NCBI RefSeq assembly: GCF_013394305.1
Contig: NZ_AP019810.1
Span: forward strand, 1,743,501-1,807,500
Length of the DNA: 64,000 nucleotides
Direction: 5' to 3'
Origin: Enterococcus mundtii
Lineage (GTDB): Bacteria; Bacillota; Bacilli; Lactobacillales; Enterococcaceae
In this document: positions 1 to 64,000 of the stretch, in pieces
Numbering within the stretch: the stretch's first letter is position 1
How the letters are laid out: each line of letters begins with the position of its first letter
Made by a program: the position numbers and the translations under genes
Notes under the pieces: model-generated
The model's database searches: none
Seen by the model: the letters and a program-made list of their open reading frames with translations, nothing else
Told to the model about the DNA's origin: nothing

Positions 1-1308
1 ATCGTGGCAGGTTATGGTTCTAAACTGATGGTTGGTCGTTTTCCAATCGCTGTTTTAGAAGTCAAAATGGACCCGTTGCTTGTCGATGTGAATGTTCATC
101 CAACGAAGCAAGAAGTTCGTCTATCGAAGGAAAAAGAATTGACTGAATTGATTGCACAAGCGATTCAACAAGCACTAAGTCAAGAAAATCTGATTCCTAG
201 TGCAGCAGACAATTTACGTTTCAAGAAAAAAATCGCCGATCAACCTAAAACGGAACAAATCGAAATCGATCTTTCTTATGCGTTTGAGGAACCACCAAAG
301 AAACCCCAAAGTTTAAATTTCGATCGCCAGACAGGTACATTTTACGTTGAAGAAAATCCACAAAAATCAACCTATCCTGTTGATAAGTCTGTGGAAAATG
401 TTGAAAACTCTTCTGTTTTTTCTGAAGATACACTGAATTATCCAGAAAAAGAGGAAAAAACGGTGGATAACTCTGGTGAAAGTGTTGATAACTTTGTAGA
501 AAAACTAGTGGATAACTTTCAACAAAATCATTTATCCACTGTTGATAACTACTCAGTACAAGAAGAACGAACAGCATCAGTAGAAGAGAAAAGCATAGAG
601 GAAGAACCAAGATTTGAGCAAGAAGAAACCAAGTTGCATCCCGAGTTTGACATGAGTCAAGATAGCCGAATGTTGGAGAAAGCAATCAGTAAAGTCGAGC
701 AGGAAGTACCAACACAACGCTTCCCACATCTTGAATATTTTGGCCAAATGCATGGAACCTATTTATTTGCTCAAAGCAATGAAGGCTTATACATCATTGA
801 CCAACATGCTGCGCAAGAGCGGATCAAATATGAATATTTCCGTGAAAAAATCGGCGATGTTTCAGATGATTTGCAAGAATTACTCGTGCCTTTTGTTTTA
901 GACTATCCTAATAGTGATGCAATCAAGCTAAAAGAGAAGAAAGAACTATTGGAAGAGGCAGGCATTTATCTGGAAGAATTTGGTCAGAATAGTTTTATCG
1001 TGCGAGCGCATCCGACATGGTATCCAAGTGGGGAAGAAGAATCGATCATTCAAGGGATGATCGACATGTTATTGACAACGGGTGAAGTAAGTGTGAAGAA
1101 ATTCAGAGAAGCCACAGCAATCATGATGAGCTGTAAACGCTCGATCAAAGCGAATCACTACTTGAACGAAGCACAAGCGAGGGTCTTATTAAAAGACTTA
1201 GCAAAATGTGAGAATCCATTCAACTGCCCTCATGGTCGTCCGGTATTGATCCACTTTACGAATTCCGACATGGAACGAATGTTTAAACGAATCCAAGATC
1301 CGCATTGA
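1..1308 (+). CDS. mutL: DNA mismatch repair protein MutL, 3' part
   Basis: The reading frame is open from the first base, so only the C-terminal about 435 residues are in the window. The visible N-terminal piece (GYGSKLMVGRFPIAVLEV, then VNVHPTKQEVRLS) is the end of the GHKL ATPase/transducer domain. A long acidic linker with recurring VDN units follows, then the dimerisation/endonuclease domain. That domain carries DQHAAQERIKYE, the DQHA(X)2E(X)4E metal site typical of nicking MutL proteins, plus SCKRSIKANH and CPHGRP. The protein couples MutS mismatch recognition to strand nicking. mutS is expected just upstream, outside the window. maf follows 28 bp downstream. Confidence 0.96.
   Translation: MVAGYGSKLMVGRFPIAVLEVKMDPLLVDVNVHPTKQEVRLSKEKELTELIAQAIQQALSQENLIPSAADNLRFKKKIADQPKTEQIEIDLSYAFEEPPKKPQSLNFDRQTGTFYVEENPQKSTYPVDKSVENVENSSVFSEDTLNYPEKEEKTVDNSGESVDNFVEKLVDNFQQNHLSTVDNYSVQEERTASVEEKSIEEEPRFEQEETKLHPEFDMSQDSRMLEKAISKVEQEVPTQRFPHLEYFGQMHGTYLFAQSNEGLYIIDQHAAQERIKYEYFREKIGDVSDDLQELLVPFVLDYPNSDAIKLKEKKELLEEAGIYLEEFGQNSFIVRAHPTWYPSGEEESIIQGMIDMLLTTGEVSVKKFREATAIMMSCKRSIKANHYLNEAQARVLLKDLAKCENPFNCPHGRPVLIHFTNSDMERMFKRIQDPH
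378..548. repeat. Cluster of DnaA-box-like nonamers inside the mutL linker
   Basis: Seven nonamers each match TTATCCACA, on one strand or the other, at 8 of 9 positions: 378-386, 438-446, 462-470, 483-491, 507-515, 532-540 and 540-548. Several coincide with the codons of the repeated Val-Asp-Asn units of the MutL linker. They could bind DnaA, or they could be a by-product of a repetitive coding sequence. Confidence 0.3.
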
Positions 1309-1336
1309 TCCGCGAGATTCGGAAAGGAAGTTTTTG

Positions 1337-1900
1337 ATGAAAATAGTATTGGCTTCACAGTCGCCTAGAAGAAAAGAATTACTCGGAAGATTAGTGCCAG
1401 CATTTTCGATCCAACCGGCAGATATTGATGAAACGCCTAAGCTAAAAGAAGACCCAGTTGCTTATGTCCAACGAATGGCAGCAGAAAAAGCAGCTGTTGT
1501 ACAAAATAATGAAGAAACGTTAGTCATTGCTAGTGATACTACCGTAGTTCTAGGAAACGAAATCCTTGGTAAACCGGAGGATGATGAAGAGGCAAAACGG
1601 ATGTTACGCAAATTCAGTGGTACGACACACGACGTCTACACAGCCGTCGTAATAACTGATGGGACGCAAGAAGAGTGCATCCTTTCCCAAGCATCAGTCA
1701 CTTTTTATGAATTGACCGATGAAGAGATCGAGCGCTATCTAGCAACTGGCGATCACCGTGATAAAGCTGGGGCGTACGGCATTCAAAGTTACGCAGGGGC
1801 TTTCGTAGAGTCGATTTCTGGCGATTACTATAGTATTGTCGGCTTTCCGATTGGCGCAGTCAATCAGGCGTTGAAAAAATGGCCAGATCTTTTGTCCTAA
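1337..1900 (+). CDS. maf: Maf-like nucleotide pyrophosphatase
   Basis: The product is about 187 residues, full length for the Maf/YhdE family, which hydrolyses dTTP/UTP or modified nucleotides and is linked to septum inhibition. The N-terminal SQSPRRKELL motif and the later SDTTVVLG and DKAGAYGIQ motifs are the family signatures. ATG at 1337 is chosen because GAAAGGAAG lies just upstream; an in-frame TTG immediately precedes it. It probably forms an operon with mutL. A strong terminator follows at 1935. Confidence 0.94.
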   Translation: MKIVLASQSPRRKELLGRLVPAFSIQPADIDETPKLKEDPVAYVQRMAAEKAAVVQNNEETLVIASDTTVVLGNEILGKPEDDEEAKRMLRKFSGTTHDVYTAVVITDGTQEECILSQASVTFYELTDEEIERYLATGDHRDKAGAYGIQSYAGAFVESISGDYYSIVGFPIGAVNQALKKWPDLLS

Positions 1901-1934
1901 AATCGTGGACAACTGTATTTAGGTGAATAAAATT

Positions 1935-1979
1935 AAAAACACATGATCCGAGTAGCAAGAAACGGATCATGTGTTTTTT
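1935..1979 (+). terminator. Rho-independent terminator after maf
   Basis: ACACATGATCCG and CGGATCATGTGT form a perfect stem, flanked by A-rich and T-rich tracts. It can work in both directions, but only the mutL-maf unit ends here. Confidence 0.9.
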
Positions 1980-2074
1980 CTGGTTACATTAGTTCATGAC
2001 CTAGAGTCAAGCGTATCTGCTAGAAGCTATAAAAAAACATGGTAAACTTAATCTAGTTGAAGGGAGTGGACGAA

Positions 2075-3019
2075 GTGATTACAACGGATAAGTTTTATCA
2101 TGGTGAAACGAAAAAAGCGCCGTTCTTTGAAGGTTGGTATTTTAAGCATCAAATCGGCGATGAAGTCTACGCATTTATTCCGGGTTACTCCATTGGAGAA
2201 CAAGGAGAAAAGTGCCCGTTTATCCAAGTGATCAATCATGAGTCTTCGGAAGTCTTTCATTTTGATCGTGAAGTCTTCATGGCAAGCGAAGATCGTTTAT
2301 TTGTGAAAATCGGTGAGAATACATTTAGTGAGGAAGGAATCACACTAGCTTTACGTAGCCCCTCATTGACGATTGAAGGAACGATTTCTTATGGAGAGTT
2401 TACTCCGTTAAAAAGGAGTCGCTATGCCCCGAGTATCATGGGACCTTTCTCTTATTTATCTTTTATGGAATGCTATCACGGAATTTTAAGCATGAAGCAT
2501 TCGTTAGAAGGAACGTTGAGTTGGAACGGTCAATTGATTGATTTTACAAATGGAATCGGATATTTAGAAAAGGACTGGGGAAGTTCCTTTCCCGCAACCT
2601 ATTTATGGGTCCAATGCAATCAGTTTAGCGATTCGGATGCTCGCTTTTTCTTTTCCGCAGCAGAGATCCCGTTTTTAGGTTTTCGTTTTTTAGGAATCAT
2701 TTCGATTTTGCAAGTCGGTGGGGAAGAATATCGCTTATCCACGTATGATGGAGCTAAAATTTCGGAGATTTTCCGTGAAGAGGAGCATCTGATCATTCGA
2801 ATACAGCAAAAAAATATTGAACTAGAAATGCAAGTGTTAGCAAAAGAAGGGCATGCGTTGATGGCGCCACAACAAGGTCAAATGAGTCGGATCATCCGTG
2901 AAAAAGCGAGTACAGAGATGACCTTGATTGTCCGAGAAAACAAGCAAGAAATCTTTCATCAAAAGGGGAAGGCTGCTGGTTTTGAAGAAGTGGGCAATCT
3001 CCATGGGCACGAGTATTAA
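2075..3019 (+). CDS. Tocopherol cyclase-like family protein
   Basis: The product is about 314 residues with no signal peptide. Motifs FFEGWYFKHQ near the N-terminus, GIGYLEKDWGSSFP in the middle and YLWVQCNQF match the beta-sandwich family named after plant tocopherol cyclase, found in many Firmicutes with unknown substrate. Start GTG at 2075 is preferred because AAGGGAG lies 9 bases upstream; a TTG at 2057 is in frame but lies upstream of that site. The enterococcal role is unknown: tocopherol synthesis is not expected here, so a lipid or pigment-like ligand is inference. The terminator downstream is split by an insertion sequence. Confidence 0.75.
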   Translation: MITTDKFYHGETKKAPFFEGWYFKHQIGDEVYAFIPGYSIGEQGEKCPFIQVINHESSEVFHFDREVFMASEDRLFVKIGENTFSEEGITLALRSPSLTIEGTISYGEFTPLKRSRYAPSIMGPFSYLSFMECYHGILSMKHSLEGTLSWNGQLIDFTNGIGYLEKDWGSSFPATYLWVQCNQFSDSDARFFFSAAEIPFLGFRFLGIISILQVGGEEYRLSTYDGAKISEIFREEEHLIIRIQQKNIELEMQVLAKEGHALMAPQQGQMSRIIREKASTEMTLIVRENKQEIFHQKGKAAGFEEVGNLHGHEY

Positions 3020-3132
3020 GGATCTTGATCATATAAAAGTTATAGCGCACCTTCAAAAATAAGCCTGAACCTCCAGAAATTAGAACAATTTCGGCTCTTT
3101 GTCAATAAGGACTGATGAGTTGTGCAAAATCA

Positions 3133-3174
3133 AATCTGGGTCAGAATGAACCTCATTCTGGCTCAGATTTTTTG
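3133..3174. terminator. Terminator at the left end of the insertion sequence
   Basis: AATCTGGGTCAGAATGA pairs with TCATTCTGGCTCAGATT through a few GU pairs and is followed by a T-run on the plus strand. It ends just outside the transposase stop codon, so it can stop the transposase transcript and shield the gene from outside reading. Confidence 0.75.
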
Positions 3175-4470
3175 TTATCTTACTTTGATTAATTGATTGA
3201 TCAAAAAGATTCTAATTCTCATGTTCTCGAATGATTTAAATCCGTAGGATACTCGTTTCATTGTCTTTATGTGGGTATTCTTCGCTTCTATTTTTCCATT
3301 GGAATAAGGATAGATCATTGCGTTGGTGATGCCTTCTTCATAGGTCAGAAGGTTTTGAAGCTTTTCCCGAAAGCTGTCATCCAACGTTTCGGGAAGTTCT
3401 GCTAATAAGGAGAAAAATAAGTCAGGGTCTTTGTCTCGAAAGGCTTCAACTAATTCATGAAAAAAGGGATACGCCTCCTTTAGGGGCGTAGAAAACTCAA
3501 GCAATCGATCAATCATCATTGCTTCAGTAAGAAATGGGTATTTTGGTGCTCGGAAACTTTTCCATGTTTTGTATTCATAATGGTTGATGTTTGCACGATT
3601 TTTTAGCAAAAAGCGCCAGTTCTTTTTCAGTTTTTCTGCCTGGCTTTTCTGTCCTGCTTTACGAAGTTCATTCATTTCACGGATACGCAACTCATTGAAC
3701 GCTTGATTCATGTGTTTGACAATATGAAACCGATCAATCACTATTTTCGCATTTGGCAGAACACGTTTGGTGAGCTGGAAGTAGGCGGCGTTCATGTCTG
3801 TCACCAAGAATTCTACTTCTTCTGGATTGGTACACTTTAAGAAATAGCTTGTTAATCGAGGTAATTTACGCGTAGGCAAAACATCTATTAATTTTCCTGT
3901 TTCGCCATCTGCGCAAATAAAGCTCATTTTATCTTCTATGGAAGCATGCGAACGAAATTCATCAACCATCAATACTCTTGGGAGAATCTTCTTAGATTGC
4001 TTTGGTAAATAGCTTTTAAACTCTTTCAATGTACGAATAACAGTGGTCAAAGATACCTGACAGCTTTTCGCAATAAAAGATAAAGATACTTTTTCAGTCA
4101 GTAAAGAAGCAATTTTATATCTAACATGATTTGCGATTGAATGTCTGGATTGGACAAAATAACTTTGAGCAGTCCAATGGGTTCGGCAGTTTTTACAGGT
4201 ATAGCGCTGCTTTTTTAGGCGCATAACCAAAGGCATATGATTGTATTGTTCAAAACGGACAATCGTTTCTTTTTTTCCATTTTTCACTATAATTGCTTTC
4301 CCGTTTCCATCTACCACAGTAGAACCACAACTTCTACAAGCACGAGGAGTAGGTGAGAGAACAGCATCGACGACCAACGTCTTTTTCTTCTGAAGGGTCT
4401 CGTAAGAGACCTCTGTAATCATCAAATCTTTCTCTATTATTCTCAGCATTTTTTTGATAGAATCATTCAT
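3175..4470 (-). CDS. ISL3 family transposase
   Basis: The product is 431 residues, full length for the family. The N-terminal zinc-finger region has RACRSCGS and YTCKNCRTHW (two CxxC pairs), then a helix-turn-helix near SLSFIAKSCQVSLTTVIRTL. The DDE-type catalytic domain has LMVDEFRSH, VTDMNAAYFQL and VIDRFHIVKHMNQAF, and ends in YSNGKIEAKNTHIKTMKR. Terminal repeats and the target duplication flank it. It catalyses cut-and-paste movement of its own element. No frameshift is visible. Confidence 0.95.
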   Translation of the reverse strand: MNDSIKKMLRIIEKDLMITEVSYETLQKKKTLVVDAVLSPTPRACRSCGSTVVDGNGKAIIVKNGKKETIVRFEQYNHMPLVMRLKKQRYTCKNCRTHWTAQSYFVQSRHSIANHVRYKIASLLTEKVSLSFIAKSCQVSLTTVIRTLKEFKSYLPKQSKKILPRVLMVDEFRSHASIEDKMSFICADGETGKLIDVLPTRKLPRLTSYFLKCTNPEEVEFLVTDMNAAYFQLTKRVLPNAKIVIDRFHIVKHMNQAFNELRIREMNELRKAGQKSQAEKLKKNWRFLLKNRANINHYEYKTWKSFRAPKYPFLTEAMMIDRLLEFSTPLKEAYPFFHELVEAFRDKDPDLFFSLLAELPETLDDSFREKLQNLLTYEEGITNAMIYPYSNGKIEAKNTHIKTMKRVSYGFKSFENMRIRIFLINQLIKVR

Positions 4471-4557
4471 ATAGCATATCGTCCTCTCAGTTGTTTATTT
4501 TGTGGTGATTTAATCATACTAGAGAACGATATGTTTTTTAATACCTAAAATGAAAAT

Positions 4558-4591
4558 GGGACTGAAGAATCAATTCTGATTCATCAGTCCC
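4558..4591. terminator. Stem-loop at the right end of the insertion sequence
   Basis: GGGACTGA and TCAGTCCC pair, with GAATCA/TGATTC extending the stem. It lies upstream of the transposase on the outer edge of the element. It could block incoming transcription or sequester the transposase start signals; it has no long T-run. Confidence 0.5.
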
Positions 4592-4664
4592 ATAAATTAT
4601 AGAGCCACAATTTCCGGAGGTTCAGGCTTATTTTTCGGAGCGATGTGATTTTATCACATTCGAC

Positions 4665-5111
4665 TTATTCGACAATTGATTTATATTCACTGTAACCAGC
4701 AGCATCCATTTCTTCATAAGGGATAAACTTCAAGGCAGCAGAGTTGATGCAATAGCGTAAGCCACCTTTATCTGCGGGTCCATCATTAAAAACATGTCCA
4801 AGATGGGAGTCGGCTTCATTACTTCTTACTTCGACTCGGTGCATCCCGTGAGAAAAATCCGCTTTTTCTTTGACGTCTTTTCTGCTGATGGGTTGGCTGA
4901 AAGCTGGCCAGCCACAGCCTGCATCATATTTCTCTGCAGAACTGAAAAGCGGTTCGCCGCTGACAATATCGACATAGATCCCTTTTTCATAAAAATCGTC
5001 GTATTCTCCAGTAAATGGACGTTCTGTGGCGTTTTCTTGTGTCACTGCATAAGAAATCGGAGATAATGTTTCTTTTAAGTCCTCTTTGTTTGTGTCGGTT
5101 GGTTTACTCAT
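4665..5111 (-). CDS. msrB: Peptide-methionine (R)-S-oxide reductase MsrB
   Basis: The product is 148 residues. It reduces the R-sulfoxide of methionine in proteins, using thioredoxin. Family motifs are [11 protein letters not shown] (Cys66), HMG-like [19 protein letters not shown] and the catalytic RYCINSAAL (Cys121). The two CxxC pairs that bind zinc in many MsrB proteins are absent, which makes this the zinc-free form. Cys66 is a possible resolving residue. AAGGGGGC precedes the ATG. Its downstream terminator arm has been separated from its partner by the insertion sequence. Confidence 0.95.
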
Positions 5112-5257
5112 TGATACAGCCCCCTTTGTCTCCTAATCATACTGCCATCTGAAATAGAAGCAAACAATCTGCTTTAAGTAGGGAGGATAGCCTAGCAATT
5201 TAGCGGAAATTTAACGAACAGGTTTTACTTGCTACCTAATTACGTTGAGCTACTGGG

Positions 5258-5628
5258 CTTTTTCACAACCTTGATAAACGGTGTTCGAAAAGCTGACCTT
5301 CAATATTAAGCTAAAAAATTTGAAAAATATGAGAAGCTATTTTTCAATTTCCTATCTTACTGTTCAGGTCAGGACGCTTTTCTTACAACCTTGATAAACG
5401 GTGTTCAAGAAGCAACACTTCGGTCACAAGCCAAAAAAATCAAAAATGAAACAGCCATTTTCGATTTTTCTGTCTTCTGCCTTAGTGTTAATCGCTTCTT
5501 TCACAACCTAGATAAACGGTGTTCGAAAGCCAACTCCTTCAATAGTAAGTCAAAACGTGAAAAAATATGAGAAGCTATTTTCTCACGTTCCGTCTTACTA
5601 CTCGGAGCTGAACGGCTTTCTCACAACC
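5258..5628. repeat. Three tandem 120-bp units, each a long imperfect hairpin
   Basis: A conserved linker (CACAACCTTGATAA...CGGTGTTC) recurs at 5264, 5384 and 5502, and its first bases recur at 5622, giving periods of 120, 118 and 120 bp. Between linkers, each unit folds on itself: GAAAAGC...GCTTTTC, GAAGC...GCTTC and GAAAGCC...GGCTTTC close the three stems. Inner helices (for example AACACT/AGTGTT in unit 2 and AGTAAG/CTTACT in unit 3) differ in sequence but keep pairing. The last linker copy supplies the stop codon of treR. No reading frame of note lies inside. Confidence 0.75.
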
Positions 5629-6334
5629 TTCTTCTTCGTGCAAATTCCACGAACCGGAATTTGTCGAGGCGGTGGATCGATTCAGTGTATTCGAAGCATT
5701 CAGTATTTTCTAAATAAACGAGGCCACGGACAATTACGACATAAGGATCGTCATGGAGGTCCATCGACTCTGAAATACTGGCATCGATTGGTTCGACAGT
5801 GATTTCTTTTTGGGCATAGGCAATGGAGAGATCTAGCTCATTTTCAAAGTATTCATAAATCGAATTGGCTGCTTGTTCCTTGGTTAAAGTAGGTACGGTT
5901 TCTTTTAATAAATAATCCCGATCTAAAATCACGACTTCGCCATTGATTTTTCTTTGGCGGACTAAATGCCAGACAGGTGTATTGACTGCCCAGCCAGTTA
6001 CTTTGTGTAATTCGTTGTCGACTACAGTTTCTTCAAGTGTTTTTACGATCGTTTCACTCGGGATATGTTGATTTTCTTGGAGTTCCTTATAACTTGTTAG
6101 TCCAGCAATCGGGAAATCAAAACGATTTCGGTCTAAAACGATCGATCCTTTTCCTTGTTTCTTTTGAATATATCCTTCTGTCGTCAATAGATTAAGTGCT
6201 TTACGAATTGTTTCCCGTGAAACACCATAAATTTTGATCAATTGATTTTCACTGGGTAGTAAAGTATGAGGAGGATACTCTTTGTCTAAGATTTTCTTTT
6301 CTAAGTCTAAAAAAATTTCATTGAATTTGTTCAT
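5621..6334 (-). CDS. treR: Trehalose operon repressor TreR (GntR family)
   Basis: The product is about 237 residues. The N-terminal winged helix-turn-helix (LLPSENQLIKIYGVSRETIRKAL) is followed by a UTRA ligand domain ending in YTESIHRLDKFRFVEFARR, very like Bacillus TreR, which senses trehalose-6-phosphate. ATG at 6334 is chosen over an upstream in-frame codon because AGAGGAACG lies next to it. It is divergent from treB, but an IS607-like element now separates the two genes by about 1.9 kb. The final codons and stop lie within a copy of the 120-bp repeat linker. Confidence 0.9.
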   Translation of the reverse strand: MNKFNEIFLDLEKKILDKEYPPHTLLPSENQLIKIYGVSRETIRKALNLLTTEGYIQKKQGKGSIVLDRNRFDFPIAGLTSYKELQENQHIPSETIVKTLEETVVDNELHKVTGWAVNTPVWHLVRQRKINGEVVILDRDYLLKETVPTLTKEQAANSIYEYFENELDLSIAYAQKEITVEPIDASISESMDLHDDPYVVIVRGLVYLENTECFEYTESIHRLDKFRFVEFARRRRL

Positions 6335-6374
6335 CGTTCCTCTGCTACACAAAATATAGACAAAAATACCTATA

Positions 6375-6518
6375 TCGAGATTTCTCTACCACTCACGTAG
6401 GTAGAATTACTGTTTCACCGAACGCCGCCTCGTCACTTCGACACTACTACGGTTTGTCTCGTTCTCCACAGTCGTTGATTCCCGACTAAGCCATCGGTAC
6501 ATATACAAAGTTGCGTGC
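6375..6518 (-). ncRNA. Probable omega RNA (TnpB guide RNA) region
   Basis: This stretch directly follows the tnpB stop and has no coding frame. On the minus strand it contains GGGAATCAACGACTGTGGAG and, further on, CGAAGTGACGAGGCGGCG, a string of short complementary segments of the kind seen in the right-end RNA scaffolds of TnpB elements. In this family the guide is the sequence immediately past the element end, which here would be treR upstream DNA. The exact 3' end is not determined. Confidence 0.45.
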
Positions 6519-7711
6519 TTATGCAATCACATTGTATTCCTTCACATCTTTCAAATTCATGCTTGCGTTATAATCTCTATCTGCTACGTACCCACAGTTC
6601 TCACAACGATAGGTACGCTCTGATAGCTTTAAAGCTACTTTCTTATGCCCACATTCATGACATAATTTCGAGCTAGGATAGAATCGATCGGCCAGTCTTA
6701 ACTCAATAGTAGAGACTTTACATTTGTCTGCTAATTTTTTACGAAAAGCATAGAAAGATTGCTCTCTCACAGCTTTTGAAAGATGCCGGTTTTTCATCAT
6801 CCCCTTGACATTCAAATCTTCAATTGTGATATAAGCTGGTTTGGTTTTTACTAGCTCTAACACAATTTTATTCACTCTGTCCCTACGGATATCTGTCAAC
6901 CGTTTATGAAGTTTTTGTACTTTCAAGACTTGTTTTTCAATATTTTTGCGAGTAGCTTCTCCTCTCTTTGATTGTTTTTCGTTGACACGCTTTTTTTCGC
7001 TTTCGTATTTCCTCGACAGCTTGCGTTGTTGTCGTTTTAATTGTTTTTCGATTTTACGAATTTTTCCTGATTTATTGATATTTTTATAGGTTTTCCCCGT
7101 GGAAAGAATCGCAAAATCTTTTAATCCTAAGTCGATACCCACGCCTTCGGTAGGAGTATCGTTCAGTACTTGAGCGGTACAGTCCTGTTCCACGATGACC
7201 GACAGGTAGTACCGGTTTGCTTGTTGGCTGATTGTGCCACTCTTTATGCTATGTTTGTCATCGTGTTTAGGAATATAGCCTTTTTCGTTCAGTTTTACCC
7301 AATTCAAAGAGGGAACTTTTATCCGATGACGCTCACAACGGATGATTGTCTTTTTATCGTTCTTCACGAAATACATCGATACATCTTGGTGCTTCTTCTT
7401 TTTAAATTTAGGAAAATTAGCTTTTCCTTGAAAAAAATTTCTAAAGGCTTTTTCTGTCTCCATAATCGCGTGTTTCGTTGACTTCGCATAAACAGCTTTG
7501 ATCCACAGCTTGTCTGGATGGTTGGGAATGTAGTCGTTATTCAACCACTTTGAAAAATCTATACCTGAGACAAATTTCCCACCTGATTTATAGACTTCTT
7601 GGTTGTGGTAAATATAAAAGTTCTTTACAAAACGAGCAACACCAATGGTTCGATTAATGATTTTTTTTGTTCTTCTGTTGGAAGAATTTCTGTTTTGTAC
7701 GCCACTAACAT
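6519..7711 (-). pseudogene. tnpB: TnpB RNA-guided nuclease gene with a frameshift
   Basis: From ATG 7711 (preceded by GAAGGTG) the frame reads MLVAYKTEILPTEEQKK, the usual TnpB start, then breaks at an A8 run (T8 at 7661-7668). Adding one A would join it to NRTIGVARFVKN and give about 397 residues. The remaining frame, open from 7763, keeps all three RuvC acidic residues (GIDLGLKDFA, ITIEDLNVKG, DRDYNAS) and a C4 zinc finger (CHECG, CENCG). The first strand of the RNA-binding N-terminus is lost, so activity is doubtful unless the missing base is a sequencing error. Confidence 0.8.
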
Positions 7712-7740
7712 CTTTATCACCTTCAATCTCTTTATTATAC

Positions 7741-8115
7741 TTATCTATCTTTAAATGTGACATAAATGGCGTCTACATTCTTCGCCATTACTTCGTCTAA
7801 CAACAGATTCCATGTTTTACACTTGTAATTAAGACCACTGCCAATATCCACGATTACATCATCTAAAATTATGCCTTTTACATTTGCATATTTTCTCAAA
7901 AACTCAACTTGATTTTTCAAGTCATCTGTTTGTCCGACATTAGACACTCGAGCGTAAGCAATGTGCTTTTTGCCACTTGTATTATCGCCTTTGATGTAAG
8001 TTAAATAGTGATCTTCCGTGTAATATTTTCGATTTTTTGGTGTCCGATGTGCGTTTAACGTGCAATCGTTCGTTCTTCGCTTATAAACTATACTACAGCT
8101 ATATGGAGATTTCAA
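7741..8115 (-). pseudogene. Truncated IS607-type serine recombinase
   Basis: The surviving piece has the end of a MerR-like DNA-binding domain (AHRTPKNRKYYTEDHYLTYI) and a serine-recombinase core with AYARVSNVGQTDDLKNQ, where the Ser of ARVS is the nucleophile. It continues through DIGSGLNY and then stops at VTFKDR, the point where intact enzymes continue for about 70 residues. The helix-turn-helix start is also missing. Both ends are therefore lost, and an internal deletion has joined it to the tnpB leader. Confidence 0.75.
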
Positions 8116-8190
8116 ACTGGACTTGGATAGAAGGAAGATGTTTCTACGACAAAGATAATAACGATTACAAGTTATTTATGTTTTTAGCAT

Positions 8191-8256
8191 AAAACGCTTG
8201 CAATTTGTTGAGAAAAACATTATAGTGTGAGTACAAAGTAACTTGTATAAACAAGT
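8191..8256 (+). promoter_or_regulatory. treB promoter with cre-like site and TreR operator
   Basis: A promoter is visible as TTGCAA (8198-8203), a 17-bp spacer and TATAGT (8221-8226). A CcpA cre-like sequence overlaps the -35 element: on the minus strand TGCAAGCGTTTTAT matches the core at all but the last two positions. ACTTGTATAAACAAGT (8241-8256) is an inverted repeat resembling Bacillus tre operators. Together they suggest trehalose induction and glucose repression. Confidence 0.6.
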
Positions 8257-8277
8257 CAAATGAAAGGGGTTTATGTT

Positions 8278-10257
8278 ATGGGGAAATATCAAGCAGATGC
8301 CGAGAAGCTGTTAAAGGGAGTCGGCGGGAAAGAAAATATTGCTGCGGTCAGCCATTGTGCGACACGTATGCGCTTTGTTTTAAATGACCCTGCAAAAGCA
8401 AATGAAGCTGAGATCGAAGACATCGACAGTGTAAAAGGAATGTTTACCAATGCCGGTCAATTCCAAGTGATCATCGGAAATGATGTCTCAACATTTTATA
8501 ACGACTTTGTTGCGGTATCAGGAGTTGAAGGCGTTTCAAAAGAACAAAGTAAAGCTGCTGCAAAACAGAATCTTAATCCGTTGCAACGAGCAATTGCAGT
8601 TCTAGCTGAAATCTTCACACCATTGATTCCAGCAATCATTGTTGGGGGATTGATTTTAGGGTTCCGTAACGTGTTGGAAGGCATTCAGTTCGAGAGTTTA
8701 GGTGGAACGATTGCAGAAAGTTCAACATTCTGGAATGGTGTGAATTCATTCTTATGGCTACCTGGGGAAGCGATTTTCCATTTCCTACCTGTAGGGATCA
8801 CTTGGAGTATTGCAAAGAAAATGGGAACGACACAGATTTTAGGAATTGTTTTAGGGATTACTTTGGTTTCACCGCAATTATTAAATGCCTATAGTGTCGC
8901 TTCAACTGCCGCTGCAGATATCCCATTTTGGGACTTTGGCTTTGCACAAGTACAAATGATTGGTTACCAAGCGCAAGTCATTCCAGCGATGCTTGCCGGG
9001 TTCTTACTTGCCTATTTAGAGATTTTCTTCCGTAAGTATATCCCACAATCGATCTCAATGATTTTTGTCCCACTGTTTTCACTATTACCAACTGTTATCG
9101 CGGCTAATGTAGTGTTAGGTCCAGTCGGTTGGGCAATTGGTAACTGGATCTCATCAATCGTGAATACTGGCTTGACTTCATCGATCAGCTGGTTATTCAG
9201 TGCGTTATTTGGTTTCTTATATGCACCACTAGTTATTACAGGATTACACCATATGACAAATGCCATCGATATGCAGTTGATTGCTGACTTTGGTTCAACC
9301 AATTTATGGCCAATGATCGCATTGTCAAATATTGCGCAAGGATCTGCTGTACTTGCAATCATCTTCTTGCATCGTGGCAATAAAAAAGAAGAACAAGTTT
9401 CTATCCCAGCGATGATTTCTTGTTATCTAGGGGTAACGGAACCCGCAATGTTTGGGATCAACTTGAAATATGTATATCCATTTGTAGCTGCAATGATCGG
9501 TTCTGGTGTAGCAGGAATGTTTGCGAACTTGATGGATGTTCGAGCAAATGCGATCGGTGTCGGTGGTTTGCCAGGAATCTTAGCAATCCAAGCACAAACG
9601 TGGTTACCATTCACGATTGCAATGATCATCGCAATCATCGTACCATTTGGTTTAACTGTAGTATTTAGACGTAAAGGGATCTTGAACAAATTAGATCCAG
9701 TCAATCCAGAAGAAGTAAGTGTATTACAAACTGCAGAAGGCGTATCTATTCCTACACAAAACTTTGAAGCCGCAGGAACAACTGCTGTAGCCACTGCCAA
9801 TGAAGAGTTATTCGCCGTTGCAGACGGAAAAATCAAAGCAATTACAGAAGTGAATGATCCAGTTTTCTCACAAAAAATGATGGGTGAGGGCTATGCGATC
9901 GTTCCGGACAATCAAAAAATCTATTCGCCAGTAAATGGTAAAGTAACTAGTGTATTTGAAACAAAACATGCCATCGGTATTCTAAGTGAAACCGGTGTGG
10001 AAGTTCTTGTTCACATGGGACTTGATACTGTCGAATTAAAGGGTGCACCGTTCAACGTTCTTGTGAAAGAAGGCGATCAGGTCTCGCCAACGACACAACT
10101 AGCAGAGATGGATCTCAGTGCCGTTGAACAAGCAGGTAAACAAACAGATGTCTTAGTTGTTCTAACGAATACGGACAAAGTGGCTGATTTCTCATTAAGT
10201 AAATCAGGCCAAGTACAACATGAAGAAATGATTGGTCAAGCGTCTATCAATCGCTAA
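8278..10257 (+). CDS. treB: PTS trehalose transporter subunit EIIBCA
   Basis: The product is about 659 residues and imports trehalose as trehalose-6-phosphate. The EIIB domain (about 1-80) has the phosphocysteine in SHCATRMRF (Cys27). EIIC (about 105-470) has about ten membrane segments. A C-terminal EIIA domain (about 510-650) has VHMGLDTVELKG with the phosphohistidine. ATG 8278 is chosen because GAAAGGGG ends 8 bases upstream. It is adjacent to TreR and its operator. No phosphotrehalase gene lies nearby; a terminator and ruvA follow. Confidence 0.93.
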   Translation: MGKYQADAEKLLKGVGGKENIAAVSHCATRMRFVLNDPAKANEAEIEDIDSVKGMFTNAGQFQVIIGNDVSTFYNDFVAVSGVEGVSKEQSKAAAKQNLNPLQRAIAVLAEIFTPLIPAIIVGGLILGFRNVLEGIQFESLGGTIAESSTFWNGVNSFLWLPGEAIFHFLPVGITWSIAKKMGTTQILGIVLGITLVSPQLLNAYSVASTAAADIPFWDFGFAQVQMIGYQAQVIPAMLAGFLLAYLEIFFRKYIPQSISMIFVPLFSLLPTVIAANVVLGPVGWAIGNWISSIVNTGLTSSISWLFSALFGFLYAPLVITGLHHMTNAIDMQLIADFGSTNLWPMIALSNIAQGSAVLAIIFLHRGNKKEEQVSIPAMISCYLGVTEPAMFGINLKYVYPFVAAMIGSGVAGMFANLMDVRANAIGVGGLPGILAIQAQTWLPFTIAMIIAIIVPFGLTVVFRRKGILNKLDPVNPEEVSVLQTAEGVSIPTQNFEAAGTTAVATANEELFAVADGKIKAITEVNDPVFSQKMMGEGYAIVPDNQKIYSPVNGKVTSVFETKHAIGILSETGVEVLVHMGLDTVELKGAPFNVLVKEGDQVSPTTQLAEMDLSAVEQAGKQTDVLVVLTNTDKVADFSLSKSGQVQHEEMIGQASINR

Positions 10258-10274
10258 TACACAGAGAAAATATG

Positions 10275-10325
10275 CTACGAGTTTGGGTCTTTATCAAAGA
10301 CCTAAGCTCGTAGTTCTGTTTTTGG
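10275..10325 (+). terminator. Terminator after treB
   Basis: CTACGAGTTTGGGTCTTT pairs with AAGACCTAAGCTCGTAG and is followed by TTCTGTTTTTG. It separates treB from the ruvAB unit. Confidence 0.85.
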
Positions 10326-10351
10326 GAACACTTTTTTTAAATCGCAAAGTA

Positions 10352-10360
10352 TGCTACAAT
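10352..10360 (+). promoter_or_regulatory. Extended -10 promoter of ruvAB
   Basis: TGCTACAAT is an extended -10 element 48 bp before the ruvA start. The -35 region is only a T-rich stretch. Confidence 0.5.
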
Positions 10361-10408
10361 GGATAGAAATATGGGAACGTATGTGTGCGAAAGAAAGAGG
10401 AAATTTCA

Positions 10409-11011
10409 ATGTATGAATATCTAAGAGGCATGGTGACTTTTATCAGTCCGTATTATATCGTTGTAGAAACGCAAGGGGTGGGCTATCAAATTGCGTTAGG
10501 TAACCCTTATCGCTATAGTAGTAAGTTAGATAAAGAAGTAAAAATCTATGTCCATCAAGTCATCCGTGAAGATGCACATTTACTATACGGTTTTGATTCA
10601 CTCGAAGAGAAACAATTGTTTTTACGATTAGTCAGTGTTTCAGGGATCGGACCGAAAAGTGCATTAGCGATCATGGCGAGTGACGATCATTCTGGCTTGA
10701 TCCAAGCGGTGGAAACTGGCGATGTCACTTACTTGACGAAGTTCCCAGGTGTAGGTAAAAAAACAGCACAACAAATGATCTTGGATCTAAAAGGCAAGTT
10801 TGGCGAGTTGAGTATCGATATGCCATTTTCTTTATTTGATGAAGCAACGGTTCAAGATGCAAGTGCCTTATCAGAGGCAATGGAAGCTCTATCTGCTCTT
10901 GGTTACAGTGAGCGTGAAATCAAACGTGTAGAGAAACAACTTAAAGAAATCGACAATCAAACAACGGATGAGTATTTAAGGCAAGCATTGAAATTGATGA
11001 TGAAAAAGTAA
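10409..11011 (+). CDS. ruvA: Holliday junction DNA helicase subunit RuvA
   Basis: The product is 200 residues, normal length. The N-terminal OB fold starts [20 protein letters not shown], two helix-hairpin-helix motifs follow ([16 protein letters not shown] and [16 protein letters not shown]), and the C-terminal domain that contacts RuvB ends KLMMKK. RuvA binds four-way junctions and loads RuvB. ATG 10409 has AGAAAGAGG 8 bases upstream, so the longer in-frame extension is rejected. ruvB starts 13 bp later. Confidence 0.97.
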
Positions 11012-11023
11012 GGAGGACGCTTG

Positions 11024-12025
11024 ATGACAGATGAACATCTTCTTTCACCAGAACCTGGTGAGAATGAATTAAGTTTAGAAAAATCTTTGCGCCCTCAATT
11101 GCTTGCGCAATATATCGGTCAACATAAAGTAAAACAAGAATTGAGTATCTACATCGAAGCGGCATGTAATCGTGAAGAACCGCTAGACCACGTCTTGTTA
11201 TACGGTCCTCCGGGATTGGGGAAAACAACGATGGCTATGGTCATCGCAAACGAGATGCAAGTCAATATCCGTACGACAAGTGGACCAGCCATTGAGCGAC
11301 CAGGAGATCTGGTGGCAATTTTGAATGAACTAGAAGCAGGGGATGTCTTGTTTATTGATGAGATCCATCGCTTACCTCGCGTGGCAGAAGAAATGCTTTA
11401 TTCGGCGATGGAAGATTTCTATGTAGATATCATGGTAGGGCAAGGGCCGACCGCTCACCCCGTTCATTTTCCGTTACCACCTTTCACGTTGATCGGTGCA
11501 ACGACTCGAGCAGGGATGCTGTCTGCACCTTTACGTGACCGTTTTGGAATCATTGCTCACATGGAATACTATGAAGAAGAAGATTTAAGAGAAATCGTTT
11601 TACGATCTGCCGATATTTTTCAAACGGAGATCATCACCGAAGGGGCTTTAGAAATCGCACGACGTTCCCGTGGGACCCCGCGGATCGCTAATCGCTTGTT
11701 AAAACGAGTGCGTGATTTTGCCCAAGTACAAGGAGATGGCAAGATCGATCAGTTGATTGCTGACCGCGCATTGACACTCTTACAGGTCGATCAAGCGGGA
11801 TTGGATTATGTCGATCAGAAATTGCTACGTACGATGATCGAGCTGTATGGTGGGGGTCCAGTAGGTCTAAGCACTTTATCCGTTAATATTGGAGAAGAGC
11901 GAGAAACAGTCGAAGATATGTATGAACCTTTTTTGATCCAAAAAGGCTTTTTGAAACGGACTCCTCGTGGGCGGATCGCTACCGCCTATGCGTATGAACA
12001 CTTTGGCTATGACTACCAAGTGTGA
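11024..12025 (+). CDS. ruvB: Holliday junction branch migration helicase RuvB
   Basis: The product is 333 residues with an AAA+ module: Walker [10 protein letters not shown], Walker [10 protein letters not shown], sensor 1 GATTRAG and arginine finger in PLRDRFGI. The C-terminal winged helix ends [15 protein letters not shown]. It drives branch migration with RuvA. AGGAGGA lies just before ATG 11024. It forms an operon with ruvA. Confidence 0.97.
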
Positions 12026-12088
12026 TCACTCTTTTCTATTGAAAGAGCAAATAGTAGAATAATGATTGAAGAGATGGGAGGGATCATT

Positions 12089-12676
12089 GTGGGAGACGCT
12101 TCACATACGAAACAAATGATCAAAAAAGTCTTGGTGTCGCTTTGCGAAACACAGCCTTTTCGCAAAATCAGTGTGCAACAGATCGCACACGAAGCAGGCA
12201 TCAACCGACAAACATTTTATTATCATTTCACCGATAAGTATGATTTATTGCGTTGGGTGTACTATGAAGATTCATTGCATTACCTAAAAACAGAATCGCT
12301 TTCTCTCGACAATTGGGAAGAGCAAGCATTGCTGATGTTAAAAGCCATTGCCGAAAATAAACAGTTCTATTCAAGTACCGTTAGTTCAGAACAGGAGATT
12401 CTGCAAAAGCAATTTTCTGCGTTGATCCAACCCTCATTTATTAAAATATTTGAGCAAATGGATGAAGAAAAACAACTAACTTCCAAAGATAAATTATTTT
12501 ATGCTCGTTTTTTCTCTTATGGCTGTAGTGGAGTCTTAGTCAATTGGATCACACAAGGTTATACAGAAACACCCTTAGAAGTTGCAATGCAGTTCTTTCG
12601 TTTAGCCAAAGATACTGAATTGTATTCGTATCGGTTGTACGCATTGGAAGAAGAACAGGAAATAAAAGACGAATGA
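12089..12676 (+). CDS. TetR/AcrR family transcriptional regulator
   Basis: The product is about 195 residues. The N-terminal helix-turn-helix (FRKISVQQIAHEAGINRQTFYYHFTDKYDLLRWV) is followed by a TetR-like ligand/dimer domain of the DhaS-like type, with the signature FFSYGCSGVLVNWITQG. GTG 12089 fits GGGAGGG 8 bases upstream; an ATG at 12062 is the alternative. The effector and target genes are unknown. It lies between ruvB and the phosphatase gene. Confidence 0.85.
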   Translation: MGDASHTKQMIKKVLVSLCETQPFRKISVQQIAHEAGINRQTFYYHFTDKYDLLRWVYYEDSLHYLKTESLSLDNWEEQALLMLKAIAENKQFYSSTVSSEQEILQKQFSALIQPSFIKIFEQMDEEKQLTSKDKLFYARFFSYGCSGVLVNWITQGYTETPLEVAMQFFRLAKDTELYSYRLYALEEEQEIKDE

Positions 12677-12724
12677 CCTTTTTTCATTGATTCCAAAAAT
12701 AGGAATACAAAAGGAGAGAATGCT

Positions 12725-13195
12725 ATGACGAAAGTATTATTTGTTTGTTTAGGAAACATTTGTCGTTCACCTATGGCAGAAGGGTTATTAAAAAAGAAAG
12801 TAGCAGAACAGGATCTGTTGGATTCCTTCGTCATTGATTCGGCTGCAACAAGTACCTATGAGGTAGGTAGTGCCCCTCATCCAGGTACACAAGCGATCTT
12901 GGCAAAAGAACATGTTGATACGCAAGAAATGATTGCTCGCCAAATACGTCAAGAAGACTTCCAAAAATTTGATTGGATCATCGGTATGGATCAGTCAAAT
13001 GTGGCTGACTTAAAGCAACTTGCGCCGATTGAAGCGCAAGAGAAAATCCAACTATTTTTGAGTCCAGTCATTGGCAAAAAAGCACAAAATGTACCTGATC
13101 CATATTACACGAATAACTTTGAAGAAACCTATCGATTGATCAATGAAGGCTTAGAAAAATGGCTTGAATTATGGATGGAAAACGACTTAAAATAA
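12725..13195 (+). CDS. Low-molecular-weight protein-tyrosine phosphatase
   Basis: The product is 156 residues. The P-loop VCLGNICRSPMAEG near residue 8 gives the C(X)5R nucleophile and phosphate-binding site, and the general-acid Asp lies in VPDPYYTNNFEETY. It dephosphorylates phosphotyrosine proteins in the cytoplasm. No capsule or kinase gene is adjacent, so the substrate is not indicated. AAAGGAGAG precedes the ATG. Confidence 0.93.
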   Translation: MTKVLFVCLGNICRSPMAEGLLKKKVAEQDLLDSFVIDSAATSTYEVGSAPHPGTQAILAKEHVDTQEMIARQIRQEDFQKFDWIIGMDQSNVADLKQLAPIEAQEKIQLFLSPVIGKKAQNVPDPYYTNNFEETYRLINEGLEKWLELWMENDLK

Positions 13196-13326
13196 CACAT
13201 GTGTTGTTTGACGGTTTTAGGTAAAAGTTGGTATAAAATAAACTATATTCTTGTTTTTTTAAGAAAAATTGGATAAAATAGGAGTAATTAAGTAACATAT
13301 TCTTAGCTAGGGGAGGGGTACATTCA

Positions 13327-13701
13327 ATGGATGAAGAAACAGTATCACCAATGAAGAAACTGACAAAGTTAGTGACTAATACTTCGTTTCAACTTTTTGA
13401 TTCATTTGTGAATGACACAGAAGAAAAAGCTGAGAATGTACGGTTACAAGGGGAGTTCATTCTCGAACTCCAGAAAGCTGCAGCTCAGAATAGTTTAGTG
13501 ATTCTACAAGTGCGCGAGAATCCACTAAGCAATAAGTACGAAACCTTTTCCGGTTGGGTGGCAACGAAAACAGTTGAGCATGACCGAGTGATGATTCGCT
13601 TGCAAAACCAAGAGCAACAAATCCGAATCGTCCCAATTGAACAAATCGAAAAAATCACTAGTCTTTCACCTACGGGAGACCAAGAGCGATTATCTAAATA
13701 A
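13327..13701 (+). CDS. Small conserved hypothetical protein, possibly YolD-like
   Basis: The product is 124 residues, soluble, with no signal peptide. Residues about 55-112 look like a small beta-rich module (SLVILQVRENPLSNKYETFS, then VMIRLQNQEQQIRIVPIEQI). This recalls YolD-like domains but without clear signature residues. GGGGAGGGG lies upstream of the ATG and a good terminator follows, so it is a monocistronic gene. Function is not known. Confidence 0.7.
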   Translation: MDEETVSPMKKLTKLVTNTSFQLFDSFVNDTEEKAENVRLQGEFILELQKAAAQNSLVILQVRENPLSNKYETFSGWVATKTVEHDRVMIRLQNQEQQIRIVPIEQIEKITSLSPTGDQERLSK

Positions 13702-13706
13702 GAATA

Positions 13707-13747
13707 AAAGCTATGAAAAAGTAGATTGCTTTTTCATAGCTTTTTTA
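13707..13747 (+). terminator. Terminator
   Basis: AAAGCTATGAAAAAG pairs with CTTTTTCATAGCTTT around the loop TAGATTG, followed by T-rich sequence. Confidence 0.9.
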
Positions 13748-13814
13748 TATGTTTTTTTTACTAAAGAGAGAATCTAAAGATTCTCAAAGAACTTGATTTG
13801 TTGGATCGGTATGA

Positions 13815-13852
13815 ATAAAAAAAAAGGACCTGCTAGCCGGGGAGCTAGCAGG
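13815..13852 (-). terminator. Terminator reading leftward, downstream of brnQ
   Basis: On the minus strand CCTGCTAGC and GCTAGCAGG form a perfect 9-bp stem around a 6-base loop, followed by TCC and nine T. It lies about 145 bp past the brnQ stop and probably ends that transcript. Confidence 0.7.
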
Positions 13853-13996
13853 AAAGGAGTTAAAAATGAAAAAGTGTTGTTAGGGTTGTTTGTTGGTATA
13901 CTTATATATTAAAGGTGAGTTGTGAATATTTTGTGACGAAAGTTTACCAAAGTTGTTAATTTTTTTATACAAAAAGTTAAACATCTCTTTTTTTTG

Positions 13997-15361
13997 TTAG
14001 CTAACAATCAAGTCAGACTTTTCTTCATTTTTAAAGAAACTCCAGAGTAATCCGATGATAAAGCCAATCAATGCTGGTGTGATCCAGCCCATTCCCAATG
14101 AGAAGAATGGGAGATAGGAATCAGCGAATATTAAAATTCCTTTGACGAAACTTGTTTGCTTAATTGAATCAGGACAAGCATTCAGTCCATCCACGATGGA
14201 AGCGAGTAATGTGAAATATGTGGTCATTCGATAAACAGAAGTACGTTGTTTAAATAATGGGCCAAACAATACAAGTAAGATCAAGGTCATTGCCAATGGA
14301 TAAATAAACATCAAGACCGGTAAAGAGATCTGAATAATATTCGTTAAGCCCACGTTTGCAACTAAACATGCTAATAAACTTGTTCCGGTTACAAAGAATA
14401 GATAGCTTCTTTTAGGAAACAATTCAGTGAATGTTTCTGCGAATGCAGTAATCAGTCCGATACCTGTTTTTAAACAAGCAAGAATCACGATAAAGGCTAA
14501 TAGGATACTCCCGTAAGTTCCTAAATAGTGATCAGCAATTTGTGCCAAGGCGATACCACCATTCGCACTCATTGGGAATGTTCCTAGACTCATTGTTCCT
14601 GCATAAGAAAGTAGGGTATAGATGATCCCCATCAAAACGATGCTGATCGCGCCTGATTTGATCGTATCTCTTGCAATATCAGAAGGCTTTGTGACACCCA
14701 TGCCACGAATCGTCGTGACGATAATGATCCCAAAAGCTAAGGCAGCTAACGCATCCAACGTGTTGTATCCTTGTGTAAAACCAGTGAAGAATGCTTGGTT
14801 TTGGTAGTGAGGTTGGACAGGCGCATCCGATACTGAGCCAAGTGGGTTGATAAAAGCAAGTAATAACAAGATACCTAGTAATACTAAAAATGCGGGATTC
14901 AAAAATTTACCAACATAATCCAAGATTTTAGTTGGACGTTTGGATAACCACCAAGCAGCTAAAAAGAATAAGAAACTAAAAATAGCTAAAAATAATGTTT
15001 GATTTTCTGCTGGAATAAAAGGTGCTAAGCCAATTTCAAAAGAAGTAGTTGCCAAACGTGGTAAGGCAAAAAATGGACCAATGACTAAATAAAGTAAGAC
15101 AGTAAAAATAAGTGCATAAGTTTTATTGATTCGTTGTGCTAATTCGTAGACACCAGAGGTCTTTGAAACACCGATCGCAATGACACCTAAGAATGGTAAA
15201 CCGATCCCTGTAACTAAAAAGCCAAGATTTGCCCAGAAGATATCCGCACCAGCTTCTTGCCCCATATGGACAGGAAATATAAGATTACCAGCTCCAAAAA
15301 ATAGGCCAAATAGCATGGAACCGATGAATAGATTTTCTTTGAATGATAATTTTTTTGACAT
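13997..15361 (-). CDS. brnQ: Branched-chain amino acid transporter BrnQ (LIVCS family)
   Basis: The product is about 454 residues with about 12 membrane segments. It opens with [30 protein letters not shown], split here as [12 protein letters not shown]-type motif of the LIVCS sodium symporters of Leu, Ile and Val. AAAGGAGTTTTCT precedes ATG 15361; a longer upstream frame lacks a ribosome site. A perfect CodY box lies 63 bp upstream, so repression when branched-chain amino acids are abundant is likely. The gene is monocistronic. Confidence 0.93.
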
Positions 15362-15423
15362 AGAAAACTCCTTTACTTTTTTGTATTTTGTTAAAAGTAA
15401 CAAATTATGTGATGAATTGCAAC

Positions 15424-15438
15424 AATTTTCTGAAAATT
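15424..15438 (-). promoter_or_regulatory. CodY box upstream of brnQ
   Basis: AATTTTCTGAAAATT equals the CodY consensus AATTTTCWGAAAATT at all 15 positions. Confidence 0.8.
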
Positions 15439-15439
15439 A

Positions 15440-15655
15440 TCGAATTCTCTAGAATGATGCTACACATTGACGAAACGACTGCTAACCCTGTGAGAGGAAT
15501 AAGTAGCGTGTTTTCACTGCCTCGAAAAAATGTTAGTCAAAAGATCACTCCAATATCTGAATCTTCTTAATTTGAAGAGGTTTCTCACAACCACATGTTA
15601 CGTGAGGTTGCGCAAAAGTTCAACTGATAAAGCGATCGGAACAAAAACAATAAAT
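15440..15655. other. Intergenic region without a gene
   Basis: I see no convincing gene here. A TTTCTCACAACC string at 15580-15591 and a GAAGAGG stretch resemble pieces of the 120-bp repeats at 5.2-5.6 kb, but the full unit is not present. Confidence 0.4.
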
Positions 15656-15710
15656 AAAAAGAAGAACCGCAACTTTTTGAGTAGGATGACCTTGCTCAAT
15701 CAAGTTGCGG
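15646..15710 (-). terminator. Terminator of the lysine-type ABC transporter operon
   Basis: CCGCAACTT (15667-15675) pairs with AAGTTGCGG (15702-15710), with an inner GAGTAGGA/ACCTTGCTC region. On the minus strand it is followed by TTCTTCTTTTTATT. Confidence 0.75.
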
Positions 15711-15743
15711 TAGTTTGAATACTAAGGGTGATTTGATACTTTA

Positions 15744-16484
15744 TTAGTTATTCAAAATGCGTGACAAGAACTCTTTCGTACGTGTTTCTTTTGGATGAAC
15801 GAAGATATCTTCAGGACTTCCTTCTTCCGCGATCACACCTTTATCCATGAAGATCACTCGGTCAGATACCTCTTTCGCAAATTCCATTTCATGGGTTACG
15901 ATGATCATTGTCAGTCCAGTATGGGCTAGATCTTTGATCGTATTCAATACTTCACCGACCATTTCAGGATCAAGGGCAGAAGTTGGCTCATCGAAGAGCA
16001 TCACATCAGGGTTCATTGATAGAGCACGAGCGATAGCGACCCGTTGTTTTTGACCACCGGATAGTTGAGAAGGACGAGCTTCGATGTATTGTCTCATACC
16101 GACTTTTTCTAAGTTTTCGATTGCCACTTTACGGGCATGCTCTTTCTCTCTTTTTAAGACAGTGGTTTGTCCAGAAATACAATTTTCTAAAACATTCATA
16201 TTATTGAAAAGATTGAAAGATTGGAAAACCATACCGACATTTGTCCGATACTTTGGTAAATTATATTTTGGTGCTAAGACGTTTTCGTTGTTGTAAATGA
16301 TCTCGCCGCCTGATGGTTTTTCTAGTAAATTGATACAACGTAAGAATGTTGATTTACCTGAACCAGAGGAACCGATGATGGTCACGACTTCCCCTTTATT
16401 GACGGTCATGCTAATATCTTTCAGCACTTCATTGTCGCCGAATTTTTTACTTAAATGATTGATTTCGATGATATTCTCACTCAT
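15744..16484 (-). CDS. Amino acid ABC transporter ATP-binding protein (probably lysine)
   Basis: The product is 246 residues of the polar-amino-acid ATPase group (GlnQ-like). Walker [11 protein letters not shown]-loop VFQSFNLF, signature LSGGQKQR and Walker [13 protein letters not shown] are intact. It powers uptake with the adjacent binding-protein/permease fusion, 12 bp away. Automated naming would say glutamine, but the operon is headed by a lysine riboswitch, so lysine is the better guess. Confidence 0.93.
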
Positions 16485-16496
16485 AGGACTGCCTCC

Positions 16497-18092
16497 TTAT
16501 TCCTGTAGGTTCGCGTTGTTGACTTCTTCAATTTTTGTATACGCAGTAGGTCCGTCGATTTTCTTCTCAATCACACGTAGGATTCTTGTGATCGTGAAGG
16601 TCATGATCAAGTAGATGATCCCAACGATCGTGAATGTTTGGAAGAATTGGAAGTTGGCACCAGAGGCAGAGTTTCCTTGGAAGAATAGATCTGCTACACC
16701 AATGACACTTAATACGGCGGTGTCTTTGATATTGATGACAAACTCATTTCCAGTAGCCGGCAAAATATTTCTCAATACTTGCGGAATCACTACTTTACGC
16801 ATCGTTTGACTGTGGGTCATGCCGATCGCTTGGGCTGCTTCAAATTGTCCGCCATCTACTGCAAAAATCCCACCACGTACAATCTCAGTCATATACGCAC
16901 CGGTGTTGATCGAAACGATGAACAACGCAGCAATCGTGCGATCCAGAGAAATACCAAAGGCTAGAGCCAATCCATAGAAGATGACCATGGCTTGAACCAT
17001 CATTGGTGTACCACGGAAGACTTCGATATAAACAGATAATAAGAAATTAGCTATTTTTTGGAAGAAGCGTGTCACTTTATTATCAGATTCTGGAATTGAG
17101 CGAAAGACGCCAATCAATAAACCCAATGTTGTTCCTACAACTGTACCGATCAATGCGATAAATAGTGTCAAACCAGCTCCGCGTAAGAACATGTTGCCAT
17201 ATTGATCCCAAATCGTCTTGAAATCATGGAGCAAGCCAGTTTCTTCTGCATCTCCATCCGTTGACGCAGGTTGGTCTTCAATGGCTTGGTCCATGATAGC
17301 AATACGATCATCATGAGAAATGCCGCTTAATATTTGGTTGACTTGTTGAAGATCAGGATCACCTTTACGCATCCCTACAGCAATCTGGACATCTTCGGGA
17401 TTTGTTTGAAAGCCATTTGCTTCATCTAGTTCGAGCATTTTCAAGGCTGGGTTGACGCTTGTGGCGGTTACCCCTTCTGGACGTTCACTAACATAACCGT
17501 CAATCATGCCAGAAGCTAGTGCTGTTCGCATAGCTGAAAAGTTATCCATTGCTTGTTGCTTGTCCACTCCTGGGATCTGATCGATCACGTTATAGTGGAA
17601 TGTATTCAATTGTGCAGTGATTTTTGCGCCAGAAAGATCTTCTAAGCTAGTCGCATTCGCAAACTTACCATCTTTTTGTACGACAATCACAAGTTCTGAT
17701 TCATAGTATGGATCAGTAAAGTCGATTTCTTTTTGACGTTCTGCTGTCGGACTCATGCCGGCAATGATTGCATCGATCTTTCCAGATTGAAGGGCAGGCG
17801 GTAAACCGTCCCATTTCGTTTGGACAATGACTAGTTCTCTTCCTAAACCTTCAGCTACCTTTTTGGCAATTTGTACATCATATCCGCCAGCAAAGCTGTT
17901 TTGTCCTTGAATTGGATAGGCATTGTTTGCATCTGTTTGTTGAGACCAGTTAAAGGGCGCATAACCAGCTTCCATTCCGACACGAAATTGATCGCTCGGT
18001 GTTTTATCATCTGCATGAGCCAAAGTGGTCAAGCTAAAGATCGATAGAATAAACGTAAAAATTAGAGTGAGTGTAACTGAATTTTTTTTCAT
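16497..18092 (-). CDS. Amino acid ABC transporter substrate-binding/permease fusion (probably lysine)
   Basis: The product is 531 residues. After a signal peptide (VTLTLIFTFILSIFSLTTLAHA) comes a type 3 periplasmic-binding domain at about 35-270 (FRVGMEAGYAPFNW, ALQSGKIDAIIAGMSPTAER). A HisM-type permease domain follows at about 295-520 with EAAQAIGMTHSQTMRKVVIPQ, the EAA loop that docks the ATPase. The architecture is that of GlnP. Start ATG has AAAAGGAGAAGAC upstream. A long leader with an L-box precedes the gene, indicating lysine-dependent control. Confidence 0.9.
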   Translation of the reverse strand: MKKNSVTLTLIFTFILSIFSLTTLAHADDKTPSDQFRVGMEAGYAPFNWSQQTDANNAYPIQGQNSFAGGYDVQIAKKVAEGLGRELVIVQTKWDGLPPALQSGKIDAIIAGMSPTAERQKEIDFTDPYYESELVIVVQKDGKFANATSLEDLSGAKITAQLNTFHYNVIDQIPGVDKQQAMDNFSAMRTALASGMIDGYVSERPEGVTATSVNPALKMLELDEANGFQTNPEDVQIAVGMRKGDPDLQQVNQILSGISHDDRIAIMDQAIEDQPASTDGDAEETGLLHDFKTIWDQYGNMFLRGAGLTLFIALIGTVVGTTLGLLIGVFRSIPESDNKVTRFFQKIANFLLSVYIEVFRGTPMMVQAMVIFYGLALAFGISLDRTIAALFIVSINTGAYMTEIVRGGIFAVDGGQFEAAQAIGMTHSQTMRKVVIPQVLRNILPATGNEFVINIKDTAVLSVIGVADLFFQGNSASGANFQFFQTFTIVGIIYLIMTFTITRILRVIEKKIDGPTAYTKIEEVNNANLQE

Positions 18093-18242
18093 CTGTCTTC
18101 TCCTTTTTGTTTGTTCACGTACGTGGTCCTTCAGGCATATACTGATAAGACCAACGTTCGCTCAGCTTCTTTGGCTGATAACCAAAGCGCCTTGACACGA
18201 GTGGTCGAATACATGCATTGCAGTTGCTTATCAAGGAGAAAT

Positions 18243-18487
18243 AAAAAACGACCGCTTTGTAGGTACAAAAGGGCCGCTAAATTTCACAGAGTGATAAACC
18301 TCTCACAAAACATAGCGCAACTTAGCATCACTGCTAAGACAGTCCGTAAGCTGTTAACTTACGTCCCAACATACTTTTTAAGCAAAAAAAAGTACATTTC
18401 GGCGATCCTCCCTAGCCCTGCTTCCACATGTTTGCTTCACTCCACAGGTTTAATGATTCTCGCGACCTCTACCTCATTGATTGAGGC
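18243..18487 (-). promoter_or_regulatory. Lysine riboswitch (L-box) with intrinsic terminator
   Basis: On the minus strand the leader contains the L-box landmarks in order: AGAGGTCGCGAGAATCATTAA-like start (about 18450-18470), GGGAGGATCGCCGAA then a hairpin then GTTGGGA, and ACTGTC with a TTAGCA/TGCTAA hairpin then GCGCTATG ending near 18311. A terminator (CGGCC...GGTCG then six T) lies at 18243-18278, before the transporter gene. High lysine is expected to stop transcription here. Confidence 0.85.
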
Positions 18488-18517
18488 ATCTCGTATTCAG
18501 TTATTTATACAAAAAAT

Positions 18518-18546
18518 AGTCTACGATAGAGTAGCCACTTTGTCAA
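18518..18546 (-). promoter_or_regulatory. Promoter of the riboswitch-controlled transporter
   Basis: On the minus strand TTGACA (18546-18541), a 17-bp spacer and TAGACT (18523-18518) form a strong sigma-A promoter. Transcription would start near 18511, just before the L-box. Confidence 0.8.
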
Positions 18547-18559
18547 TGAGAAACTACAT

Positions 18560-18695
18560 TTTTGCAGAAAAAAGTTGATAAATAAAGAGATATCCTGTTT
18601 ATTTAATTTCTTTCATGAAAAAAGGAAAAGAGAATGTTTTCAAAAAAAGAATAATTATACATTTTATGCAACACTTAAATGATAGTAAAATAACG
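18560..18695. other. Intergenic region without a gene
   Basis: Between the transporter promoter and the next terminator I see only A/T-rich DNA and no supported gene. Confidence 0.4.
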
Positions 18696-18731
18696 AAAAA
18701 CAGACTGCAAAATCACGCAGTCTGTTTCCTT
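18696..18731. terminator. Bidirectional terminator
   Basis: AAACAGACTGC and GCAGTCTGTTT form a perfect stem around AAAATCAC, with A-rich and T-rich flanks. It ends the minus-strand membrane-protein gene. Confidence 0.85.
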
Positions 18732-18748
18732 TTTTATCTAAAAGTATT

Positions 18749-19045
18749 TTAAGCTGTAGCTTTCTTAGGTTCACGACCAAGAATGGCTTGTAAAATAACT
18801 GTTACCCCATAAATAGCTAAAACGAGATAGATCAAACTAGAGTATTGTGTGATCCCCCAGCCCCATGTGCGATAAACAACTAATGTAATTGCTAGAACAA
18901 TTGCTGCCAATACATTGAAAAAGGCAAACGCCCATAGATTTCCATTTTCTTTACGTACTAGATAGAAGATAGAGAAATAAATACTTAATGCTAACCAAGC
19001 GATACATGCTAAAATAACGCCCCAATAAATTAAGAATGCAACCAT
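18749..19045 (-). CDS. Small membrane protein, three predicted helices
   Basis: The product is 98 residues. Three hydrophobic segments (about 4-30, 40-60 and 70-90) are separated by short charged loops (VRKENGN, YRTWGWG) and end in a basic tail REPKKATA. I do not recognise the family. AAATGAGGTGAATC precedes the ATG. It is a single gene with its own terminator. Confidence 0.75.
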   Translation of the reverse strand: MVAFLIYWGVILACIAWLALSIYFSIFYLVRKENGNLWAFAFFNVLAAIVLAITLVVYRTWGWGITQYSSLIYLVLAIYGVTVILQAILGREPKKATA

Positions 19046-19221
19046 ATTGATTCACCTCATTTCATACTCAAAATATACAGATCATTGGTATTGTAGCACG
19101 TTTTCATTGTTTTGTCAGTGATGTTTGTGAGTATTTTCTCAAAAAAAATCTCTGAATTTTCATTCGATTGAGGGTATGTTTCATTTTATTTCGATTATAA
19201 TAGAAGAGAGGTGAGTGATAA

Positions 19222-19938
19222 ATGTTGGAACAAACAATTGAAGAAGCAGCGACAGCGATAATTGAAAGTCAAAAACTGACCTTTCTAACAGGGGCAGGTG
19301 TGTCCACACCTTCTGGAATACCCGATTATCGTTCACTAACAGGTGTTTACCAAGGGATGGATCGTCCAGAATATTTGTTGAGTCATCAAGCGATGGATGA
19401 AGAACCACAAAAATTTTATTCGTTTCTCAAACATCTTTATCATCCCGAAGCACGCCCGAATATCATCCATCGAGAAATCGTAGAGTTGGCTAAAGAAAAA
19501 GAGGTATGGGTCGTTTCGCAAAATATCGATGGGTTACATGAAAAAGCTGGAAGTAAAAAACTAGTTAATTTTCATGGGAATCTGTATCATTGTTATTGTC
19601 GAAACTGCCATCAACCTGTTGACTGGCAAGATTATCTGACCAGTGACAAGCATCAACTGTGTGGTGGACAGATCCGCCCAGATATTGTGTTATATGGAGA
19701 AGGGTTCCAGGATGAAGTATTAGAGCAAGCAGCTTTTGCTGTCAGTCAGGCCGACTTGATTGTGATTGTAGGGACAAGTTTCCAAGTCCATCCTTTTTGT
19801 GATTTGATCCAGTTTCGCTCACCACAAGCGAAGCTATTAGTCATCAATCAGACCCCTGTCTATCTATCAGAGGCGTACCGATTTGTCCAAACAGATGGAA
19901 CGAAGGTGTTCAAAAAAGTACAGGAGAGTGTAAAATGA
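19222..19938 (+). CDS. Sir2-family NAD-dependent protein deacylase
   Basis: The product is 238 residues. NAD-binding motifs [17 protein letters not shown] and [13 protein letters not shown] are intact, with the catalytic His in FHGNLYHC. The zinc region is unusual: the first pair is CYCRNC, but the second reads [17 protein letters not shown] with His where most sirtuins have Cys. It overlaps the next gene by 4 bases (ATGA). It removes acyl groups from lysines using NAD; its neighbour NiaR controls niacin/NAD genes in other Firmicutes. Confidence 0.88.
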
Positions 19939-20771
19939 CAGCTAAAACAGAAAAAGAAAAAATGATTGCCGGTGAACTTTATTTTGCGGGTGATCCAGAA
20001 TTATCAGCCGATAGAAAATTTGCTCGAAGTCAAAGCCAGATCATCAACCAAGCGGAAACAAGTGAACTTCGCAGTCAATTACTTAAAGAGACATTTGGTG
20101 CTACCGGTGAGAAGATTTATATGGAACCAACGATCAATTTTGATTACGGCTATAATATTTACGTAGGTGAGAATTTTTATGCGAACTTTAATTGTACATT
20201 CTTAGATGCCAGTACGATCAAAATTGGTGATAACTGCATGTTTGCCCCTAATGTTCAGCTTTATACTGCCACACATCCACTACATCCAGTGAAGCGAAAT
20301 AGTGGGTTAGAATTTGCTAAACCAATCGAAATCGGCAATAATGTGTGGCTAGGTGGTGGAGTGATCATCACTCCTGGAGTGACTTTAGGAGACAATGTCG
20401 TGGTCGGGGCGGGAGCAGTCGTGACCAAATCGTTCCCAGATAATGTAGTGATCGCAGGGAATCCGGCACGGATCATCAAACGCATCGATGAACCAATGCC
20501 TGAAGAGTCATTGGAAGAGTTGAGACAATCGATTGATCAAATCGATCACCAATTAGTAGAACTACTTGAAAAAAGAATGGCTACCGTCACGAAGATCGGT
20601 GATGTCAAACGAGCAACTAACCAAGCGGTTTACGATGGAAAAAGAGAACAACAAGTGTTGGATAAAGTTGCCAGTTGGTTGAAAACACCAGAATACAGTG
20701 AGACGATCTTAGCTACTTATGCAGATATCATGAAGCACTCACGAAACTATCAAAAGAAACGAATGGAGTAG
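19935..20771 (+). CDS. Sugar O-acetyltransferase fused to an AroQ-type chorismate mutase domain
   Basis: The product is 278 residues. Residues 1 to about 188 form a maltose-O-acetyltransferase-type left-handed beta helix ([66 protein letters not shown]). Residues about 195-278 match AroQ chorismate mutase. Aligned by eye to E. coli PheA, the counterparts of Arg11, Arg28, Lys39, Asp48, Arg51, Glu52 and Gln88 are all present. The two activities are not in one known pathway. It overlaps the sirtuin gene and is 4 bp from niaR. Confidence 0.85.
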
Positions 20772-20775
20772 ATAA

Positions 20776-21303
20776 ATGATTGAAGGAGAAACTCGCCGAA
20801 AAGAAATTATTGAAACGCTAGTTGATGCAGAGAAACCTGTCAGTGCCAGTAAGTTTGCTACTCGTTTTGGTGTCAGCCGCCAAATCATTGTAGGAGACAT
20901 TGCGTTGCTACGAGCGGCAGGAGAAGCGATCGTGGCGACGGCCAGAGGATATCTTTTGGAAGATGAACAAGACAAAAATGGGTTCATCAGTAAAATTGCG
21001 GTACAACATCAGAGAGAACAAACAGAGGAAGAACTACAGTTGATCGTTGCTCATGGTGGCGAGATACTAGACGTCATCGTTGAGCATCCCTTGTACGGCG
21101 AACTGACAGGAATGCTTCATATCAAGACAGCAGAAGATATTCGTTCATTTATGAAACGTTATCGGAAAAGTCAGGCTTCGTTATTGTCTGAATTAACGGA
21201 TGGGATCCATCTGCATACGATCCGTTACTCACATAAGGAAGTATTGCAACAAATCAAACAAGGCTTGGCAGAAGCAGGTATCTTGTTCGAAGGGAATCAA
21301 TAA
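20776..21303 (+). CDS. niaR: Niacin-responsive regulator NiaR (HTH plus 3H domain)
   Basis: The product is 175 residues. The N-terminal HTH_11 domain (SASKFATRFGVSRQIIVGDIALLRA) is followed by a 3H domain with conserved histidines (IVAHGGEILDVIVEHPLYG, GIHLHTIRYSH). This is the architecture of NiaR/YrxA, a nicotinate-binding repressor of niacin uptake and NAD synthesis genes. It is the last gene of a three-gene operon with a sirtuin, an NAD consumer. A terminator follows. Confidence 0.88.
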   Translation: MIEGETRRKEIIETLVDAEKPVSASKFATRFGVSRQIIVGDIALLRAAGEAIVATARGYLLEDEQDKNGFISKIAVQHQREQTEEELQLIVAHGGEILDVIVEHPLYGELTGMLHIKTAEDIRSFMKRYRKSQASLLSELTDGIHLHTIRYSHKEVLQQIKQGLAEAGILFEGNQ

Positions 21304-21311
21304 TTTACTTT

Positions 21312-21365
21312 ATGAGATTGAGATAGGAGTGTTTTTACTTCTATCTCAATCTCATTTTTCTTTAT
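21312..21365 (+). terminator. Terminator of the sirtuin-niaR operon
   Basis: ATGAGATTGAGATAG pairs with CTATCTCAATCTCAT around a T-rich loop and is followed by TTTTTCTTT. Confidence 0.9.
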
Positions 21366-21380
21366 TTATAAAATAATTGA

Positions 21381-21410
21381 TTGATGCTATGGCAAAACTT
21401 TAACTATAAT
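21381..21410 (+). promoter_or_regulatory. Promoter of the PWE-domain gene cluster
   Basis: TTGATG, an 18-bp spacer and TATAAT at 21405-21410. This places the transcript start near 21417 and rules out the ATG at 21409 as the start codon. Confidence 0.7.
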
Positions 21411-21453
21411 GAACAGAAATGCTACAAATACTTTTATTGAAAGAGGGAGAAAA

Positions 21454-22887
21454 ATGCTTCGAGGAACAAATCAAAAAACAATTCTTTGCTTTGGAGCAGC
21501 TGAAAGCACTTTGGAACAACAGTTGAATGATAGAGAACTCAGGAAAAAAACAAATCCATATGACCCATTGGTTTATATGGAAGAGTTAGTCGACTATCTC
21601 ATTCAACAACCTTTTGAGAATTTCTCTCTTCAACCCAAAGAGTTGATTGACCAAATAAAAGCAGGCAGCAAATACCCACTCTGGGAAGATATTCAAGCCA
21701 TCATGATGGAGGACCCAAGGTTTCAATTGCACAGGATCTACTCGGAGCCGTTTCTTGAAGAGTATCAACAATACAAGGAAACAGGACAATTTGCCAATCA
21801 TTCAATGAGAGATACTTTGATTTACAGTATACGAATGCAACTGTTAAAAAAAACAGAATTATTGATGCTTGAAGTTGCGAAAAAGCGAAGTGATCTTGCG
21901 ATCTGGATACCTTTGGATTCTTATGGAGAGGATTTTGTTTCGACGATCAGAGGGGAGCAAAACGAGTATGCCGATTTTACTTTGCGTAGTTTATATCATG
22001 AAAAAGACAACCTAAAAGCTTCAATTGTCTTTTGGGAGAATGGACAAGTCGTTGCAGCTCCTTGGGAAAGAAATGCTAGATTATGGAGAAATTGTGTGGA
22101 AAATGATTTGAGAAAATCAGCGGCTATTTTCCCGTCAGAGAGACATCTTCTAATCTACGGATTATGGGTAGCACGTATCCACTTTAACTATGAAGATCAA
22201 GTTTTGTTAAAGCATTTCCAATATAAGGACATAAATGATTTTAATATCGATAAGTATAATGATATTTTAATGAACAGTACTTTTGAATATATAAAACATT
22301 GTCCTACAGAAAAAAGTAGAGAAGAATTTTTTAGTCATTGGATTGATTACCTCCCCGAAAAGGAACGCTATTTACCATTGTGGGAAACATATTATCATGT
22401 CACACAAACGATTGAAAAATTTCAATTGAAAAACATCTTTAAAGAGGTCATTTCAGAAGACTATACCCAATTTGATCGTCCAGAGATCAAACAACACTTC
22501 ATAAAAAAAGGCTGTAAAATCGGGCTAGAACTTACTTTGTTGTCTCAACATGTAACAGTAGTCTTTCTATTAGACGAACTTTGTGATTTAAGAGTAGTAA
22601 AAAAAGTCCCCGGCATTACTGGAAGTGAACTACGCTATCTATATCGAAACTGGGAGCGGTTCAAGCAGCGAGTCGTTTTTATTGAAAAGAAAAAATTTGT
22701 TTCTCCACCTTGGGAGTCTGATCCTGAGTTTTGGGCGACCTATCAGCCTAAGTCAAAGAGCCTGGCACAACCAGAAGTGTCTATGCTTACTGAGAAAAAA
22801 GAATTTAAACAATTGAAAACATATGCAAAGACGAACAGTCAATCACAAAGCAAGCAAACGTTACGTGTCAAGGAGCGTTTGCGCTGA
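21454..22887 (+). CDS. Uncharacterised protein with two copies of a PWE domain
   Basis: The product is about 477 residues, soluble, with no signal peptide. I do not recognise the family. Two copies of one domain are visible: the first spans LAIWIPLDS, LRSLY, IVFWENGQVVAAPWERN; the second spans TVVFLLDEL, LRYLYRN, VVFIEKKKFVSPPWESDPEFWA. The domain recurs in the downstream gene. The tail is basic and Gln/Ser-rich. ATG 21454 is chosen with AGAGGGAGA upstream. Function is unknown. Confidence 0.7.
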   Translation: MLRGTNQKTILCFGAAESTLEQQLNDRELRKKTNPYDPLVYMEELVDYLIQQPFENFSLQPKELIDQIKAGSKYPLWEDIQAIMMEDPRFQLHRIYSEPFLEEYQQYKETGQFANHSMRDTLIYSIRMQLLKKTELLMLEVAKKRSDLAIWIPLDSYGEDFVSTIRGEQNEYADFTLRSLYHEKDNLKASIVFWENGQVVAAPWERNARLWRNCVENDLRKSAAIFPSERHLLIYGLWVARIHFNYEDQVLLKHFQYKDINDFNIDKYNDILMNSTFEYIKHCPTEKSREEFFSHWIDYLPEKERYLPLWETYYHVTQTIEKFQLKNIFKEVISEDYTQFDRPEIKQHFIKKGCKIGLELTLLSQHVTVVFLLDELCDLRVVKKVPGITGSELRYLYRNWERFKQRVVFIEKKKFVSPPWESDPEFWATYQPKSKSLAQPEVSMLTEKKEFKQLKTYAKTNSQSQSKQTLRVKERLR

Positions 22888-22951
22888 CTGAGAAAAAAAT
22901 ACGTATTTGAAAACGAAAGAGTAAAAAATAATAATTATATGGAGGTCAACG

Positions 22952-24397
22952 ATGTTAAATCAAACAACAACTGACTCAACGAATGAATTTAGAAAAAAGT
23001 TGGATTTGTTAGCTTTGTCTTTATCACTACAAGAAAATATCAATCATTTTGGTTTAAATAAAGATTATCAATTACTATTCTCAACGTATATCCAAATGAT
23101 TCATGAGGATCAAGACGAATTTTTTATTAAACAAAGTCAAAAAGAAAACATCATTGAATCGCTAAAACGGACCAAAGATTTTTATGATTTTGAGAAAAAA
23201 GAACAAGTTCAAATGATTTTTGAAAAATTGAGAAATAATGATCCAACAGATTTCATGTTGATTCCTTCTTCTTTTTATCCAGGAGAGTATGGAGAAGTTT
23301 CACCTCATGCATGTGGATTAACAGTCTATAAAAAGAATGACTCTTTTGTAGTGATGAAGGTGGATAAAGAGAAAGAATTCGATGATCACACTGTTTCTTA
23401 TTTTGAGATTCCTCCAACAAATATTTTGAAATTAAGTCAACTATTTCTTGAGGAGCGATTTCATGAAGTTCGCAAACCATATTATGTATTGAAAAGGTTA
23501 ACAGCTCTTTCCACCCAAAACGAATCGATCGGTATACCAACCATCGTCATGAAAGGACAAAAGACTGGAAATTGTTCAGTTAACGAGGTTGATGCTGCGC
23601 TAAAAACAATTTTATTTCATTGTAGGAAAGATATCTTTTCTTTAGATACGAATGAGCAAGTGACACCTAAATGGCATTCAGAACATGCGGAATCGATTTT
23701 AGAAATGCGTAAGCGATTTCTGATTGCTTTGAAAGGCAAGAATCCAGAGCTAAATCGGCAGCTTGATTATATATATTTTCATTATTTATATAAAAAAGGG
23801 CAGCTCAAAAGTGAATTTTTAGAAAACATTGATACTAAAAAGCGTCGATGGCATCTACAAATCCATTTTCTTTTTAAGGAAGATCCTTATATTTCAGCAA
23901 TATTCGATCATCCTGGAGAACTTCCAACTATAGATGAGAACCTGATCCAAGAAAAATCCAACAATATCATTAAGTCACTGGGCATTTATCCGACGAGTAA
24001 GCTTGCAGAGATTTCGTCTGATGATTTAACAGAATATCTTGATCAACAAAAGTACATAACCAATATAATTAATGGTCGTTTACCATTTATCCAGGTTCCG
24101 ATAGCTAAGGAAATGACCCAACGAATGATAGCTAGCTTAGAAAAGAAAGAACAGGAAGTACAAGAGGAATCACACCAACGCCAAGTACCAAAAGAAACAA
24201 AGATGGAGCAGAAACTGAGCGAACCTGCCTTGATTCATGTCCCACAGAAAACGATCTCTCCAATAGAAAAAAATGTCGAGAAGTTAAAACACGTATTGGT
24301 TTTTGGTGACGAACAGGATAGAAAAGGCTTAATGGAAAAATTGGATCATTTAGATCCTAGACAAAAAAAATACCCCATGATGCGAAAGTTTACATAG
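22952..24397 (+). CDS. Uncharacterised protein with a possible papain-like N-terminal domain; 5' part of a frameshifted gene
   Basis: The open frame gives 481 residues from ATG 22952 (GGAGG upstream). Residues about 100-230 hold a possible His-Asp-Cys set: PHACGLTVYKK (His119), VMKVDKE (Asp138) and QKTGNCSVNEVDAAL (Cys208). This spacing recalls papain-like effector proteases, an inference from pattern only. Residues about 445-480 (HVLVFGDEQ...) align with the start of the upstream protein, so the frame enters a PWE domain. It then breaks at an A8 run (24363-24370). One more A would carry it into the next frame. Confidence 0.65.
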   Translation: MLNQTTTDSTNEFRKKLDLLALSLSLQENINHFGLNKDYQLLFSTYIQMIHEDQDEFFIKQSQKENIIESLKRTKDFYDFEKKEQVQMIFEKLRNNDPTDFMLIPSSFYPGEYGEVSPHACGLTVYKKNDSFVVMKVDKEKEFDDHTVSYFEIPPTNILKLSQLFLEERFHEVRKPYYVLKRLTALSTQNESIGIPTIVMKGQKTGNCSVNEVDAALKTILFHCRKDIFSLDTNEQVTPKWHSEHAESILEMRKRFLIALKGKNPELNRQLDYIYFHYLYKKGQLKSEFLENIDTKKRRWHLQIHFLFKEDPYISAIFDHPGELPTIDENLIQEKSNNIIKSLGIYPTSKLAEISSDDLTEYLDQQKYITNIINGRLPFIQVPIAKEMTQRMIASLEKKEQEVQEESHQRQVPKETKMEQKLSEPALIHVPQKTISPIEKNVEKLKHVLVFGDEQDRKGLMEKLDHLDPRQKKYPMMRKFT

Positions 24398-24399
24398 AA

Positions 24400-24846
24400 A
24401 TGATTTTTCACGCCTTAAGAAAACGTTCATTTAATTCCAAGAATTTAGAAAGAGCAATACAGAACAATCCTCTACTTAAAGAAATCACTCAAGTAATAAG
24501 AGATAGCATAGATTTGAACACAAACGCTGTTTATCCAATGCAATCACTGGGAGAGAGGCAAGAGTATACACAAACAATAGAATATACTAATCAAGTCTTT
24601 GAAGAGATTGCAGATGCGGGGAGCAAAAACCCCTTGATCCACCGTTCTGAATTGATCCTGATTGAAGCTGTTAAAAAAAGAGAAGATGTTGAGCTATGGA
24701 TACCATTAGATTCGCTTCGCCATCAAATGGATCAAACAATTGACGTTTTAGAAATGAGGTGTTCGATCATGCGCTGCGAGTCTTGTATCTTCAAAGAAAT
24801 AAACTACAAGGTAGATTGGTTTTTTGGGAAAATGAGCAAAGAGTAG
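24400..24846 (+). pseudogene. Middle fragment of the frameshifted PWE-domain gene
   Basis: This frame is open upstream of its first ATG and reads IPHDAKVYIEMIFHAL from about 24371. That aligns with NPYDPLVYMEELVDYL of the 21454 gene. It continues to RSELILIEAVKKREDVELW and IPLDS, then loses homology after TIDV. One extra T in GTTTTA (24749-24752) or one A just after it would restore reading into the next fragment as NEVFDHALRVLY. Confidence 0.65.
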
Positions 24847-25679
24847 TTGCGCCATGGGAGCGTGATCCGGAATTATGGGCAAATCGTGTGCCAAAATCAG
24901 TTATCAAAAATGAACACTTTCCTATAGAGGATCTACATATAGGGGTGACCAAAAAAGCAACTATCGATGTACTTCTACCGTTAAACGAAGAGACCAAGAA
25001 ATGTGAACGGACATTCACTTCGCTAGATCAGATCGAACCACAAAAAGCTAAAGTAGTAGTCACTGATAACCTTAAAGATTTCAAGAGGGTCGTTACCCAA
25101 TTAACCACGGTAGTAAAAAAAGGTCAAGTTGTAGTTGCCAAAATGCGTTCAAATGAACAAAAAAATGAATTAGATAGTTTCAAAAGCAGCTTATTTGGAA
25201 AAGAAACTTCACAAAACAAGGAAAGTGTAATAGAAGAATCCTTAGATGAGTTGAAGCTGTACAAAAATGTAAGTACACTATTTGGAAGAATAGCACCTAA
25301 TATCAGAGGCGAAGTGAGGCTAGATCCACTACACAAACCAATAAAACGATTGATTGATCAAGCTACCGATCAATCAATTCAAAGAAAAAGTCAATCGTAT
25401 CAAATAAAAGTGGTGGGGATGAATGATCAAAGCACGAACACTAGAGAGGAAGTTAAAAGTAAAACCCATTGCTTTAGTAGTATTGTGACTCGGTTCAATA
25501 ATCTATTTGAAAAAGGGAGAAGCACTCCAGCAGAAAAAAATGAGACTACCAAACAAATCAATTCAGAAAAAGTTAGGATGGCTACATTGTTAACTGATTT
25601 TCGGCAAACTAGATTTGGAAAGAATCTCGGGATGCACCAGAAAACAACATACCAACATAAAAAAATGTCGGAACGTTGA
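24759..25679 (+). pseudogene. 3' fragment of the frameshifted PWE-domain gene
   Basis: The frame holds the end of the PWE domain (FDHALRVLYLQRNKLQ, LVFWENEQRVVAPWERDPEL) and about 240 further residues with no recognised domain, rich in Lys, Gln and Ser. Restoring two single bases would fuse 22952-25679 into one protein of about 909 residues. As the sequence stands, this part has only a GTG start inside the domain and is unlikely to be made on its own. No clear terminator follows. Confidence 0.6.
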
Positions 25680-25803
25680 TTCGCTAAGCTTTTTAACTTT
25701 AAAAGAAGATGTAAGAGTATTCGATACAAGGAACAAGTGTCTCCGTTTCTCCATTTCTTAAAAATGATGGAACAAGGCTAAGATGATTTTCTACGGTAGA
25801 AAA

Positions 25804-25851
25804 AATGAACAGAGAAAAGCAGATGCAACTGCCACTCTCTGTTCATTTTTG
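25804..25851. terminator. Bidirectional terminator
   Basis: AATGAACAGAG and CTCTGTTCATT form the stem, with A-rich and T-rich flanks. It ends def from the right and may end the PWE cluster from the left. Confidence 0.8.
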
Positions 25852-25864
25852 TGATTCTCCATTA

Positions 25865-26428
25865 TTACTCGATCACCAAGACGCCTTCTTTTAAGGCAAA
25901 AGGATTTTGGTCGTTGATATGGTCATAGAACATTACGCCATTGATATGGTCAATTTCATGTTGCACCACGATGGATTCATAATTTTTTAAACGGATTTTT
26001 TGTTTCTCACCGTTTTTGTCATAATACGAAAGCGTGATTTTTGCATGGCGCACAACATACCCAGGAACTTCACGATCGACTGATAAACAGCCTTCACCTT
26101 CGCCTAAGCAAGCATTCTGGACGGAATGGCTCAAGATTTTTGGGTTATACATGACCGTACTCAACGTTGGTTCTGTGATTTCTGGATGTGGATTTGGTAC
26201 GTGGACCGCAATGATCCGTTTTGAAATATCAAGCTGGGGCGCAGCTAGGCCGACACCACCACGTAAATTTAATTCTTCTGCTTTGATTGGATCTTGGCTA
26301 TTTTTAAGAAATTCCAACATTTCTTCTCCTAATAAAAGATCTTCCTCACTGAGTGGAAGAGCGACTTCTTGCGCTACTTCACGTAATGTTGGATTGCCTT
26401 CTCGAATAATATCATCCATTGTGATCAT
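25865..26428 (-). CDS. def: Peptide deformylase
   Basis: The product is 187 residues, the length of type 2 deformylases of Gram-positives. The three motifs are complete: [18 protein letters not shown] (metal Cys) and [14 protein letters not shown] (metal His pair with catalytic Glu). It removes the formyl group from nascent proteins at the ribosome exit. AAAGGGG lies 10 bases before the ATG. Monocistronic. Confidence 0.96.
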
Positions 26429-26670
26429 GGAATATGTACCCCTTTCTTATCAAACACTCTCTTTTCGGTTAATAGTTTACCATAAATTTGAAAAAGTAGT
26501 AGCCTGATTGTTTAATCAACTAGATTTTCTTAAGGATTCTACACTTGATTTATTAGAAAGATTCAGGTAAAGTATAGCTGTATGTTTAAAGCATATGTCC
26601 TGTTACTTGGTTAAACGAATCACCAACGTTTTACTCAGTCACAGGGGAATAATTAAACGAGGTGAAAGAA

Positions 26671-26940
26671 ATGGCAATTTCAAAAGAACGTAAAAACGAA
26701 ATCATCAAAGATTACGCACGTCATGAAGGAGATACTGGTTCTCCAGAAGTACAAATCGCTGTATTAACTGAAGAAATCAACCACTTGAACGAACATGCAC
26801 GTGTTCACAAAAAAGATCATCATTCATACCGTGGTTTGATGAAAAAAGTTGGTCATCGTCGTAACTTGTTAGCTTACTTACGTAAAACTGACGTTCAACG
26901 TTACCGTGAATTGATCCAACGTCTAGGCTTACGCCGTTAA
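26671..26940 (+). CDS. rpsO: 30S ribosomal protein S15
   Basis: The product is 89 residues, the standard length ([33 protein letters not shown] split as family motif GDTGSPEVQ). It binds 16S rRNA with S6/S18 in the platform. ATG 26671 has CGAGGTGAAAG upstream; the in-frame GTG before it is part of that site. It sits before pnp, as in many bacteria, with a terminator between. Confidence 0.98.
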
Positions 26941-26949
26941 TTTTTAACA

Positions 26950-26988
26950 GAAAGTGGGGTTCGCGTGAATCTCACTTTTTTACTTTAA
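26950..26988 (+). terminator. Terminator between rpsO and pnp
   Basis: AAGTGGGGTTCGCG pairs with the following CGTGAATCTCACTT through GU pairs and is followed by TTTTTACTTT. Confidence 0.75.
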
Positions 26989-27025
26989 ACTATCAAACAT
27001 TTCTGTGAATCAGCTTGATGGACTC

Positions 27026-27083
27026 CTACTAACCAAATGAAAGGTGCAAAAGGTCGCTTTCGCGGTTTTCATTTGTTTAGTAG
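27026..27083 (+). promoter_or_regulatory. Long leader hairpin before pnp
   Basis: CTACTAACCAAATGAAA (27026-27042) pairs with TTTCATTTGTTTAGTAG (27067-27083) at 16 of 17 positions, with a 24-base loop region that can fold further. It lies 34 bp before the pnp start. A leader duplex is the target of RNase III and PNPase in E. coli pnp autoregulation; the same role here is inference. Confidence 0.6.
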
Positions 27084-27117
27084 CGTCTAGCGTTCACGAG
27101 AAAGAAAAGGAGTATTT

Positions 27118-29229
27118 ATGTCAGAAAAACAAGTTTTTAAAACGACATGGGGCGGACGTCCCTTAGAGATCGAAGTTGGCCAATTAGCCAAACAAGCCAA
27201 TGGAGCAGTATTAGTTCGTTATGGGGATACGGTCGTATTAAGTGCGGCAGTTGCTTCAAAAGAAGCGAAAGATACAGATTTCTTCCCATTGACGATCAAT
27301 TATGAAGAAAAAATGTATGCAGCTGGTAAGATCCCAGGAGGATTTATCAAACGTGAAGGTCGTCCAAGTACGGAAGCAACCTTGACTGCTCGTTTGATCG
27401 ACCGTCCGATCCGTCCAATGTTTGCGGAAGGTTTCCGTAATGAAGTCCAAGTCACAAATATCGTGATGAGTGTAGAAACAGATTGTTCTCCAGCAATGGC
27501 AGCAATGTTAGGTTCTTCACTAGCTTTATCGATTTCAGATATCCCATTCGATGGACCGATCGCAGGTGTTGAAGTTGGCCGTGTCAATGGCGAATATGTC
27601 TTGAACCCAACAGTTGAACAAGCAGAGACTACCGATATCGAATTAAGCGTAGCTGGTACAAAACAAGCAATCAACATGGTTGAAAGTGGCGCAAAAGAAG
27701 TTTCAGAAGAAGATATGTTGGGCGCATTATTATTTGGATTTGACGCAATCAAAAAATTAGTCGCATTCCAAGAAGAAATCGTTCAAGCTGTCGGCAAAGA
27801 AAAAATGGAAGTTTCTTTATTACAAGTCGATGCTGACTTGAAAAAAGAAATTTTTGATGCATCGTATGGCACGATGAAAGAAGCGGTCATGACAGAAGAA
27901 AAATTAGCTCGTGAAGATAATATCGACCAAGTGAAAATCGATATTCGCGAAGCTTATGCAGAGAAATTTGCGGGTCATGAAGAGGAAGCACAATTACTAA
28001 AAGAAGTGAAACAAATTACGGAAGATCTTGAAAAAGACGTCGTTCGTGAGTTGATCACGATTGACAAAATCCGTCCTGATGGTCGTAAATTAGATGAGAT
28101 CCGTCCTTTAGCATCAGAAGTTGGCTTGTTGCCACGTGTTCATGGTTCTGGATTATTTACTCGTGGACAAACACAAGCACTATCATCATGTACATTGGCA
28201 CCTTTAGGGGAACACCAAATCATTGATGGCTTAGGTGTAGAAGTCAGCAAACGATTCATCCATCACTATAACTTCCCACAATTTTCTGTGGGTTCAACTG
28301 GTCGTGCCGGATCACCAGGTCGTCGAGAAATCGGTCATGGTGCATTAGGTGAACGTGCATTGGCACAAGTGATTCCTTCAGAAGAAGAGTTTCCTTACAC
28401 GATCCGTCTAGTGGCAGAAGTACTTGAATCGAATGGTTCATCTTCTCAAGCAAGTATCTGTGCAGGTACTTTAGCATTGATGGACGCAGGTGTGCCAATC
28501 AAAGCACCTGTTGCTGGTATTGCTATGGGATTAGTATCTGATGGTGAAAACTACACGATTTTAACAGACATCCAAGGTCTAGAAGACCATTTAGGCGACA
28601 TGGACTTCAAAGTTGCCGGAACAAAAGATGGAATCACAGCACTACAAATGGATATCAAGATCCAAGGTATCACGGAACAAATCTTAAAAGAAGCATTGGC
28701 ACAAGCAAAACAAGCACGTATGGAAATCTTAGAAGAATTGACTTCAACGATTGCTACACCACGTGAAGAGCTTAGCCAATATGCACCGAAAATCGAAATG
28801 ATCCAAATCGATCCTGCGAAAATCAAAGATGTCATCGGTAAAGGTGGCGATACGATCAATGGAATCATTGATGAAACAGGCGTGAAGATCGATATCGATC
28901 AAGACGGTAAAGTAAGTATTGCTTCTTCTGATAAAGAAATGATCCAAAAAGCAATCAAGATCATCGAAGATTTGACAAAAGAAGTCAAAGTTGGCGAAGT
29001 CTACCTTGGTAAAGTTGTTCGTATCGAAAAATTCGGTGCATTTGTCAACTTGATCAAAGGGAAAGACGGCTTAGTCCATATTTCTCAATTAGCGAATGAA
29101 CGTGTAAACAATGTAGAAGACGTTGTGAAACTAGGCGATGAAGTGTTGGTGAAAGTGACAGAGATCGACAAACAAGGTCGTGTGAATCTTTCAAGAAAAG
29201 CAATGTTGAACGAAGAGGACAAGAAGTAA
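27118..29229 (+). CDS. pnp: Polyribonucleotide nucleotidyltransferase (PNPase)
   Basis: The product is 703 residues. Two RNase PH domains (the second with [15 protein letters not shown] and the active-site region [20 protein letters not shown]) flank the alpha-helical linker. A KH domain ([16 protein letters not shown]) and an S1 domain ([19 protein letters not shown]) end the protein. It degrades RNA 3' to 5' with phosphate. AAAGGAG precedes the ATG. A long leader hairpin lies just upstream. Confidence 0.98.
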
Positions 29230-29255
29230 TTCCATCGTTTTAAGATAAAAGTTTT

Positions 29256-29319
29256 TTAATAAGCGTACTACCACGAAAATAATTTTATATTTTCAAAAGT
29301 AGTACGCTTATTTTTTAAA
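29256..29319 (+). terminator. Terminator after pnp
   Basis: AATAAGCGTACTAC pairs with GTAGTACGCTTATT across an A/T-rich loop and is followed by TTTTT. Confidence 0.88.
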
Positions 29320-29403
29320 ATCGATAAAGAAAAGACATAAAGGGTCAATTTAAATTTTCTTAAAAAACACTTAGTTATTTAAAGTGCAAAAGGAGGAATG
29401 GAA

Positions 29404-29661
29404 ATGATCCATTTTTTATTCTCATTGATAGTAGGTGGCATATTAGGATTCGTTGCTGGAGCTGTTCTTAATGAAGATGTACCAGGAGGCGTCACTGGAA
29501 ATATTATCATTGGTTTCTTTGGAAGTTGGTTAGGTGAATTTGTGTTAGGCGATCTAGGTCCATCTATCAGTGGCTTTTATCTTATCCCATCCTTAATCGG
29601 GGCACTCGTTTGTTTAGCTCTCTACTCATTTACTGCTGATTATTTAAGAAGGCATCGTTGA
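29404..29661 (+). CDS. GlsB/YeaQ/YmgE family membrane protein
   Basis: The product is 85 residues with three membrane segments and the family glycine pattern (VGGILGFVAGAV, TGNIIIGFFGSWLGEF, PSLIGALVCLALY). These proteins are linked to general stress in enterococci; the molecular role is unknown. ATG 29404 is chosen because AGGAGG ends 7 bases before it; the ATG at 29398 is too close to that site. It is upstream of kup. Confidence 0.85.
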   Translation: MIHFLFSLIVGGILGFVAGAVLNEDVPGGVTGNIIIGFFGSWLGEFVLGDLGPSISGFYLIPSLIGALVCLALYSFTADYLRRHR

Positions 29662-29761
29662 CTTAGTTATTTTTATCGAATTTATTGACACCAAGGTTGA
29701 ATCCTTGGATAATTAGGTGAAATTTAGGTCAATCATAGGATTGGAGAAATGAGGGGGAACA

Positions 29762-31759
29762 GTGACAACAAAGCATAACACAAAAAAAATCTCGATGGCA
29801 GGGTTACTCGTAGCCATGGGAGTTGTTTATGGAGATATCGGTACGAGTCCGCTTTATGTAATGAAAGCAATCGTAGAAGACAATGGCGGCTTGCGAGGGA
29901 TTAACCCAGATTTTGTTATCGGAGCAGTCTCCTTGATTTTTTGGACTTTGACATTATTAACGACGATCAAATATGTCGTGATTGCATTAAATGCAGATAA
30001 CCATGGGGAAGGTGGTATCTTTTCTTTATATACTTTGGTTAGAAAAGGCGGTAAATATCTGATCATACCTGCAATGATCGGTGGCGCAGCATTGTTAGCA
30101 GATGGCGTACTGACACCTGCTGTAACGGTTACGACCGCTATTGAAGGGTTACGTGGGATTCCACAATTCTTTGACCGTTTCGGCAATGACCAGAACATCA
30201 TCGTCATTATTACTTTAGTTATTATTTTTGTTTTATTCATGGTCCAACGATTTGGTACAGAAGTCGTCGGGAAAGCATTTGGCCCGATTATGTTTTTATG
30301 GTTCACCTTTTTAGGCGCTATGGGCTTGTTTAATTTCAGTCAAGACTGGACAGTAATCCGTGCCTTAAATCCTTATTATGCGATCCAGTTGCTATTTAGT
30401 CCTGATAATAAGCTAGGTTTATTCATTCTAGGAAATATCTTTTTGGCAACTACTGGGGCAGAGGCGCTTTATTCTGACTTAGGACATGTCGGAAAACGAA
30501 ACATCCGTTTAAGCTGGCCATACGTTAAAGTATGTTTGGTATTGAATTATTTTGGGCAGGCAGCATGGCTGTTGAATGTCTATCAAAATCCAGAAACACA
30601 AGCGATCGAAAACTTGAATCCATTTTTCCAAATGATGCCGGCTAGTTTTACTGTCATTGGGGTCATATTTGCAACGATTGCGGCTGTTATCGCTTCGCAA
30701 GCGCTAATTACTGGATCATTTACTCTAGTTTCAGAAGCAATCAAATTGAAATTATTGCCTCGATTGAAAATCATGTATCCTGGAAGCAGTATCGGACAGA
30801 TGTATATTCCGGCAGTGAATTTGATTCTATGGATTGCTTGTTCACTTGTTGTTGTTACCTTTAGAACCTCACATCATATGGAAGCTGCGTACGGGCTGTC
30901 CATTACCGTAACGATGTTGATGACGACTGCCTTACTTTATTTCTATTTGCTCCAAACTGGCTATCCGAAGTGGTTGGCTCATACAATTACCTTTTTCTTT
31001 GGGGCAATCGAAGTCGTCTTCTTTATTTCAAGTATCGTGAAGTTCTTCCATGGCGGTTTTGTCGCTGTGCTGATTGCTTTAGTCATTCTAGCAGTCATGT
31101 TTGTTTGGGAACAAGGAAATATCATTCGTGAATCGGTCGCAGAAGAAGTGGCATTAAAAGAATATATTCCACAACTTCAAGCATTGAAAGAGGACAAATC
31201 CTTACCAATGTATCAAACAAATGTGGTTTTCTTAGTGCCAGATATGGCAGATGGGAAGGTCGGTCGTCAGTTCGTGTATTCTATTTTAGATAAACGACCA
31301 AAGCGGGCGAAGGCCTATTGGTTTGTCCATGTAGAAGTAACCGATGAACCTTATACGAAAGAATATCAAGTGGATATGATGGGGACCGATTTCGTTGTTC
31401 AAGTGAACCTGTTCTTAGGATTCCGCGTGCAACAAGAAATCAATGTCTACGTTCGACAAATCATCCACGATTTAATGAAACAAGGACGTCTACCAAAACA
31501 ACCACAGACGTATTCATTGACTCCCGGAAGAGAAGTCGGCGATTTCCAATTCATCTTGATCGACGAAGTAGTTTCCAATGTAACAACTCTTGGGAAATGG
31601 GAACGACAAATCATGCAAGCTAAACTTGCCATCAAGAAAATCGCTACGACGCCAGAAACATGGTTTGGTTTAGAATACAGTGAAGTCAAACATGAAACAG
31701 TACCTTTGCTGATTGGTGGAACAAGAAAAACGTGGTTGAAAGAACGAAAAAATAAGTAG
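29762..31759 (+). CDS. kup: KUP family potassium uptake protein
   Basis: The product is 665 residues. About 12 membrane segments occupy the first 440 residues, starting [23 protein letters not shown], the KUP signature, with [16 protein letters not shown]-type motif [16 protein letters not shown] soluble C-terminal domain follows. It imports K+ with protons. The start is GTG with GAGGGGG upstream. A small CCAAGG/CCTTGG hairpin lies in the 100-bp leader. A type I toxin locus lies downstream. Confidence 0.95.
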
Positions 31760-31790
31760 ATAAAAAATTAGTTTATGCTATACTAAATCT

Positions 31791-31902
31791 GAAAAGAGGA
31801 GTTGCGTCAACAACTCCCCTTTGACAGTACCGCTTAATTAACAGCGGCATATTTCAACTTATTTTTTACAAAATAACCGTCCTAAGCCGAGGACGGTTAT
31901 TT
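31791..31902 (+). ncRNA. Candidate antisense antitoxin RNA
   Basis: An extended -10 (TGCTATACT, 31776-31784) would start a transcript near 31791. It runs through two hairpins (GGAGTTG/CAACTCC and CCGCT/AGCGG) to the terminator that also ends the opposing toxin transcript, overlapping its 3' end. That is the convergent layout of Fst-like and holin-like type I systems. Confidence 0.45.
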
Positions 31903-31904
31903 CT
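31870..31904. terminator. Shared bidirectional terminator of the type I toxin locus
   Basis: AAATAACCGTCC and GGACGGTTATTT form a perfect 12-bp stem. The toxin stop codon lies within its right arm. Confidence 0.85.
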
Positions 31905-32001
31905 TTTTGTCGTCGCTAAGCAATGCTACAACCAATGTGACCAGAGCGATGGTAAACATGCCAAAGCTGAGCATCAATTGGACTGTATCGAGTGCCGACA
32001 A
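31897..32001 (-). CDS. Putative holin-like type I toxin
   Basis: The product is 34 residues from TTG 32001, with AAAGGAG 7 bases upstream. It has one hydrophobic helix (LMLSFGMFTIALVTLVVALL) and a charged tail SDDKKK, matching the holin-like toxin family (TxpA/BsrG relatives) in which a short membrane peptide is held off by an antisense RNA. The stop lies in the shared terminator. The 5' leader is about 90 bases and contains GACAGTACAGTTTAATGACG. Confidence 0.75.
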   Translation of the reverse strand: MSALDTVQLMLSFGMFTIALVTLVVALLSDDKKK

Positions 32002-32299
32002 AAGGCGTCTCCTTTCGTAAGATTTAGAAAGTATGTGCATACGCACCACCTCGTTTTCGAAGGATAGCCACCGTCATTAAACTGTACTGTCACGTAATAG
32101 CATAGCACATGCGCACATTTTAAACCTTAATTTATAAATTTTCTTGTTATTGAATAGCTGTTGAATGCTAGTGATACAAGTGAATAAATCCTCCCATTAT
32201 TTAGAGTGATCTAGTGGAGAAGCAGAAATCAAAAGCCTCCTAGTTATACTCTTTTTACGAAAAGTTGTACAATTGAAATGGAAAAGTGAGGCGAAACAA

Positions 32300-33598
32300 A
32301 TGGTATTAAATTTTGTCATATTATTTTTGATGATAGCAATCACTGCTTTTTTTGTTGCGAGTGAATTTGCTTTGGTAAAAATCAGACGTTCCCGTTTAGA
32401 GCAATTGGAAAAAGACGACGTGAAGAACGCCAAACTAGCGCTTCATGTGACCCATCATTTAGACGATTATTTATCTGCAAGTCAGTTGGGTATCACATTG
32501 ACAGGCTTGATCATTGGTTGGGTTGGCGAAGGTTCTGTGGCAGCATTGTTGGAACCTTGGATCGGTCAACTTCCGATCGGACGGGGAATAAGTGCAACGA
32601 TCTCTGTCGCATTAGGGTTCATTCTGGTGACGTATGTCGACGTTGTGGTGGGGGAACTTTTGCCGAAAAGTTATAGTATCGTCAATACGGAACAAGTGGT
32701 GTTATTCGTAGTCAGACCCTTGCATTATTTTTATCTGGCGATGTTTCCTTTCATCTGGGTATTGAATCATTCGGCAGCAAGCTTAGGTAAATTGCTAGGC
32801 GTGAAACTAGTATCAGAAGGTGAAGAGACACTCTCGCAAGAAGAATTGACTTTAGTTGCCCTCAATTCTTACCAGCAAGGTGAGTTGACAAAGGATGAAT
32901 ACCAGTACTTAGAAAATGTCTTTGAATTTGATGACACGCTGGCAAAAGACATTCAAGTAGATCGGACATCGATGCAAGTTTTTGATGCGTCAGATACAGT
33001 CAAACAAGCCATCAAGGAATCGATTGAACGTGGGCATACGAGATATCCTGTCATACTGGAATCCAAAGATAATGTGTTAGGATACGTGACATTACCTGCG
33101 TTGATCAAACAATCTTTAGAAGATGACCAGATAACGGTGGAGTCTCTGATTGAAGAACCAATCGTGACAGCAGAAACTATCCCCATCAAAAAACTATTGA
33201 CGATCATGCGAAGAAAAGGAAAACATATAGCGATCTTAAAGGATGAATATGGTGGGACAAGTGGACTTGTCACGATCGAAGATATTTTAGAAGAGATCGT
33301 CGGTGAGATTCGAGATGAAACAGATGTGGACCAAGCGTTGATTGCGAAACAAGAAGATGGTAGCTATATTGTTTCAGGTAAGTTGACGCTTGATGATTTT
33401 GAGCGCTACTTCAATGAAGATGTGCCAGAATTTGAAGAAACAAATTTCATCACTCTGGCTGGTTTTATGTCGAGCTATCAAAAAGATATCGAGGCAGGTA
33501 CAGTGATTACGATCGATCAATTTCAATTCACCGTTTTAGAATATGATCATGCACATATCGACTATTTCAGCTTGGTGATTTTACCAACGAATCCATAA
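32300..33598 (+). CDS. CNNM/CorC-type transporter (hemolysin-like, DUF21 + CBS)
   Basis: The product is 432 residues. An N-terminal DUF21 membrane domain (about 1-190, FFVASEFALVKIRRSR; VVVGELLPKSYSI) is followed by two CBS domains (about 205-330, GHTRYPVILE; HIAILKDEYGGTSGLVTIEDILEEIVGEI-type motif) and a CorC_HlyC domain. Such proteins are linked to Mg2+ or Co2+ efflux. ATG 32300 has GTGAGGCG upstream and the preceding in-frame TTG lacks one. Confidence 0.9.
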   Translation: MVLNFVILFLMIAITAFFVASEFALVKIRRSRLEQLEKDDVKNAKLALHVTHHLDDYLSASQLGITLTGLIIGWVGEGSVAALLEPWIGQLPIGRGISATISVALGFILVTYVDVVVGELLPKSYSIVNTEQVVLFVVRPLHYFYLAMFPFIWVLNHSAASLGKLLGVKLVSEGEETLSQEELTLVALNSYQQGELTKDEYQYLENVFEFDDTLAKDIQVDRTSMQVFDASDTVKQAIKESIERGHTRYPVILESKDNVLGYVTLPALIKQSLEDDQITVESLIEEPIVTAETIPIKKLLTIMRRKGKHIAILKDEYGGTSGLVTIEDILEEIVGEIRDETDVDQALIAKQEDGSYIVSGKLTLDDFERYFNEDVPEFEETNFITLAGFMSSYQKDIEAGTVITIDQFQFTVLEYDHAHIDYFSLVILPTNP

Positions 33599-33599
33599 A

Positions 33600-33641
33600 A
33601 AAAAGTGTTCTTCCCATAATATAGGAGGAACACTTTTTTTG
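33600..33641. terminator. Bidirectional terminator
   Basis: AAAAAAGTGTTCTTCC and GGAGGAACACTTTTTTT pair around CATAATATA. It serves the convergent CNNM and MATE genes. Confidence 0.92.
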
Positions 33642-33644
33642 AAT

Positions 33645-35021
33645 CTAATAACTGATTTCAGCATCTTCAATTGAAAATTGCTGTTGTTCGGCATCTAACT
33701 GTTTCAAATGTTTCACAGCGCGGATATAAGAGTAGAGTAAGACAATGACAGAACCAGCCCAAGCAAGTGGTGAAGCAAGAGCAGCACCTGGATAGCCCCA
33801 GATCCCAGTCAGAATGATCGCAGCGAAAGAACGCATGATCAGCTCCATCATCCCTGCAATTGTCGGTACTTTACTTTGACCAAGCCCTTGTAAAGTGTAA
33901 CGTAAGATAAATAGGATAGCTAAGATCCAGTAAAGGGAGCCGTTGATGTTGAAATACGTTTGCGCCAAATCAAAGACGACAGTTTCATTTGGGCTGACAA
34001 ACAAGCTCACCAATGGTCGGCCAAGGAAAATGACAATTGCTCCGGCTAAGAAACTAAAGCCAATACTCATGACTAATGTTTGACGAACGCCTTTTAAGAT
34101 ACGTCCATATTGTTTCGCTCCATAGTTTTGTGCTGCAAAAGTTGCCATCGCAATCCCAAAGGACATCATAGGTTGAACAGCAAATTGATCGATTCGACCA
34201 GCTGCGGCTTGGGCAGCTACGACATCTGTACCTAAGCTGTTTAATGCAGATTGCAAGACGATTGCACCAATCGCAATGATCGAAGATTGGAAAGCCATTG
34301 GTAACGCAACATTTAAATGTGTGCGGATCTCTTGTTTATCGAACGAAAAATCTTTTTTACGTAATTGAAGCATCGGAATCTTTTTCTTGATATAGACGAT
34401 ACATAATAGACTAGAAGCAATTTGCGCAATCACTGTTGCAATAGCAGCACCTTCTACTCCCATACCGAAGTTGATAATAAAGATCAAATCCAAGACAACA
34501 TTGATAATTACCGCAACGATCAAAAAGAGTAAAGGCGTTCGACTATCACCAAGTGCGCGAATAACATTTGACAATAAATTGAAGCTGACGGCAGCAAAGA
34601 TTCCCCATAGGATGATGACGATGAATGTTTGTGCTTCATCGATGATATCTGCAGGTGTTTGCATCAACTGGAGCATCGGACGAATAAATACTAAGCTAAG
34701 AACGGTTAAAATCACAGTAACAATGACACTAATCATGACACTTGTAGCAAAACTTTTTTTCAAACCACGGAAGTCTTTCGCACCATATCGTTGTGCTGTA
34801 ATAATGGCTAAACCAGCGGTTAGACCTTGAGCAAAGCCAATAATCAAGAAAGTTAATCCACCAGTAGCTCCTACAGCTGCTAGTGAGTTTTTCCCTAATG
34901 TCTGCCCAACGATGATCATATCGACCATGTTGTAAAACTGCTGAAAAACATTGCCTATCAATAAAGGGACAGTAAATAGCAAAATCAGTTTGGCTGGGCT
35001 TCCTTTTGTTAAATCGCGCAT
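33645..35021 (-). CDS. MATE family efflux transporter
   Basis: The product is 458 residues with about 12 membrane segments arranged as two MatE halves. The start (SPAKLILLFTVPLLIGNVFQ) and QFYNMVDMIIVGQTLG are the family signature. It exports drugs or metabolites using Na+ or H+; the substrate is not predictable. AAGGAGTTTACAAG precedes ATG 35021. Confidence 0.93.
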   Translation of the reverse strand: MRDLTKGSPAKLILLFTVPLLIGNVFQQFYNMVDMIIVGQTLGKNSLAAVGATGGLTFLIIGFAQGLTAGLAIITAQRYGAKDFRGLKKSFATSVMISVIVTVILTVLSLVFIRPMLQLMQTPADIIDEAQTFIVIILWGIFAAVSFNLLSNVIRALGDSRTPLLFLIVAVIINVVLDLIFIINFGMGVEGAAIATVIAQIASSLLCIVYIKKKIPMLQLRKKDFSFDKQEIRTHLNVALPMAFQSSIIAIGAIVLQSALNSLGTDVVAAQAAAGRIDQFAVQPMMSFGIAMATFAAQNYGAKQYGRILKGVRQTLVMSIGFSFLAGAIVIFLGRPLVSLFVSPNETVVFDLAQTYFNINGSLYWILAILFILRYTLQGLGQSKVPTIAGMMELIMRSFAAIILTGIWGYPGAALASPLAWAGSVIVLLYSYIRAVKHLKQLDAEQQQFSIEDAEISY

Positions 35022-35127
35022 CTTGTAAACTCCTTATTTCTTTTAAAATTTAGTTAGTAGTATATAGTGTTTACCCTTGGAATATCAATTAGAATCTCAT
35101 GATAAATAAATAGCTAAAATGCTTTAT

Positions 35128-35153
35128 GTTTTCTGAAAATTTTCAGAGAAGGT
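35128..35153 (-). promoter_or_regulatory. Two overlapping CodY-like boxes upstream of the MATE gene
   Basis: TGTTTTCTGAAAATT matches the CodY consensus at 13 of 15 positions. The overlapping AATTTTCAGAGAAGG matches at 12 of 15. Overlapping boxes are typical of real CodY sites, but each match is partial. Confidence 0.35.
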
Positions 35154-35159
35154 CATCAT

Positions 35160-35217
35160 AAAAGTAGCCAAGAAGTGAGTCTGCGATGAAAATCAAAGAG
35201 TCAACTACTTGGCTATC
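35160..35217 (-). terminator. Terminator after the DUF960 gene
   Basis: AGTAGCCAAGAAGT pairs imperfectly with ACTACTTGGCTAT, with GAGTC segments inside the loop. On the minus strand it is followed by TTTTATG. Confidence 0.55.
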
Positions 35218-35238
35218 GTGCAAAACAAAGGGTTTATT

Positions 35239-35562
35239 TTAGTACTGTTTAATTTCACTTGGGAGAAGAATGGTTTCTCTGGTCCCATCATCATAGGCAA
35301 ATACTTGCGCCGGATACTGTGGAGAATAAGGGAATGGCAAATCGATCCCCATCTCAACGGTACTGCCCGCTTGAGAAAAATGCAAGGTTACTTTTCCATG
35401 ATTGTTCATTAAATCAAAAGCTAAAATATTATCTAACGGAATAACACCCTTAAGGTCTAAATCAATAATGAACCAGATACTATCGATCAGTTCATCTGGT
35501 AAACTTGATACCACACCTAATGATGCGTATCGATTACGGTTATTATCAAAACTTTCAAACAT
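35239..35562 (-). CDS. DUF960 domain-containing protein
   Basis: The product is 107 residues, soluble. NRNRYASLGVVSSLPDELID at the start and the C-terminal DDGTRETILLPSE match the DUF960 family of lactic acid bacteria, whose function is unknown. AAAGGAGGC precedes the ATG. Monocistronic. Confidence 0.85.
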   Translation of the reverse strand: MFESFDNNRNRYASLGVVSSLPDELIDSIWFIIDLDLKGVIPLDNILAFDLMNNHGKVTLHFSQAGSTVEMGIDLPFPYSPQYPAQVFAYDDGTRETILLPSEIKQY

Positions 35563-35565
35563 CGG

Positions 35566-35845
35566 CTTAGCCTCCTTTGTCTAAAAAACCGAAATGACGA
35601 GAACAACATATTATTATCAGGATAAACGAGTTATACTTTTTTAACGTTGGTTCATTCTAATAAACATTTATACAAAATGCAACAATATTTGCATACTTTT
35701 TTTAAAAGTATAAGAAACTTTTAAGAGGACTTCAAGAAACCTTATTATATAAGGGTTTTTGCGCTTATCAAAAAAACAAATAAGGGTTGATAAATAGGAA
35801 TATACCATTCTTAAAACAATTTTTTTTTAAGTGGGAATTAAAAAA
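35566..35845. other. Intergenic region without a gene
   Basis: A/T-rich DNA between the DUF960 and L25 genes. The only structure seen is a small hairpin AAACCTTAT/ATAAGGGTTT at about 35738-35760, followed by TTTT, which could be a weak terminator. No reading frame is supported. Confidence 0.5.
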
Positions 35846-35846
35846 A

Positions 35847-35880
35847 AACGAAGCAATGACACAAGTCACTGCTTCGTTGA
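35847..35880 (-). terminator. Terminator of the L25 gene
   Basis: AACGAAGCAATGAC and GTCACTGCTTCGTT form a 14-bp stem. On the minus strand a run of T follows. Confidence 0.9.
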
Positions 35881-35891
35881 TCAAAAGACGT

Positions 35892-36500
35892 TTATTCTTC
35901 AGTTGAACCAATCACTTCTGGTTCTGCTGCTTCACCAGTTGATTCTTCTTCTTCTGTTGGTGCAACAACTGCGGCGATTTGTTCTTCTCCATCAGTAATG
36001 ATCGTGTATGCGTCATTTTTCGGTAGATCCGCTACAGTGATCGAATCACCTAATGCTAAATCAGTGATATCCACTTCGATGTTTTCTGGTAATTGATCTG
36101 GCGTAGCAGAAACAATCACAGTATATAGGTTTTGAGCCAATACACCACCAGATTTTACACCAGTAGATTCGCCGACAAGGACAACTTCTGTTTCGACTTC
36201 TGTTTCTTCTGTCATATTAACAGATAGGAATTCCACGTGTTCTAATTGGTTGGTAAATGTGTTTGATTGGATTTTATGAACAAGTGTGTTGACTTTTTTT
36301 CCTTCAATGTTCATTGTGATAACTGTGTTTGCGGCATTCTCACGCAATACTTTACTAAATGTCGCACTATCAAATGAAATTGGCGTGCTTTCTACATTGT
36401 AGCCATAAACGATTGCAGGAACTTTTCCTTCATGACGCAATTTGTTTCTCAATGAACGGGGACGTACTTCTCTTTTACTTACTTCTAATGATACTGACAT
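35892..36500 (-). CDS. rplY: 50S ribosomal protein L25/general stress protein Ctc
   Basis: The product is 202 residues. The N-terminal L25 domain (LEVSKREVRPRSLRNKLRHEGKVPAIVYGY, split motif LRHEGKVPAIVYG) binds 5S rRNA, and the C-terminal TL5-like beta domain is followed by an acidic tail (EEEESTGEAAEPEV). This is the Ctc form induced by stress in Gram-positives. ATG 36500 has AAGGAGG about 10 bases upstream; a TTG at 36506 is the alternative. Confidence 0.94.
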   Translation of the reverse strand: MSVSLEVSKREVRPRSLRNKLRHEGKVPAIVYGYNVESTPISFDSATFSKVLRENAANTVITMNIEGKKVNTLVHKIQSNTFTNQLEHVEFLSVNMTEETEVETEVVLVGESTGVKSGGVLAQNLYTVIVSATPDQLPENIEVDITDLALGDSITVADLPKNDAYTIITDGEEQIAAVVAPTEEEESTGEAAEPEVIGSTEE

Positions 36501-36509
36501 AACCAAAAT

Positions 36510-36760
36510 TCCTCCTTAAAATGTGACTGTCTGCTTTGGTGTCAGACAGATTTTATTTAAGTGAATGTCACATGGTCTCTTGCACATTATCAGGTAGCGC
36601 GAAAAAACGCAAAAAGACAGATGCGCGCATCTGCCCTTAAAAAGTCAGGATTCAACTTTTCTCCACCAGGTCATTACGCTGTGTATGAGAAATCCAATTC
36701 ACTTTACTCTTTAACCGTAACGCGATTCACTGAGTAAGTCAAGGAAACAACTTAGCGTTT
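36510..36760. other. Intergenic region without a gene
   Basis: The region holds the presumed L25 promoter. A palindrome GCAGATGCGCGCATCTGC near 36620-36637 lies in it. No supported gene is seen. Confidence 0.45.
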
Positions 36761-36765
36761 CCATT

Positions 36766-36793
36766 TTGCATGGTGTATGATTCAGGTTATAAT
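36766..36793 (+). promoter_or_regulatory. Promoter of the pseudouridine synthase gene
   Basis: TTGCAT, a 16-bp spacer and TATAAT, 29 bp before the start codon. Confidence 0.7.
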
Positions 36794-36821
36794 GCTTATG
36801 TAGCTAGGAAAGGAAGCAGTT

Positions 36822-37538
36822 ATGCGGTTAGATAAATTAATAGAAAAAGAATTAGAAACATCACGTAAAGAGATGAAACGACTTTTTGCGATGAAACTCG
36901 TACGTATCGATGGTAAAGTGGAACAGAAACAGAATCGTAATGTGGATAGTTTGCTCCACTGTATCGAAGTGGATGGCGTAAAGCTACATACAAATGAAGT
37001 ATACTTTATACTGAATAAACCGAAAAGAGCAGTAACAGCGGTGACGGACATTCACAAAACGACTGTTATCGATTTGTTGGCTTCAGCCGATCGCACACAA
37101 CCTTTGTATCCAGTTGGGCGATTAGACCGAGATACAACAGGTTTATCGTTGATCACTTCCAATGGCCAATTAGGTTATGAAATGTTGTTGCCTGATAAAA
37201 AAGTACAGAAAACATATGTAGCAGTTGTCAATGAACAAGTGACAGAAGCTGATCGAATTGCTTTTGAAAAAGGAATTGTTTTTGATGGTGGTTACCAATG
37301 CTTACCTGCACATTTAGAGATTCTTGTCGCGCAACATAAAAAAAGTATCGTACGACTGACGATCGAAGAGGGGAAATTCCATCAAGTGAAAAAGATGTTT
37401 TTAGCTTGTGGAAAAAAAGTCACTGCATTGCAACGAATCAGCATGGGCCCATTACAACTAGATCCGCATTTGACTGAAGGATCTTATCGCTCATTGACGT
37501 TAGACGAACTAAAAAAATTAAAAAAATATTTTAAATAG
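36822..37538 (+). CDS. 16S rRNA pseudouridine synthase, RsuA family
   Basis: The product is 238 residues. An N-terminal S4 RNA-binding domain (MRLDKLIEKELETSRKEMKR) precedes the synthase domain with the catalytic Asp in GRLDRDTTGLSLITSNG. The C-terminal GKFHQVKKMFLACGKKV is typical. It converts a uridine in 16S rRNA (position 516 in E. coli) to pseudouridine. AAAGGAAGC precedes the ATG. Confidence 0.93.
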   Translation: MRLDKLIEKELETSRKEMKRLFAMKLVRIDGKVEQKQNRNVDSLLHCIEVDGVKLHTNEVYFILNKPKRAVTAVTDIHKTTVIDLLASADRTQPLYPVGRLDRDTTGLSLITSNGQLGYEMLLPDKKVQKTYVAVVNEQVTEADRIAFEKGIVFDGGYQCLPAHLEILVAQHKKSIVRLTIEEGKFHQVKKMFLACGKKVTALQRISMGPLQLDPHLTEGSYRSLTLDELKKLKKYFK

Positions 37539-37581
37539 TAATAATCATGAATTGATCGTTCATTCAATGAGTTTGTTTTAC

Positions 37582-37607
37582 ACTCCTATTAGGAGTAAAA
37601 TAGGAGT
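37582..37607 (+). promoter_or_regulatory. Likely operator of the toxin-antitoxin pair
   Basis: ACTCCTATTAGGAGT (37582-37596) is a perfect inverted repeat, and a further half-site TAGGAGT follows at 37601. A TTTACA -35 element overlaps its left edge. Position and symmetry fit autoregulation by the antitoxin. Confidence 0.6.
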
Positions 37608-37622
37608 GAGAGGTGATGTTCT

Positions 37623-37934
37623 ATGTCTGAAATCAAAGAAAAAGATAAAACCAACGAAAAAAAGAAAGTCCAAGTGAATATCAATAAGAATCTAGCTACT
37701 GACGTCGAAAGCATTTTAGATTCATTAGGAGTAAATCCATCAATCTTAATCACTGCTTTATATAAAAGGGTAGCTGCCAGAGGAGAAATTCCATTTGAGT
37801 TATCTTTAACAAGTAAAGAGAAGGCTGAACTGCAGTTAATGAGAGTTGCGGAAGAGTCTGTTGAAACTAATCCGCCAGAAAATAGCGGTGACCACGAAGA
37901 TCTAGTGTCATGGATGAGAGATCTAGATGAATAG
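37623..37934 (+). CDS. Antitoxin of a type II system, RelB/DinJ-like
   Basis: The product is 103 residues. After a charged N-terminus comes a ribbon-helix-helix region (KVQVNINKNLATDVESILDSLGVNPSILITALYKRV, key part LGVNPSILITALYKRV) typical of RelB/DinJ antitoxins. The acidic C-terminus (ENSGDHEDLVSWMRDLDE) probably wraps the toxin. It overlaps the toxin gene by 8 bases and has an inverted-repeat operator just upstream. Confidence 0.8.
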   Translation: MSEIKEKDKTNEKKKVQVNINKNLATDVESILDSLGVNPSILITALYKRVAARGEIPFELSLTSKEKAELQLMRVAEESVETNPPENSGDHEDLVSWMRDLDE

Positions 37935-38244
37935 TCATGACGTGTTCTTGATCTATATTCCCTTTAACGATGGCAGTGGAGGGAAAACTCGTCCTGCTAT
38001 TGCTATCCGTGTTCGAAGCAGAGGTTCATTCTTGATTCTTCCTATTACAAGTAAATATGAGAATAAATCAAAGGCGATCAAAAAGCGATATTATGAAATA
38101 AAAGACTTAGATTCTGCAGGATTAAACAAGAAATCTTGGGTAGGTACAGGAAACCGATTTGAATTGAAGAGTAATTTCAATCCCTACAGAGTCATTGGAC
38201 ATTTCTCAGAAGAAGATATTATTGGACTTTCTAAAATGATTTAG
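37927..38244 (+). CDS. PemK/MazF-like toxin
   Basis: The product is 105 residues. VFLIYIPFNDGSGGKTRPAIAIR matches the strand-loop region of the PemK/MazF endoribonuclease fold (motif GGKTRPAIAI), followed by LILPITSKYE. It would cleave mRNA when free of antitoxin. MazF folds are usually paired with MazE or PemI-type antitoxins, so a RelB/DinJ-like partner is a mixed pairing. Confidence 0.8.
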   Translation: MNSHDVFLIYIPFNDGSGGKTRPAIAIRVRSRGSFLILPITSKYENKSKAIKKRYYEIKDLDSAGLNKKSWVGTGNRFELKSNFNPYRVIGHFSEEDIIGLSKMI

Positions 38245-38252
38245 TGTCATTT

Positions 38253-38297
38253 AATAAGCAAGTGCACAGCCGGCGGTTCTAAGGCACTTGTTTATTT
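38253..38297 (+). terminator. Terminator of the toxin-antitoxin operon
   Basis: AATAAGCAAGTGC pairs with GCACTTGTTTATT and is followed by TCTTTT. Confidence 0.85.
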
Positions 38298-38376
38298 CTT
38301 TTATAGATAAACAATCAACAACCCACGAAAATGCAAATAAACGAAATATCAAATATAGAAGAAATAGGAGAATCAG

Positions 38377-39072
38377 ATGAAATATCATACATTATTATTC
38401 GACGTAGATGATACGTTGTTAGATTTTCAACAAACAGAAACAGAAGCCTTGCACCAATTGTTTGCGGAACAAGGCATTGAACTGACACCAGAGATCAGAA
38501 CAAGTTATAAAGCATTGAATCATCATTTATGGCGAGAATTTGAAAAGGGGCAGATGACAAGAGATGAAGTGACAGGCAACCGCTTTGGTCTGTTGTTCCA
38601 ACAGTTTGGCAAGACCGTAGATAGCCAAGCAATGGATCAACGTTATCGACATTATTTGAATCAGGGCCATCATTGGATTCCTGGAAGCCATGAATTACTG
38701 GAAGCAGTGTCAAGTGAAGCAGAACTTTATATAGTGACGAATGGGGTTTCTCAAACCCAACATCAACGATTAACAGATGCTCGGATGATTCATTATTTTC
38801 GAGAAATTTTTGTCTCAGAAGCGATTGGCGCACAAAAGCCAATGAAGGCTTTTTTTGATCACGTGTTTGCTAATATTCCTGAGTTGGACAAAGAACGAAC
38901 GGTGATTATCGGTGATTCACTGACTTCTGATATCAAAGGTGGAAATGAAGCAGGGATCGATACGATCTGGTTCAATAAAAATAAGTTGCCTGAAATACCA
39001 GAGATCCAACCAACCTATCGGATTGATTCTTTAGAAGAACTTTACCCGCTCTTGGAAATCTCACCTCATTAA
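38377..39072 (+). CDS. HAD phosphatase, YjjG-like pyrimidine nucleotidase
   Basis: The product is 231 residues. HAD motifs are intact: LLFDVDDTLLDF (nucleophile), YIVTNGVSQTQ, a Lys in IGAQKPMKAFFDHVF, and VIIGDSLTSDIKGGNEAGIDT. The match is to the YjjG branch, which dephosphorylates non-canonical pyrimidine nucleotides. AATAGGAG precedes the ATG. Confidence 0.9.
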   Translation: MKYHTLLFDVDDTLLDFQQTETEALHQLFAEQGIELTPEIRTSYKALNHHLWREFEKGQMTRDEVTGNRFGLLFQQFGKTVDSQAMDQRYRHYLNQGHHWIPGSHELLEAVSSEAELYIVTNGVSQTQHQRLTDARMIHYFREIFVSEAIGAQKPMKAFFDHVFANIPELDKERTVIIGDSLTSDIKGGNEAGIDTIWFNKNKLPEIPEIQPTYRIDSLEELYPLLEISPH

Positions 39073-39085
39073 TTTTCAGAAAAAT
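39071..39085 (+). promoter_or_regulatory. CodY-like box upstream of udk
   Basis: AATTTTCAGAAAAAT matches the CodY consensus at 14 of 15 positions. It lies 24 bp before TATAAT (39109-39114) of the udk promoter. Confidence 0.45.
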
Positions 39086-39155
39086 AGTGCATTTTCCTTT
39101 TTTTTCGCTATAATAGATTAGAATGAAAAAACGGATATGAAAGAGGTTTTAGTCA

Positions 39156-39791
39156 ATGACAAAAAGCAAGCCAATTATCATTGGTGTGACGGGCGGATCG
39201 GGAAGCGGAAAGACAAGCGTCAGCCGAGGGATTTTTAGTCACTTTCCAGACCACTCCATCATGATGCTTGAACAAGATTCTTATTATAAAGATCAAAGTC
39301 ATCTTAGCTTTGAAGAACGGTTGAATACAAACTACGATCATCCTTTTGCCTTTGATAATGAACTGCTGATCCAGCACGTTGAAAAACTACTGAACTATGA
39401 AGCCATTGAAAAACCAGTCTATGATTATGTTGCTCATACGAGAAGTCAAGCAACAATCATCCAAGAACCAAAAGAAGTGATTATTTTGGAAGGTATCTTG
39501 ATTTTAGAAGACGAGCGTTTACGTGATTTGATGGATATCAAGATCTATGTAGATACAGACGATGACATTCGGATCATTCGCCGGATCAAACGTGATATGG
39601 AAGAGCGCGGCCGTACCTTAGATTCTGTGATCGAACAATATTTAACAGTCGTTAAGCCGATGTATCATCAGTTTATTGAACCAACAAAACGTTACGCTGA
39701 TATTATCGTTCCAGAAGGTGGCGAAAATCACGTAGCTATTGACTTGATCACAACGAAAGTAGCAAGTTATCTCGGAGAACGCGCTGTATAA
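39156..39791 (+). CDS. udk: Uridine kinase
   Basis: The product is 211 residues. P-loop [35 protein letters not shown] and [12 protein letters not shown] are the family motifs. It phosphorylates uridine and cytidine with ATP or GTP in nucleoside salvage. AAAGAGG precedes the ATG. Its 3' end marks the chromosome-prophage border. Confidence 0.96.
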
Positions 39792-39807
39792 AGGTTTTTA
39801 TGATTGA

Positions 39808-41028
39808 TTAATTCATGGTTTTCTTTGCTTGCCCCGCTTTTGCCCCGCCATCAAATTTTTTTAGCATTAGATCAAATTGTTCTATAGTTTCTTTACGTTT
39901 GTCTCCTGTTATGTGAGCGTAGATATTTAATGTAGTTTGAACATTTGAATGACCTAATAGTAATTGCAAAGATTTTGGATCAATTCCAGCCTGAATTTGC
40001 AAGGCGGTGTAAGTATGACGTAAGCCATGTAAAGTAATTTTAGGTAGATCGTTTTTTTGAATGATTACATTAAATTTAGTTCGGACATCTCTGGGTGTTA
40101 GAGGTGTTCCGTCTTTTTTGCAAAATAGAAACGAAGATTTTTTGTAGATATTTGGAAAAAGAGATGTATAAGTATCTCTTAAGCCAATCCATTTTTCTAT
40201 TTGCTTATAAGCTATTTCTGGTAACGGGACTGATCGATAAGCACTTTTTGTTTTGGGTGGGAATATTTTGTAGCTATTCTTCACTTGATTTCCTTCAGAT
40301 GATCCTAATGTTTTAGATATGTTAATTTCTTTTGTTAGTGGGTAGTAGTCATTGACGTACAGAGAACAGGCTTCACCAATACGAAGGCCACCATAAATTA
40401 ATAAATAATACAAAGCTAGATCACGTTGCTTTTCTAATGAAATATAAGCATTACAAGGCTTTCTTTTCTTAGTTATTTCAGATTTTACATACTTATCAAA
40501 TTTATTTATATCTATTAAATCCCAATGTTTTATTTTTTCTTCACTATCTTCATAGTGAGGGATTTTTACATTGGCAATAGGATTATATTTAAAATAGCGA
40601 TCTTTAACAGCTTGTTTTGCAACCATTTGTGCGATTTGATTAATGCTTAGCAAACTATTTTTCTTATATTTTTTTGAAAGTTCATTTAATTTTTTTTGAT
40701 ATAAATTATCTGTGAGATCTTTAAGCTTTAATTGCCCCATTGTGCTTTTTAGTGTTTTTAAATATTGTTTACGTGACCTTAAGGATGTTTCTTTTACAGT
40801 CCTTTTATACAGTTCAAACCAATGATCGGCATAGTCTTTAAACAGAATGTTAGGGTTATTTTTGACATTTCCATCTTTTACATCGATAAAAGCGACAGAA
40901 GCAGCATACTCTGCCTCAGCCTTAGTTTTAAACCCACTTTTGCTATGCTCTGCTTTTTTACCTGTAAAGGGGTCAACATATCTAATTCGATATTCCCATT
41001 GTTTGCCTCTTTTTCTGAATGTAGCCAC
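39808..41028 (-). CDS. int: Tyrosine site-specific integrase
   Basis: The product is about 406 residues. An N-terminal AP2-like arm-binding domain (FRKRGKQWEYRIRYVDPFTG) and a SAM-like core-binding domain precede the catalytic domain. The latter has Arg in YGGLRIGEAC, HGLRHTYTA, LLGHSNVQTT and the Tyr nucleophile in LNIYAHI. It inserts the phage next to udk. GTG 41028 has AGGAGG 7 bases upstream. Confidence 0.95.
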   Translation of the reverse strand: MATFRKRGKQWEYRIRYVDPFTGKKAEHSKSGFKTKAEAEYAASVAFIDVKDGNVKNNPNILFKDYADHWFELYKRTVKETSLRSRKQYLKTLKSTMGQLKLKDLTDNLYQKKLNELSKKYKKNSLLSINQIAQMVAKQAVKDRYFKYNPIANVKIPHYEDSEEKIKHWDLIDINKFDKYVKSEITKKRKPCNAYISLEKQRDLALYYLLIYGGLRIGEACSLYVNDYYPLTKEINISKTLGSSEGNQVKNSYKIFPPKTKSAYRSVPLPEIAYKQIEKWIGLRDTYTSLFPNIYKKSSFLFCKKDGTPLTPRDVRTKFNVIIQKNDLPKITLHGLRHTYTALQIQAGIDPKSLQLLLGHSNVQTTLNIYAHITGDKRKETIEQFDLMLKKFDGGAKAGQAKKTMN

Positions 41029-41041
41029 CAAAATACCTCCT

Positions 41042-41356
41042 TTATCCTAATTCCAATTCGTTCATTCCCTCGTCAAACATTTCTATGAAATTATGTTGGT
41101 TCATAAATTCCGTCCATATTTCCTGGCCGTTGTATATGGGAACACCTTTCTCTGACTTAATGACGTTATAGGCATTTAAAACAACATCTTTCCACATACC
41201 TTCAACTTGCCGTTGAATTTTAACATCCGTCCATTTTTTTGTTTTTCCAGTCCTTTTTTTATTTTTTTCGTTTTGCATATTAGTTGCTTTGATTAAAAAA
41301 ATTTCATATCCAGATGAATGCTCTTCTAAATATTTTTTGAATTCCGGAAACAACAT
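41042..41356 (-). CDS. Phage protein of unknown function
   Basis: The product is 104 residues, charged, with a Lys-rich stretch (NEKNKKRTGKTKKW) in the middle and an acidic C-terminus. I do not recognise it. It is between the integrase and the ImmA-like gene, in the lysogeny operon. GAGGGATTAATT precedes the ATG. Confidence 0.65.
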   Translation of the reverse strand: MLFPEFKKYLEEHSSGYEIFLIKATNMQNEKNKKRTGKTKKWTDVKIQRQVEGMWKDVVLNAYNVIKSEKGVPIYNGQEIWTEFMNQHNFIEMFDEGMNELELG

Positions 41357-41422
41357 AATTAATCCCTCGTTCCTTTAGAACTTACGTTCTTTTTTGGAAA
41401 AAAATAATTGTGCACAACTTCT

Positions 41423-41851
41423 TTACATATATCTATATAATTCATAAGGTAGTCCCATGTAGTCTAGCAGTTCATATTTATTTAAATCTCCTATAATAGA
41501 TTGGTCTTGCAAGTGTAAAATCAATTGTACAGCGAGATAATTAGCCTCATACTCCATTTTAGAGATAAATTTATCTAAACCTAAGGTACGATAAAATGGA
41601 GTACTGGCTCCACCGTGTAGTTGTATGTGACTAAATTCGTGTAATATGACAAACTGCTGATAATGTTCTGGCCAGTTCCTGTTGACAATTATTGTATGAC
41701 ATCGATTATTGGTTTGTGTACATCCACCTGTTTCGAAATCAAGGTCAGCATATAGTAGCTTGCATTTTGCATCTTTTACCAGCTGATAGACATTAGAGGG
41801 TTGGTACTTTCTTATGATTTTTTCAAACTCGCTATTTAGATACACGCTCAT
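41423..41851 (-). CDS. ImmA/IrrE family metallo-endopeptidase
   Basis: The product is about 142 residues. The zinc motif HEFSHIQLHG (HExxH) and a downstream MEYEANYLAVQL give a gluzincin active site. In ICEBs1-like systems such proteins cleave the phage repressor after DNA damage, and the repressor gene is directly upstream here. ATG 41851 has GGTTGGTGG upstream; 13 bp separate the genes. Confidence 0.85.
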   Translation of the reverse strand: MSVYLNSEFEKIIRKYQPSNVYQLVKDAKCKLLYADLDFETGGCTQTNNRCHTIIVNRNWPEHYQQFVILHEFSHIQLHGGASTPFYRTLGLDKFISKMEYEANYLAVQLILHLQDQSIIGDLNKYELLDYMGLPYELYRYM

Positions 41852-41864
41852 AAAATCCACCAAC

Positions 41865-42278
41865 CTAGTCTCTATAGTCTTTTCTAGTAAATTTCTGTTT
41901 TGCCTCTTCCTTATTCATTTCCATTGCAGTTTTAATAGCAATTAATAGCCGATCTTTTTGATCTTTTGTTGCTGGTTCGCCATAAAAATTAAGGTTTTCT
42001 CCGTTAGTAATTCCTTCAATTAATTCTTCCGCTTGAATAGCAATATCATTCTTTTCCTTTTTGGAGAGTTCATAGTAACGACGTTTGTCTGAACGTCCTA
42101 ACAGATAATCAGTACTTACATCAAAGTAATCTGCTACTTTTTGAATTTTGTCACCAGAAGGTATACTTTTGTTCCAGTTTCTAAGACTACCGTGACTGAA
42201 GTTAAGTTTCCTTTCTAATTCTGCACGTGTCATTTTATTCTCACTTATCAATAAATCTATCCGTTCTAAAAGCAACAT
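41865..42278 (-). CDS. CI-like phage repressor (XRE family)
   Basis: The product is 137 residues. An N-terminal helix-turn-helix (MTRAELERKLNFSHGSLRNWNK; VADYFDVSTDYLLGRSD) is followed by a short C-terminal domain with no peptidase motif. Cleavage by the adjacent ImmA-like protein is therefore likely. AGGAGGACAAC precedes the ATG. The operators lie in the divergent region to the right. Confidence 0.9.
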   Translation of the reverse strand: MLLLERIDLLISENKMTRAELERKLNFSHGSLRNWNKSIPSGDKIQKVADYFDVSTDYLLGRSDKRRYYELSKKEKNDIAIQAEELIEGITNGENLNFYGEPATKDQKDRLLIAIKTAMEMNKEEAKQKFTRKDYRD

Positions 42279-42314
42279 GTTGTCCTCCTATAATTGCTCC
42301 CAAATACAAAAAAA

Positions 42315-42364
42315 CGAATATTTTCGATAAAACTATTTACAAATGGAAAATATTCGATTATACT
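42315..42364. promoter_or_regulatory. Lysogeny switch: two repressor operators and the rightward promoter
   Basis: CGAATATTTTCG (42315-42326) and its inverse GAAAATATTCGA (42346-42357) are two near-palindromic sites. The second sits between TTTACA (42336-42341) and TATACT (42359-42364) of a rightward promoter with a 17-bp spacer, so repressor binding would block early transcription. Confidence 0.75.
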
Positions 42365-42525
42365 ATGTCTGTAAGCAAGTTATTTACGGCATACAAAAAG
42401 TCAAAGCAATATGTGAATAGTCTCCCCAGACATCAACAAAGCTTATGTTTTGTGTGCTGTATTTCTTATGCTTACATTATGCAATATTTTCTACTTAGTG
42501 TCAATGTAAATGTAAAAAAACAGGT

Positions 42526-42538
42526 GAAAATAATCGAT
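42526..42538 (+). promoter_or_regulatory. Third repressor operator-like site
   Basis: GAAAATAATCGAT differs from the second operator at one core base and lies 15 bp before the first early gene. Confidence 0.4.
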
Positions 42539-42552
42539 TTGAGGTGAGAGGA

Positions 42553-42759
42553 ATGGAAGAAAAGGAAAAATATCTCAAGAAATACCAGCGTCAACAAGAT
42601 CTTAATGAATATGGCTTTAAGGAAGAAATTGAGGAAATCGGAAAAGAAATTGTAATTCTATTAAAAAATAGAGACCTAACGTATGAGGAAGCATACGCAA
42701 GTCTCCAGTTTGCTTATAACGATTTGAAATTTCAATCAAACTTTATTTCTATTAAATAA
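42553..42759 (+). CDS. Small early phage protein
   Basis: The product is 68 residues, mostly helical and charged (YLKKYQRQQDLNEYGFKEEI). It is the first rightward gene, the position of Cro, but has no helix-turn-helix that I can see. GAGGTGAGAGG precedes ATG 42553. Function unknown. Confidence 0.65.
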   Translation: MEEKEKYLKKYQRQQDLNEYGFKEEIEEIGKEIVILLKNRDLTYEEAYASLQFAYNDLKFQSNFISIK

Positions 42760-42786
42760 ATTATACCAAAGAGAAGAGGAAGAAAA

Positions 42787-42906
42787 ATGAAAATCACGAT
42801 CGAAGCAACGCCAGAAGAAGTAAAAGAATTGCTCCAAGCTACTGAGATTAGCGAGGAGCAAAAAAATGGTGCTAAAGAACTTTGGATTTCTGGTATTAAG
42901 GTTTAA
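42787..42906 (+). CDS. Short ITIEATPEEVK protein, module copy 1
   Basis: The product is 39 residues. Its first 18 (MKITIEATPEEVKELLQA) are nearly identical to genes at 45315 and 58106, after which all three diverge. AGAGGAAG precedes the ATG. Its stop shares TTAA with the stop of the convergent gene. This is one of three copies of the same arrangement in the prophage. Confidence 0.7.
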   Translation: MKITIEATPEEVKELLQATEISEEQKNGAKELWISGIKV

Positions 42907-43088
42907 TCTTCATTTTTAAAATCAGTAGATACCGAAGACAGGAAATGATTATAAAGTTTTTTGTATTCTATATAAGCATCAAATCTGACTTGTTCGCCAT
43001 TTTTAATCTTTGTTTGAATTTGTTCACGCATAAATGGCAATGAAGCTACCGCTAAATCGTGAGCTCTCTGTTCGTTAGTTAAAGACAT
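42903..43088 (-). CDS. Minus-strand phage protein, module copy 1
   Basis: The product is 61 residues (LTNEQRAHDLAVASLPFMRE at the start), predicted helical, similar in style to small lysogeny-region proteins of Gram-positive phages. AAGGGGG precedes the ATG by 7 bases. It has its own promoter and an AGTGGTC-loop leader, and runs against the direction of the early operon. Confidence 0.75.
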   Translation of the reverse strand: MSLTNEQRAHDLAVASLPFMREQIQTKIKNGEQVRFDAYIEYKKLYNHFLSSVSTDFKNED

Positions 43089-43143
43089 AGATATACCCCC
43101 TTACTAATTATTTCGGCGGACCACTCGCCGATATCTAATTATA
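43089..43143 (-). promoter_or_regulatory. Promoter and AGTGGTC-loop leader hairpin, copy 1
   Basis: On the minus strand an extended -10 (TGCTATAAT, -10 at 43143-43138) is followed by CGGCG-AGTGGTC-CGCCG (43130-43114), then the ribosome site. The loop is identical in all three copies and the stem differs. Confidence 0.7.
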
Positions 43144-43144
43144 G

Positions 43145-43177
43145 CAAAAAAAACTGCACTAGTTTCCGCTAGTACAG
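43145..43177 (-). terminator. Terminator insulating module copy 1
   Basis: On the minus strand CTGTACTAG and CTAGTGCAG pair and are followed by eight T, which run into the promoter of the minus-strand gene. Confidence 0.6.
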
Positions 43178-43282
43178 GTAAGTGACTATAGTAAAAAACA
43201 GTTTACAAAAAAATAGCGTTAATATCTAACAGGATCCTTGTTAAAAGGTAGTAAAAACAAAGGAAAGAAAGGAGGTGGCGGA

Positions 43283-43486
43283 ATGTCATTGAAGCAACAA
43301 GTGAAAATTGCTCTTATTGGAAAAGGGTGGAGTCAACGAGAACTAGCTCGACAGATGGGTATTTCGATGGCGTACTTACAAGATATCTTACTTGAAAATC
43401 GCAAGCCAGTTGATCGACTTAAGCAAATTGAAGCACTTTTAGACATCAAATTGGAAGGGGTGGACGCAAATGTTCCAACAGCCTAA
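43283..43486 (+). CDS. XRE-like helix-turn-helix protein
   Basis: The product is 67 residues, almost entirely one helix-turn-helix (IGKGWSQRELARQMGISMAYLQDILLENRKP). AAAGGAGGTGGCGGA precedes ATG 43283; the longer upstream frame is rejected for lack of a site. It may act as a Cro-like or early regulator. Confidence 0.8.
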   Translation: MSLKQQVKIALIGKGWSQRELARQMGISMAYLQDILLENRKPVDRLKQIEALLDIKLEGVDANVPTA

Positions 43487-43751
43487 TTTATTTGATCCAG
43501 TTGAATATGCGAAAAATTGTATTGAGGATCAAGTAGAAAAGTTAATGCCGAAAGAAATCTTATTTGCGACAATCGACATAAAAAAATTGGTACAGCTAAC
43601 TAGTCACAGCGTAACATACTTGGAAAAGAATTTTATTAATACAGCTGAAGCTAAAGAACTCGAGTGTTCTCCAACCACTAAAAGACTTTGGAAATATCCA
43701 GAGATTAGAGATTGTTGGTTAGAATTCTGCAAACAAAATAACAAAATATAA
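43470..43751 (+). CDS. DUF771-like phage protein
   Basis: The product is 93 residues, resembling the DUF771 excisionase-like group (DIKKLVQLTSHSVTYLEKNF; KRLWKYPEIRDCWLEFC). It overlaps the preceding regulator gene by 17 bases. DNA binding is likely but its target is unknown. Confidence 0.65.
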   Translation: MFQQPNLFDPVEYAKNCIEDQVEKLMPKEILFATIDIKKLVQLTSHSVTYLEKNFINTAEAKELECSPTTKRLWKYPEIRDCWLEFCKQNNKI

Positions 43752-43878
43752 ACTAATAGTATCACTACTAAAAAATGCATTAGTAAGCAGTGTATGACAG
43801 GTGGCGAATTGATCCCATTGTATGTTCAAAAAAGCAGTGCTGAATGTTAAGAAAATATCAAAGAAAGGGATGGTAAAA

Positions 43879-44637
43879 ATGGACTCACCACAAATTTTCA
43901 ACTTCGAAAAACAGGAAATAAGAACAATAAAAATCAACGATGAACCATTCTTTGTTAGTAAAGATGTAGCTGAAATTTTAGGTTATTCAAATACGAGAAA
44001 AGCAATTAAAGATCATGTAGATGATGAAGATAGAAGGGCGGAACGAATCGTTACCCCCTTAGGAGGAATACAAACACTAACTTTGATAAACGAATCCGGG
44101 TTATATAGCCTTATCTTAAAATCGAAACTTCCAAATACCAAAAAATTTAAACGATGGGTAACTAGCGAAGTACTTCCGTCAATTAGAAAACATGGTATTT
44201 ACGCAACGGATGAATTGCTAGACAATCCAGATTTGCTGATCGAAGTAGCTACAAAATTAAAAGAAGAGAGAACCCTTCGCTTAGTCGCTGAACAACGAGT
44301 GAATGAGTTACAACCAAAGGCAGATTACTATGACAGCATCTTAAAAAATAAAAGTCTTATGACAATCAGTATAATAGCGAAAAATTATGGTATGAGCGCA
44401 ACCAAAATGAATAATCTTTTACATGAATTAGGTGTCCAATATCGCCAAGGAAAAGCTTGGTTACTATACCGTAAACATCAAGACAAGGGATATACACATA
44501 CAGAGATGATCCCAGTACAAGGGAGCGATAATTTAAAACCTAGCACCAAGTGGACGCAAAAAGGGCATATTTTCATCTATCAGCTTCTGAAGAATGACGG
44601 GATACTTCCTTTGATTGAACAAAAAACAACAGCATAG
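43879..44637 (+). CDS. Phage antirepressor (BRO-N + KilAC domains)
   Basis: The product is about 252 residues. A BRO-N domain (about 5-110: INDEPFFVSKDVAEILGYSN; FKRWVTSEVLPSIRKHG) is followed by a coiled segment and a KilAC/Ant domain (IIAKNYGMSATKMNNLLHELGVQYRQGKAW, key part GMSATKMNNLLHELGVQ). Such proteins counter the phage repressor. AAAGAAAGGG precedes ATG 43879. Confidence 0.9.
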   Translation: MDSPQIFNFEKQEIRTIKINDEPFFVSKDVAEILGYSNTRKAIKDHVDDEDRRAERIVTPLGGIQTLTLINESGLYSLILKSKLPNTKKFKRWVTSEVLPSIRKHGIYATDELLDNPDLLIEVATKLKEERTLRLVAEQRVNELQPKADYYDSILKNKSLMTISIIAKNYGMSATKMNNLLHELGVQYRQGKAWLLYRKHQDKGYTHTEMIPVQGSDNLKPSTKWTQKGHIFIYQLLKNDGILPLIEQKTTA

Positions 44638-44648
44638 GAGGTTTACAG

Positions 44649-44984
44649 ATGCCAACTATTGAAGTGACGGAAAATGAAAAAATGATTATATATGGATTGA
44701 GAGCGATATTTGCTGAAAACAGTAAAAAGCAATTAGAAAAAGTTGAAGAACTTTATTTTGCTAAATCTAAACAAACGCTCTTTACCAAAAAAGAACTTGC
44801 AGAGAAATGGGGATGTACAGTCGTTACAGTAAGCACCTATTTGAACGCTAGTGGTGTGGAACCTGTCGACAAATCAGGAAGAAAGTTTCTGTTTGATCTT
44901 AATCAAGCAGAAGAAGCGAAGCGAGATTACACTAAAAGAACTCTTGTTAAACATAAGTTGGAAACACGAGCACGAGCAATGTAA
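44649..44984 (+). CDS. Phage DNA-binding protein with a helix-turn-helix
   Basis: The product is 111 residues. FTKKELAEKWGCTVVTVSTYLNASGVEPVD in the middle is a helix-turn-helix of the excisionase type; the tail is basic. AGGAGGTTTACAG precedes the ATG. It could be an excisionase or an early regulator. Confidence 0.7.
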   Translation: MPTIEVTENEKMIIYGLRAIFAENSKKQLEKVEELYFAKSKQTLFTKKELAEKWGCTVVTVSTYLNASGVEPVDKSGRKFLFDLNQAEEAKRDYTKRTLVKHKLETRARAM

Positions 44985-45081
44985 CTCATTAATAACTGCC
45001 TGCTAAAGCAGATGCGGAGGTGAACAGAATTATCGAATCAATTATTGTTATGTATGAACTATAGAAAGAGGAGGATCTTTT

Positions 45082-45318
45082 ATGATTAATCTAGCTTTAG
45101 TCAATTTAGATGATTTAAAGATTTTGTTATCAGAGCATTCCATTCCAAATGAAGTCTGGAATTCGAAGCAAGCAGCTGATTACTTAACAGTCAGTGTTCC
45201 AACTTTGCATAAAGAAGCTGAACTTGGAAAAGTTCCTGGAGTGCGAATTGGCAAAGATTGGAAGTTTTCTTCAATCGCTTTATATCAATATGTATCTAAA
45301 AAGGAGGAATCAAAATGA
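45082..45318 (+). CDS. Excisionase-type helix-turn-helix protein
   Basis: The product is 78 residues with an HTH_17 domain (VWNSKQAADYLTVSVPTLHKEAELGKVPGVRIGKDW, core AADYLTVSVPTLHKEA). AAAGAGGAGG precedes the ATG, and the stop overlaps the next start (ATGA). A role as excisionase for the integrase is plausible. Confidence 0.75.
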   Translation: MINLALVNLDDLKILLSEHSIPNEVWNSKQAADYLTVSVPTLHKEAELGKVPGVRIGKDWKFSSIALYQYVSKKEESK

Positions 45319-45677
45319 AAATTACAATTGAAGCAACACCAAAGGAAGTAAAAGACTTAATACAAGGTATTGCGAGTAGCAATGAGGAAAATACTACCCA
45401 AGAAAAAAAGGGTATTACGGATGTGCTTCGAGGAGTTGACGGAGGGTTTGCGATCGGCGGGATCGAGTATGATCCAGGGACAGGTGAAGGAGCTTTGGAA
45501 AAAATGGAAAGTAAAGAGAAAGTCGAAATTACAGTGAACTCGCAAGTCGATACATTTGAAAAATCAAAAGAACTCCTAGCCGACCTAGAAGTTCTAAATG
45601 AAAAGTATGACATTGTAGCCACTGTCACTGTTAATAAAGAAGTTGATTGCGATTTTACCATAGCACAAAAATTTTAA
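45315..45677 (+). CDS. ITIEATPKEVK protein, module copy 2 (longest)
   Basis: The product is 120 residues. It shares MKITIEATPKEVKDLIQ with the copies at 42787 and 58106 but continues with a Gly-rich linker (GVDGGFAIGGIEYDPGTGEG) and a second region (EKVEITVNSQVDTF). It is probably the full-length form of which the other two are truncated. Its stop abuts the stop of the convergent gene. Confidence 0.75.
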   Translation: MKITIEATPKEVKDLIQGIASSNEENTTQEKKGITDVLRGVDGGFAIGGIEYDPGTGEGALEKMESKEKVEITVNSQVDTFEKSKELLADLEVLNEKYDIVATVTVNKEVDCDFTIAQKF

Positions 45678-45881
45678 TTACTGATTTAACCAATGGTGAT
45701 ACTCTTCCAAGAGCCTAAGCGACATGTAAAAGGATACGCCTGCAATTTCTTGATGATTATCTTTTCTTTCTAAATTTTTTCTACCTTTTTGGAAATCATC
45801 ATTAGCTTTAGTAGCGATTTCAAATCGTTTTTCGGAATTAAGAGTTGCAATAAAATCTTCAAATTGTTTCGTGTCGTCCAC
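45678..45881 (-). CDS. Minus-strand phage protein, module copy 2
   Basis: The product is about 67 residues, helical (KQFEDFIATLNSEKRFEIAT; SFYMSLRLLEEYHHWLNQ), unrelated to the minus-strand partners of copies 1 and 3. The start is uncertain: GTG 45881 touches AAGGAGG, and a TTG at 45893 lies in the leader. It is preceded by the same type of promoter and AGTGGTC leader hairpin. Confidence 0.65.
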   Translation of the reverse strand: MDDTKQFEDFIATLNSEKRFEIATKANDDFQKGRKNLERKDNHQEIAGVSFYMSLRLLEEYHHWLNQ

Positions 45882-45930
45882 CCTCCTTATCAATTATTTC
45901 AGCCGACCACTGACTGATAAGGAAATTATA
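45882..45930 (-). promoter_or_regulatory. Promoter and AGTGGTC-loop leader hairpin, copy 2
   Basis: On the minus strand -10 TATAAT (45930-45925) is followed by CAGTC-AGTGGTC-GGCTG (45916-45900), extended by an outer CCTTATCA/TGATAAGG pairing. In this copy the outer stem includes part of the ribosome site. Confidence 0.7.
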
Positions 45931-45965
45931 CCAAAAATAACCCCGCACGGAAGGAAGGACCGAAT

Positions 45966-46043
45966 ATGACAGTAATCTATTTACTTATTTTAATCTTACA
46001 AATAGTCAATTTAGCTATGTTAATTAAAATTTATAGGAGGTAA
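45966..46043 (+). CDS. Single-helix membrane peptide
   Basis: The product is 25 residues, one hydrophobic helix (VIYLLILILQIVNLAMLI) with a basic end. GGAAGGAAGG lies 8 bases before the ATG. Its last codons form the ribosome site of the next gene. Function unknown. Confidence 0.5.
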   Translation: MTVIYLLILILQIVNLAMLIKIYRR

Positions 46044-46047
46044 TTTG

Positions 46048-46236
46048 ATGGCATACACAGTACAACAAGAACACCAGATTCTCAATCTTATAAGGCTACG
46101 TAGAAAAGAATTACAGGATGATCGTGCAGCACTCAGAAAAGCCGATGAGCTTTCAGATAGACAAGCAGAGCTGATTGCGATGGAGCTTGAAGATTTACGA
46201 ATGTTAGAAATTAAAAATAGGGAGATAAGACTATGA
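46048..46236 (+). CDS. Small helical phage protein
   Basis: The product is 62 residues, highly charged and probably coiled coil (LIRLRRKELQDDRAALRKAD). ATAGGAGGTAA precedes ATG 46048. It overlaps the next gene by 4 bases. Confidence 0.65.
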   Translation: MAYTVQQEHQILNLIRLRRKELQDDRAALRKADELSDRQAELIAMELEDLRMLEIKNREIRL

Positions 46237-46418
46237 AAAAGACAGACACGCTTTTTATCGGAGTCATCTTAGGTTTACTCGTACTAGTAGCGCACTACAG
46301 CGTAGTGGGAGGGAGTATTTTCGCAAGTTTAATGGTTTTGATGAACCTATTAGATTCCAAGGAAAGGAGAACATATGAAACGAAAAGAAGCTTTGAAAAA
46401 AGGAAAGGTGATTGCTGA
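46233..46418 (+). CDS. Small phage membrane protein
   Basis: The product is 61 residues with two hydrophobic segments (TLFIGVILGLLVLVAHY and GGSIFASLMVLMNLL) and a basic tail. It starts inside the previous stop (ATGA) and overlaps the following small gene. Function unknown. Confidence 0.6.
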   Translation: MKKTDTLFIGVILGLLVLVAHYSVVGGSIFASLMVLMNLLDSKERRTYETKRSFEKRKGDC

Positions 46419-46503
46419 CCGATGGTGGTATGACAATAAGTCAACTATTTTAAGCAAACAGCTAATCAAGAAACAAAAAGAATGGATACAAATAAAAAAG
46501 TGA
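46375..46503 (+). CDS. Small basic phage protein
   Basis: The product is 42 residues, very rich in Lys with a WWYDNKS motif in the centre. AAAGGAGA precedes the ATG. It overlaps the end of the preceding gene in another frame. Function unknown. Confidence 0.5.
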   Translation: MKRKEALKKGKVIADRWWYDNKSTILSKQLIKKQKEWIQIKK

Positions 46504-46558
46504 CTCCGCCGGCAAGCAATGAGTCACATACAAAACATATCTAAGGAGATTTTAGCAT

Positions 46559-46759
46559 ATGAAGAATGAACTTTCCAGTTTAGATCAATATTTGACTAAT
46601 CAGAAAACTGATTGTTCCACAGAAATTGAAGCATTTGATTGGCAAGGAGAACCTCTTTATTCGGGAGAAACGGTTTATTCAATTGATAATGAATATGTTC
46701 GAGAAGATGATTTAAAAGCGTTTATAGAAAGTAGTGTCGGAAAGCCGGTGGAAATATGA
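46559..46759 (+). CDS. Small acidic phage protein
   Basis: The product is 66 residues, acidic (EAFDWQGEPLYSGETVYSID), reminiscent of small YqaI/YqbF-like phage proteins with a YSGETVY beta motif. AAGGAGAT precedes the ATG. It overlaps the ERF gene start by 4 bases, so it belongs to the recombination unit. Confidence 0.65.
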   Translation: MKNELSSLDQYLTNQKTDCSTEIEAFDWQGEPLYSGETVYSIDNEYVREDDLKAFIESSVGKPVEI

Positions 46760-47430
46760 AAGAGATGAATGAAATGTCTTTCAACGAGAAAGTGATCTCT
46801 GTACAAAATGAGCTGAAAGCTCCTAAAAGTCAGTATAGTGAGTACGGCAATTATAACTATAGAAATTGTGAGGACATCCTAAAAGCTGTTAAACCATTAA
46901 ATCAAAAAATGGGATTGTTACTGACACTTACAGATGAACCTGTTGTAATTGGGAATCGTTTCTATATTAAAGCAACCGCACTATTAACAGATGGAAAAGA
47001 AGTGCTAAGTATTACTGCATATGCGAGAGAGGCTGAATCAAGAACAAAGATGGATGATAGCCAAGTAACAGGATCTGCTTCTTCATATGCTCGAAAGTAT
47101 GCTTTAAACGGTCTGTATTTAATTGACGATGCTAAAGATGCTGATGCACTGCCACAAGATAATCCTGAAATTGAAAATTTACATGATGAATTTGTCAAAA
47201 CCTTTAATAAGTATGTTGATCAAATAGCTGAAACAACAGGTTTACAAAAGGATGTAGTCGCTGCAAATTCACTTGGTAAACATGGATTTGAAAACATAGA
47301 GCAAGTAACTAATGAATTCTATTCAGAACTAATTGGTTACTTAAAAGTTTCAGCTAAAAAAGCAAAACAAAAATTCAAAAATGAACCACAAGAAAAGTTA
47401 ACGACAAAACCATCGTGGGAGGATTTATAA
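46756..47430 (+). CDS. ERF-family single-strand annealing recombinase
   Basis: The product is 224 residues. NELKAPKSQYSEYGNYNYRNCEDILKAVKP (core YGNYNYRNCEDILKAVKP) and DSQVTGSASSYARKYALNGLYLIDD are the ERF signatures. The C-terminus is a linker with helices. It anneals single strands in phage recombination with the neighbouring DUF1351 and HNH genes. Confidence 0.92.
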   Translation: MKEMNEMSFNEKVISVQNELKAPKSQYSEYGNYNYRNCEDILKAVKPLNQKMGLLLTLTDEPVVIGNRFYIKATALLTDGKEVLSITAYAREAESRTKMDDSQVTGSASSYARKYALNGLYLIDDAKDADALPQDNPEIENLHDEFVKTFNKYVDQIAETTGLQKDVVAANSLGKHGFENIEQVTNEFYSELIGYLKVSAKKAKQKFKNEPQEKLTTKPSWEDL

Positions 47431-47431
47431 A

Positions 47432-48316
47432 ATGAGCAATGAACTATCAACAGAAGTCATCTTTGATGTCAATTATCAACCAAGTGTAATTGAAATTATC
47501 AATGAAGATCAACTAGCGAATTTAATCAATGCAACTGTTAAGCGTTTTGAAAATTTGATTTTTAAAGAAGAGGATATTGCAGATGCTAAGAAAGCAAGAA
47601 CGGAACTAAATCGAATTTTTGATTTGATCGATTCGAAACGAATAGAAGTGAAGAAGGAGTTTAGTGAACCTCTTACTGCATTTGAAAAACAAATTAAAGC
47701 CTACAGCGATGAGATCAAACTAGCATCTAAAGGTATCGCTGACCAAATTAAAGAATTTGAAGCTAAAACAAAGGAAGAACGAAAAACAATTGTTTTGGCA
47801 TTCATCAAAAAACAAGCAAATAAGGCTGAGATTGAACCTAATGAAATCAGCCTCCAAAGTAATTGGCTGAATGCTTCAAGTTTTACAGCCAAAAACAATT
47901 TAACGAAAAAAATTGAAGAAGAAATAATTGCTGAATGCACAGCCATAAAACAAGAAAAAGAAAACTACGAACAGCAAAAATCGTTGGTTGAAAGCTATGT
48001 AAAAGCTTATGGTCTTGAGCCAATGGCTTGGATCTCTTTAATTGATGAAGGACTAACTGCAGCACAGATTTTCCCAAAGATAGATCAAGCTGTCAAAGAA
48101 TTAAGAGAAAAAGAAGAGAAAGAAATAGAAAAGACAGAAAAACAGATCAAACAAACAGCAACTCCAGAAAGGGCTGTGGGAACAACAAAAGAAATAGACA
48201 CCGATGAACCAAAGTATTCCTTTGCTCTAAATATTACAGGCACTGCTAAACAATTGTCAGTTATCAAACAAACGATTGAAAGCTTAGGTGTAGAGTACTC
48301 CGTTGAGATGAATTGA
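47432..48316 (+). CDS. DUF1351 domain-containing phage protein
   Basis: The product is 294 residues with long helices (KKARTELNRIFDLIDSKRIE; EFEAKTKEERKTI), typical of DUF1351, which accompanies ERF or RecT recombinases in Gram-positive phages. It starts 1 bp after the ERF stop. The C-terminal ALNITGTAKQLSVIKQTIESLG looks like a small separate domain. Confidence 0.85.
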   Translation: MSNELSTEVIFDVNYQPSVIEIINEDQLANLINATVKRFENLIFKEEDIADAKKARTELNRIFDLIDSKRIEVKKEFSEPLTAFEKQIKAYSDEIKLASKGIADQIKEFEAKTKEERKTIVLAFIKKQANKAEIEPNEISLQSNWLNASSFTAKNNLTKKIEEEIIAECTAIKQEKENYEQQKSLVESYVKAYGLEPMAWISLIDEGLTAAQIFPKIDQAVKELREKEEKEIEKTEKQIKQTATPERAVGTTKEIDTDEPKYSFALNITGTAKQLSVIKQTIESLGVEYSVEMN

Positions 48317-48348
48317 TCAACGAATCAGAAGAAAAAGAAGTGATTTAA

Positions 48349-49035
48349 TTGTTTAAACCGCTAATCGATTCATATTCTGCGATATTGAAGCATTTCAAAG
48401 GACAAGAAATTAGCGCAACGATCAACGAAGAAGTAAACATCGAACGACTTAAAACAATGTACGAAGGCTATGAAGGCGATCGGATTATTGAAGTACGTTT
48501 CATCGATCCACGTCGCTTCACAGCCCAACAAAGAAACTTCATCTATGCGCTCATAGGGGATATATTCATCGATACAGGCACACCAACGGACTTCTGGAAG
48601 GAATTCTTCTACTCTCGTTTTGAAGGTATCACAGGGCGAAAAATAAGCCTCAAGGACGAATCGGATACAACCGTGAGCGATGTAAATATCCTAGCAAATA
48701 TCATCTTAGATTTCATCTTTGAACATCATATTCCATTCAAAGAAGGTTATGAGATTTTACCAGCGAATCAAGAATACTACTTGTACAAGTGTATTACGAA
48801 AAGAGTCTGTTGTATCTGTGGAAGAACAGGAGCTGACATTGATCATTTTGATAAAGCATTGGGTAGACGAAAACGTAAGAAAATTGATCATTCAGAATAC
48901 ACTTACGCAGGACTTTGCAGAATACACCACACAGAAAAACATCAATTAGGTGTAACTAATTTTAAGAACAAGTATCAAATAAAAGGGATTAAGTTAAATC
49001 AAGAGACAATCAAAAAACTTAATATAGGTGGTTAA
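48349..49035 (+). CDS. Putative HNHc nuclease
   Basis: The product is 228 residues. The C-terminal half has CCICGRTGADIDHFDKALG and AGLCRIHHTEKHQLG, giving two zinc Cys pairs and HNH-type histidines. The N-terminal half (RFIDPRRFTAQQRNFIYALI) is the usual partner domain in phages. The start is TTG with AAAGAAG upstream. It may process recombination intermediates. Confidence 0.85.
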   Translation: MFKPLIDSYSAILKHFKGQEISATINEEVNIERLKTMYEGYEGDRIIEVRFIDPRRFTAQQRNFIYALIGDIFIDTGTPTDFWKEFFYSRFEGITGRKISLKDESDTTVSDVNILANIILDFIFEHHIPFKEGYEILPANQEYYLYKCITKRVCCICGRTGADIDHFDKALGRRKRKKIDHSEYTYAGLCRIHHTEKHQLGVTNFKNKYQIKGIKLNQETIKKLNIGG

Positions 49036-49036
49036 A

Positions 49037-49321
49037 GTGAGCAGACGTTACGATATTGAATCTCATTTGGAAGAATTAAACAAAACCGAAAGACGGTTGC
49101 ATGAAGAGATAAATACGCTAGAGAGTGAAATAGATTCTCTAGAAGAAGAATTAGAAGATTTAGAGTCAGATTATTGGGATATCCAAAAAGAAATCGATGT
49201 TCTTAAATTTGAATTAAATAACTTATCAGACGAAGAAGATGATGAAGAATATATAGCTGAAAAGTGGTTAAACCAGGAAGAAAGTTTGTTTGATAATTTT
49301 GAATTAATTAAGGAGGAATAG
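49037..49321 (+). CDS. Coiled-coil phage protein
   Basis: The product is 94 residues, almost all one heptad coiled coil (LNKTERRLHEEINTLESEID, then EEELEDLESDY). GTG 49037 directly follows the previous stop and has AGGTGG upstream; an earlier GTG would overlap that gene. Function unknown. Confidence 0.7.
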   Translation: MSRRYDIESHLEELNKTERRLHEEINTLESEIDSLEEELEDLESDYWDIQKEIDVLKFELNNLSDEEDDEEYIAEKWLNQEESLFDNFELIKEE

Positions 49322-49323
49322 TC

Positions 49324-50151
49324 TTGGCAGAAAGAAGAATGTTCGCAAAGACGATTATTGATTCTGATGCGTTCCTAGATATGCCTTTATCAACACAGGC
49401 ATTATATTTTCATCTATCAATGCGCGCAGATGACGACGGATTTATCAATAATCCTAAAAAAATACAACGTATGGTTGGTTGTGGCGATGATGACTTAAAA
49501 CTGCTTATGGCAAAAAGATTCATCTTAGTTTTCGAGAGTGGTGTGATCGTAATTAAGCATTGGAAAATACACAACTATATTCGTAATGATCGCTACAAAC
49601 CTACGTTATATCAGGATGAGAAAGCTTTACTAGCGGATAAAGATAACAAAGCATACACCTTTGCAGAAGAGCTTCCTAATCGAGATGAAAATCTTGGTAT
49701 ACCAGATGACAACCAAACGGTATACCAAATGGATACACAGGTTAGGTTAGGTAAGGATAGGTTAGGTAAGGATAGTAAAGATATAAGAGATGTAACGCCT
49801 CCGAAAAAATCGAAGGCTAAGCCCATCCGTCATAAATACGGAGAGTATAAAAATGTTCTCTTGTCAGATGACCAAATGGAGAAACTCAAAACAGAATTCC
49901 CTAATGATTATCAAGAAAGGATTGAACGGTTATCCGAGTATTGTGAATCAGCTGGTAAAACTTATAAAAACTACTTAGCCACTATTCGAAGCTGGGCAAG
50001 GAAAGAAAAATGTGAGCCTAAGAAGATGAATAGTAGCTACAAGCGCACAGGAAGACGAGAGACACTGCCTGAATGGGCAATCGACCAAGAAGCTTATCAA
50101 AAGAAAAAAGCGCTAGAACGATCAAATAAGCCCCGATGGGATGAAGCGTAA
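49324..50151 (+). CDS. Phage replisome organiser / replication initiator
   Basis: The product is 275 residues. The N-terminal winged-helix region (RRMFAKTIIDSDAFLDMPLS; LYFHLSMRADDDGFINNP) is that of phage replisome organisers related to DnaD. A repeat-encoded linker RLGKDRLGKDSKD follows, then a C-terminal domain (YLATIRSWARKEK). Iterons in the gene suggest the phage origin lies here. Start is TTG. Confidence 0.88.
   Translation: MAERRMFAKTIIDSDAFLDMPLSTQALYFHLSMRADDDGFINNPKKIQRMVGCGDDDLKLLMAKRFILVFESGVIVIKHWKIHNYIRNDRYKPTLYQDEKALLADKDNKAYTFAEELPNRDENLGIPDDNQTVYQMDTQVRLGKDRLGKDSKDIRDVTPPKKSKAKPIRHKYGEYKNVLLSDDQMEKLKTEFPNDYQERIERLSEYCESAGKTYKNYLATIRSWARKEKCEPKKMNSSYKRTGRRETLPEWAIDQEAYQKKKALERSNKPRWDEA
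49746..49775 (+). repeat. Two perfect 15-bp iterons, likely phage replication origin
   Basis: GTTAGGTAAGGATAG occurs twice in direct tandem, with partial copies on both sides. It lies inside the replisome-organiser gene, the usual place of theta-type phage origins, and is translated as RLGKD repeats. Confidence 0.5.
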
Positions 50152-50163
50152 GGGGGAGAAGAT

Positions 50164-50457
50164 TTGGATATTAATTTTGACTACTTAGGATTAATCAAAG
50201 AAATCGCTAAGTATAAAAAAGATGAGGAGTACGACATTTTAGGAATCGTACATGATCAACTGGCAGCAGTTAATCTCGAACAGATCAAAAATGATCGTAG
50301 ATGTTGGGCGAAATTACGTCATTATTATGCTTTTTACATTGATCGTACAAAACTAAGGGAAACAGCTTATATGAAATTGCTTTTTTGGGAATGTATCAAA
50401 GGATTAAAAGCACATTTAAGAGAACTCGAAAGACAAGGGTACTGTCATGGAAATTAA
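50164..50457 (+). CDS. Phage protein of unknown function
   Basis: The product is 97 residues, helical, with WAKLRHYYAFYIDRTKLRET in the centre. Start TTG has GGGGGAGAAG upstream. It overlaps the next gene. It sits where a DnaC-like loader partner might be, but no ATPase motif is present. Confidence 0.65.
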   Translation: MDINFDYLGLIKEIAKYKKDEEYDILGIVHDQLAAVNLEQIKNDRRCWAKLRHYYAFYIDRTKLRETAYMKLLFWECIKGLKAHLRELERQGYCHGN

Positions 50458-50611
50458 TGAGTTGAAAGCTCAAGTGGAGCTAATGCACAAAGAAGCGATG
50501 AGGCAAAGCGCTTCGTATGAAGACAAATGGTTAAATACATTTCACGGCGGACGTGAGAGTGCACTTGATCAAGTACTCAAATTATTGAAAGGAGACTGTC
50601 AGGATGGATAA
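50447..50611 (+). CDS. Small phage protein
   Basis: The product is 54 residues, helical (ELKAQVELMHKEAMRQSASY; GGRESALDQVLKLLKG). It overlaps both neighbours by about 10 bases in other frames, and its last codons contain the GGAGA site of the next gene. Function unknown. Confidence 0.6.
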   Translation: MEINELKAQVELMHKEAMRQSASYEDKWLNTFHGGRESALDQVLKLLKGDCQDG

Positions 50612-50906
50612 GAAAGCAGCAATGAAACGAATTGCTGAATTAACCAGTACGGAATCTTGGCAAGAAGATGAAAAAATCATCGTAGAAGTACAAAAGCTTG
50701 GTAAACAGATATGGACTGAGAAGCTTAGAAGAAAAACGCCGAGGAATATTGCAATTTGGCATGGTGACAGAATTCTAGTTACAGGCACAGCTGAACAGCT
50801 AGCAGAAATTACTGGGCTAACAAAAAACATCATATGGAGCAGAGCGAAGCATATGGATATTGACTCTAAAGGTCGTCAATTTAAATACATGGAGGAAGAA
50901 AAATGA
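50604..50906 (+). CDS. Phage protein of unknown function
   Basis: The product is 100 residues. The second half (AIWHGDRILVTGTAEQLAEITGLTKNIIW, core GTAEQLAEITGLTKN) looks like a small HTH-like module of the kind seen in homing-endonuclease tails. Overlaps the MazG-like gene by 4 bases. Confidence 0.65.
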   Translation: MDKKAAMKRIAELTSTESWQEDEKIIVEVQKLGKQIWTEKLRRKTPRNIAIWHGDRILVTGTAEQLAEITGLTKNIIWSRAKHMDIDSKGRQFKYMEEEK

Positions 50907-51214
50907 ACGAACTGACAATGAATATTGAGAAATGGGCTAAAAATAAAGGATTGGATCAGGCTCAACCAGAGAAGCAGATGTTGAAGGTAATTGAGGAACT
51001 TGGAGAGGTCGGCGCTGGCATGGCTCGTGGCAATTTAGAAGCCATAAAAGATGGTATCGGAGACACGCTTGTTACTCTTATCATTTTAGCTATGCAACAT
51101 GGGTTGACTGCTGATGAGTGCTTAGAACAGACTTGGAACGAAATCAAAGGACGTACTGGGCAAATGATTGATGGGGTGTTTGTGAAGTCTAGTGATCTGG
51201 AGGACAGCAAATGA
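50903..51214 (+). CDS. MazG-like nucleotide pyrophosphohydrolase
   Basis: The product is 103 residues. The metal-binding EELGEVGAGMARG and DGIGDTLVTLIILA motifs are those of the MazG/dUTPase-like all-alpha NTP hydrolases. It may clear aberrant dNTPs or lower (p)ppGpp during infection. Overlaps the next gene by 4 bases, within AGGACAGCAAATGA. Confidence 0.88.
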   Translation: MNELTMNIEKWAKNKGLDQAQPEKQMLKVIEELGEVGAGMARGNLEAIKDGIGDTLVTLIILAMQHGLTADECLEQTWNEIKGRTGQMIDGVFVKSSDLEDSK

Positions 51215-51597
51215 AAAAACTAATTATGCTCATTGTGACTATAGGAATGGTTTTTAGTTTATCGGCATGTCGTCAAGCTACGAAAGTGTCTCATAACGTA
51301 AGCCAAGAAGCAGATAACTTCAATGTAATTCGTCGTGTCGCTGTTATGAACACATTATCTAACACAGTAGAATTTGAGGTTATTGGAAGAATTTCGGTAA
51401 ATACTAGTAATTCTGAAAAGCTCGAAATACTAGTCGAAACGGAAGAAGGAGTTTATAAAAAGCATTTAATCAATATGACGCAGTTCAATATGTACGTGAT
51501 AGAAGATCTTGCAGGCGCTGAAGTGAACCAATACAAATATGAAGTCAACTATATGCCTGAGAGCATTGTACCTTTCACCATGACAGAAAATAAGTAG
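51211..51597 (+). CDS. Phage-encoded lipoprotein
   Basis: The product is 128 residues. A signal peptide with lipobox LSAC (KLIMLIVTIGMVFSLSAC) predicts a mature protein anchored at Cys20. The rest is a beta-rich domain (NTVEFEVIGRISVNT; EEGVYKKHLINM). This matches the beta-sandwich lipoproteins of Gram-positive prophages. A surface role such as superinfection exclusion is inference. Confidence 0.8.
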   Translation: MKKLIMLIVTIGMVFSLSACRQATKVSHNVSQEADNFNVIRRVAVMNTLSNTVEFEVIGRISVNTSNSEKLEILVETEEGVYKKHLINMTQFNMYVIEDLAGAEVNQYKYEVNYMPESIVPFTMTENK

Positions 51598-51609
51598 GAG
51601 GGACAGCAA

Positions 51610-51783
51610 GTGGATGCACCAAAAGAATTATATTCAGATGCATTAAGAGGTGCTCGAAATCACCTAAAGGGTGCAAAAAGAGCATATAAAATACAACCTA
51701 CGCTCGAAAATGAACGCAGAGTAAAAGCAATTCGTCGTAGATGTTCCATTTATGGTGAGTTACAGAAAGGGGACAGCAAATGA
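51610..51783 (+). CDS. Small basic phage protein
   Basis: The product is 57 residues from GTG 51610, basic and helical (DALRGARNHLKGAKRAYK). GAGGGACAGCAA lies directly upstream and the same junction string ends the gene, overlapping the next start. Function unknown. Confidence 0.55.
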   Translation: MDAPKELYSDALRGARNHLKGAKRAYKIQPTLENERRVKAIRRRCSIYGELQKGDSK

Positions 51784-51914
51784 AACGAATATCGATCAGT
51801 AAAGCCATTCGTCGATTAAGAAGCTATCTATACGCATGCGCTACTGGCGAAGAACGAAAAGGCATAGAAAAAGCTATTGTTATTTTTGAGAGTATGGAGG
51901 AGGACAGCAAATGA
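51780..51914 (+). CDS. Small basic phage protein
   Basis: The product is 44 residues (SISKAIRRLRSYLYACATGE). It starts in the stop of the previous gene and ends in GGAGGACAGCAAATGA, which holds the start of the next. Function unknown. Confidence 0.55.
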   Translation: MKRISISKAIRRLRSYLYACATGEERKGIEKAIVIFESMEEDSK

Positions 51915-52315
51915 TACCGAAACTTAGAGCATGGGATAAACGACAGAATGTAATGAGAGACGTAGCAGTCTTACATTTTAATAAAAGCGGAAAGGTCAAC
52001 TCTATTGAATATTGGAAAACTCCTTCTGAATTGAAATCGTATCATGTGAGAAATATTGAATTAATGCAATCCGCAGGACTGAAAGACAAGAACGGTGTAG
52101 AGATTTTTGAGAGGGATATTATAAAAAACTCAAATGGATTAACCGGCTATGTAACTTATCTGCAACAAGAAGCTGGCTTTGTAGTTGTATTAAAGAAAAG
52201 TGATTACAGATTAGGTCATAGAAATACTGGGGAATCATATGCAGAAGCAACTAACCATGAAGTCATCGGAAATATATACGAGAATCCAGAGTTGTTGGAA
52301 GAAGTGAAGAAATGA
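51911..52315 (+). CDS. YopX family phage protein
   Basis: The product is 134 residues. The start (IPKLRAWDKRQNVMRDV), ELMQSAGLKDKNGVEIFERDI and HEVIGNIYENPELL are the YopX signatures. The family is common in Firmicutes prophages and its role is unknown. Overlaps the methyltransferase start by 4 bases. Confidence 0.9.
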   Translation: MIPKLRAWDKRQNVMRDVAVLHFNKSGKVNSIEYWKTPSELKSYHVRNIELMQSAGLKDKNGVEIFERDIIKNSNGLTGYVTYLQQEAGFVVVLKKSDYRLGHRNTGESYAEATNHEVIGNIYENPELLEEVKK

Positions 52316-53553
52316 GATTTTTAGACTTATTCGCAGGCATCGGCGGATTTCGATTAGGTATGGAATACGCTGGACATGAATGCGTAGGCTTCTGCGAGAT
52401 CGATAAATTCGCAAGAGCTAGCTACAAAGCAATACACGAAACAGAAGGAGAGGTGGAAATGAATGATATCACAACAGTATCAGATGAGTTTATTCGAGGA
52501 ATCGGAAGTGTCGACGTTATCTGTGGAGGATTTCCGTGTCAGGCTTTCTCGATTGCAGGAAAGCGGAAAGGTTTCGAAGATACTAGAGGAACTCTCTTCT
52601 TTGAAATTGCAAGGTTCGCATCTATTCTCAGACCACGCTATCTATTCCTTGAGAACGTCAAAGGACTCCTCAATCACGAAGGAGGGGCTACGTTCGAGAC
52701 GATCCTCAGAGCCTTGGATGAACTCGGGTATGACTGTGAGTGGGACTGTATTAACTCTAAAGACTACGTTCCACAAAACAGGGAGCGAGTATTCATTATC
52801 GGATATCTTAGAGGAGAACGTACCAAAAAAATATTTCCTTTCGAGAGAGAAAACCGAACAGCTATTGAAAACAATATAAAACCAATTAATGATTTAAAGA
52901 AAACAAGAGAACTATTAAATTTTGATAGTACAAATAGATTTTATGATGTATCAGGAATATCCCCTTGTTTGAACACGATGCAAGGCGGAGATAGAGAGCC
53001 GAAGATTGCCATTGTAGGAAATATAAATCCTAGTGGAAATGGAATGAATGGACAAGTATATTCATCGAACGGATTAAGTCCTACATTAACTACAAATAAA
53101 GGTGAGGGGACAAAAATCGTAGTTCCAGTATTAACGCCGGATAGATTTGAAAAGAGGCAAAACGGAAGACGATTCAAAGAAGATGGGGAAGAGATGTTTA
53201 CTCTCACTGCTCAAGATAGACATGGAATCCTAGTCAGAGAAGCAACTACAAAAGGATACGCTGAAGCTTTACCAGGTGATAGTGTAAATATCTCTCATCC
53301 TAACTCGGAAACTAGACGTGGTCGAGTTGGTAAAGGAATAGCAAATACACTACTAACTGGTGAGGAGCAAGCAGTTGTTACAGAAAACTATCGAATCCGT
53401 AAACTTACACCTCGTGAATGTTGGCGTCTACAAGGTTTTCCAGATTGGGCATTTGATCGAGCAAAACAAGTAAACAGCGATAGTCAACTATACAAGCAAG
53501 CTGGAAATAGTGTGACGGTTCCAGTGATTGCAGATATAGCAAAGAGATTGTGA
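52312..53553 (+). CDS. DNA (cytosine-5) methyltransferase, orphan
   Basis: The product is 413 residues. Motif I LDLFAGIGGFRLG, motif IV GGFPCQAFSIAGKR (catalytic Cys), motif VI ENVKGLL, motif VIII QNRERVFIIGYLRGE, and motifs IX-X near SQLYKQAGNSVTVPV are all present. The target-recognition region is about 190-350; the recognised site cannot be read from sequence. No restriction gene is adjacent, so self-protection of phage DNA is likely. A second frame inside it may also be coding. Confidence 0.93.
   Translation: MRFLDLFAGIGGFRLGMEYAGHECVGFCEIDKFARASYKAIHETEGEVEMNDITTVSDEFIRGIGSVDVICGGFPCQAFSIAGKRKGFEDTRGTLFFEIARFASILRPRYLFLENVKGLLNHEGGATFETILRALDELGYDCEWDCINSKDYVPQNRERVFIIGYLRGERTKKIFPFERENRTAIENNIKPINDLKKTRELLNFDSTNRFYDVSGISPCLNTMQGGDREPKIAIVGNINPSGNGMNGQVYSSNGLSPTLTTNKGEGTKIVVPVLTPDRFEKRQNGRRFKEDGEEMFTLTAQDRHGILVREATTKGYAEALPGDSVNISHPNSETRRGRVGKGIANTLLTGEEQAVVTENYRIRKLTPRECWRLQGFPDWAFDRAKQVNSDSQLYKQAGNSVTVPVIADIAKRL
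52463..52879 (+). other. Possible overlapping gene inside the methyltransferase gene
   Basis: A 138-codon frame, shifted relative to the methyltransferase, starts at ATG 52463 with GGAGAGG 9 bases upstream. Its end reads SSEPWMNSGMTV then KTGSEYSLSDILEENVPKKY and FLSREKTEQLL. From memory this resembles a widespread set of small phage proteins with SLSDILE...KYFLS. The similarity could instead arise because the methyltransferase frame is conserved. Confidence 0.3.
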
Positions 53554-53566
53554 AGGAGGAACAGCG

Positions 53567-54133
53567 ATGAATAAACAAGGTTTGATTGAGAAATTAGAAA
53601 GTTTATCGATTGTAAAATCAGGCGAATCGACCTACGATGAAGGATTTTATGATGGCGTCTATGCTTCGATTGAGTCAGCAAAACAACTAGACGAACCGCA
53701 GAAGCCAGTGGTGCCTAAGTTTGTGGCGGAATGGTTAGAAAAGATGCGTAAGCAATTAGTTTCATACCATTTTGAATCAGGCGCAAGATTTATGATGTTT
53801 ATAGGTATAGACTATCACCAAAGAAGAGGGCTACTCACGCTTAATGAAAAAGTTCGACGTTGGCTTGAAAAAGATGGAAATGAAGTAAAACTATCTAACG
53901 CTATTGATTATGGCTACGAGGTCGAGCAAGAGCCATTGTATTATGTTTATTTTCCAGAGATAACTGCGTCAGCAGGCATTGGAGAAGCTTATCTAATGAA
54001 AACTCGTAATGGAGTTGAATTAGCCGATAATAATGACTTCGACGATATGAAATTCACGGAACAAGAAATCAAAACAATCGACGAGAGATACTGGGCGTTT
54101 GCTGTGCCAGTGGAAGAGGTGATGGAAGGATGA
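53567..54133 (+). CDS. DUF1642 family phage protein
   Basis: The product is 188 residues. The family pattern is present: an N-terminal YDEGFYDGVYASIESAKQL, then PVVPKFVAEWLEKM and YGYEVEQEPLYYVYFPE. AAGGAGGAACAGCG precedes the ATG. It overlaps the next gene by 4 bases within GAAGGATGA. Function unknown. Confidence 0.85.
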   Translation: MNKQGLIEKLESLSIVKSGESTYDEGFYDGVYASIESAKQLDEPQKPVVPKFVAEWLEKMRKQLVSYHFESGARFMMFIGIDYHQRRGLLTLNEKVRRWLEKDGNEVKLSNAIDYGYEVEQEPLYYVYFPEITASAGIGEAYLMKTRNGVELADNNDFDDMKFTEQEIKTIDERYWAFAVPVEEVMEG

Positions 54134-54351
54134 ATATAGAAAATACAGCATTACCTGAAAGTGGGTATTTGGAAAAAGTGATTAATGTCGAGAGATTGCA
54201 AAATGGTAATTTTCAAGTGATGGTAAGAGCATTTCCAACTAGAAAAAGAAAAGTCCAAACTATTAAAATGGAATTTTCTCAAAACGGATTTAATGCATTA
54301 GTAGGATCACTAATGGCGATGGCGCAAGCGGAAGAGGTGGCAGAAGGATGA
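54130..54351 (+). CDS. Small phage protein
   Basis: The product is 73 residues, beta then helix (GNFQVMVRAFPTRKRKVQTI; FNALVGSLMAMAQAEEVAEG). Its end (GAAGAGGTGGCAGAAGGATGA) nearly repeats the end of the preceding gene, including the ribosome site for the next. Function unknown. Confidence 0.65.
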   Translation: MNIENTALPESGYLEKVINVERLQNGNFQVMVRAFPTRKRKVQTIKMEFSQNGFNALVGSLMAMAQAEEVAEG

Positions 54352-54740
54352 GTAAGCTTAAAGTTGAAGATAATGTTTTTTACAAAGGCGATGAAGGCAT
54401 CATCCGAGAAGTTATGATAGATGGAAAAGAAGATTTTTATAGGGTAGATGTTAGCAAAAAATCTATACACTACCTATATGAAGACGAATTAGATTTAGTT
54501 ACTCAAAAACTCAACGACAACCAGAAAGTCGTGTTGGAATGGTTGAAAGAAAAATACACATATACGGATATTGGAGCTATTGAACTATTTTGGAGACTTA
54601 AAGTCAATTCCACAAAAGAAAAATATCGCTATAGAGATGTTTATATGAGCTACAAAAACATGACGAATAGCGAACAACTGCAAATTTTAGCAGCATTCGC
54701 TCAATGGGCATTAGAACAGGAGGCCGTCAATGAGAAATAA
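54348..54740 (+). CDS. Phage protein with a C-terminal module shared with the 55525 gene
   Basis: The product is 130 residues. The first 50 resemble a small KOW-like or SH3-like domain (LKVEDNVFYKGDEGIIREVM). The rest (LNDNQKVVLEWLKE... MTNSEQLQILAAFAQWALEQ) is a helical module also present at 55525. The gene ends in AGGAGG, the site for the next gene. Function unknown. Confidence 0.65.
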   Translation: MSKLKVEDNVFYKGDEGIIREVMIDGKEDFYRVDVSKKSIHYLYEDELDLVTQKLNDNQKVVLEWLKEKYTYTDIGAIELFWRLKVNSTKEKYRYRDVYMSYKNMTNSEQLQILAAFAQWALEQEAVNEK

Positions 54741-54909
54741 ATACCCGGGCTATTGCTATCGATGTGGCGGCTTCGTTGATCGTAGTAAAGGACATTTCGA
54801 GAGGAAAAACGGATATTGGAGGATCCAGCACGCAGATTGCGCCATCAAATATCGAGGCACTAAAGTTCAAGGGAATGGGCTACAACCTAAACAGGAGGAA
54901 GCGGGATGA
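54730..54909 (+). CDS. Small zinc-ribbon-like phage protein
   Basis: The product is 59 residues. It opens MRNKYPGYCYRCGGFVDRSKG, with CYRC and a later HADC that could bind zinc. AGGAGG in the previous gene is its ribosome site and CAGGAGG at its own end serves the next. Function unknown. Confidence 0.6.
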   Translation: MRNKYPGYCYRCGGFVDRSKGHFERKNGYWRIQHADCAIKYRGTKVQGNGLQPKQEEAG

Positions 54910-55277
54910 AAAAATGTCCAATATGTGAAAAGGTGTTTCGTCAATTTGAGGATGTAGTAGAAATAGAAAGTAAGTTTTATCACGAGGGTTGTTTAGAAAT
55001 CGTACCAGTAAAGTTTTGTGCTTATAATCCAAACGAGGATGATTACGAGAATTTTATTGGTCAATTCGATCCTGATGACAAGTCTTGGGTAAGCGATATG
55101 ATGGGTGACGGTGATTATTTAAAAGAAAAACGCTTTAAGGTTTCATATACCAATGTGTTGATTGAAACAGGTGAAATTGAAACTATAGAGATCTTTGCGC
55201 TTGATGCTGAGGAAGCAAAGGAAAGATGGTCATCACCATTTCGTCAGGTTTTAAATGCAGAAGAAATAGAAGATTAA
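54906..55277 (+). CDS. Phage protein with an N-terminal zinc-binding motif
   Basis: The product is 123 residues. CPICEKVFRQFEDVVEIESK and FYHEGCLE provide a CxxC and His/Cys pair. The middle is acidic and the end (FALDAEEAKERW) helical. It overlaps the preceding gene by 4 bases. Function unknown. Confidence 0.65.
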   Translation: MKKCPICEKVFRQFEDVVEIESKFYHEGCLEIVPVKFCAYNPNEDDYENFIGQFDPDDKSWVSDMMGDGDYLKEKRFKVSYTNVLIETGEIETIEIFALDAEEAKERWSSPFRQVLNAEEIED

Positions 55278-55319
55278 TTCCACAATCGACAGAGATAAAC
55301 AACTGAAGGAGGCGATATT

Positions 55320-55511
55320 ATGTCTGGTAATGACACACATGAAGTTACACAAGAATGGTTGAATCAACATGAGTTTCTACTGGCTTTCTACTTTATCCTA
55401 TGGAATCAAAGTTGGGTTTCCACTGACAAAGTATGGGAATGGACGAAACAAGCAGAACAAGATACAGGCTATAACGCAGATGGTGAAGTAGTCAGCTATC
55501 CGACGAAATAG
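55320..55511 (+). CDS. Small phage protein
   Basis: The product is 63 residues, rich in Trp (EFLLAFYFILWNQSWVSTDK; VWEWTKQAEQDTGY). GAAGGAGGCG precedes the ATG. Function unknown. Confidence 0.6.
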   Translation: MSGNDTHEVTQEWLNQHEFLLAFYFILWNQSWVSTDKVWEWTKQAEQDTGYNADGEVVSYPTK

Positions 55512-55524
55512 CAGAAAGCGAGTA

Positions 55525-55902
55525 ATGAATGTGAGTGAAGAATACAAAATTACTACAGGGAAAATCACTGGTGAGACTTTAAAGATAGATCTAGAATCGT
55601 CAATAATAATTGATGGTAAAAGCTATACTTCCAATGAATTTAATGAAGCGGTAGAAATGTTAAAACAACCGCAACTCAACGAGAATCAGCAAAACTTGAT
55701 CATCTGGATGAAAGAAAATGAATGTGAAACGAATGATCCGCTAGAGTCGATATCCGACTTGTTTTTGAATGGCACACCAAGTAAGTATTTTCCTGATTTA
55801 CCATTAAGTTGTTTGGAAGCAGCTTACCAAAGTTTAAACAATCAACAAAAAATGGAATTGGTAAGTGAGTATTTAAAACAGTATTCGGAACAGGAGGAGT
55901 AG
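55525..55902 (+). CDS. Phage protein with a C-terminal module shared with the 54348 gene
   Basis: The product is 125 residues. The N-terminal 55 residues are beta-rich (YKITTGKITGETLKIDLESS). From LNENQQNLIIWMKE to LVSEYLKQYSEQEE it matches the helical module of the 54348 gene. AGAAAGCGAGTA precedes the ATG. CAGGAGGAG at the end is the site for the next gene. Confidence 0.65.
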   Translation: MNVSEEYKITTGKITGETLKIDLESSIIIDGKSYTSNEFNEAVEMLKQPQLNENQQNLIIWMKENECETNDPLESISDLFLNGTPSKYFPDLPLSCLEAAYQSLNNQQKMELVSEYLKQYSEQEE

Positions 55903-55904
55903 GA

Positions 55905-56108
55905 ATGGAAAAAGATAAAAGTTTAATCATATGGAATAAAAACGGATCAACCATGAAATTTGAGGAAGTAACTAATTTTCGAGATGAATGGCAAAAAGAA
56001 CAAATTTCTTTTGAATATTTTGGGGTTAGCACCCAAGTCCGTCGGAAGGCAGTATTCTACACCAATAATATTGCTGGCTATGCTTTAGAGCAGGAGGAAA
56101 TCAAATGA
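55905..56108 (+). CDS. Small phage protein
   Basis: The product is 67 residues (WNKNGSTMKFEEVTNFRDEW; FEYFGVSTQVRRKAVFYTNN), beta-rich. It ends LEQEEIK, whose codons contain GGAGGAAA for the next gene. Function unknown. Confidence 0.65.
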   Translation: MEKDKSLIIWNKNGSTMKFEEVTNFRDEWQKEQISFEYFGVSTQVRRKAVFYTNNIAGYALEQEEIK

Positions 56109-56314
56109 AATTTTATGTAATTGAGTTTGGTGAATATTTTTATAGGAAAGATGATCGATATATGGGTGGTGCTTCATTAAGTGTGGTTCACGCATTACAA
56201 GATGCTCGGTGGTTTCGTAATTATGAAGAGGCTGAGGAAACTACGGAAAAATTCGGTGGTGAAGTTAAAGAATGCAGTGTATCGGGATTGGAAGCGGCTG
56301 AGGAGGAAAAATGA
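56105..56314 (+). CDS. Small phage protein
   Basis: The product is 69 residues (MKFYVIEFGEYFYRKDDRYM; HALQDARWFRNYEEAEETTE). The second part resembles DUF2483-like phage proteins that read ALxDARxFxNxEEAE. It ends AAEEEK over GAGGAGGAAA. Function unknown. Confidence 0.7.
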   Translation: MKFYVIEFGEYFYRKDDRYMGGASLSVVHALQDARWFRNYEEAEETTEKFGGEVKECSVSGLEAAEEEK

Positions 56315-56463
56315 TGAATCACATTGTGGCTATCATATTTATAGTATCATTCTTATTCCCGAGCATACGTTACTATGACAAAAGTGGTAAAAATCGTTTC
56401 ATGGCTGATGGAATACTAATATGTTTAATCAATTGTTATCTAGACAGTCGTGACACGGATTGA
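56314..56463 (+). CDS. Small phage membrane protein
   Basis: The product is 49 residues: an N-terminal hydrophobic helix (HIVAIIFIVSFLFPSI) and a second weak one (DGILICLINCYL). AGGAGG lies 7 bases before ATG 56314; ATG 56311 is the alternative. Function unknown. Confidence 0.55.
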   Translation: MNHIVAIIFIVSFLFPSIRYYDKSGKNRFMADGILICLINCYLDSRDTD

Positions 56464-56574
56464 GGCGACGAAATCAAAGGATTTTACTTATTGCAACTTT
56501 AATACAAGTATAGAGTAATTTTTGCAACCGTCAAAAATGAGTGTCACAAATAAAATGGAAAAGGAGGCTTGATG

Positions 56575-56814
56575 ATGGATCTACCAACTAAAAATCCTAT
56601 AAAGCAAGAGGAATCAGAATTTAAAGTCGGCGATATGGTTCGTTGTACAGCAGAAGAGTTCATTTATCCAATCAGAGGGTATGTAGAACGTGTGTACAAT
56701 CATTCAGCAGTTATTCGTATTGAGAATACGATGGACTGTGACAAAGAACTAGCGAAGAGCAAAGCGAATATTGCGGTTGCTCGATTAGTGGATATGGAAG
56801 TTATGAAAGCTTAG
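56575..56814 (+). CDS. DUF2187-like phage protein
   Basis: The product is 79 residues. FKVGDMVRCTAEEFIYPIRG and VERVYNHSAVIRIE resemble the KOW-like DUF2187 family of RNA- or ribosome-linked domains. AAGGAGG precedes the ATG cluster; ATG 56575 gives the best spacing. Function unknown. Confidence 0.65.
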   Translation: MDLPTKNPIKQEESEFKVGDMVRCTAEEFIYPIRGYVERVYNHSAVIRIENTMDCDKELAKSKANIAVARLVDMEVMKA

Positions 56815-56877
56815 TTTTGCTCTTTAAACTTTCTTACAAATATGAGTATTTTTCTACAACTGGAAGGAGAAGGAACA

Positions 56878-57282
56878 ATGGCAAACCCTTTGGAGAATAT
56901 AGATGTTAAACAAACAAGAAAAAATGCAAGGGCAGTATTAAACAACTATAGAAATTTAGAACGTTTAGTCGGACCAGTGAAAGTGGACTTTTCCGTGATG
57001 ATGATTACTAAGAAGTTTAAACCTATAAATGACAGTCAAAATGAAGAAATTATTGAAGCGGTAAGCATTCGAAATTCGGTTATTGATGCGTTAGTGCGGT
57101 TAAGTAAAATTCATTTTCAAGTTCTTTATTATAGCTTTTGTTTTCCTAATAAGATGACCATGTATCAAATTGGGGAAAAGTTAGGATATTCTGACAGAAC
57201 TATTGAGAGAATGAAATCCGTAGCTTTGATCGAATTCGCTGAGGCATATAAATCGGGTGAACTTATTTCACGTACAAAATAA
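56878..57282 (+). CDS. ArpU family late transcription regulator
   Basis: The product is about 134 residues. The family pattern is seen in TRKNARAVLNNYRNLERLVG and, near the end, LGYSDRTIERMKSVALIEFAEAY, a sigma-4-like helix-turn-helix. ArpU proteins activate phage late genes. GGAAGGAGAAGG precedes ATG 56878; the longer upstream frame is rejected. Confidence 0.9.
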   Translation: MANPLENIDVKQTRKNARAVLNNYRNLERLVGPVKVDFSVMMITKKFKPINDSQNEEIIEAVSIRNSVIDALVRLSKIHFQVLYYSFCFPNKMTMYQIGEKLGYSDRTIERMKSVALIEFAEAYKSGELISRTK

Positions 57283-57355
57283 AAAAGCCGGATTCCTCCG
57301 ACTTTAATTAATAATTCTGACACAATTATTATATCATAAATGGAGGAATCAATGG

Positions 57356-57823
57356 ATGGTACTTTTCGATGTAAAGAAATATGAGACACCAGAGGCAAAA
57401 GATGTGGATATGGATAACACAAAACATAATGTTGGTGTTTTTCTTTCAGCATATCTGTCAGCTAGATGTAGGATAGGACAACCTCGGGAGCCTAAAGTAA
57501 CAGCATCTTACTCCTTGGTTCCACCTTCTACAGCAAATAATACATTTGAAGCAGAACGAATGATGATTGAGAGAGAGGAAGCGCAAGAAGAATTTGAGTA
57601 CTTGCACAAATTATTTGTTCGTGGCTATTCAGCAATTCAGCATCCGCATAAACCTGATGTAACAGAGAGGCGGAAAAAGATATTCTATGATCGCTATATC
57701 AACGGTATGTCAATTTATGTAACTGCTCAAAGAAATAATACGAGCGAAGAATCTGTAAAAGCAGAATCGAACAAAATCATCATTCAATTTGCTTCTTCCT
57801 TAGAACTGGTTGCTTTTAAGTAG
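57356..57823 (+). CDS. Second sigma-like/ArpU-like phage regulator
   Basis: The product is 155 residues. The middle (EAERMMIEREEAQEEFEYLH) is helical and the end (RKKIFYDRYINGMSIYVTAQ, then NNTSEESVKAESNKII) looks like a sigma-4-type helix-turn-helix. It lies just after ArpU, a place often taken by a second late regulator. TGGAGGAATC precedes the ATG. Confidence 0.65.
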   Translation: MVLFDVKKYETPEAKDVDMDNTKHNVGVFLSAYLSARCRIGQPREPKVTASYSLVPPSTANNTFEAERMMIEREEAQEEFEYLHKLFVRGYSAIQHPHKPDVTERRKKIFYDRYINGMSIYVTAQRNNTSEESVKAESNKIIIQFASSLELVAFK

Positions 57824-57965
57824 CCAGTTTTTACACTTTTTATACCCATTTACTACCCAAATGCTTTCCTTTTTATACCTTTTTTATACCAATCAACTAC
57901 CTAGAAAATGATTTATTATGATAGTGTCGAAAGATTAGTAAACAGGACATCGACAAAAACAATTT

Positions 57966-58076
57966 GAAGGGAGGAAATCTCCCTCATCGTTGTAATTAAG
58001 CTTCGATAGACAGCAACAAATAAACTAAAGGATGTGGGGTTCAGCTCCTGCGGATAGTTCATATGTTGCTGTCTAT
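57966..58076 (+). ncRNA. Structured non-coding region between regulators and module copy 3
   Basis: AGGGAG/CTCCCT form a short hairpin at 57968-57985. ATAGACAGCAACA (58006-58018) pairs perfectly with TGTTGCTGTCTAT (58064-58076), enclosing a 45-base internal region with GGGGTTCAGCTCC. No reading frame is present. It could be a small RNA, a leader of the next gene or a packaging-related site. Confidence 0.35.
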
Positions 58077-58105
58077 TAATTTATGTGTGGGAAGAAGGAC
58101 AAAGA

Positions 58106-58228
58106 ATGGAAATCACAATTAAAGCAACGCCAGAAGAAGTAAAAGAATTGCTCCAAGCTATTAGGAGTAGCAAGGAGCAAATTGATATTCAAGCGATTTT
58201 GGGTAAAAAAAGTAGTAATGACGGTTAA
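58106..58228 (+). CDS. Short ITIKATPEEVK protein, module copy 3
   Basis: The product is 40 residues: MEITIKATPEEVKELLQAIR, then a short divergent tail. GAAGAAGGACAAAGA precedes the ATG. Its stop shares TTAA with the stop of the convergent Cas2-like gene, as in copy 1. Confidence 0.7.
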   Translation: MEITIKATPEEVKELLQAIRSSKEQIDIQAILGKKSSNDG

Positions 58229-58500
58229 TAAATATTTTCATTGATAAATTTCCAAGATTCTGTATAGAGCCACCCTGAATGATCGTTACCTATCTCAGTT
58301 ACAAAAATCAAATCATTGTCATCAAGCGCATGTTTTTTTAAACTATCTCTCATTTGTTCTGCAGTCATACTGGTATTAATTAGCCAGAAGGATTCTAATG
58401 GCTTAATATGCCAGCAATTCCAGGACTCAATTGTTTCGACAACTTTTTGATACTTTTGGCCGGGAGAGTGTAAATCATATGATAGAACATAGGATTTCAT
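58225..58500 (-). CDS. Stand-alone Cas2-like (SinR-type) protein, module copy 3
   Basis: The product is 91 residues. MKSYVLSYDLHSPGQKYQKV followed by ESFWLINTSMTAEQMRDSLK and DDNDLIFVTEI fits the ferredoxin-like Cas2/VapD-related family that occurs outside CRISPR loci. The first-strand Asp in SYDL, metal-linked in Cas2, is kept. No CRISPR array or cas genes are in the window. It has its own promoter and AGTGGTC leader hairpin. Confidence 0.75.
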   Translation of the reverse strand: MKSYVLSYDLHSPGQKYQKVVETIESWNCWHIKPLESFWLINTSMTAEQMRDSLKKHALDDNDLIFVTEIGNDHSGWLYTESWKFINENIY

Positions 58501-58560
58501 TCGAGTTCACCACCGTTCCTTATTATTTTAGCGGACCACTCGCTAATAATTAAAATTATA
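58501..58560 (-). promoter_or_regulatory. Promoter and AGTGGTC-loop leader hairpin, copy 3
   Basis: On the minus strand TTGTGA, 16 bp and TATAAT (58560-58555) are followed by TTAGCG-AGTGGTC-CGCTAA (58546-58528). The stem sequence differs from copies 1 and 2 while the loop is identical. Confidence 0.7.
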
Positions 58561-58591
58561 CACTATGTATGCTTGTTCACAATGGAATAAT

Positions 58592-58680
58592 GTCGCTGTG
58601 GCGGAAAGGGTAGACGCTATGGATGAGTCCTATACTGCACTTTGGTGTGGTTGTGTAAGGTTCGATTCCTTGCCAGCGAC
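58592..58680 (+). tRNA. tRNA-like RNA, Leu(GAG) type, non-canonical
   Basis: The cloverleaf can be drawn: acceptor GTCGCTG/CAGCGAC (7 bp), D-arm GCG/CGC, anticodon stem TATGG/CTATA with loop ATGAGTC (anticodon GAG), long variable arm GCAC/GTGT and T-loop TTCGATT. Odd points: the T-stem is 6 bp, there is no base between D and anticodon stems, base 37 is T, and the 3' end is TTT rather than CCA. It may be a degenerate or modified-role tRNA. Confidence 0.6.
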
Positions 58681-58866
58681 TTTGGGTTTACGGTGATCCA
58701 TAACTGCCAGTCAGTAAAACCGAATGACAACCGAGGAGGACGGCGAAAAGGGCGAAATAATACAAATTTTTCGTGTGTAGGTTGTTTGAAAGAGCTATAA
58801 CTGCATCTCATTGCTGAGATGTAGTTTTTACATATGAGATCACTCGTTGAGTGGTCTTTTTATTTT
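58681..58866 (+). ncRNA. Non-coding tail with two terminators after the tRNA-like gene
   Basis: No gene is seen. GGTTTAC/GTAAAACC form a hairpin at about 58685-58720. CTGCATCTCA/TGAGATGTAG with TTTTT (58801-58829) and GATCACTC/GAGTGGTC with TTTTTATTTT (58838-58866) are two successive rho-independent terminators. They would end a transcript carrying the tRNA-like RNA. Confidence 0.6.
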
Positions 58867-58884
58867 GTGAAGAGAGGTCATATT

Positions 58885-59022
58885 GTGAGAGAGGGAAAAA
58901 CTTTTGGCGAAACGCTAGGTGACCTTACCCAAGCTATGGATAGATTCAAAATAAGGTTTGGTATGATACTTCGCTTAGATAAATTTATGAATTGGTTAAT
59001 AAAAACTATAAATATAAACTAG
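58885..59022 (+). CDS. Small phage protein
   Basis: The product is 45 residues from GTG 58885 (GAGAGG upstream), amphipathic helical (FGETLGDLTQAMDRFKIRFG; FMNWLIKTININ). The longer frame overlaps a terminator and is rejected. Function unknown. Confidence 0.45.
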   Translation: MREGKTFGETLGDLTQAMDRFKIRFGMILRLDKFMNWLIKTININ

Positions 59023-59041
59023 CAAGCAAGGAGGTTACATA

Positions 59042-59269
59042 ATGAGAAACTACTGGTACGTTTCACTATCTAATAGATATCCACCACCAAATGAAGATGA
59101 TCCATTAAGGGTCGTCCAGTCAGTTCAGATCAAAAAGAAATACTCCATTGTAGAAATGACCAGAGAAGCTACACCGAAAGAAATTGATAAGTGCAAACTT
59201 GTTTATTGTGGTCATGGTTATTGGAAAGATGATTATATCCAACAAAATATAGGGAGGTATTTATCATGA
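59042..59269 (+). CDS. Phage protein of unknown function
   Basis: The product is 75 residues (YWYVSLSNRYPPPNEDDPLR; KCKLVYCGHGYWKDDYIQ). AAGGAGGTTACATA precedes the ATG, and it overlaps the next start by 4 bases. It precedes the packaging genes. Confidence 0.65.
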   Translation: MRNYWYVSLSNRYPPPNEDDPLRVVQSVQIKKKYSIVEMTREATPKEIDKCKLVYCGHGYWKDDYIQQNIGRYLS

Positions 59270-59577
59270 AGAATTTTAATGAAGCGGTTTTAAAAACTAA
59301 TGTAAGCAAAGAGCTATCAAAAGCTTATAAGAAGGCATTGGAAATGGAGAATGGACGTAAGTGGGTAGAAAATCCAATGACTATAAATGGAGAAACTACA
59401 ACTAACGTGAAACCAGTTTGGGGTGGCTGTTATGCGAATGTAGATATCACAGAAAGCCAAGAAGAAGGTAAAGCGGAATTGATCCTCACTTTAGTATCAA
59501 GGACTCTGCCGAATTTAAAAGAGGCTGTCAAAAGCTATGAGCGAGATGGATTCGAAGTTATTCAGACTAATTACTAA
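59266..59577 (+). CDS. Phage protein of unknown function
   Basis: The product is 103 residues with a beta-rich second half (AELILTLVSRTLPNLKEAVK). GGGAGGTATTTATC precedes the ATG. Conserved position before the small terminase gene; function unknown. Confidence 0.65.
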   Translation: MKNFNEAVLKTNVSKELSKAYKKALEMENGRKWVENPMTINGETTTNVKPVWGGCYANVDITESQEEGKAELILTLVSRTLPNLKEAVKSYERDGFEVIQTNY

Positions 59578-59644
59578 TTTTCAAACCACATGAATTTGGA
59601 AATAGTCATTAAGAAAAAGGCTTTTAGAAAGAAGGTGAGATTGC

Positions 59645-60046
59645 ATGACAAAAAATGACAAATACAAACCTACTCCAGCTGAGAAAAAACTATTAGAAGT
59701 CTTATTAAATGCTGAAAATGTTGGCAAGTCTGTTCAAGAGTTATGTAATCTCGCTGGTGTAAGTAGAAATAAGTATTATGATGCGATGAAGAAACAAGAA
59801 TTTGTTGATTTGGTAAATAAGACGACAATGGATCTTATTAAGGGAAAGGCTGCTAATGTCTTGAATGCGGCATATAACTTCGCGCTTACTGAAAAAGGTC
59901 ACCAAGACAGAAAAATGATTCTTACAATAGCTGGTATCTATGCTGAGAAACAAGAAACTAAGATTACTGGTGATATGAAAGTCAGCAATCCATTTGCTAA
60001 TCTTTCCGAAGAAGAATTGCGAAAGTTGGCGAGTCGTGATGGATAA
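59645..60046 (+). CDS. Phage terminase small subunit
   Basis: The product is 133 residues. It starts with a helix-turn-helix (KSVQELCNLAGVSRNKYYDAM), continues with helices, and ends in a basic/acidic tail SNPFANLSEEELRKLASRDG typical of small terminases. It recognises the packaging site. It overlaps the large subunit gene by 8 bases. AGAAGGTGAG precedes the ATG. Confidence 0.88.
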   Translation: MTKNDKYKPTPAEKKLLEVLLNAENVGKSVQELCNLAGVSRNKYYDAMKKQEFVDLVNKTTMDLIKGKAANVLNAAYNFALTEKGHQDRKMILTIAGIYAEKQETKITGDMKVSNPFANLSEEELRKLASRDG

Positions 60047-61451
60047 AATTGCTTTAGGTGCAAAGATTGAATTAGCGAAACGATTCTTTTTTGATTATTG
60101 CCACTTGATTATGCCTGCTTTCTATAAGACGGATAGAGAATATCTAATTTCAGTGTGCGGAGAGTTCCAATCATTCCTCTATGATAATGAACATGATGTC
60201 CTGATACTTAATATGCCACCTCGTCACGGTAAATCTTTAACATTAGGGAGGTTTGTTGAATGGGTACTAGGAAATGATCATAGCAAGAAAATTATGACAG
60301 GATCATATAACGAAACTCTATCGACAGTATTTTCCAAGAATGTGAGAAACACGATTCAGGAAGTGAAAGCTGATAAAGATATGATAGTGTACTCGGACAT
60401 ATTTGATGCAAATATTAAATATGGCGATGGAGCTATGAACCTTTGGAGTTTAGAAGATGGCTACAATAATTACTTAGCGACATCGCCAACAGGAACCGCT
60501 ACGGGTTTTGGTGCAGATATCATCATCATTGATGACGTTATCAAGAACGCTGATGAAGCAAATAACACTACAGTTCTAGATAAGCACTGGGAGTGGTTTG
60601 TAAATACTATGCTTTCTCGATTAGAGAGTAAAGGCAAAATTATTATCAATATGACTAGATGGCATAGCAATGATTTAGCGGGTAGAGCGTTAAAAGAATT
60701 ACCATTGAGTGGATATAAGGTTAAACACATCAACTTCCAAGCTTATGATGAGAAGAATGGTAGGATGCTTTGCGAAGAGGTCCTTTCTTTTAAAGATTAT
60801 CAACGTAAAGTGAAGACAATGGGGGCCGACATCGCTAGCGCCAATTACCAACAGGAGCCTATCGATATTAAAGGCAGATTGTACAGAGAATTCAAAACTT
60901 ACAGCAATCAATCTAATTATAAAAAGATTTGGCATTATTGCGATACTGCCGATACTGGTAAGGACTACCTTTGTTCGATCGTTTGGGGAGAAACGCTAGA
61001 TGGCTATCAGGACGTTTTAGACGTCATCTATACTCAACAGCCAATGGAATACACAGAGAGTGCGGTTGCAAATCAGTTGATTAACTTCAAAGTGAATACA
61101 TCACGTATCGAGCGCAACAATGGCGGTCGGTCTTTTGCTCGTTCTGTAAGAGAGAAAGTAAAAGGGAAATGTGCAACTGCTATATCTGACTTCTTCCAAA
61201 GCGCCAATAAAGAAGCGAGAATCTATTCCAACAGTCACTGGATTGAACAATATGTACGAATGCCTAATGACTGGAGAACAAGATTTCCTGATTACTATAA
61301 GGCGATGACTACTTATCAGAAAGAAGGAAAGAACAAGCATGATGATGCTCCGGATGCTACAACAGGCATCGCCGAAACAATGAACACGAACACAACAGAA
61401 AAAATAGATGTCATGAAGACAATCGACACATTCAAAAAACTAGGATTGTAG
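60039..61451 (+). CDS. Phage terminase large subunit
   Basis: The product is 470 residues. The ATPase has Walker A LNMPPRHGKSLT, Walker B DIIIIDDVIKNADEA and coupling motif near IINMTRWHSND. The nuclease half shows acidic residues in CDTADTGKDY and KHDDAPDATTG. It cuts and pumps DNA into the prohead. ATG 60039 is chosen inside the small-subunit gene end; the longer frame overlaps that gene heavily. Confidence 0.95.
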   Translation: MDKIALGAKIELAKRFFFDYCHLIMPAFYKTDREYLISVCGEFQSFLYDNEHDVLILNMPPRHGKSLTLGRFVEWVLGNDHSKKIMTGSYNETLSTVFSKNVRNTIQEVKADKDMIVYSDIFDANIKYGDGAMNLWSLEDGYNNYLATSPTGTATGFGADIIIIDDVIKNADEANNTTVLDKHWEWFVNTMLSRLESKGKIIINMTRWHSNDLAGRALKELPLSGYKVKHINFQAYDEKNGRMLCEEVLSFKDYQRKVKTMGADIASANYQQEPIDIKGRLYREFKTYSNQSNYKKIWHYCDTADTGKDYLCSIVWGETLDGYQDVLDVIYTQQPMEYTESAVANQLINFKVNTSRIERNNGGRSFARSVREKVKGKCATAISDFFQSANKEARIYSNSHWIEQYVRMPNDWRTRFPDYYKAMTTYQKEGKNKHDDAPDATTGIAETMNTNTTEKIDVMKTIDTFKKLGL

Positions 61452-61461
61452 AGGTGATATA

Positions 61462-63090
61462 GTGGAAAAGAATATTCAGCTATTAAGTGGCAAGCGATTT
61501 GATGATGAATCGAACCTCATTTATAAAGTGCCGGTTAATCAATTACCGAAAAGAGAGATGCTGAATCAGCGTACTGGCGAAGTTGAACAGGCAATCGACT
61601 TTGAACATGAAGACGTTTGGAAGATGATCGTTGAGTTCATCAAACACCATCGAGCCAAGCAAGTGCCAAGGTTGCAGGAATTGAAACGCTATATGTTAGG
61701 CGACAACAACATCAATTATCGTCCGAACAAACCAGAAGGCAGATCGGACAATCGTATAGCGAGTGGCTTTGCAGATTTTATCGTCTCATTTAAGTTAGGT
61801 GTATTGCTAGGGAATCCATTGAAATACAGTGGGGATCAGGCGATTGCAGAAAAAATCAACACATTTGCTAGTCAATCGAACGAAGACTACCACAATCAAT
61901 TGGTGGGTCGAGATATGATCGGATTAGGTAGAGCGTATGAGTGGATTGGTCGTGATGAATACGGCAAGGAAACATTAGCTAAGTTTGACGCAGAACAAAC
62001 ATTCGTAGTCTACGACAATACCAAAGATCGCAACTCGTTGTGTGCTGTTCATTACTACAAAGAACAGTTTCTAGATAAGTCATGGACACGAGTTGAACTA
62101 TATACAAACAGCGGATTCAATTATTATCTAATCGCAGAAAATGATGATTTAGAGCATGCCAAAATTGAAGATGGTGGCAATATAGAGAGTTACTTCGACT
62201 CAGTTCAGATTAATGAATGGATCAACAACGAAGAACGTTTGAGCGACTTTGAGCGTGTACTTGATTCTATAGATGCCTATGATCTTTCACGTTCAGAGAT
62301 GGCCAACTTCCAACAAGATTCATCAGAAGCTTACTTGGTTATTAAAGGAAACTCTGATACTGCTGTTGACCCGAAAGGTAAAAACAGCCAATTAGAAGTA
62401 CTTCAAGCTATGATGCGAGCGAGAATGCTTGTTTTAGGTGATAAGAAAATCTATGACGGTAATATAGCAGGCGCTGAACCTGATGCATATTATCTAAAGA
62501 AAGAGTATGACGTTGCTGGAATGGAAGCTAACGATAGTCGAACAGTTGCGGATATCTTACGCTTCACATCTCTAATTGACTTTACAGACGAGAACATAGG
62601 GTCCAACCAGTCAGGCATCGGATTCCGTTTCAAGGGTTGGGGGTCAGACAACGATCGCAAAAATAAAGAGCGCATGGTCAAGAAAGCTATTATGCGCCGT
62701 CTACGATTGCTCACTCACTCATGGAGCATCAAAGATGAATTGAATAAACCTCAAGGCTTGATTGACACAGTCAAAGCCTTTTTTGTTTCCGATGAACAGC
62801 AACAAGAGCAACTTTACAACAAAGTGAACGAAATCCAAATTCAATTTACACCGAATGTCCCGCAATCAGATGAAGAAATCATGAAAGTTATTGCAGGAAT
62901 GGTTGGCATCGTATCAGATCAAACGTTGTGCGAAATGGCTGAGCGCTTGACTGGGGTTCCGTTTGAAGAAGAACTGAAGCGATTGAAGGAACAAGCTGGT
63001 TCTGGTGTGTTTGATAGTGACAAAGAAACTAATACGGAGGTAGAGGAAGATGAACGAGAAGAAGATGAAGCAGATAATCGAAGCAATTGA
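61462..63090 (+). CDS. Phage portal protein, SPP1 gp6-like
   Basis: The product is 542 residues. EFIKHHRAKQVPRLQELKRY, NRIASGFADFIVSFKLGVLLG and LEVLQAMMRARMLV-type segments follow the SPP1/A118 portal layout. The C-terminus is acidic (EVEEDEREEDEADN). The start is GTG with GAGGTGATATA upstream. It forms the dodecameric DNA channel. The next small gene starts within its last 41 bases. Confidence 0.93.
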   Translation: MEKNIQLLSGKRFDDESNLIYKVPVNQLPKREMLNQRTGEVEQAIDFEHEDVWKMIVEFIKHHRAKQVPRLQELKRYMLGDNNINYRPNKPEGRSDNRIASGFADFIVSFKLGVLLGNPLKYSGDQAIAEKINTFASQSNEDYHNQLVGRDMIGLGRAYEWIGRDEYGKETLAKFDAEQTFVVYDNTKDRNSLCAVHYYKEQFLDKSWTRVELYTNSGFNYYLIAENDDLEHAKIEDGGNIESYFDSVQINEWINNEERLSDFERVLDSIDAYDLSRSEMANFQQDSSEAYLVIKGNSDTAVDPKGKNSQLEVLQAMMRARMLVLGDKKIYDGNIAGAEPDAYYLKKEYDVAGMEANDSRTVADILRFTSLIDFTDENIGSNQSGIGFRFKGWGSDNDRKNKERMVKKAIMRRLRLLTHSWSIKDELNKPQGLIDTVKAFFVSDEQQQEQLYNKVNEIQIQFTPNVPQSDEEIMKVIAGMVGIVSDQTLCEMAERLTGVPFEEELKRLKEQAGSGVFDSDKETNTEVEEDEREEDEADNRSN

Positions 63091-63262
63091 AGCTATGGAT
63101 AAAGGCGACCTAGGAGAAACGGCTGAAAAGCTCCATAACTATTTAGACGGAATATATGGGCTAACCGCAAGAGCATTGCGGGTTTTAATGGATAAGTTGG
63201 TTGAAGAAGGATTCTCAGAAGAGCAGGCCTTTCAATTGGCTTTGGTTATGTCTAAATCCTAG
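63050..63262 (+). CDS. Small phage protein overlapping portal
   Basis: The product is 70 residues, helical (QIIEAIEAMDKGDLGETAEK; LVEEGFSEEQAFQLALVMSK). GGAGGTAGAGG lies before the ATG. It overlaps the acidic portal tail in another frame. Function unknown. Confidence 0.65.
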   Translation: MNEKKMKQIIEAIEAMDKGDLGETAEKLHNYLDGIYGLTARALRVLMDKLVEEGFSEEQAFQLALVMSKS

Positions 63263-63272
63263 GAGGATATTT

Positions 63273-63494
63273 ATGTTAAAAGATAGATTGAATCGGCTTA
63301 GTTATTCCGATGGATTTAGGGTTTTTAAACTTTTTAATTTTGCGTTAACCGTCATATTCTATCGCCTTTGTGGAATTGAGTTGGCGCTTATCTATATTTT
63401 ATCTAACATCTCGGTATGCCTTATTGCGTTAGAAATTCACACGAGACCAAAGGAGGTTTCCAAAGATGAATCTCAAAGAACAGATGATCAATGA
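63273..63494 (+). CDS. Small phage membrane protein
   Basis: The product is 73 residues with two hydrophobic segments (FKLFNFALTVIFYRLCG; LALIYILSNISVCLIALEI). AGGAGG lies 6 bases before ATG 63273, so the longer upstream frame is rejected. Function unknown. Confidence 0.65.
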   Translation: MLKDRLNRLSYSDGFRVFKLFNFALTVIFYRLCGIELALIYILSNISVCLIALEIHTRPKEVSKDESQRTDDQ

Positions 63495-63696
63495 GTACCA
63501 AAAAAAAGATATTGAAAAGCTTAAAGAGGCTATCGCTGCAACGATGAAAATGGGAAAAACTGAGATGCATTATAGAGCAGATCAAATCAACGATGAGATT
63601 CGAAAAGAATTTCAAGAGGGTGGTTTTACTGTTGAAGACTATTCCGATGTACATTCAGAAAAAGCGGAATTAAAGCTAGTTAGATTTGCTTGGTAA
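63466..63696 (+). CDS. Small phage protein
   Basis: The product is 76 residues, charged (DIEKLKEAIAATMKMGKTEM; IRKEFQEGGFTVEDYSDVHS). AAAGGAGG precedes the ATG and it overlaps the previous gene by 29 bases in another frame. Function unknown. Confidence 0.65.
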   Translation: MNLKEQMINEYQKKDIEKLKEAIAATMKMGKTEMHYRADQINDEIRKEFQEGGFTVEDYSDVHSEKAELKLVRFAW

Positions 63697-63707
63697 GGAG
63701 TGATTAA

Positions 63708-64000
63708 GTGAAATCACAAGATTACTTCATCAAACGTGAGAAAGCTTGGCAACAGCAACAAATTAAAGATGATAAGAAACGCATGAACGAGATCAAGAAG
63801 CGCCTGCAATACGCGCAGGATGCGATACAGAAAGAGATAGACGCACAGTGGGACAGTTTTTCTAATGGACAGAAAATCACTCGTAGCGAAGCGATGAAGC
63901 GAGCTAACGAAATGGATGTAAAAGCATTTGCTCGAAAGGCTAAGAAGTATGTTAAAGAGAATGACTTCTCACCTACAGCAAACAAGGAATTAAAGCTATA
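63708..64000 (+). CDS. Phage minor head protein, 5' part
   Basis: The frame is open to the window edge, giving 97 residues from GTG 63708 (AAGGAGTGATTAA upstream). SQDYFIKREKAWQQQQIKDD, helical repeats and FSPTANKELKL match the N-terminus of SPP1 gp7-like head morphogenesis proteins, which follow the portal gene in this phage group. The rest lies outside. Confidence 0.8.
   Translation, partial: MKSQDYFIKREKAWQQQQIKDDKKRMNEIKKRLQYAQDAIQKEIDAQWDSFSNGQKITRSEAMKRANEMDVKAFARKAKKYVKENDFSPTANKELKL

Follow-up and report, generated by a model that had tools for sequence, protein, structure and literature searches.

A mobile promoter-leader cassette of Enterococcaceae phages shares its AGUGGUC hairpin loop with Ref1C-type small RNAs

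Why should three genes of a single prophage begin with the same promoter box and with a hairpin whose loop is identical while the bases of its stem differ, and what might such a hairpin do? The window analysed here, a stretch of 64,000 nucleotides from Enterococcus mundtii, contains a prophage marked by an integrase (39808-41031), an IrrE-like peptidase and a Cro/C1-type HTH protein (41423-42278), an anti-repressor (43822), an Erf-like protein (46756) and a terminase (59994). An earlier note, made from the sequence alone, had placed the three hairpins on the minus strand, and all were found there, with stems of 6 bp (43131-43113, 45917-45899 and 58546-58528), the loop AGTGGTC identical in each and a TATAAT box ahead of each.

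Architecture and covariation of the leader

Copy 1 (stem TCGGCG/CGCCGA, loop 43125-43119) scores 51 bits with the leader covariance model described below and folds at -9.2 kcal/mol as an isolated 20-mer; its -10 box lies at 43138-43143, with a predicted +1 at A43132, and it stands before a gene of 61 aa (42903-43088) belonging to the SLTNEQRAHDL family. Copy 2 (stem TCAGTC/GGCTGA, loop 45911-45905; 58 bits) follows a -10 box at 45925-45930 which is preceded by TGG, has a predicted +1 at A45918, and leads into an ORF assigned to phrog_8353 (45678-45893), of 71 aa as listed and with an uncertain start codon, no ATG being found at the normal spacing from AAGGAGG. Copy 3 (stem TTAGCG/CGCTAA, loop 58540-58534; 56 bits) has a promoter at 58555-58582 composed of TTGTGA, 16 nt and TATAAT (58560-58555) with an upstream region of type A, a predicted +1 at A58547 and a gene of 91 aa (58225-58500; phrog_1090) whose product may be Cas2-like; in phage phiFL1A a leader similar to this one precedes a gene noted as sinR-like. 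None of the three window cargo proteins scored above the Pfam cut-offs.

The order of elements is the same in all three copies: TATAAT, 4-6 nt, TAT, from the last T of which the stem begins, AGTGGTC, the return stem, AATAA and the ribosome site. The hairpin thus does not follow the -10 box at once, as had been claimed, and AAATAA or AATAA just 3' of the stem is a further common feature. As the A of TAT falls at the expected +1, it is predicted to be the transcription start and the stem would begin at +2, a prediction based on the -10 spacing and on the TAT common to all aligned leaders, mismatched ones included; the start of the stem relative to the -10 box ranges over only 2 nt. The joint pattern TATAAT-N(9-17)-AGTGGTC-N6-AATAA occurs three times in the window and in none of 100 shuffles, and the 7-mer alone is moderately enriched (nine occurrences; mean of 4.0 and maximum of 8 in 100 shuffles). 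Elsewhere in the same genome there is a fourth AGTGGTC leader (C1:1491707), together with two relatives with other loops (C1:414200 and C1:2403345).

Two further features lie close to copy 1. At 42765-42743 on the minus strand, upstream of the repressor region, a possible small hairpin (TTTATTT/AAATAAA) stands behind another TATAAT and reaches only 17 bits with the leader model. A short plus-strand ORF beginning MKITIEATPEEVKELLQA... (42787-42906, 39 aa) overlaps the end of the copy 1 cargo gene, and a similar ORF sits, by eye, between cassettes in locus L285.

The earlier proposal that this is an RNA element, with a compensating stem under a constrained loop, is well supported by covariation, by a stem count made without a filter and by a scan for loop variants. 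Among 28 leaders, five of the six stem pairs have changed on both sides and the sixth is invariant; as these leaders were selected for TATAAT (TAAAAT in one), AGTGGTC and no fewer than 5 bp of stem, their full pairing holds partly by construction, and so does the constancy of their loop and -10 box. The covariation score, 0.459 as compared with 0.247 in shuffles that ignore kinship, was reached in none of 500 shuffles, and slid versions of the stem scored at most 0.166. The same stem filter of at least 5 bp underlies the tallies of outer stem, strand, loop variants, protein clusters and leader-selected terminators given below. Mismatched stems occur in some leaders that otherwise look genuine (L065/L110, L018, L050 and L255); when four mismatched leaders are included, pairing is kept in 187 of 192 cells, and the score of 0.415 (0.215 in shuffles, kinship again ignored) once more lies above all 500 shuffles. 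Without the stem filter, a 6-bp stem was present in 117 of the 125 pattern occurrences among the 120 IMG/VR loci listed. The 26 distinct forms among these matches comprise 20 with a 6-bp stem and six without, to which the remaining eight occurrences belong, namely three mismatched leaders and three forms apparently due to chance. Two-sided changes in five of six pairs, retained when mismatched leaders are included, thus argue that the element acts as RNA.

The loop is more constant than the stem beneath it. A scan of the Enterococcaceae in which the loop was left open (TATAMT, TATC, GAAATAA) gave 52 matches. Stems of 5 bp or longer occur in 38 of them, and the loop is AGTGGTC in 29 of these 38, two of which have A.C in place of the closing pair. 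Seven scans of IMG/VR, covering every single-base variant of AGTGGTC in the leader frame, found 39 stretches, 22 of which combine a 6-bp stem with a -10 box, the other 17 having 0-3 bp and no -10 box. Across the distinct contexts collected, at least 112 keep AGTGGTC as against 18 with one change. Changes at loop positions 2, 6 and 7 keep a possible cross-loop pair (A2-U6, G2-C6 or A1-U7) in nine of ten contexts (P = 0.011 at a chance of one half, although these contexts are not all independent and all the changes are transitions), and positions 3-5 show four transitions and four transversions; the variant GGTGGTC, seen in small RNAs, would allow G1-C7. This pattern suggests a loop of A.C and G.U wobble pairs under a UGG triloop, although a transition bias could produce it equally.

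Leaders with quite different loops also exist in phage-like loci (CTGCAA, TATTTACTT, GTGACAG and ATTTGTA), keeping the stem and the TATC and GAAATAA flanks, from which it follows that AGTGGTC is not indispensable; matches to the model, which was trained on AGTGGTC leaders, will favour that loop. A further type, with the loops AGCAAGA, AGCAAAA, AACAAGA and TGCAAGA, is found in L245:4201-4237, L282, L283 and L284, where it precedes a small Cys-rich protein. The locus is conserved, with what by eye is an asparagine-synthase-like gene nearby, and its neighbours have a chromosomal look in three of the four genomes, those in L282 being phage-like in appearance on one side.

The cassette, its cargo and its distribution

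Leaders were also found well beyond the window, in a covariance-model search of the kind that the earlier note had suggested. The model, built from 28 distinct sequences and applied at E 0.01 per genome, has matches in 31 of 106 Enterococcaceae genomes. In wider samples it matched 29 of 396 genomes of the order, nine of them outside the Enterococcaceae, four of 398 genomes of the class, all inside the order, and one of 299 genomes of the phylum, which is the genome of the window itself. At least 120 stretches with the leader pattern are present in IMG/VR, and among 84,980 species genomes the pattern occurs in 73 stretches, of which 17 have a 6-bp stem, all in Enterococcus or Vagococcus, the rest having 0-3 bp (55) or 4 bp (one), as expected by chance. 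Comparison by eye of L203 with L169 shows that genome G034, of the same genus as the window, shares a leader with E. thailandicus. A BLAST search of phage records with copy 1 and its flanks gave no match. The record PQ554527 (Acinetobacter phage D2SVT) is 84% identical over 70 nt to an enterococcal leader query and is possibly mislabelled or contaminated, and leader-like matches occur in two E. faecium records filed as plasmids, CP042835 and NZ_CP091215, which may be phage-plasmids.

The genes behind the leader are diverse. From 117 combinations of leader and protein, 48 protein clusters were obtained (BLAST 1e-3; ORFs were chosen automatically and some may be wrong), and one identical 38-nt leader stands before 12 of them. 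Both promoter types are found in 10 of the 23 clusters with several members, type B promoters having TG at -15/-14 in 58 of 73 cases. The cargo proteins are short and mostly unnamed; three of ten compared with the Pfam cut-offs passed (DUF1508, YjzC and KTSC), the ten consisting of nine encoded after AGTGGTC leaders and one after an AGCAAGA-type leader. With regard to orientation, 132 contexts were considered, eight of which were too short to judge, and in 111 of the other 124 the leader opposes most of the neighbouring coding sequence (computed ORFs, with near-duplicates by descent kept in). In phiFL1A the gene that follows the leader, gp05, noted as sinR-like, lies on the same strand as the repressor and integrase and opposite the lytic genes. 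Such opposition fits accessory genes of the lysogeny strand, which would presumably be expressed in the lysogen. The leader is a mobile promoter-leader cassette, mainly of Enterococcaceae phages, which drives small accessory genes on the lysogeny strand of the prophage.

A comparable arrangement is found in the PeSL cassettes (promoter early stem-loops) of T4-like phages, in which a promoter and a stem-loop are said to mediate gene shuffling among related phages of this kind (available portion of PMC4503421); here also a promoter and a stem-loop precede unrelated genes, and copy 1 may be seen as a composite of terminator and promoter, a GCGGAAA-loop terminator lying just upstream of it and of nine further distinct contexts, whilst the leader hairpin itself is followed by no T run. 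As far as the PeSL are described in that portion, the leader differs in placing its hairpin after the promoter, within the mRNA, in having a conserved loop, and in belonging to temperate phages and to their lysogeny strand.

Divergent from copy 3 is a tRNA-like RNA (58592-58680, plus strand) with acceptor, D and T arms and an aberrant middle. Twelve distinct copies, found by means of their conserved ends, share the acceptor (GTCGCTG/CAGCGAC or GTCACTG/CAGTGAC) and the D and T arms, with an anticodon region hypervariable in both sequence and length (79-134 nt in all, including 4 nt of tail). ARAGORN calls one of the twelve, and Rfam gives a weak tRNA-Sec match only. The RNA occurs elsewhere in L301, L271, L230, L094, L106, L008, L012, L031, L058, L070, L076 and L354, mostly divergent from type-A leaders, and 39 of 135 distinct leader contexts have, no more than 80 nt upstream, a flank pattern characteristic of its 5' end. 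It is possibly a tRNA mimic; we treat it as a neighbour of copy 3 with, at most, a putative role in the leader mechanism.

The loop shared with Ref1C-type small RNAs

Is the loop known from any other RNA? At gathering score Rfam 15 has four matches in the window, none of them at the leaders, where no known riboswitch, leader or thermometer was found. The four lie outside the prophage on the minus strand and are a lysine riboswitch (18305-18479), rliD (27088-27267), rli28 (31926-32109) and RAGATH-18 (6407-6472). Weak matches to L10_leader and S15 at copy 1 were taken as chance. Open-access papers containing the string AGUGGUC include none, by title, on phages or bacterial RNA; AGTGGTC is absent among the matches listed for that literature, in which no paper joining Ref1C and Enterococcus was found either; and the loop is not named in the portions available of PMC7724050 (on dRNA-seq start sites of E. 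faecalis V583 and E. faecium AUS0004), PMC10117718, PMC3166299, PMC4503421, PMC3014915 and PMC3997798.

The statement of the earlier note that no named motif has this loop does not hold, since the 3' hairpin of the Rfam family Ref1C (RF02845) carries AGUGGUC. Copy 1 matches this model weakly, at 27.3-32.9 bits against a cut-off of 90, and at gathering score the model has no match in the window. At E 0.01 it gives 25 matches in 19 of 106 genomes, only four genomes exceeding the Rfam cut-off. Among 20 loci fetched with the model, AGTGGTC lies on a terminator-like hairpin in 14, a near variant (AGTGTTC, GGTGGTC or AGGTGGTC) in three and neither in three. In a typical RNA of this type, a first hairpin with the loop GCGGAAA stands ahead of the AGTGGTC hairpin. 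To align such small RNAs, 27 distinct hairpin pairs picked by their loops were reduced by ten in which a terminator was followed by a leader and by one chance match, and three were added; the resulting 19 sequences form 17 pairs, 13 of which have changed on both sides, and 15 of the 19 carry AGTGGTC.

A model of these 19 small RNAs matches 26 of 106 genomes, 13 of which also have leaders against 7.6 expected (p = 0.009), a co-occurrence that may reflect just prophage load. On copy 1 it reaches 32.8 bits (43187-43105), with both hairpins present, the first being the hairpin at 43146-43177 on the minus strand. The GCGGAAA loop of this hairpin and its run of eight T (43177-43146), just upstream of the leader, give copy 1 the appearance of a Ref1C RNA interrupted by a promoter. 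In copies 2 and 3 there is no first hairpin of the Ref1C type (19 bits), and in none of the three is the AGTGGTC hairpin followed by a U run. The likeness to Ref1C thus lies in the AGUGGUC loop on a covarying stem and, in copy 1, in the GCGGAAA-loop hairpin placed in the same order; the difference is that Ref1C is a short RNA whose AGUGGUC hairpin is terminator-like, with a U run, whereas the leader hairpin has no U run, lies at a predicted mRNA 5' end and has genes downstream. What is new here is that the AGUGGUC loop is common to leaders and Ref1C-type terminators, and that upstream of copy 1 lies a hairpin resembling the first one of Ref1C.

How far terminators in general carry the loop depends on the sample. 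At leader-selected loci one of 137 terminators with a seven-base loop has exactly AGTGGTC, and one more has GGTGGTC (0.008 expected by chance at equal base use), so the link between leaders and small RNAs rests mainly on the Ref1C family; at mixed loci the tally is 10 of 36, a set biased by the many loci that the Ref1C model had supplied. The loop CTGCAA likewise occurs both in leaders (L286 and L019) and in terminator-like hairpins (L255, L257 and L046). Of ten small RNA loci viewed by eye, a count which does not include L329 and L330, six are prophage-like with the small RNA opposite lytic genes (L324, L327, L328, L332, L334 and L335), one (L331) lies among conjugation-like genes and three (L325, L326 and L333) are in ordinary chromosome. 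Two prophages, at L332:7040-7820 and L324:8472-9107, also carry arrays of short promoter-plus-terminator RNAs with the loop GCGGAAA opposite lytic genes; some RNAs of these arrays have a second hairpin with AGTGGTC or GGTGGTC, and single GCGGAAA terminators are found elsewhere too.

Possible modes of action

The reading that we favour, at somewhat less than even odds (roughly 0.45), is that the 5'-terminal hairpin protects the mRNA while a trans-acting factor, common to these leaders and to the Ref1C-type small RNAs, reads its loop; both the factor and the sign of its effect are what we infer from the arrangement of the sequences. Transcription would start at the A of the conserved TAT and give an mRNA with one unpaired nucleotide, a 6-bp hairpin with AGUGGUC, AAAUAA and the ribosome site. 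With a single nucleotide unpaired, the hairpin would keep pyrophosphohydrolase and RNase J away from the 5' end, and the loop would offer a site at which an RNA-binding factor could set the stability or translation of all the cassette mRNAs jointly. Ref1C-type small RNAs, with the same loop on their terminators, would compete for this factor as a decoy.

Recognition of the loop by a protein or another RNA, as the earlier note had proposed, is plausible and gains from the loop shared with the small RNAs, for which a common binding factor is the best explanation. That one factor would read the AGUGGUC 5' hairpins of dozens of unrelated lysogenic mRNAs, and be titrated by small RNAs carrying GCGGAAA and AGUGGUC hairpins, is a more tentative extension which we consider possible but doubtful. 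The CsrA system offers a parallel, in that a short loop motif is found in mRNA leaders and also in small RNAs such as CsrB and RsmY, which soak up the binding protein. However, each of the aligned small RNAs here bears one AGUGGUC-type loop, not many, and AGUGGUC does not contain the GGA motif of CsrA-type systems. As a separate candidate, pairing of the loop with 16S rRNA (GUGGUC with GAUCAC, by eye; the latter presumably lies near the anti-Shine-Dalgarno) was rejected, as the variants AGTGGCC and AGTGTTC would break it.

The shielding part of the favoured reading draws on work in other bacteria: purified RppH of B. subtilis needs at least two unpaired 5' nucleotides, with G at position 2 as a critical determinant, and in E. 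coli mRNAs gain stability from secondary structure at the 5' end (both from the accessible part of PMC3997798). With one unpaired A and a paired U at the 5' end of the leader, decay that depends on this end should be slow, provided that the Bacillus rule carries over to Enterococcus. Against the favoured reading, folding of the full-length leaders gives the hairpin as the minimum-energy form in copy 1 only, other folds winning in copies 2 and 3, although the isolated 20-mers of all three form it. Shielding of this kind would account for the stem and its position, not for the loop, and here the favoured reading parts from a simpler one in which the hairpin does nothing else, the stem at +2 blocking 5'-end-dependent decay while the loop is kept as a favourable cap and by recombination of the cassettes. 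The near-fixed distance of the stem from the -10 box, the retention of stem and flanks in leaders with other loops, and the cross-loop pair preserved when positions 2, 6 and 7 change, with positions 3-5 free to take transversions, are all in keeping with a structural cap. However, the loop is kept in the great majority of contexts while the stem bases vary, and the preserved pairs come from transitions in partly related contexts which mutation may simply favour; we therefore regard stabilisation alone as unlikely, though a reading to be taken seriously.

An RNA-RNA control is less probable again. Since leaders oppose their neighbours in most contexts, and the small RNAs do so at the six phage-like loci, lytic transcripts would carry antisense copies with complementary GACCACU loops, and pairing between the loops could titrate lytic mRNA or silence the cassettes on induction. 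Hairpins with the complementary loop were, however, seen only as such antisense copies and not as a separate class, and the loop is not self-complementary; among 66 distinct AGTGGTC hairpins, the four without TATAAT are a terminator, a leader with TAAAAT and two isolated hairpins.

Very improbable, in our judgement, is a ribosome-site switch, in which an outer stem would hide the Shine-Dalgarno in read-through transcripts and not in mRNA begun at the cassette promoter, in the manner of T4 e and soc. Type-B leaders such as copy 2 can indeed pair CCTTATCA with TGATAAGG, half of the left arm in copy 2 lying upstream of the predicted start. In L285 (4195-4235 and 4718-4755) there are mini-leaders of the form TATACTCACT...AGTGAGGTG in which, by eye, CTCACT pairs with AGTGAG over the ribosome site, the left arm lying between the -10 box and the likely start and the right arm being the ribosome site itself. 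Hiding of ribosome sites has precedent in the T4 leaders of gene e, soc, 49 and I-TevI, where hairpin and promoter likewise overlap near the ribosome site and the helix hides it in long transcripts (excerpted text of PMC3014915). Unlike what such a mechanism would lead one to expect, the outer stem that had been traced to the ribosome site in copy 2 shows no pair-specific covariation in 114 leaders, in which permuting the arms leaves the pairing essentially as strong (-3.52 kcal/mol for native and -3.49 for permuted arms, 39% of 2000 permutations being as good), and the outer stem was rejected as a selected feature; as type-B left arms contain CCTT, they can pair with almost any ribosome site.

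Least probable of all is an element that works purely as DNA, whether as an operator or as a site of recombination for cassette shuffling, for although identical leaders before up to 12 protein clusters could serve as shared homology, the arms change with pairing kept around an asymmetric conserved loop and the small RNA terminators carry the same loop on other arms.

The leader provides a sequence handle on many little-characterised small proteins, apparently set for expression in enterococcal lysogens, and its loop ties them to an orphan small RNA family, Ref1C. E. faecalis and E. faecium lack Hfq and ProQ, and tRNAs, sRNAs and 3'UTRs are reported as ligands of the E. faecalis protein KhpB (both according to the portion available of PMC10117718). 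A factor that reads the AGUGGUC loop, if one exists, would act as a post-transcriptional regulator where Hfq and ProQ are both missing. Should such a network exist, any gene placed behind the cassette would join it at once.
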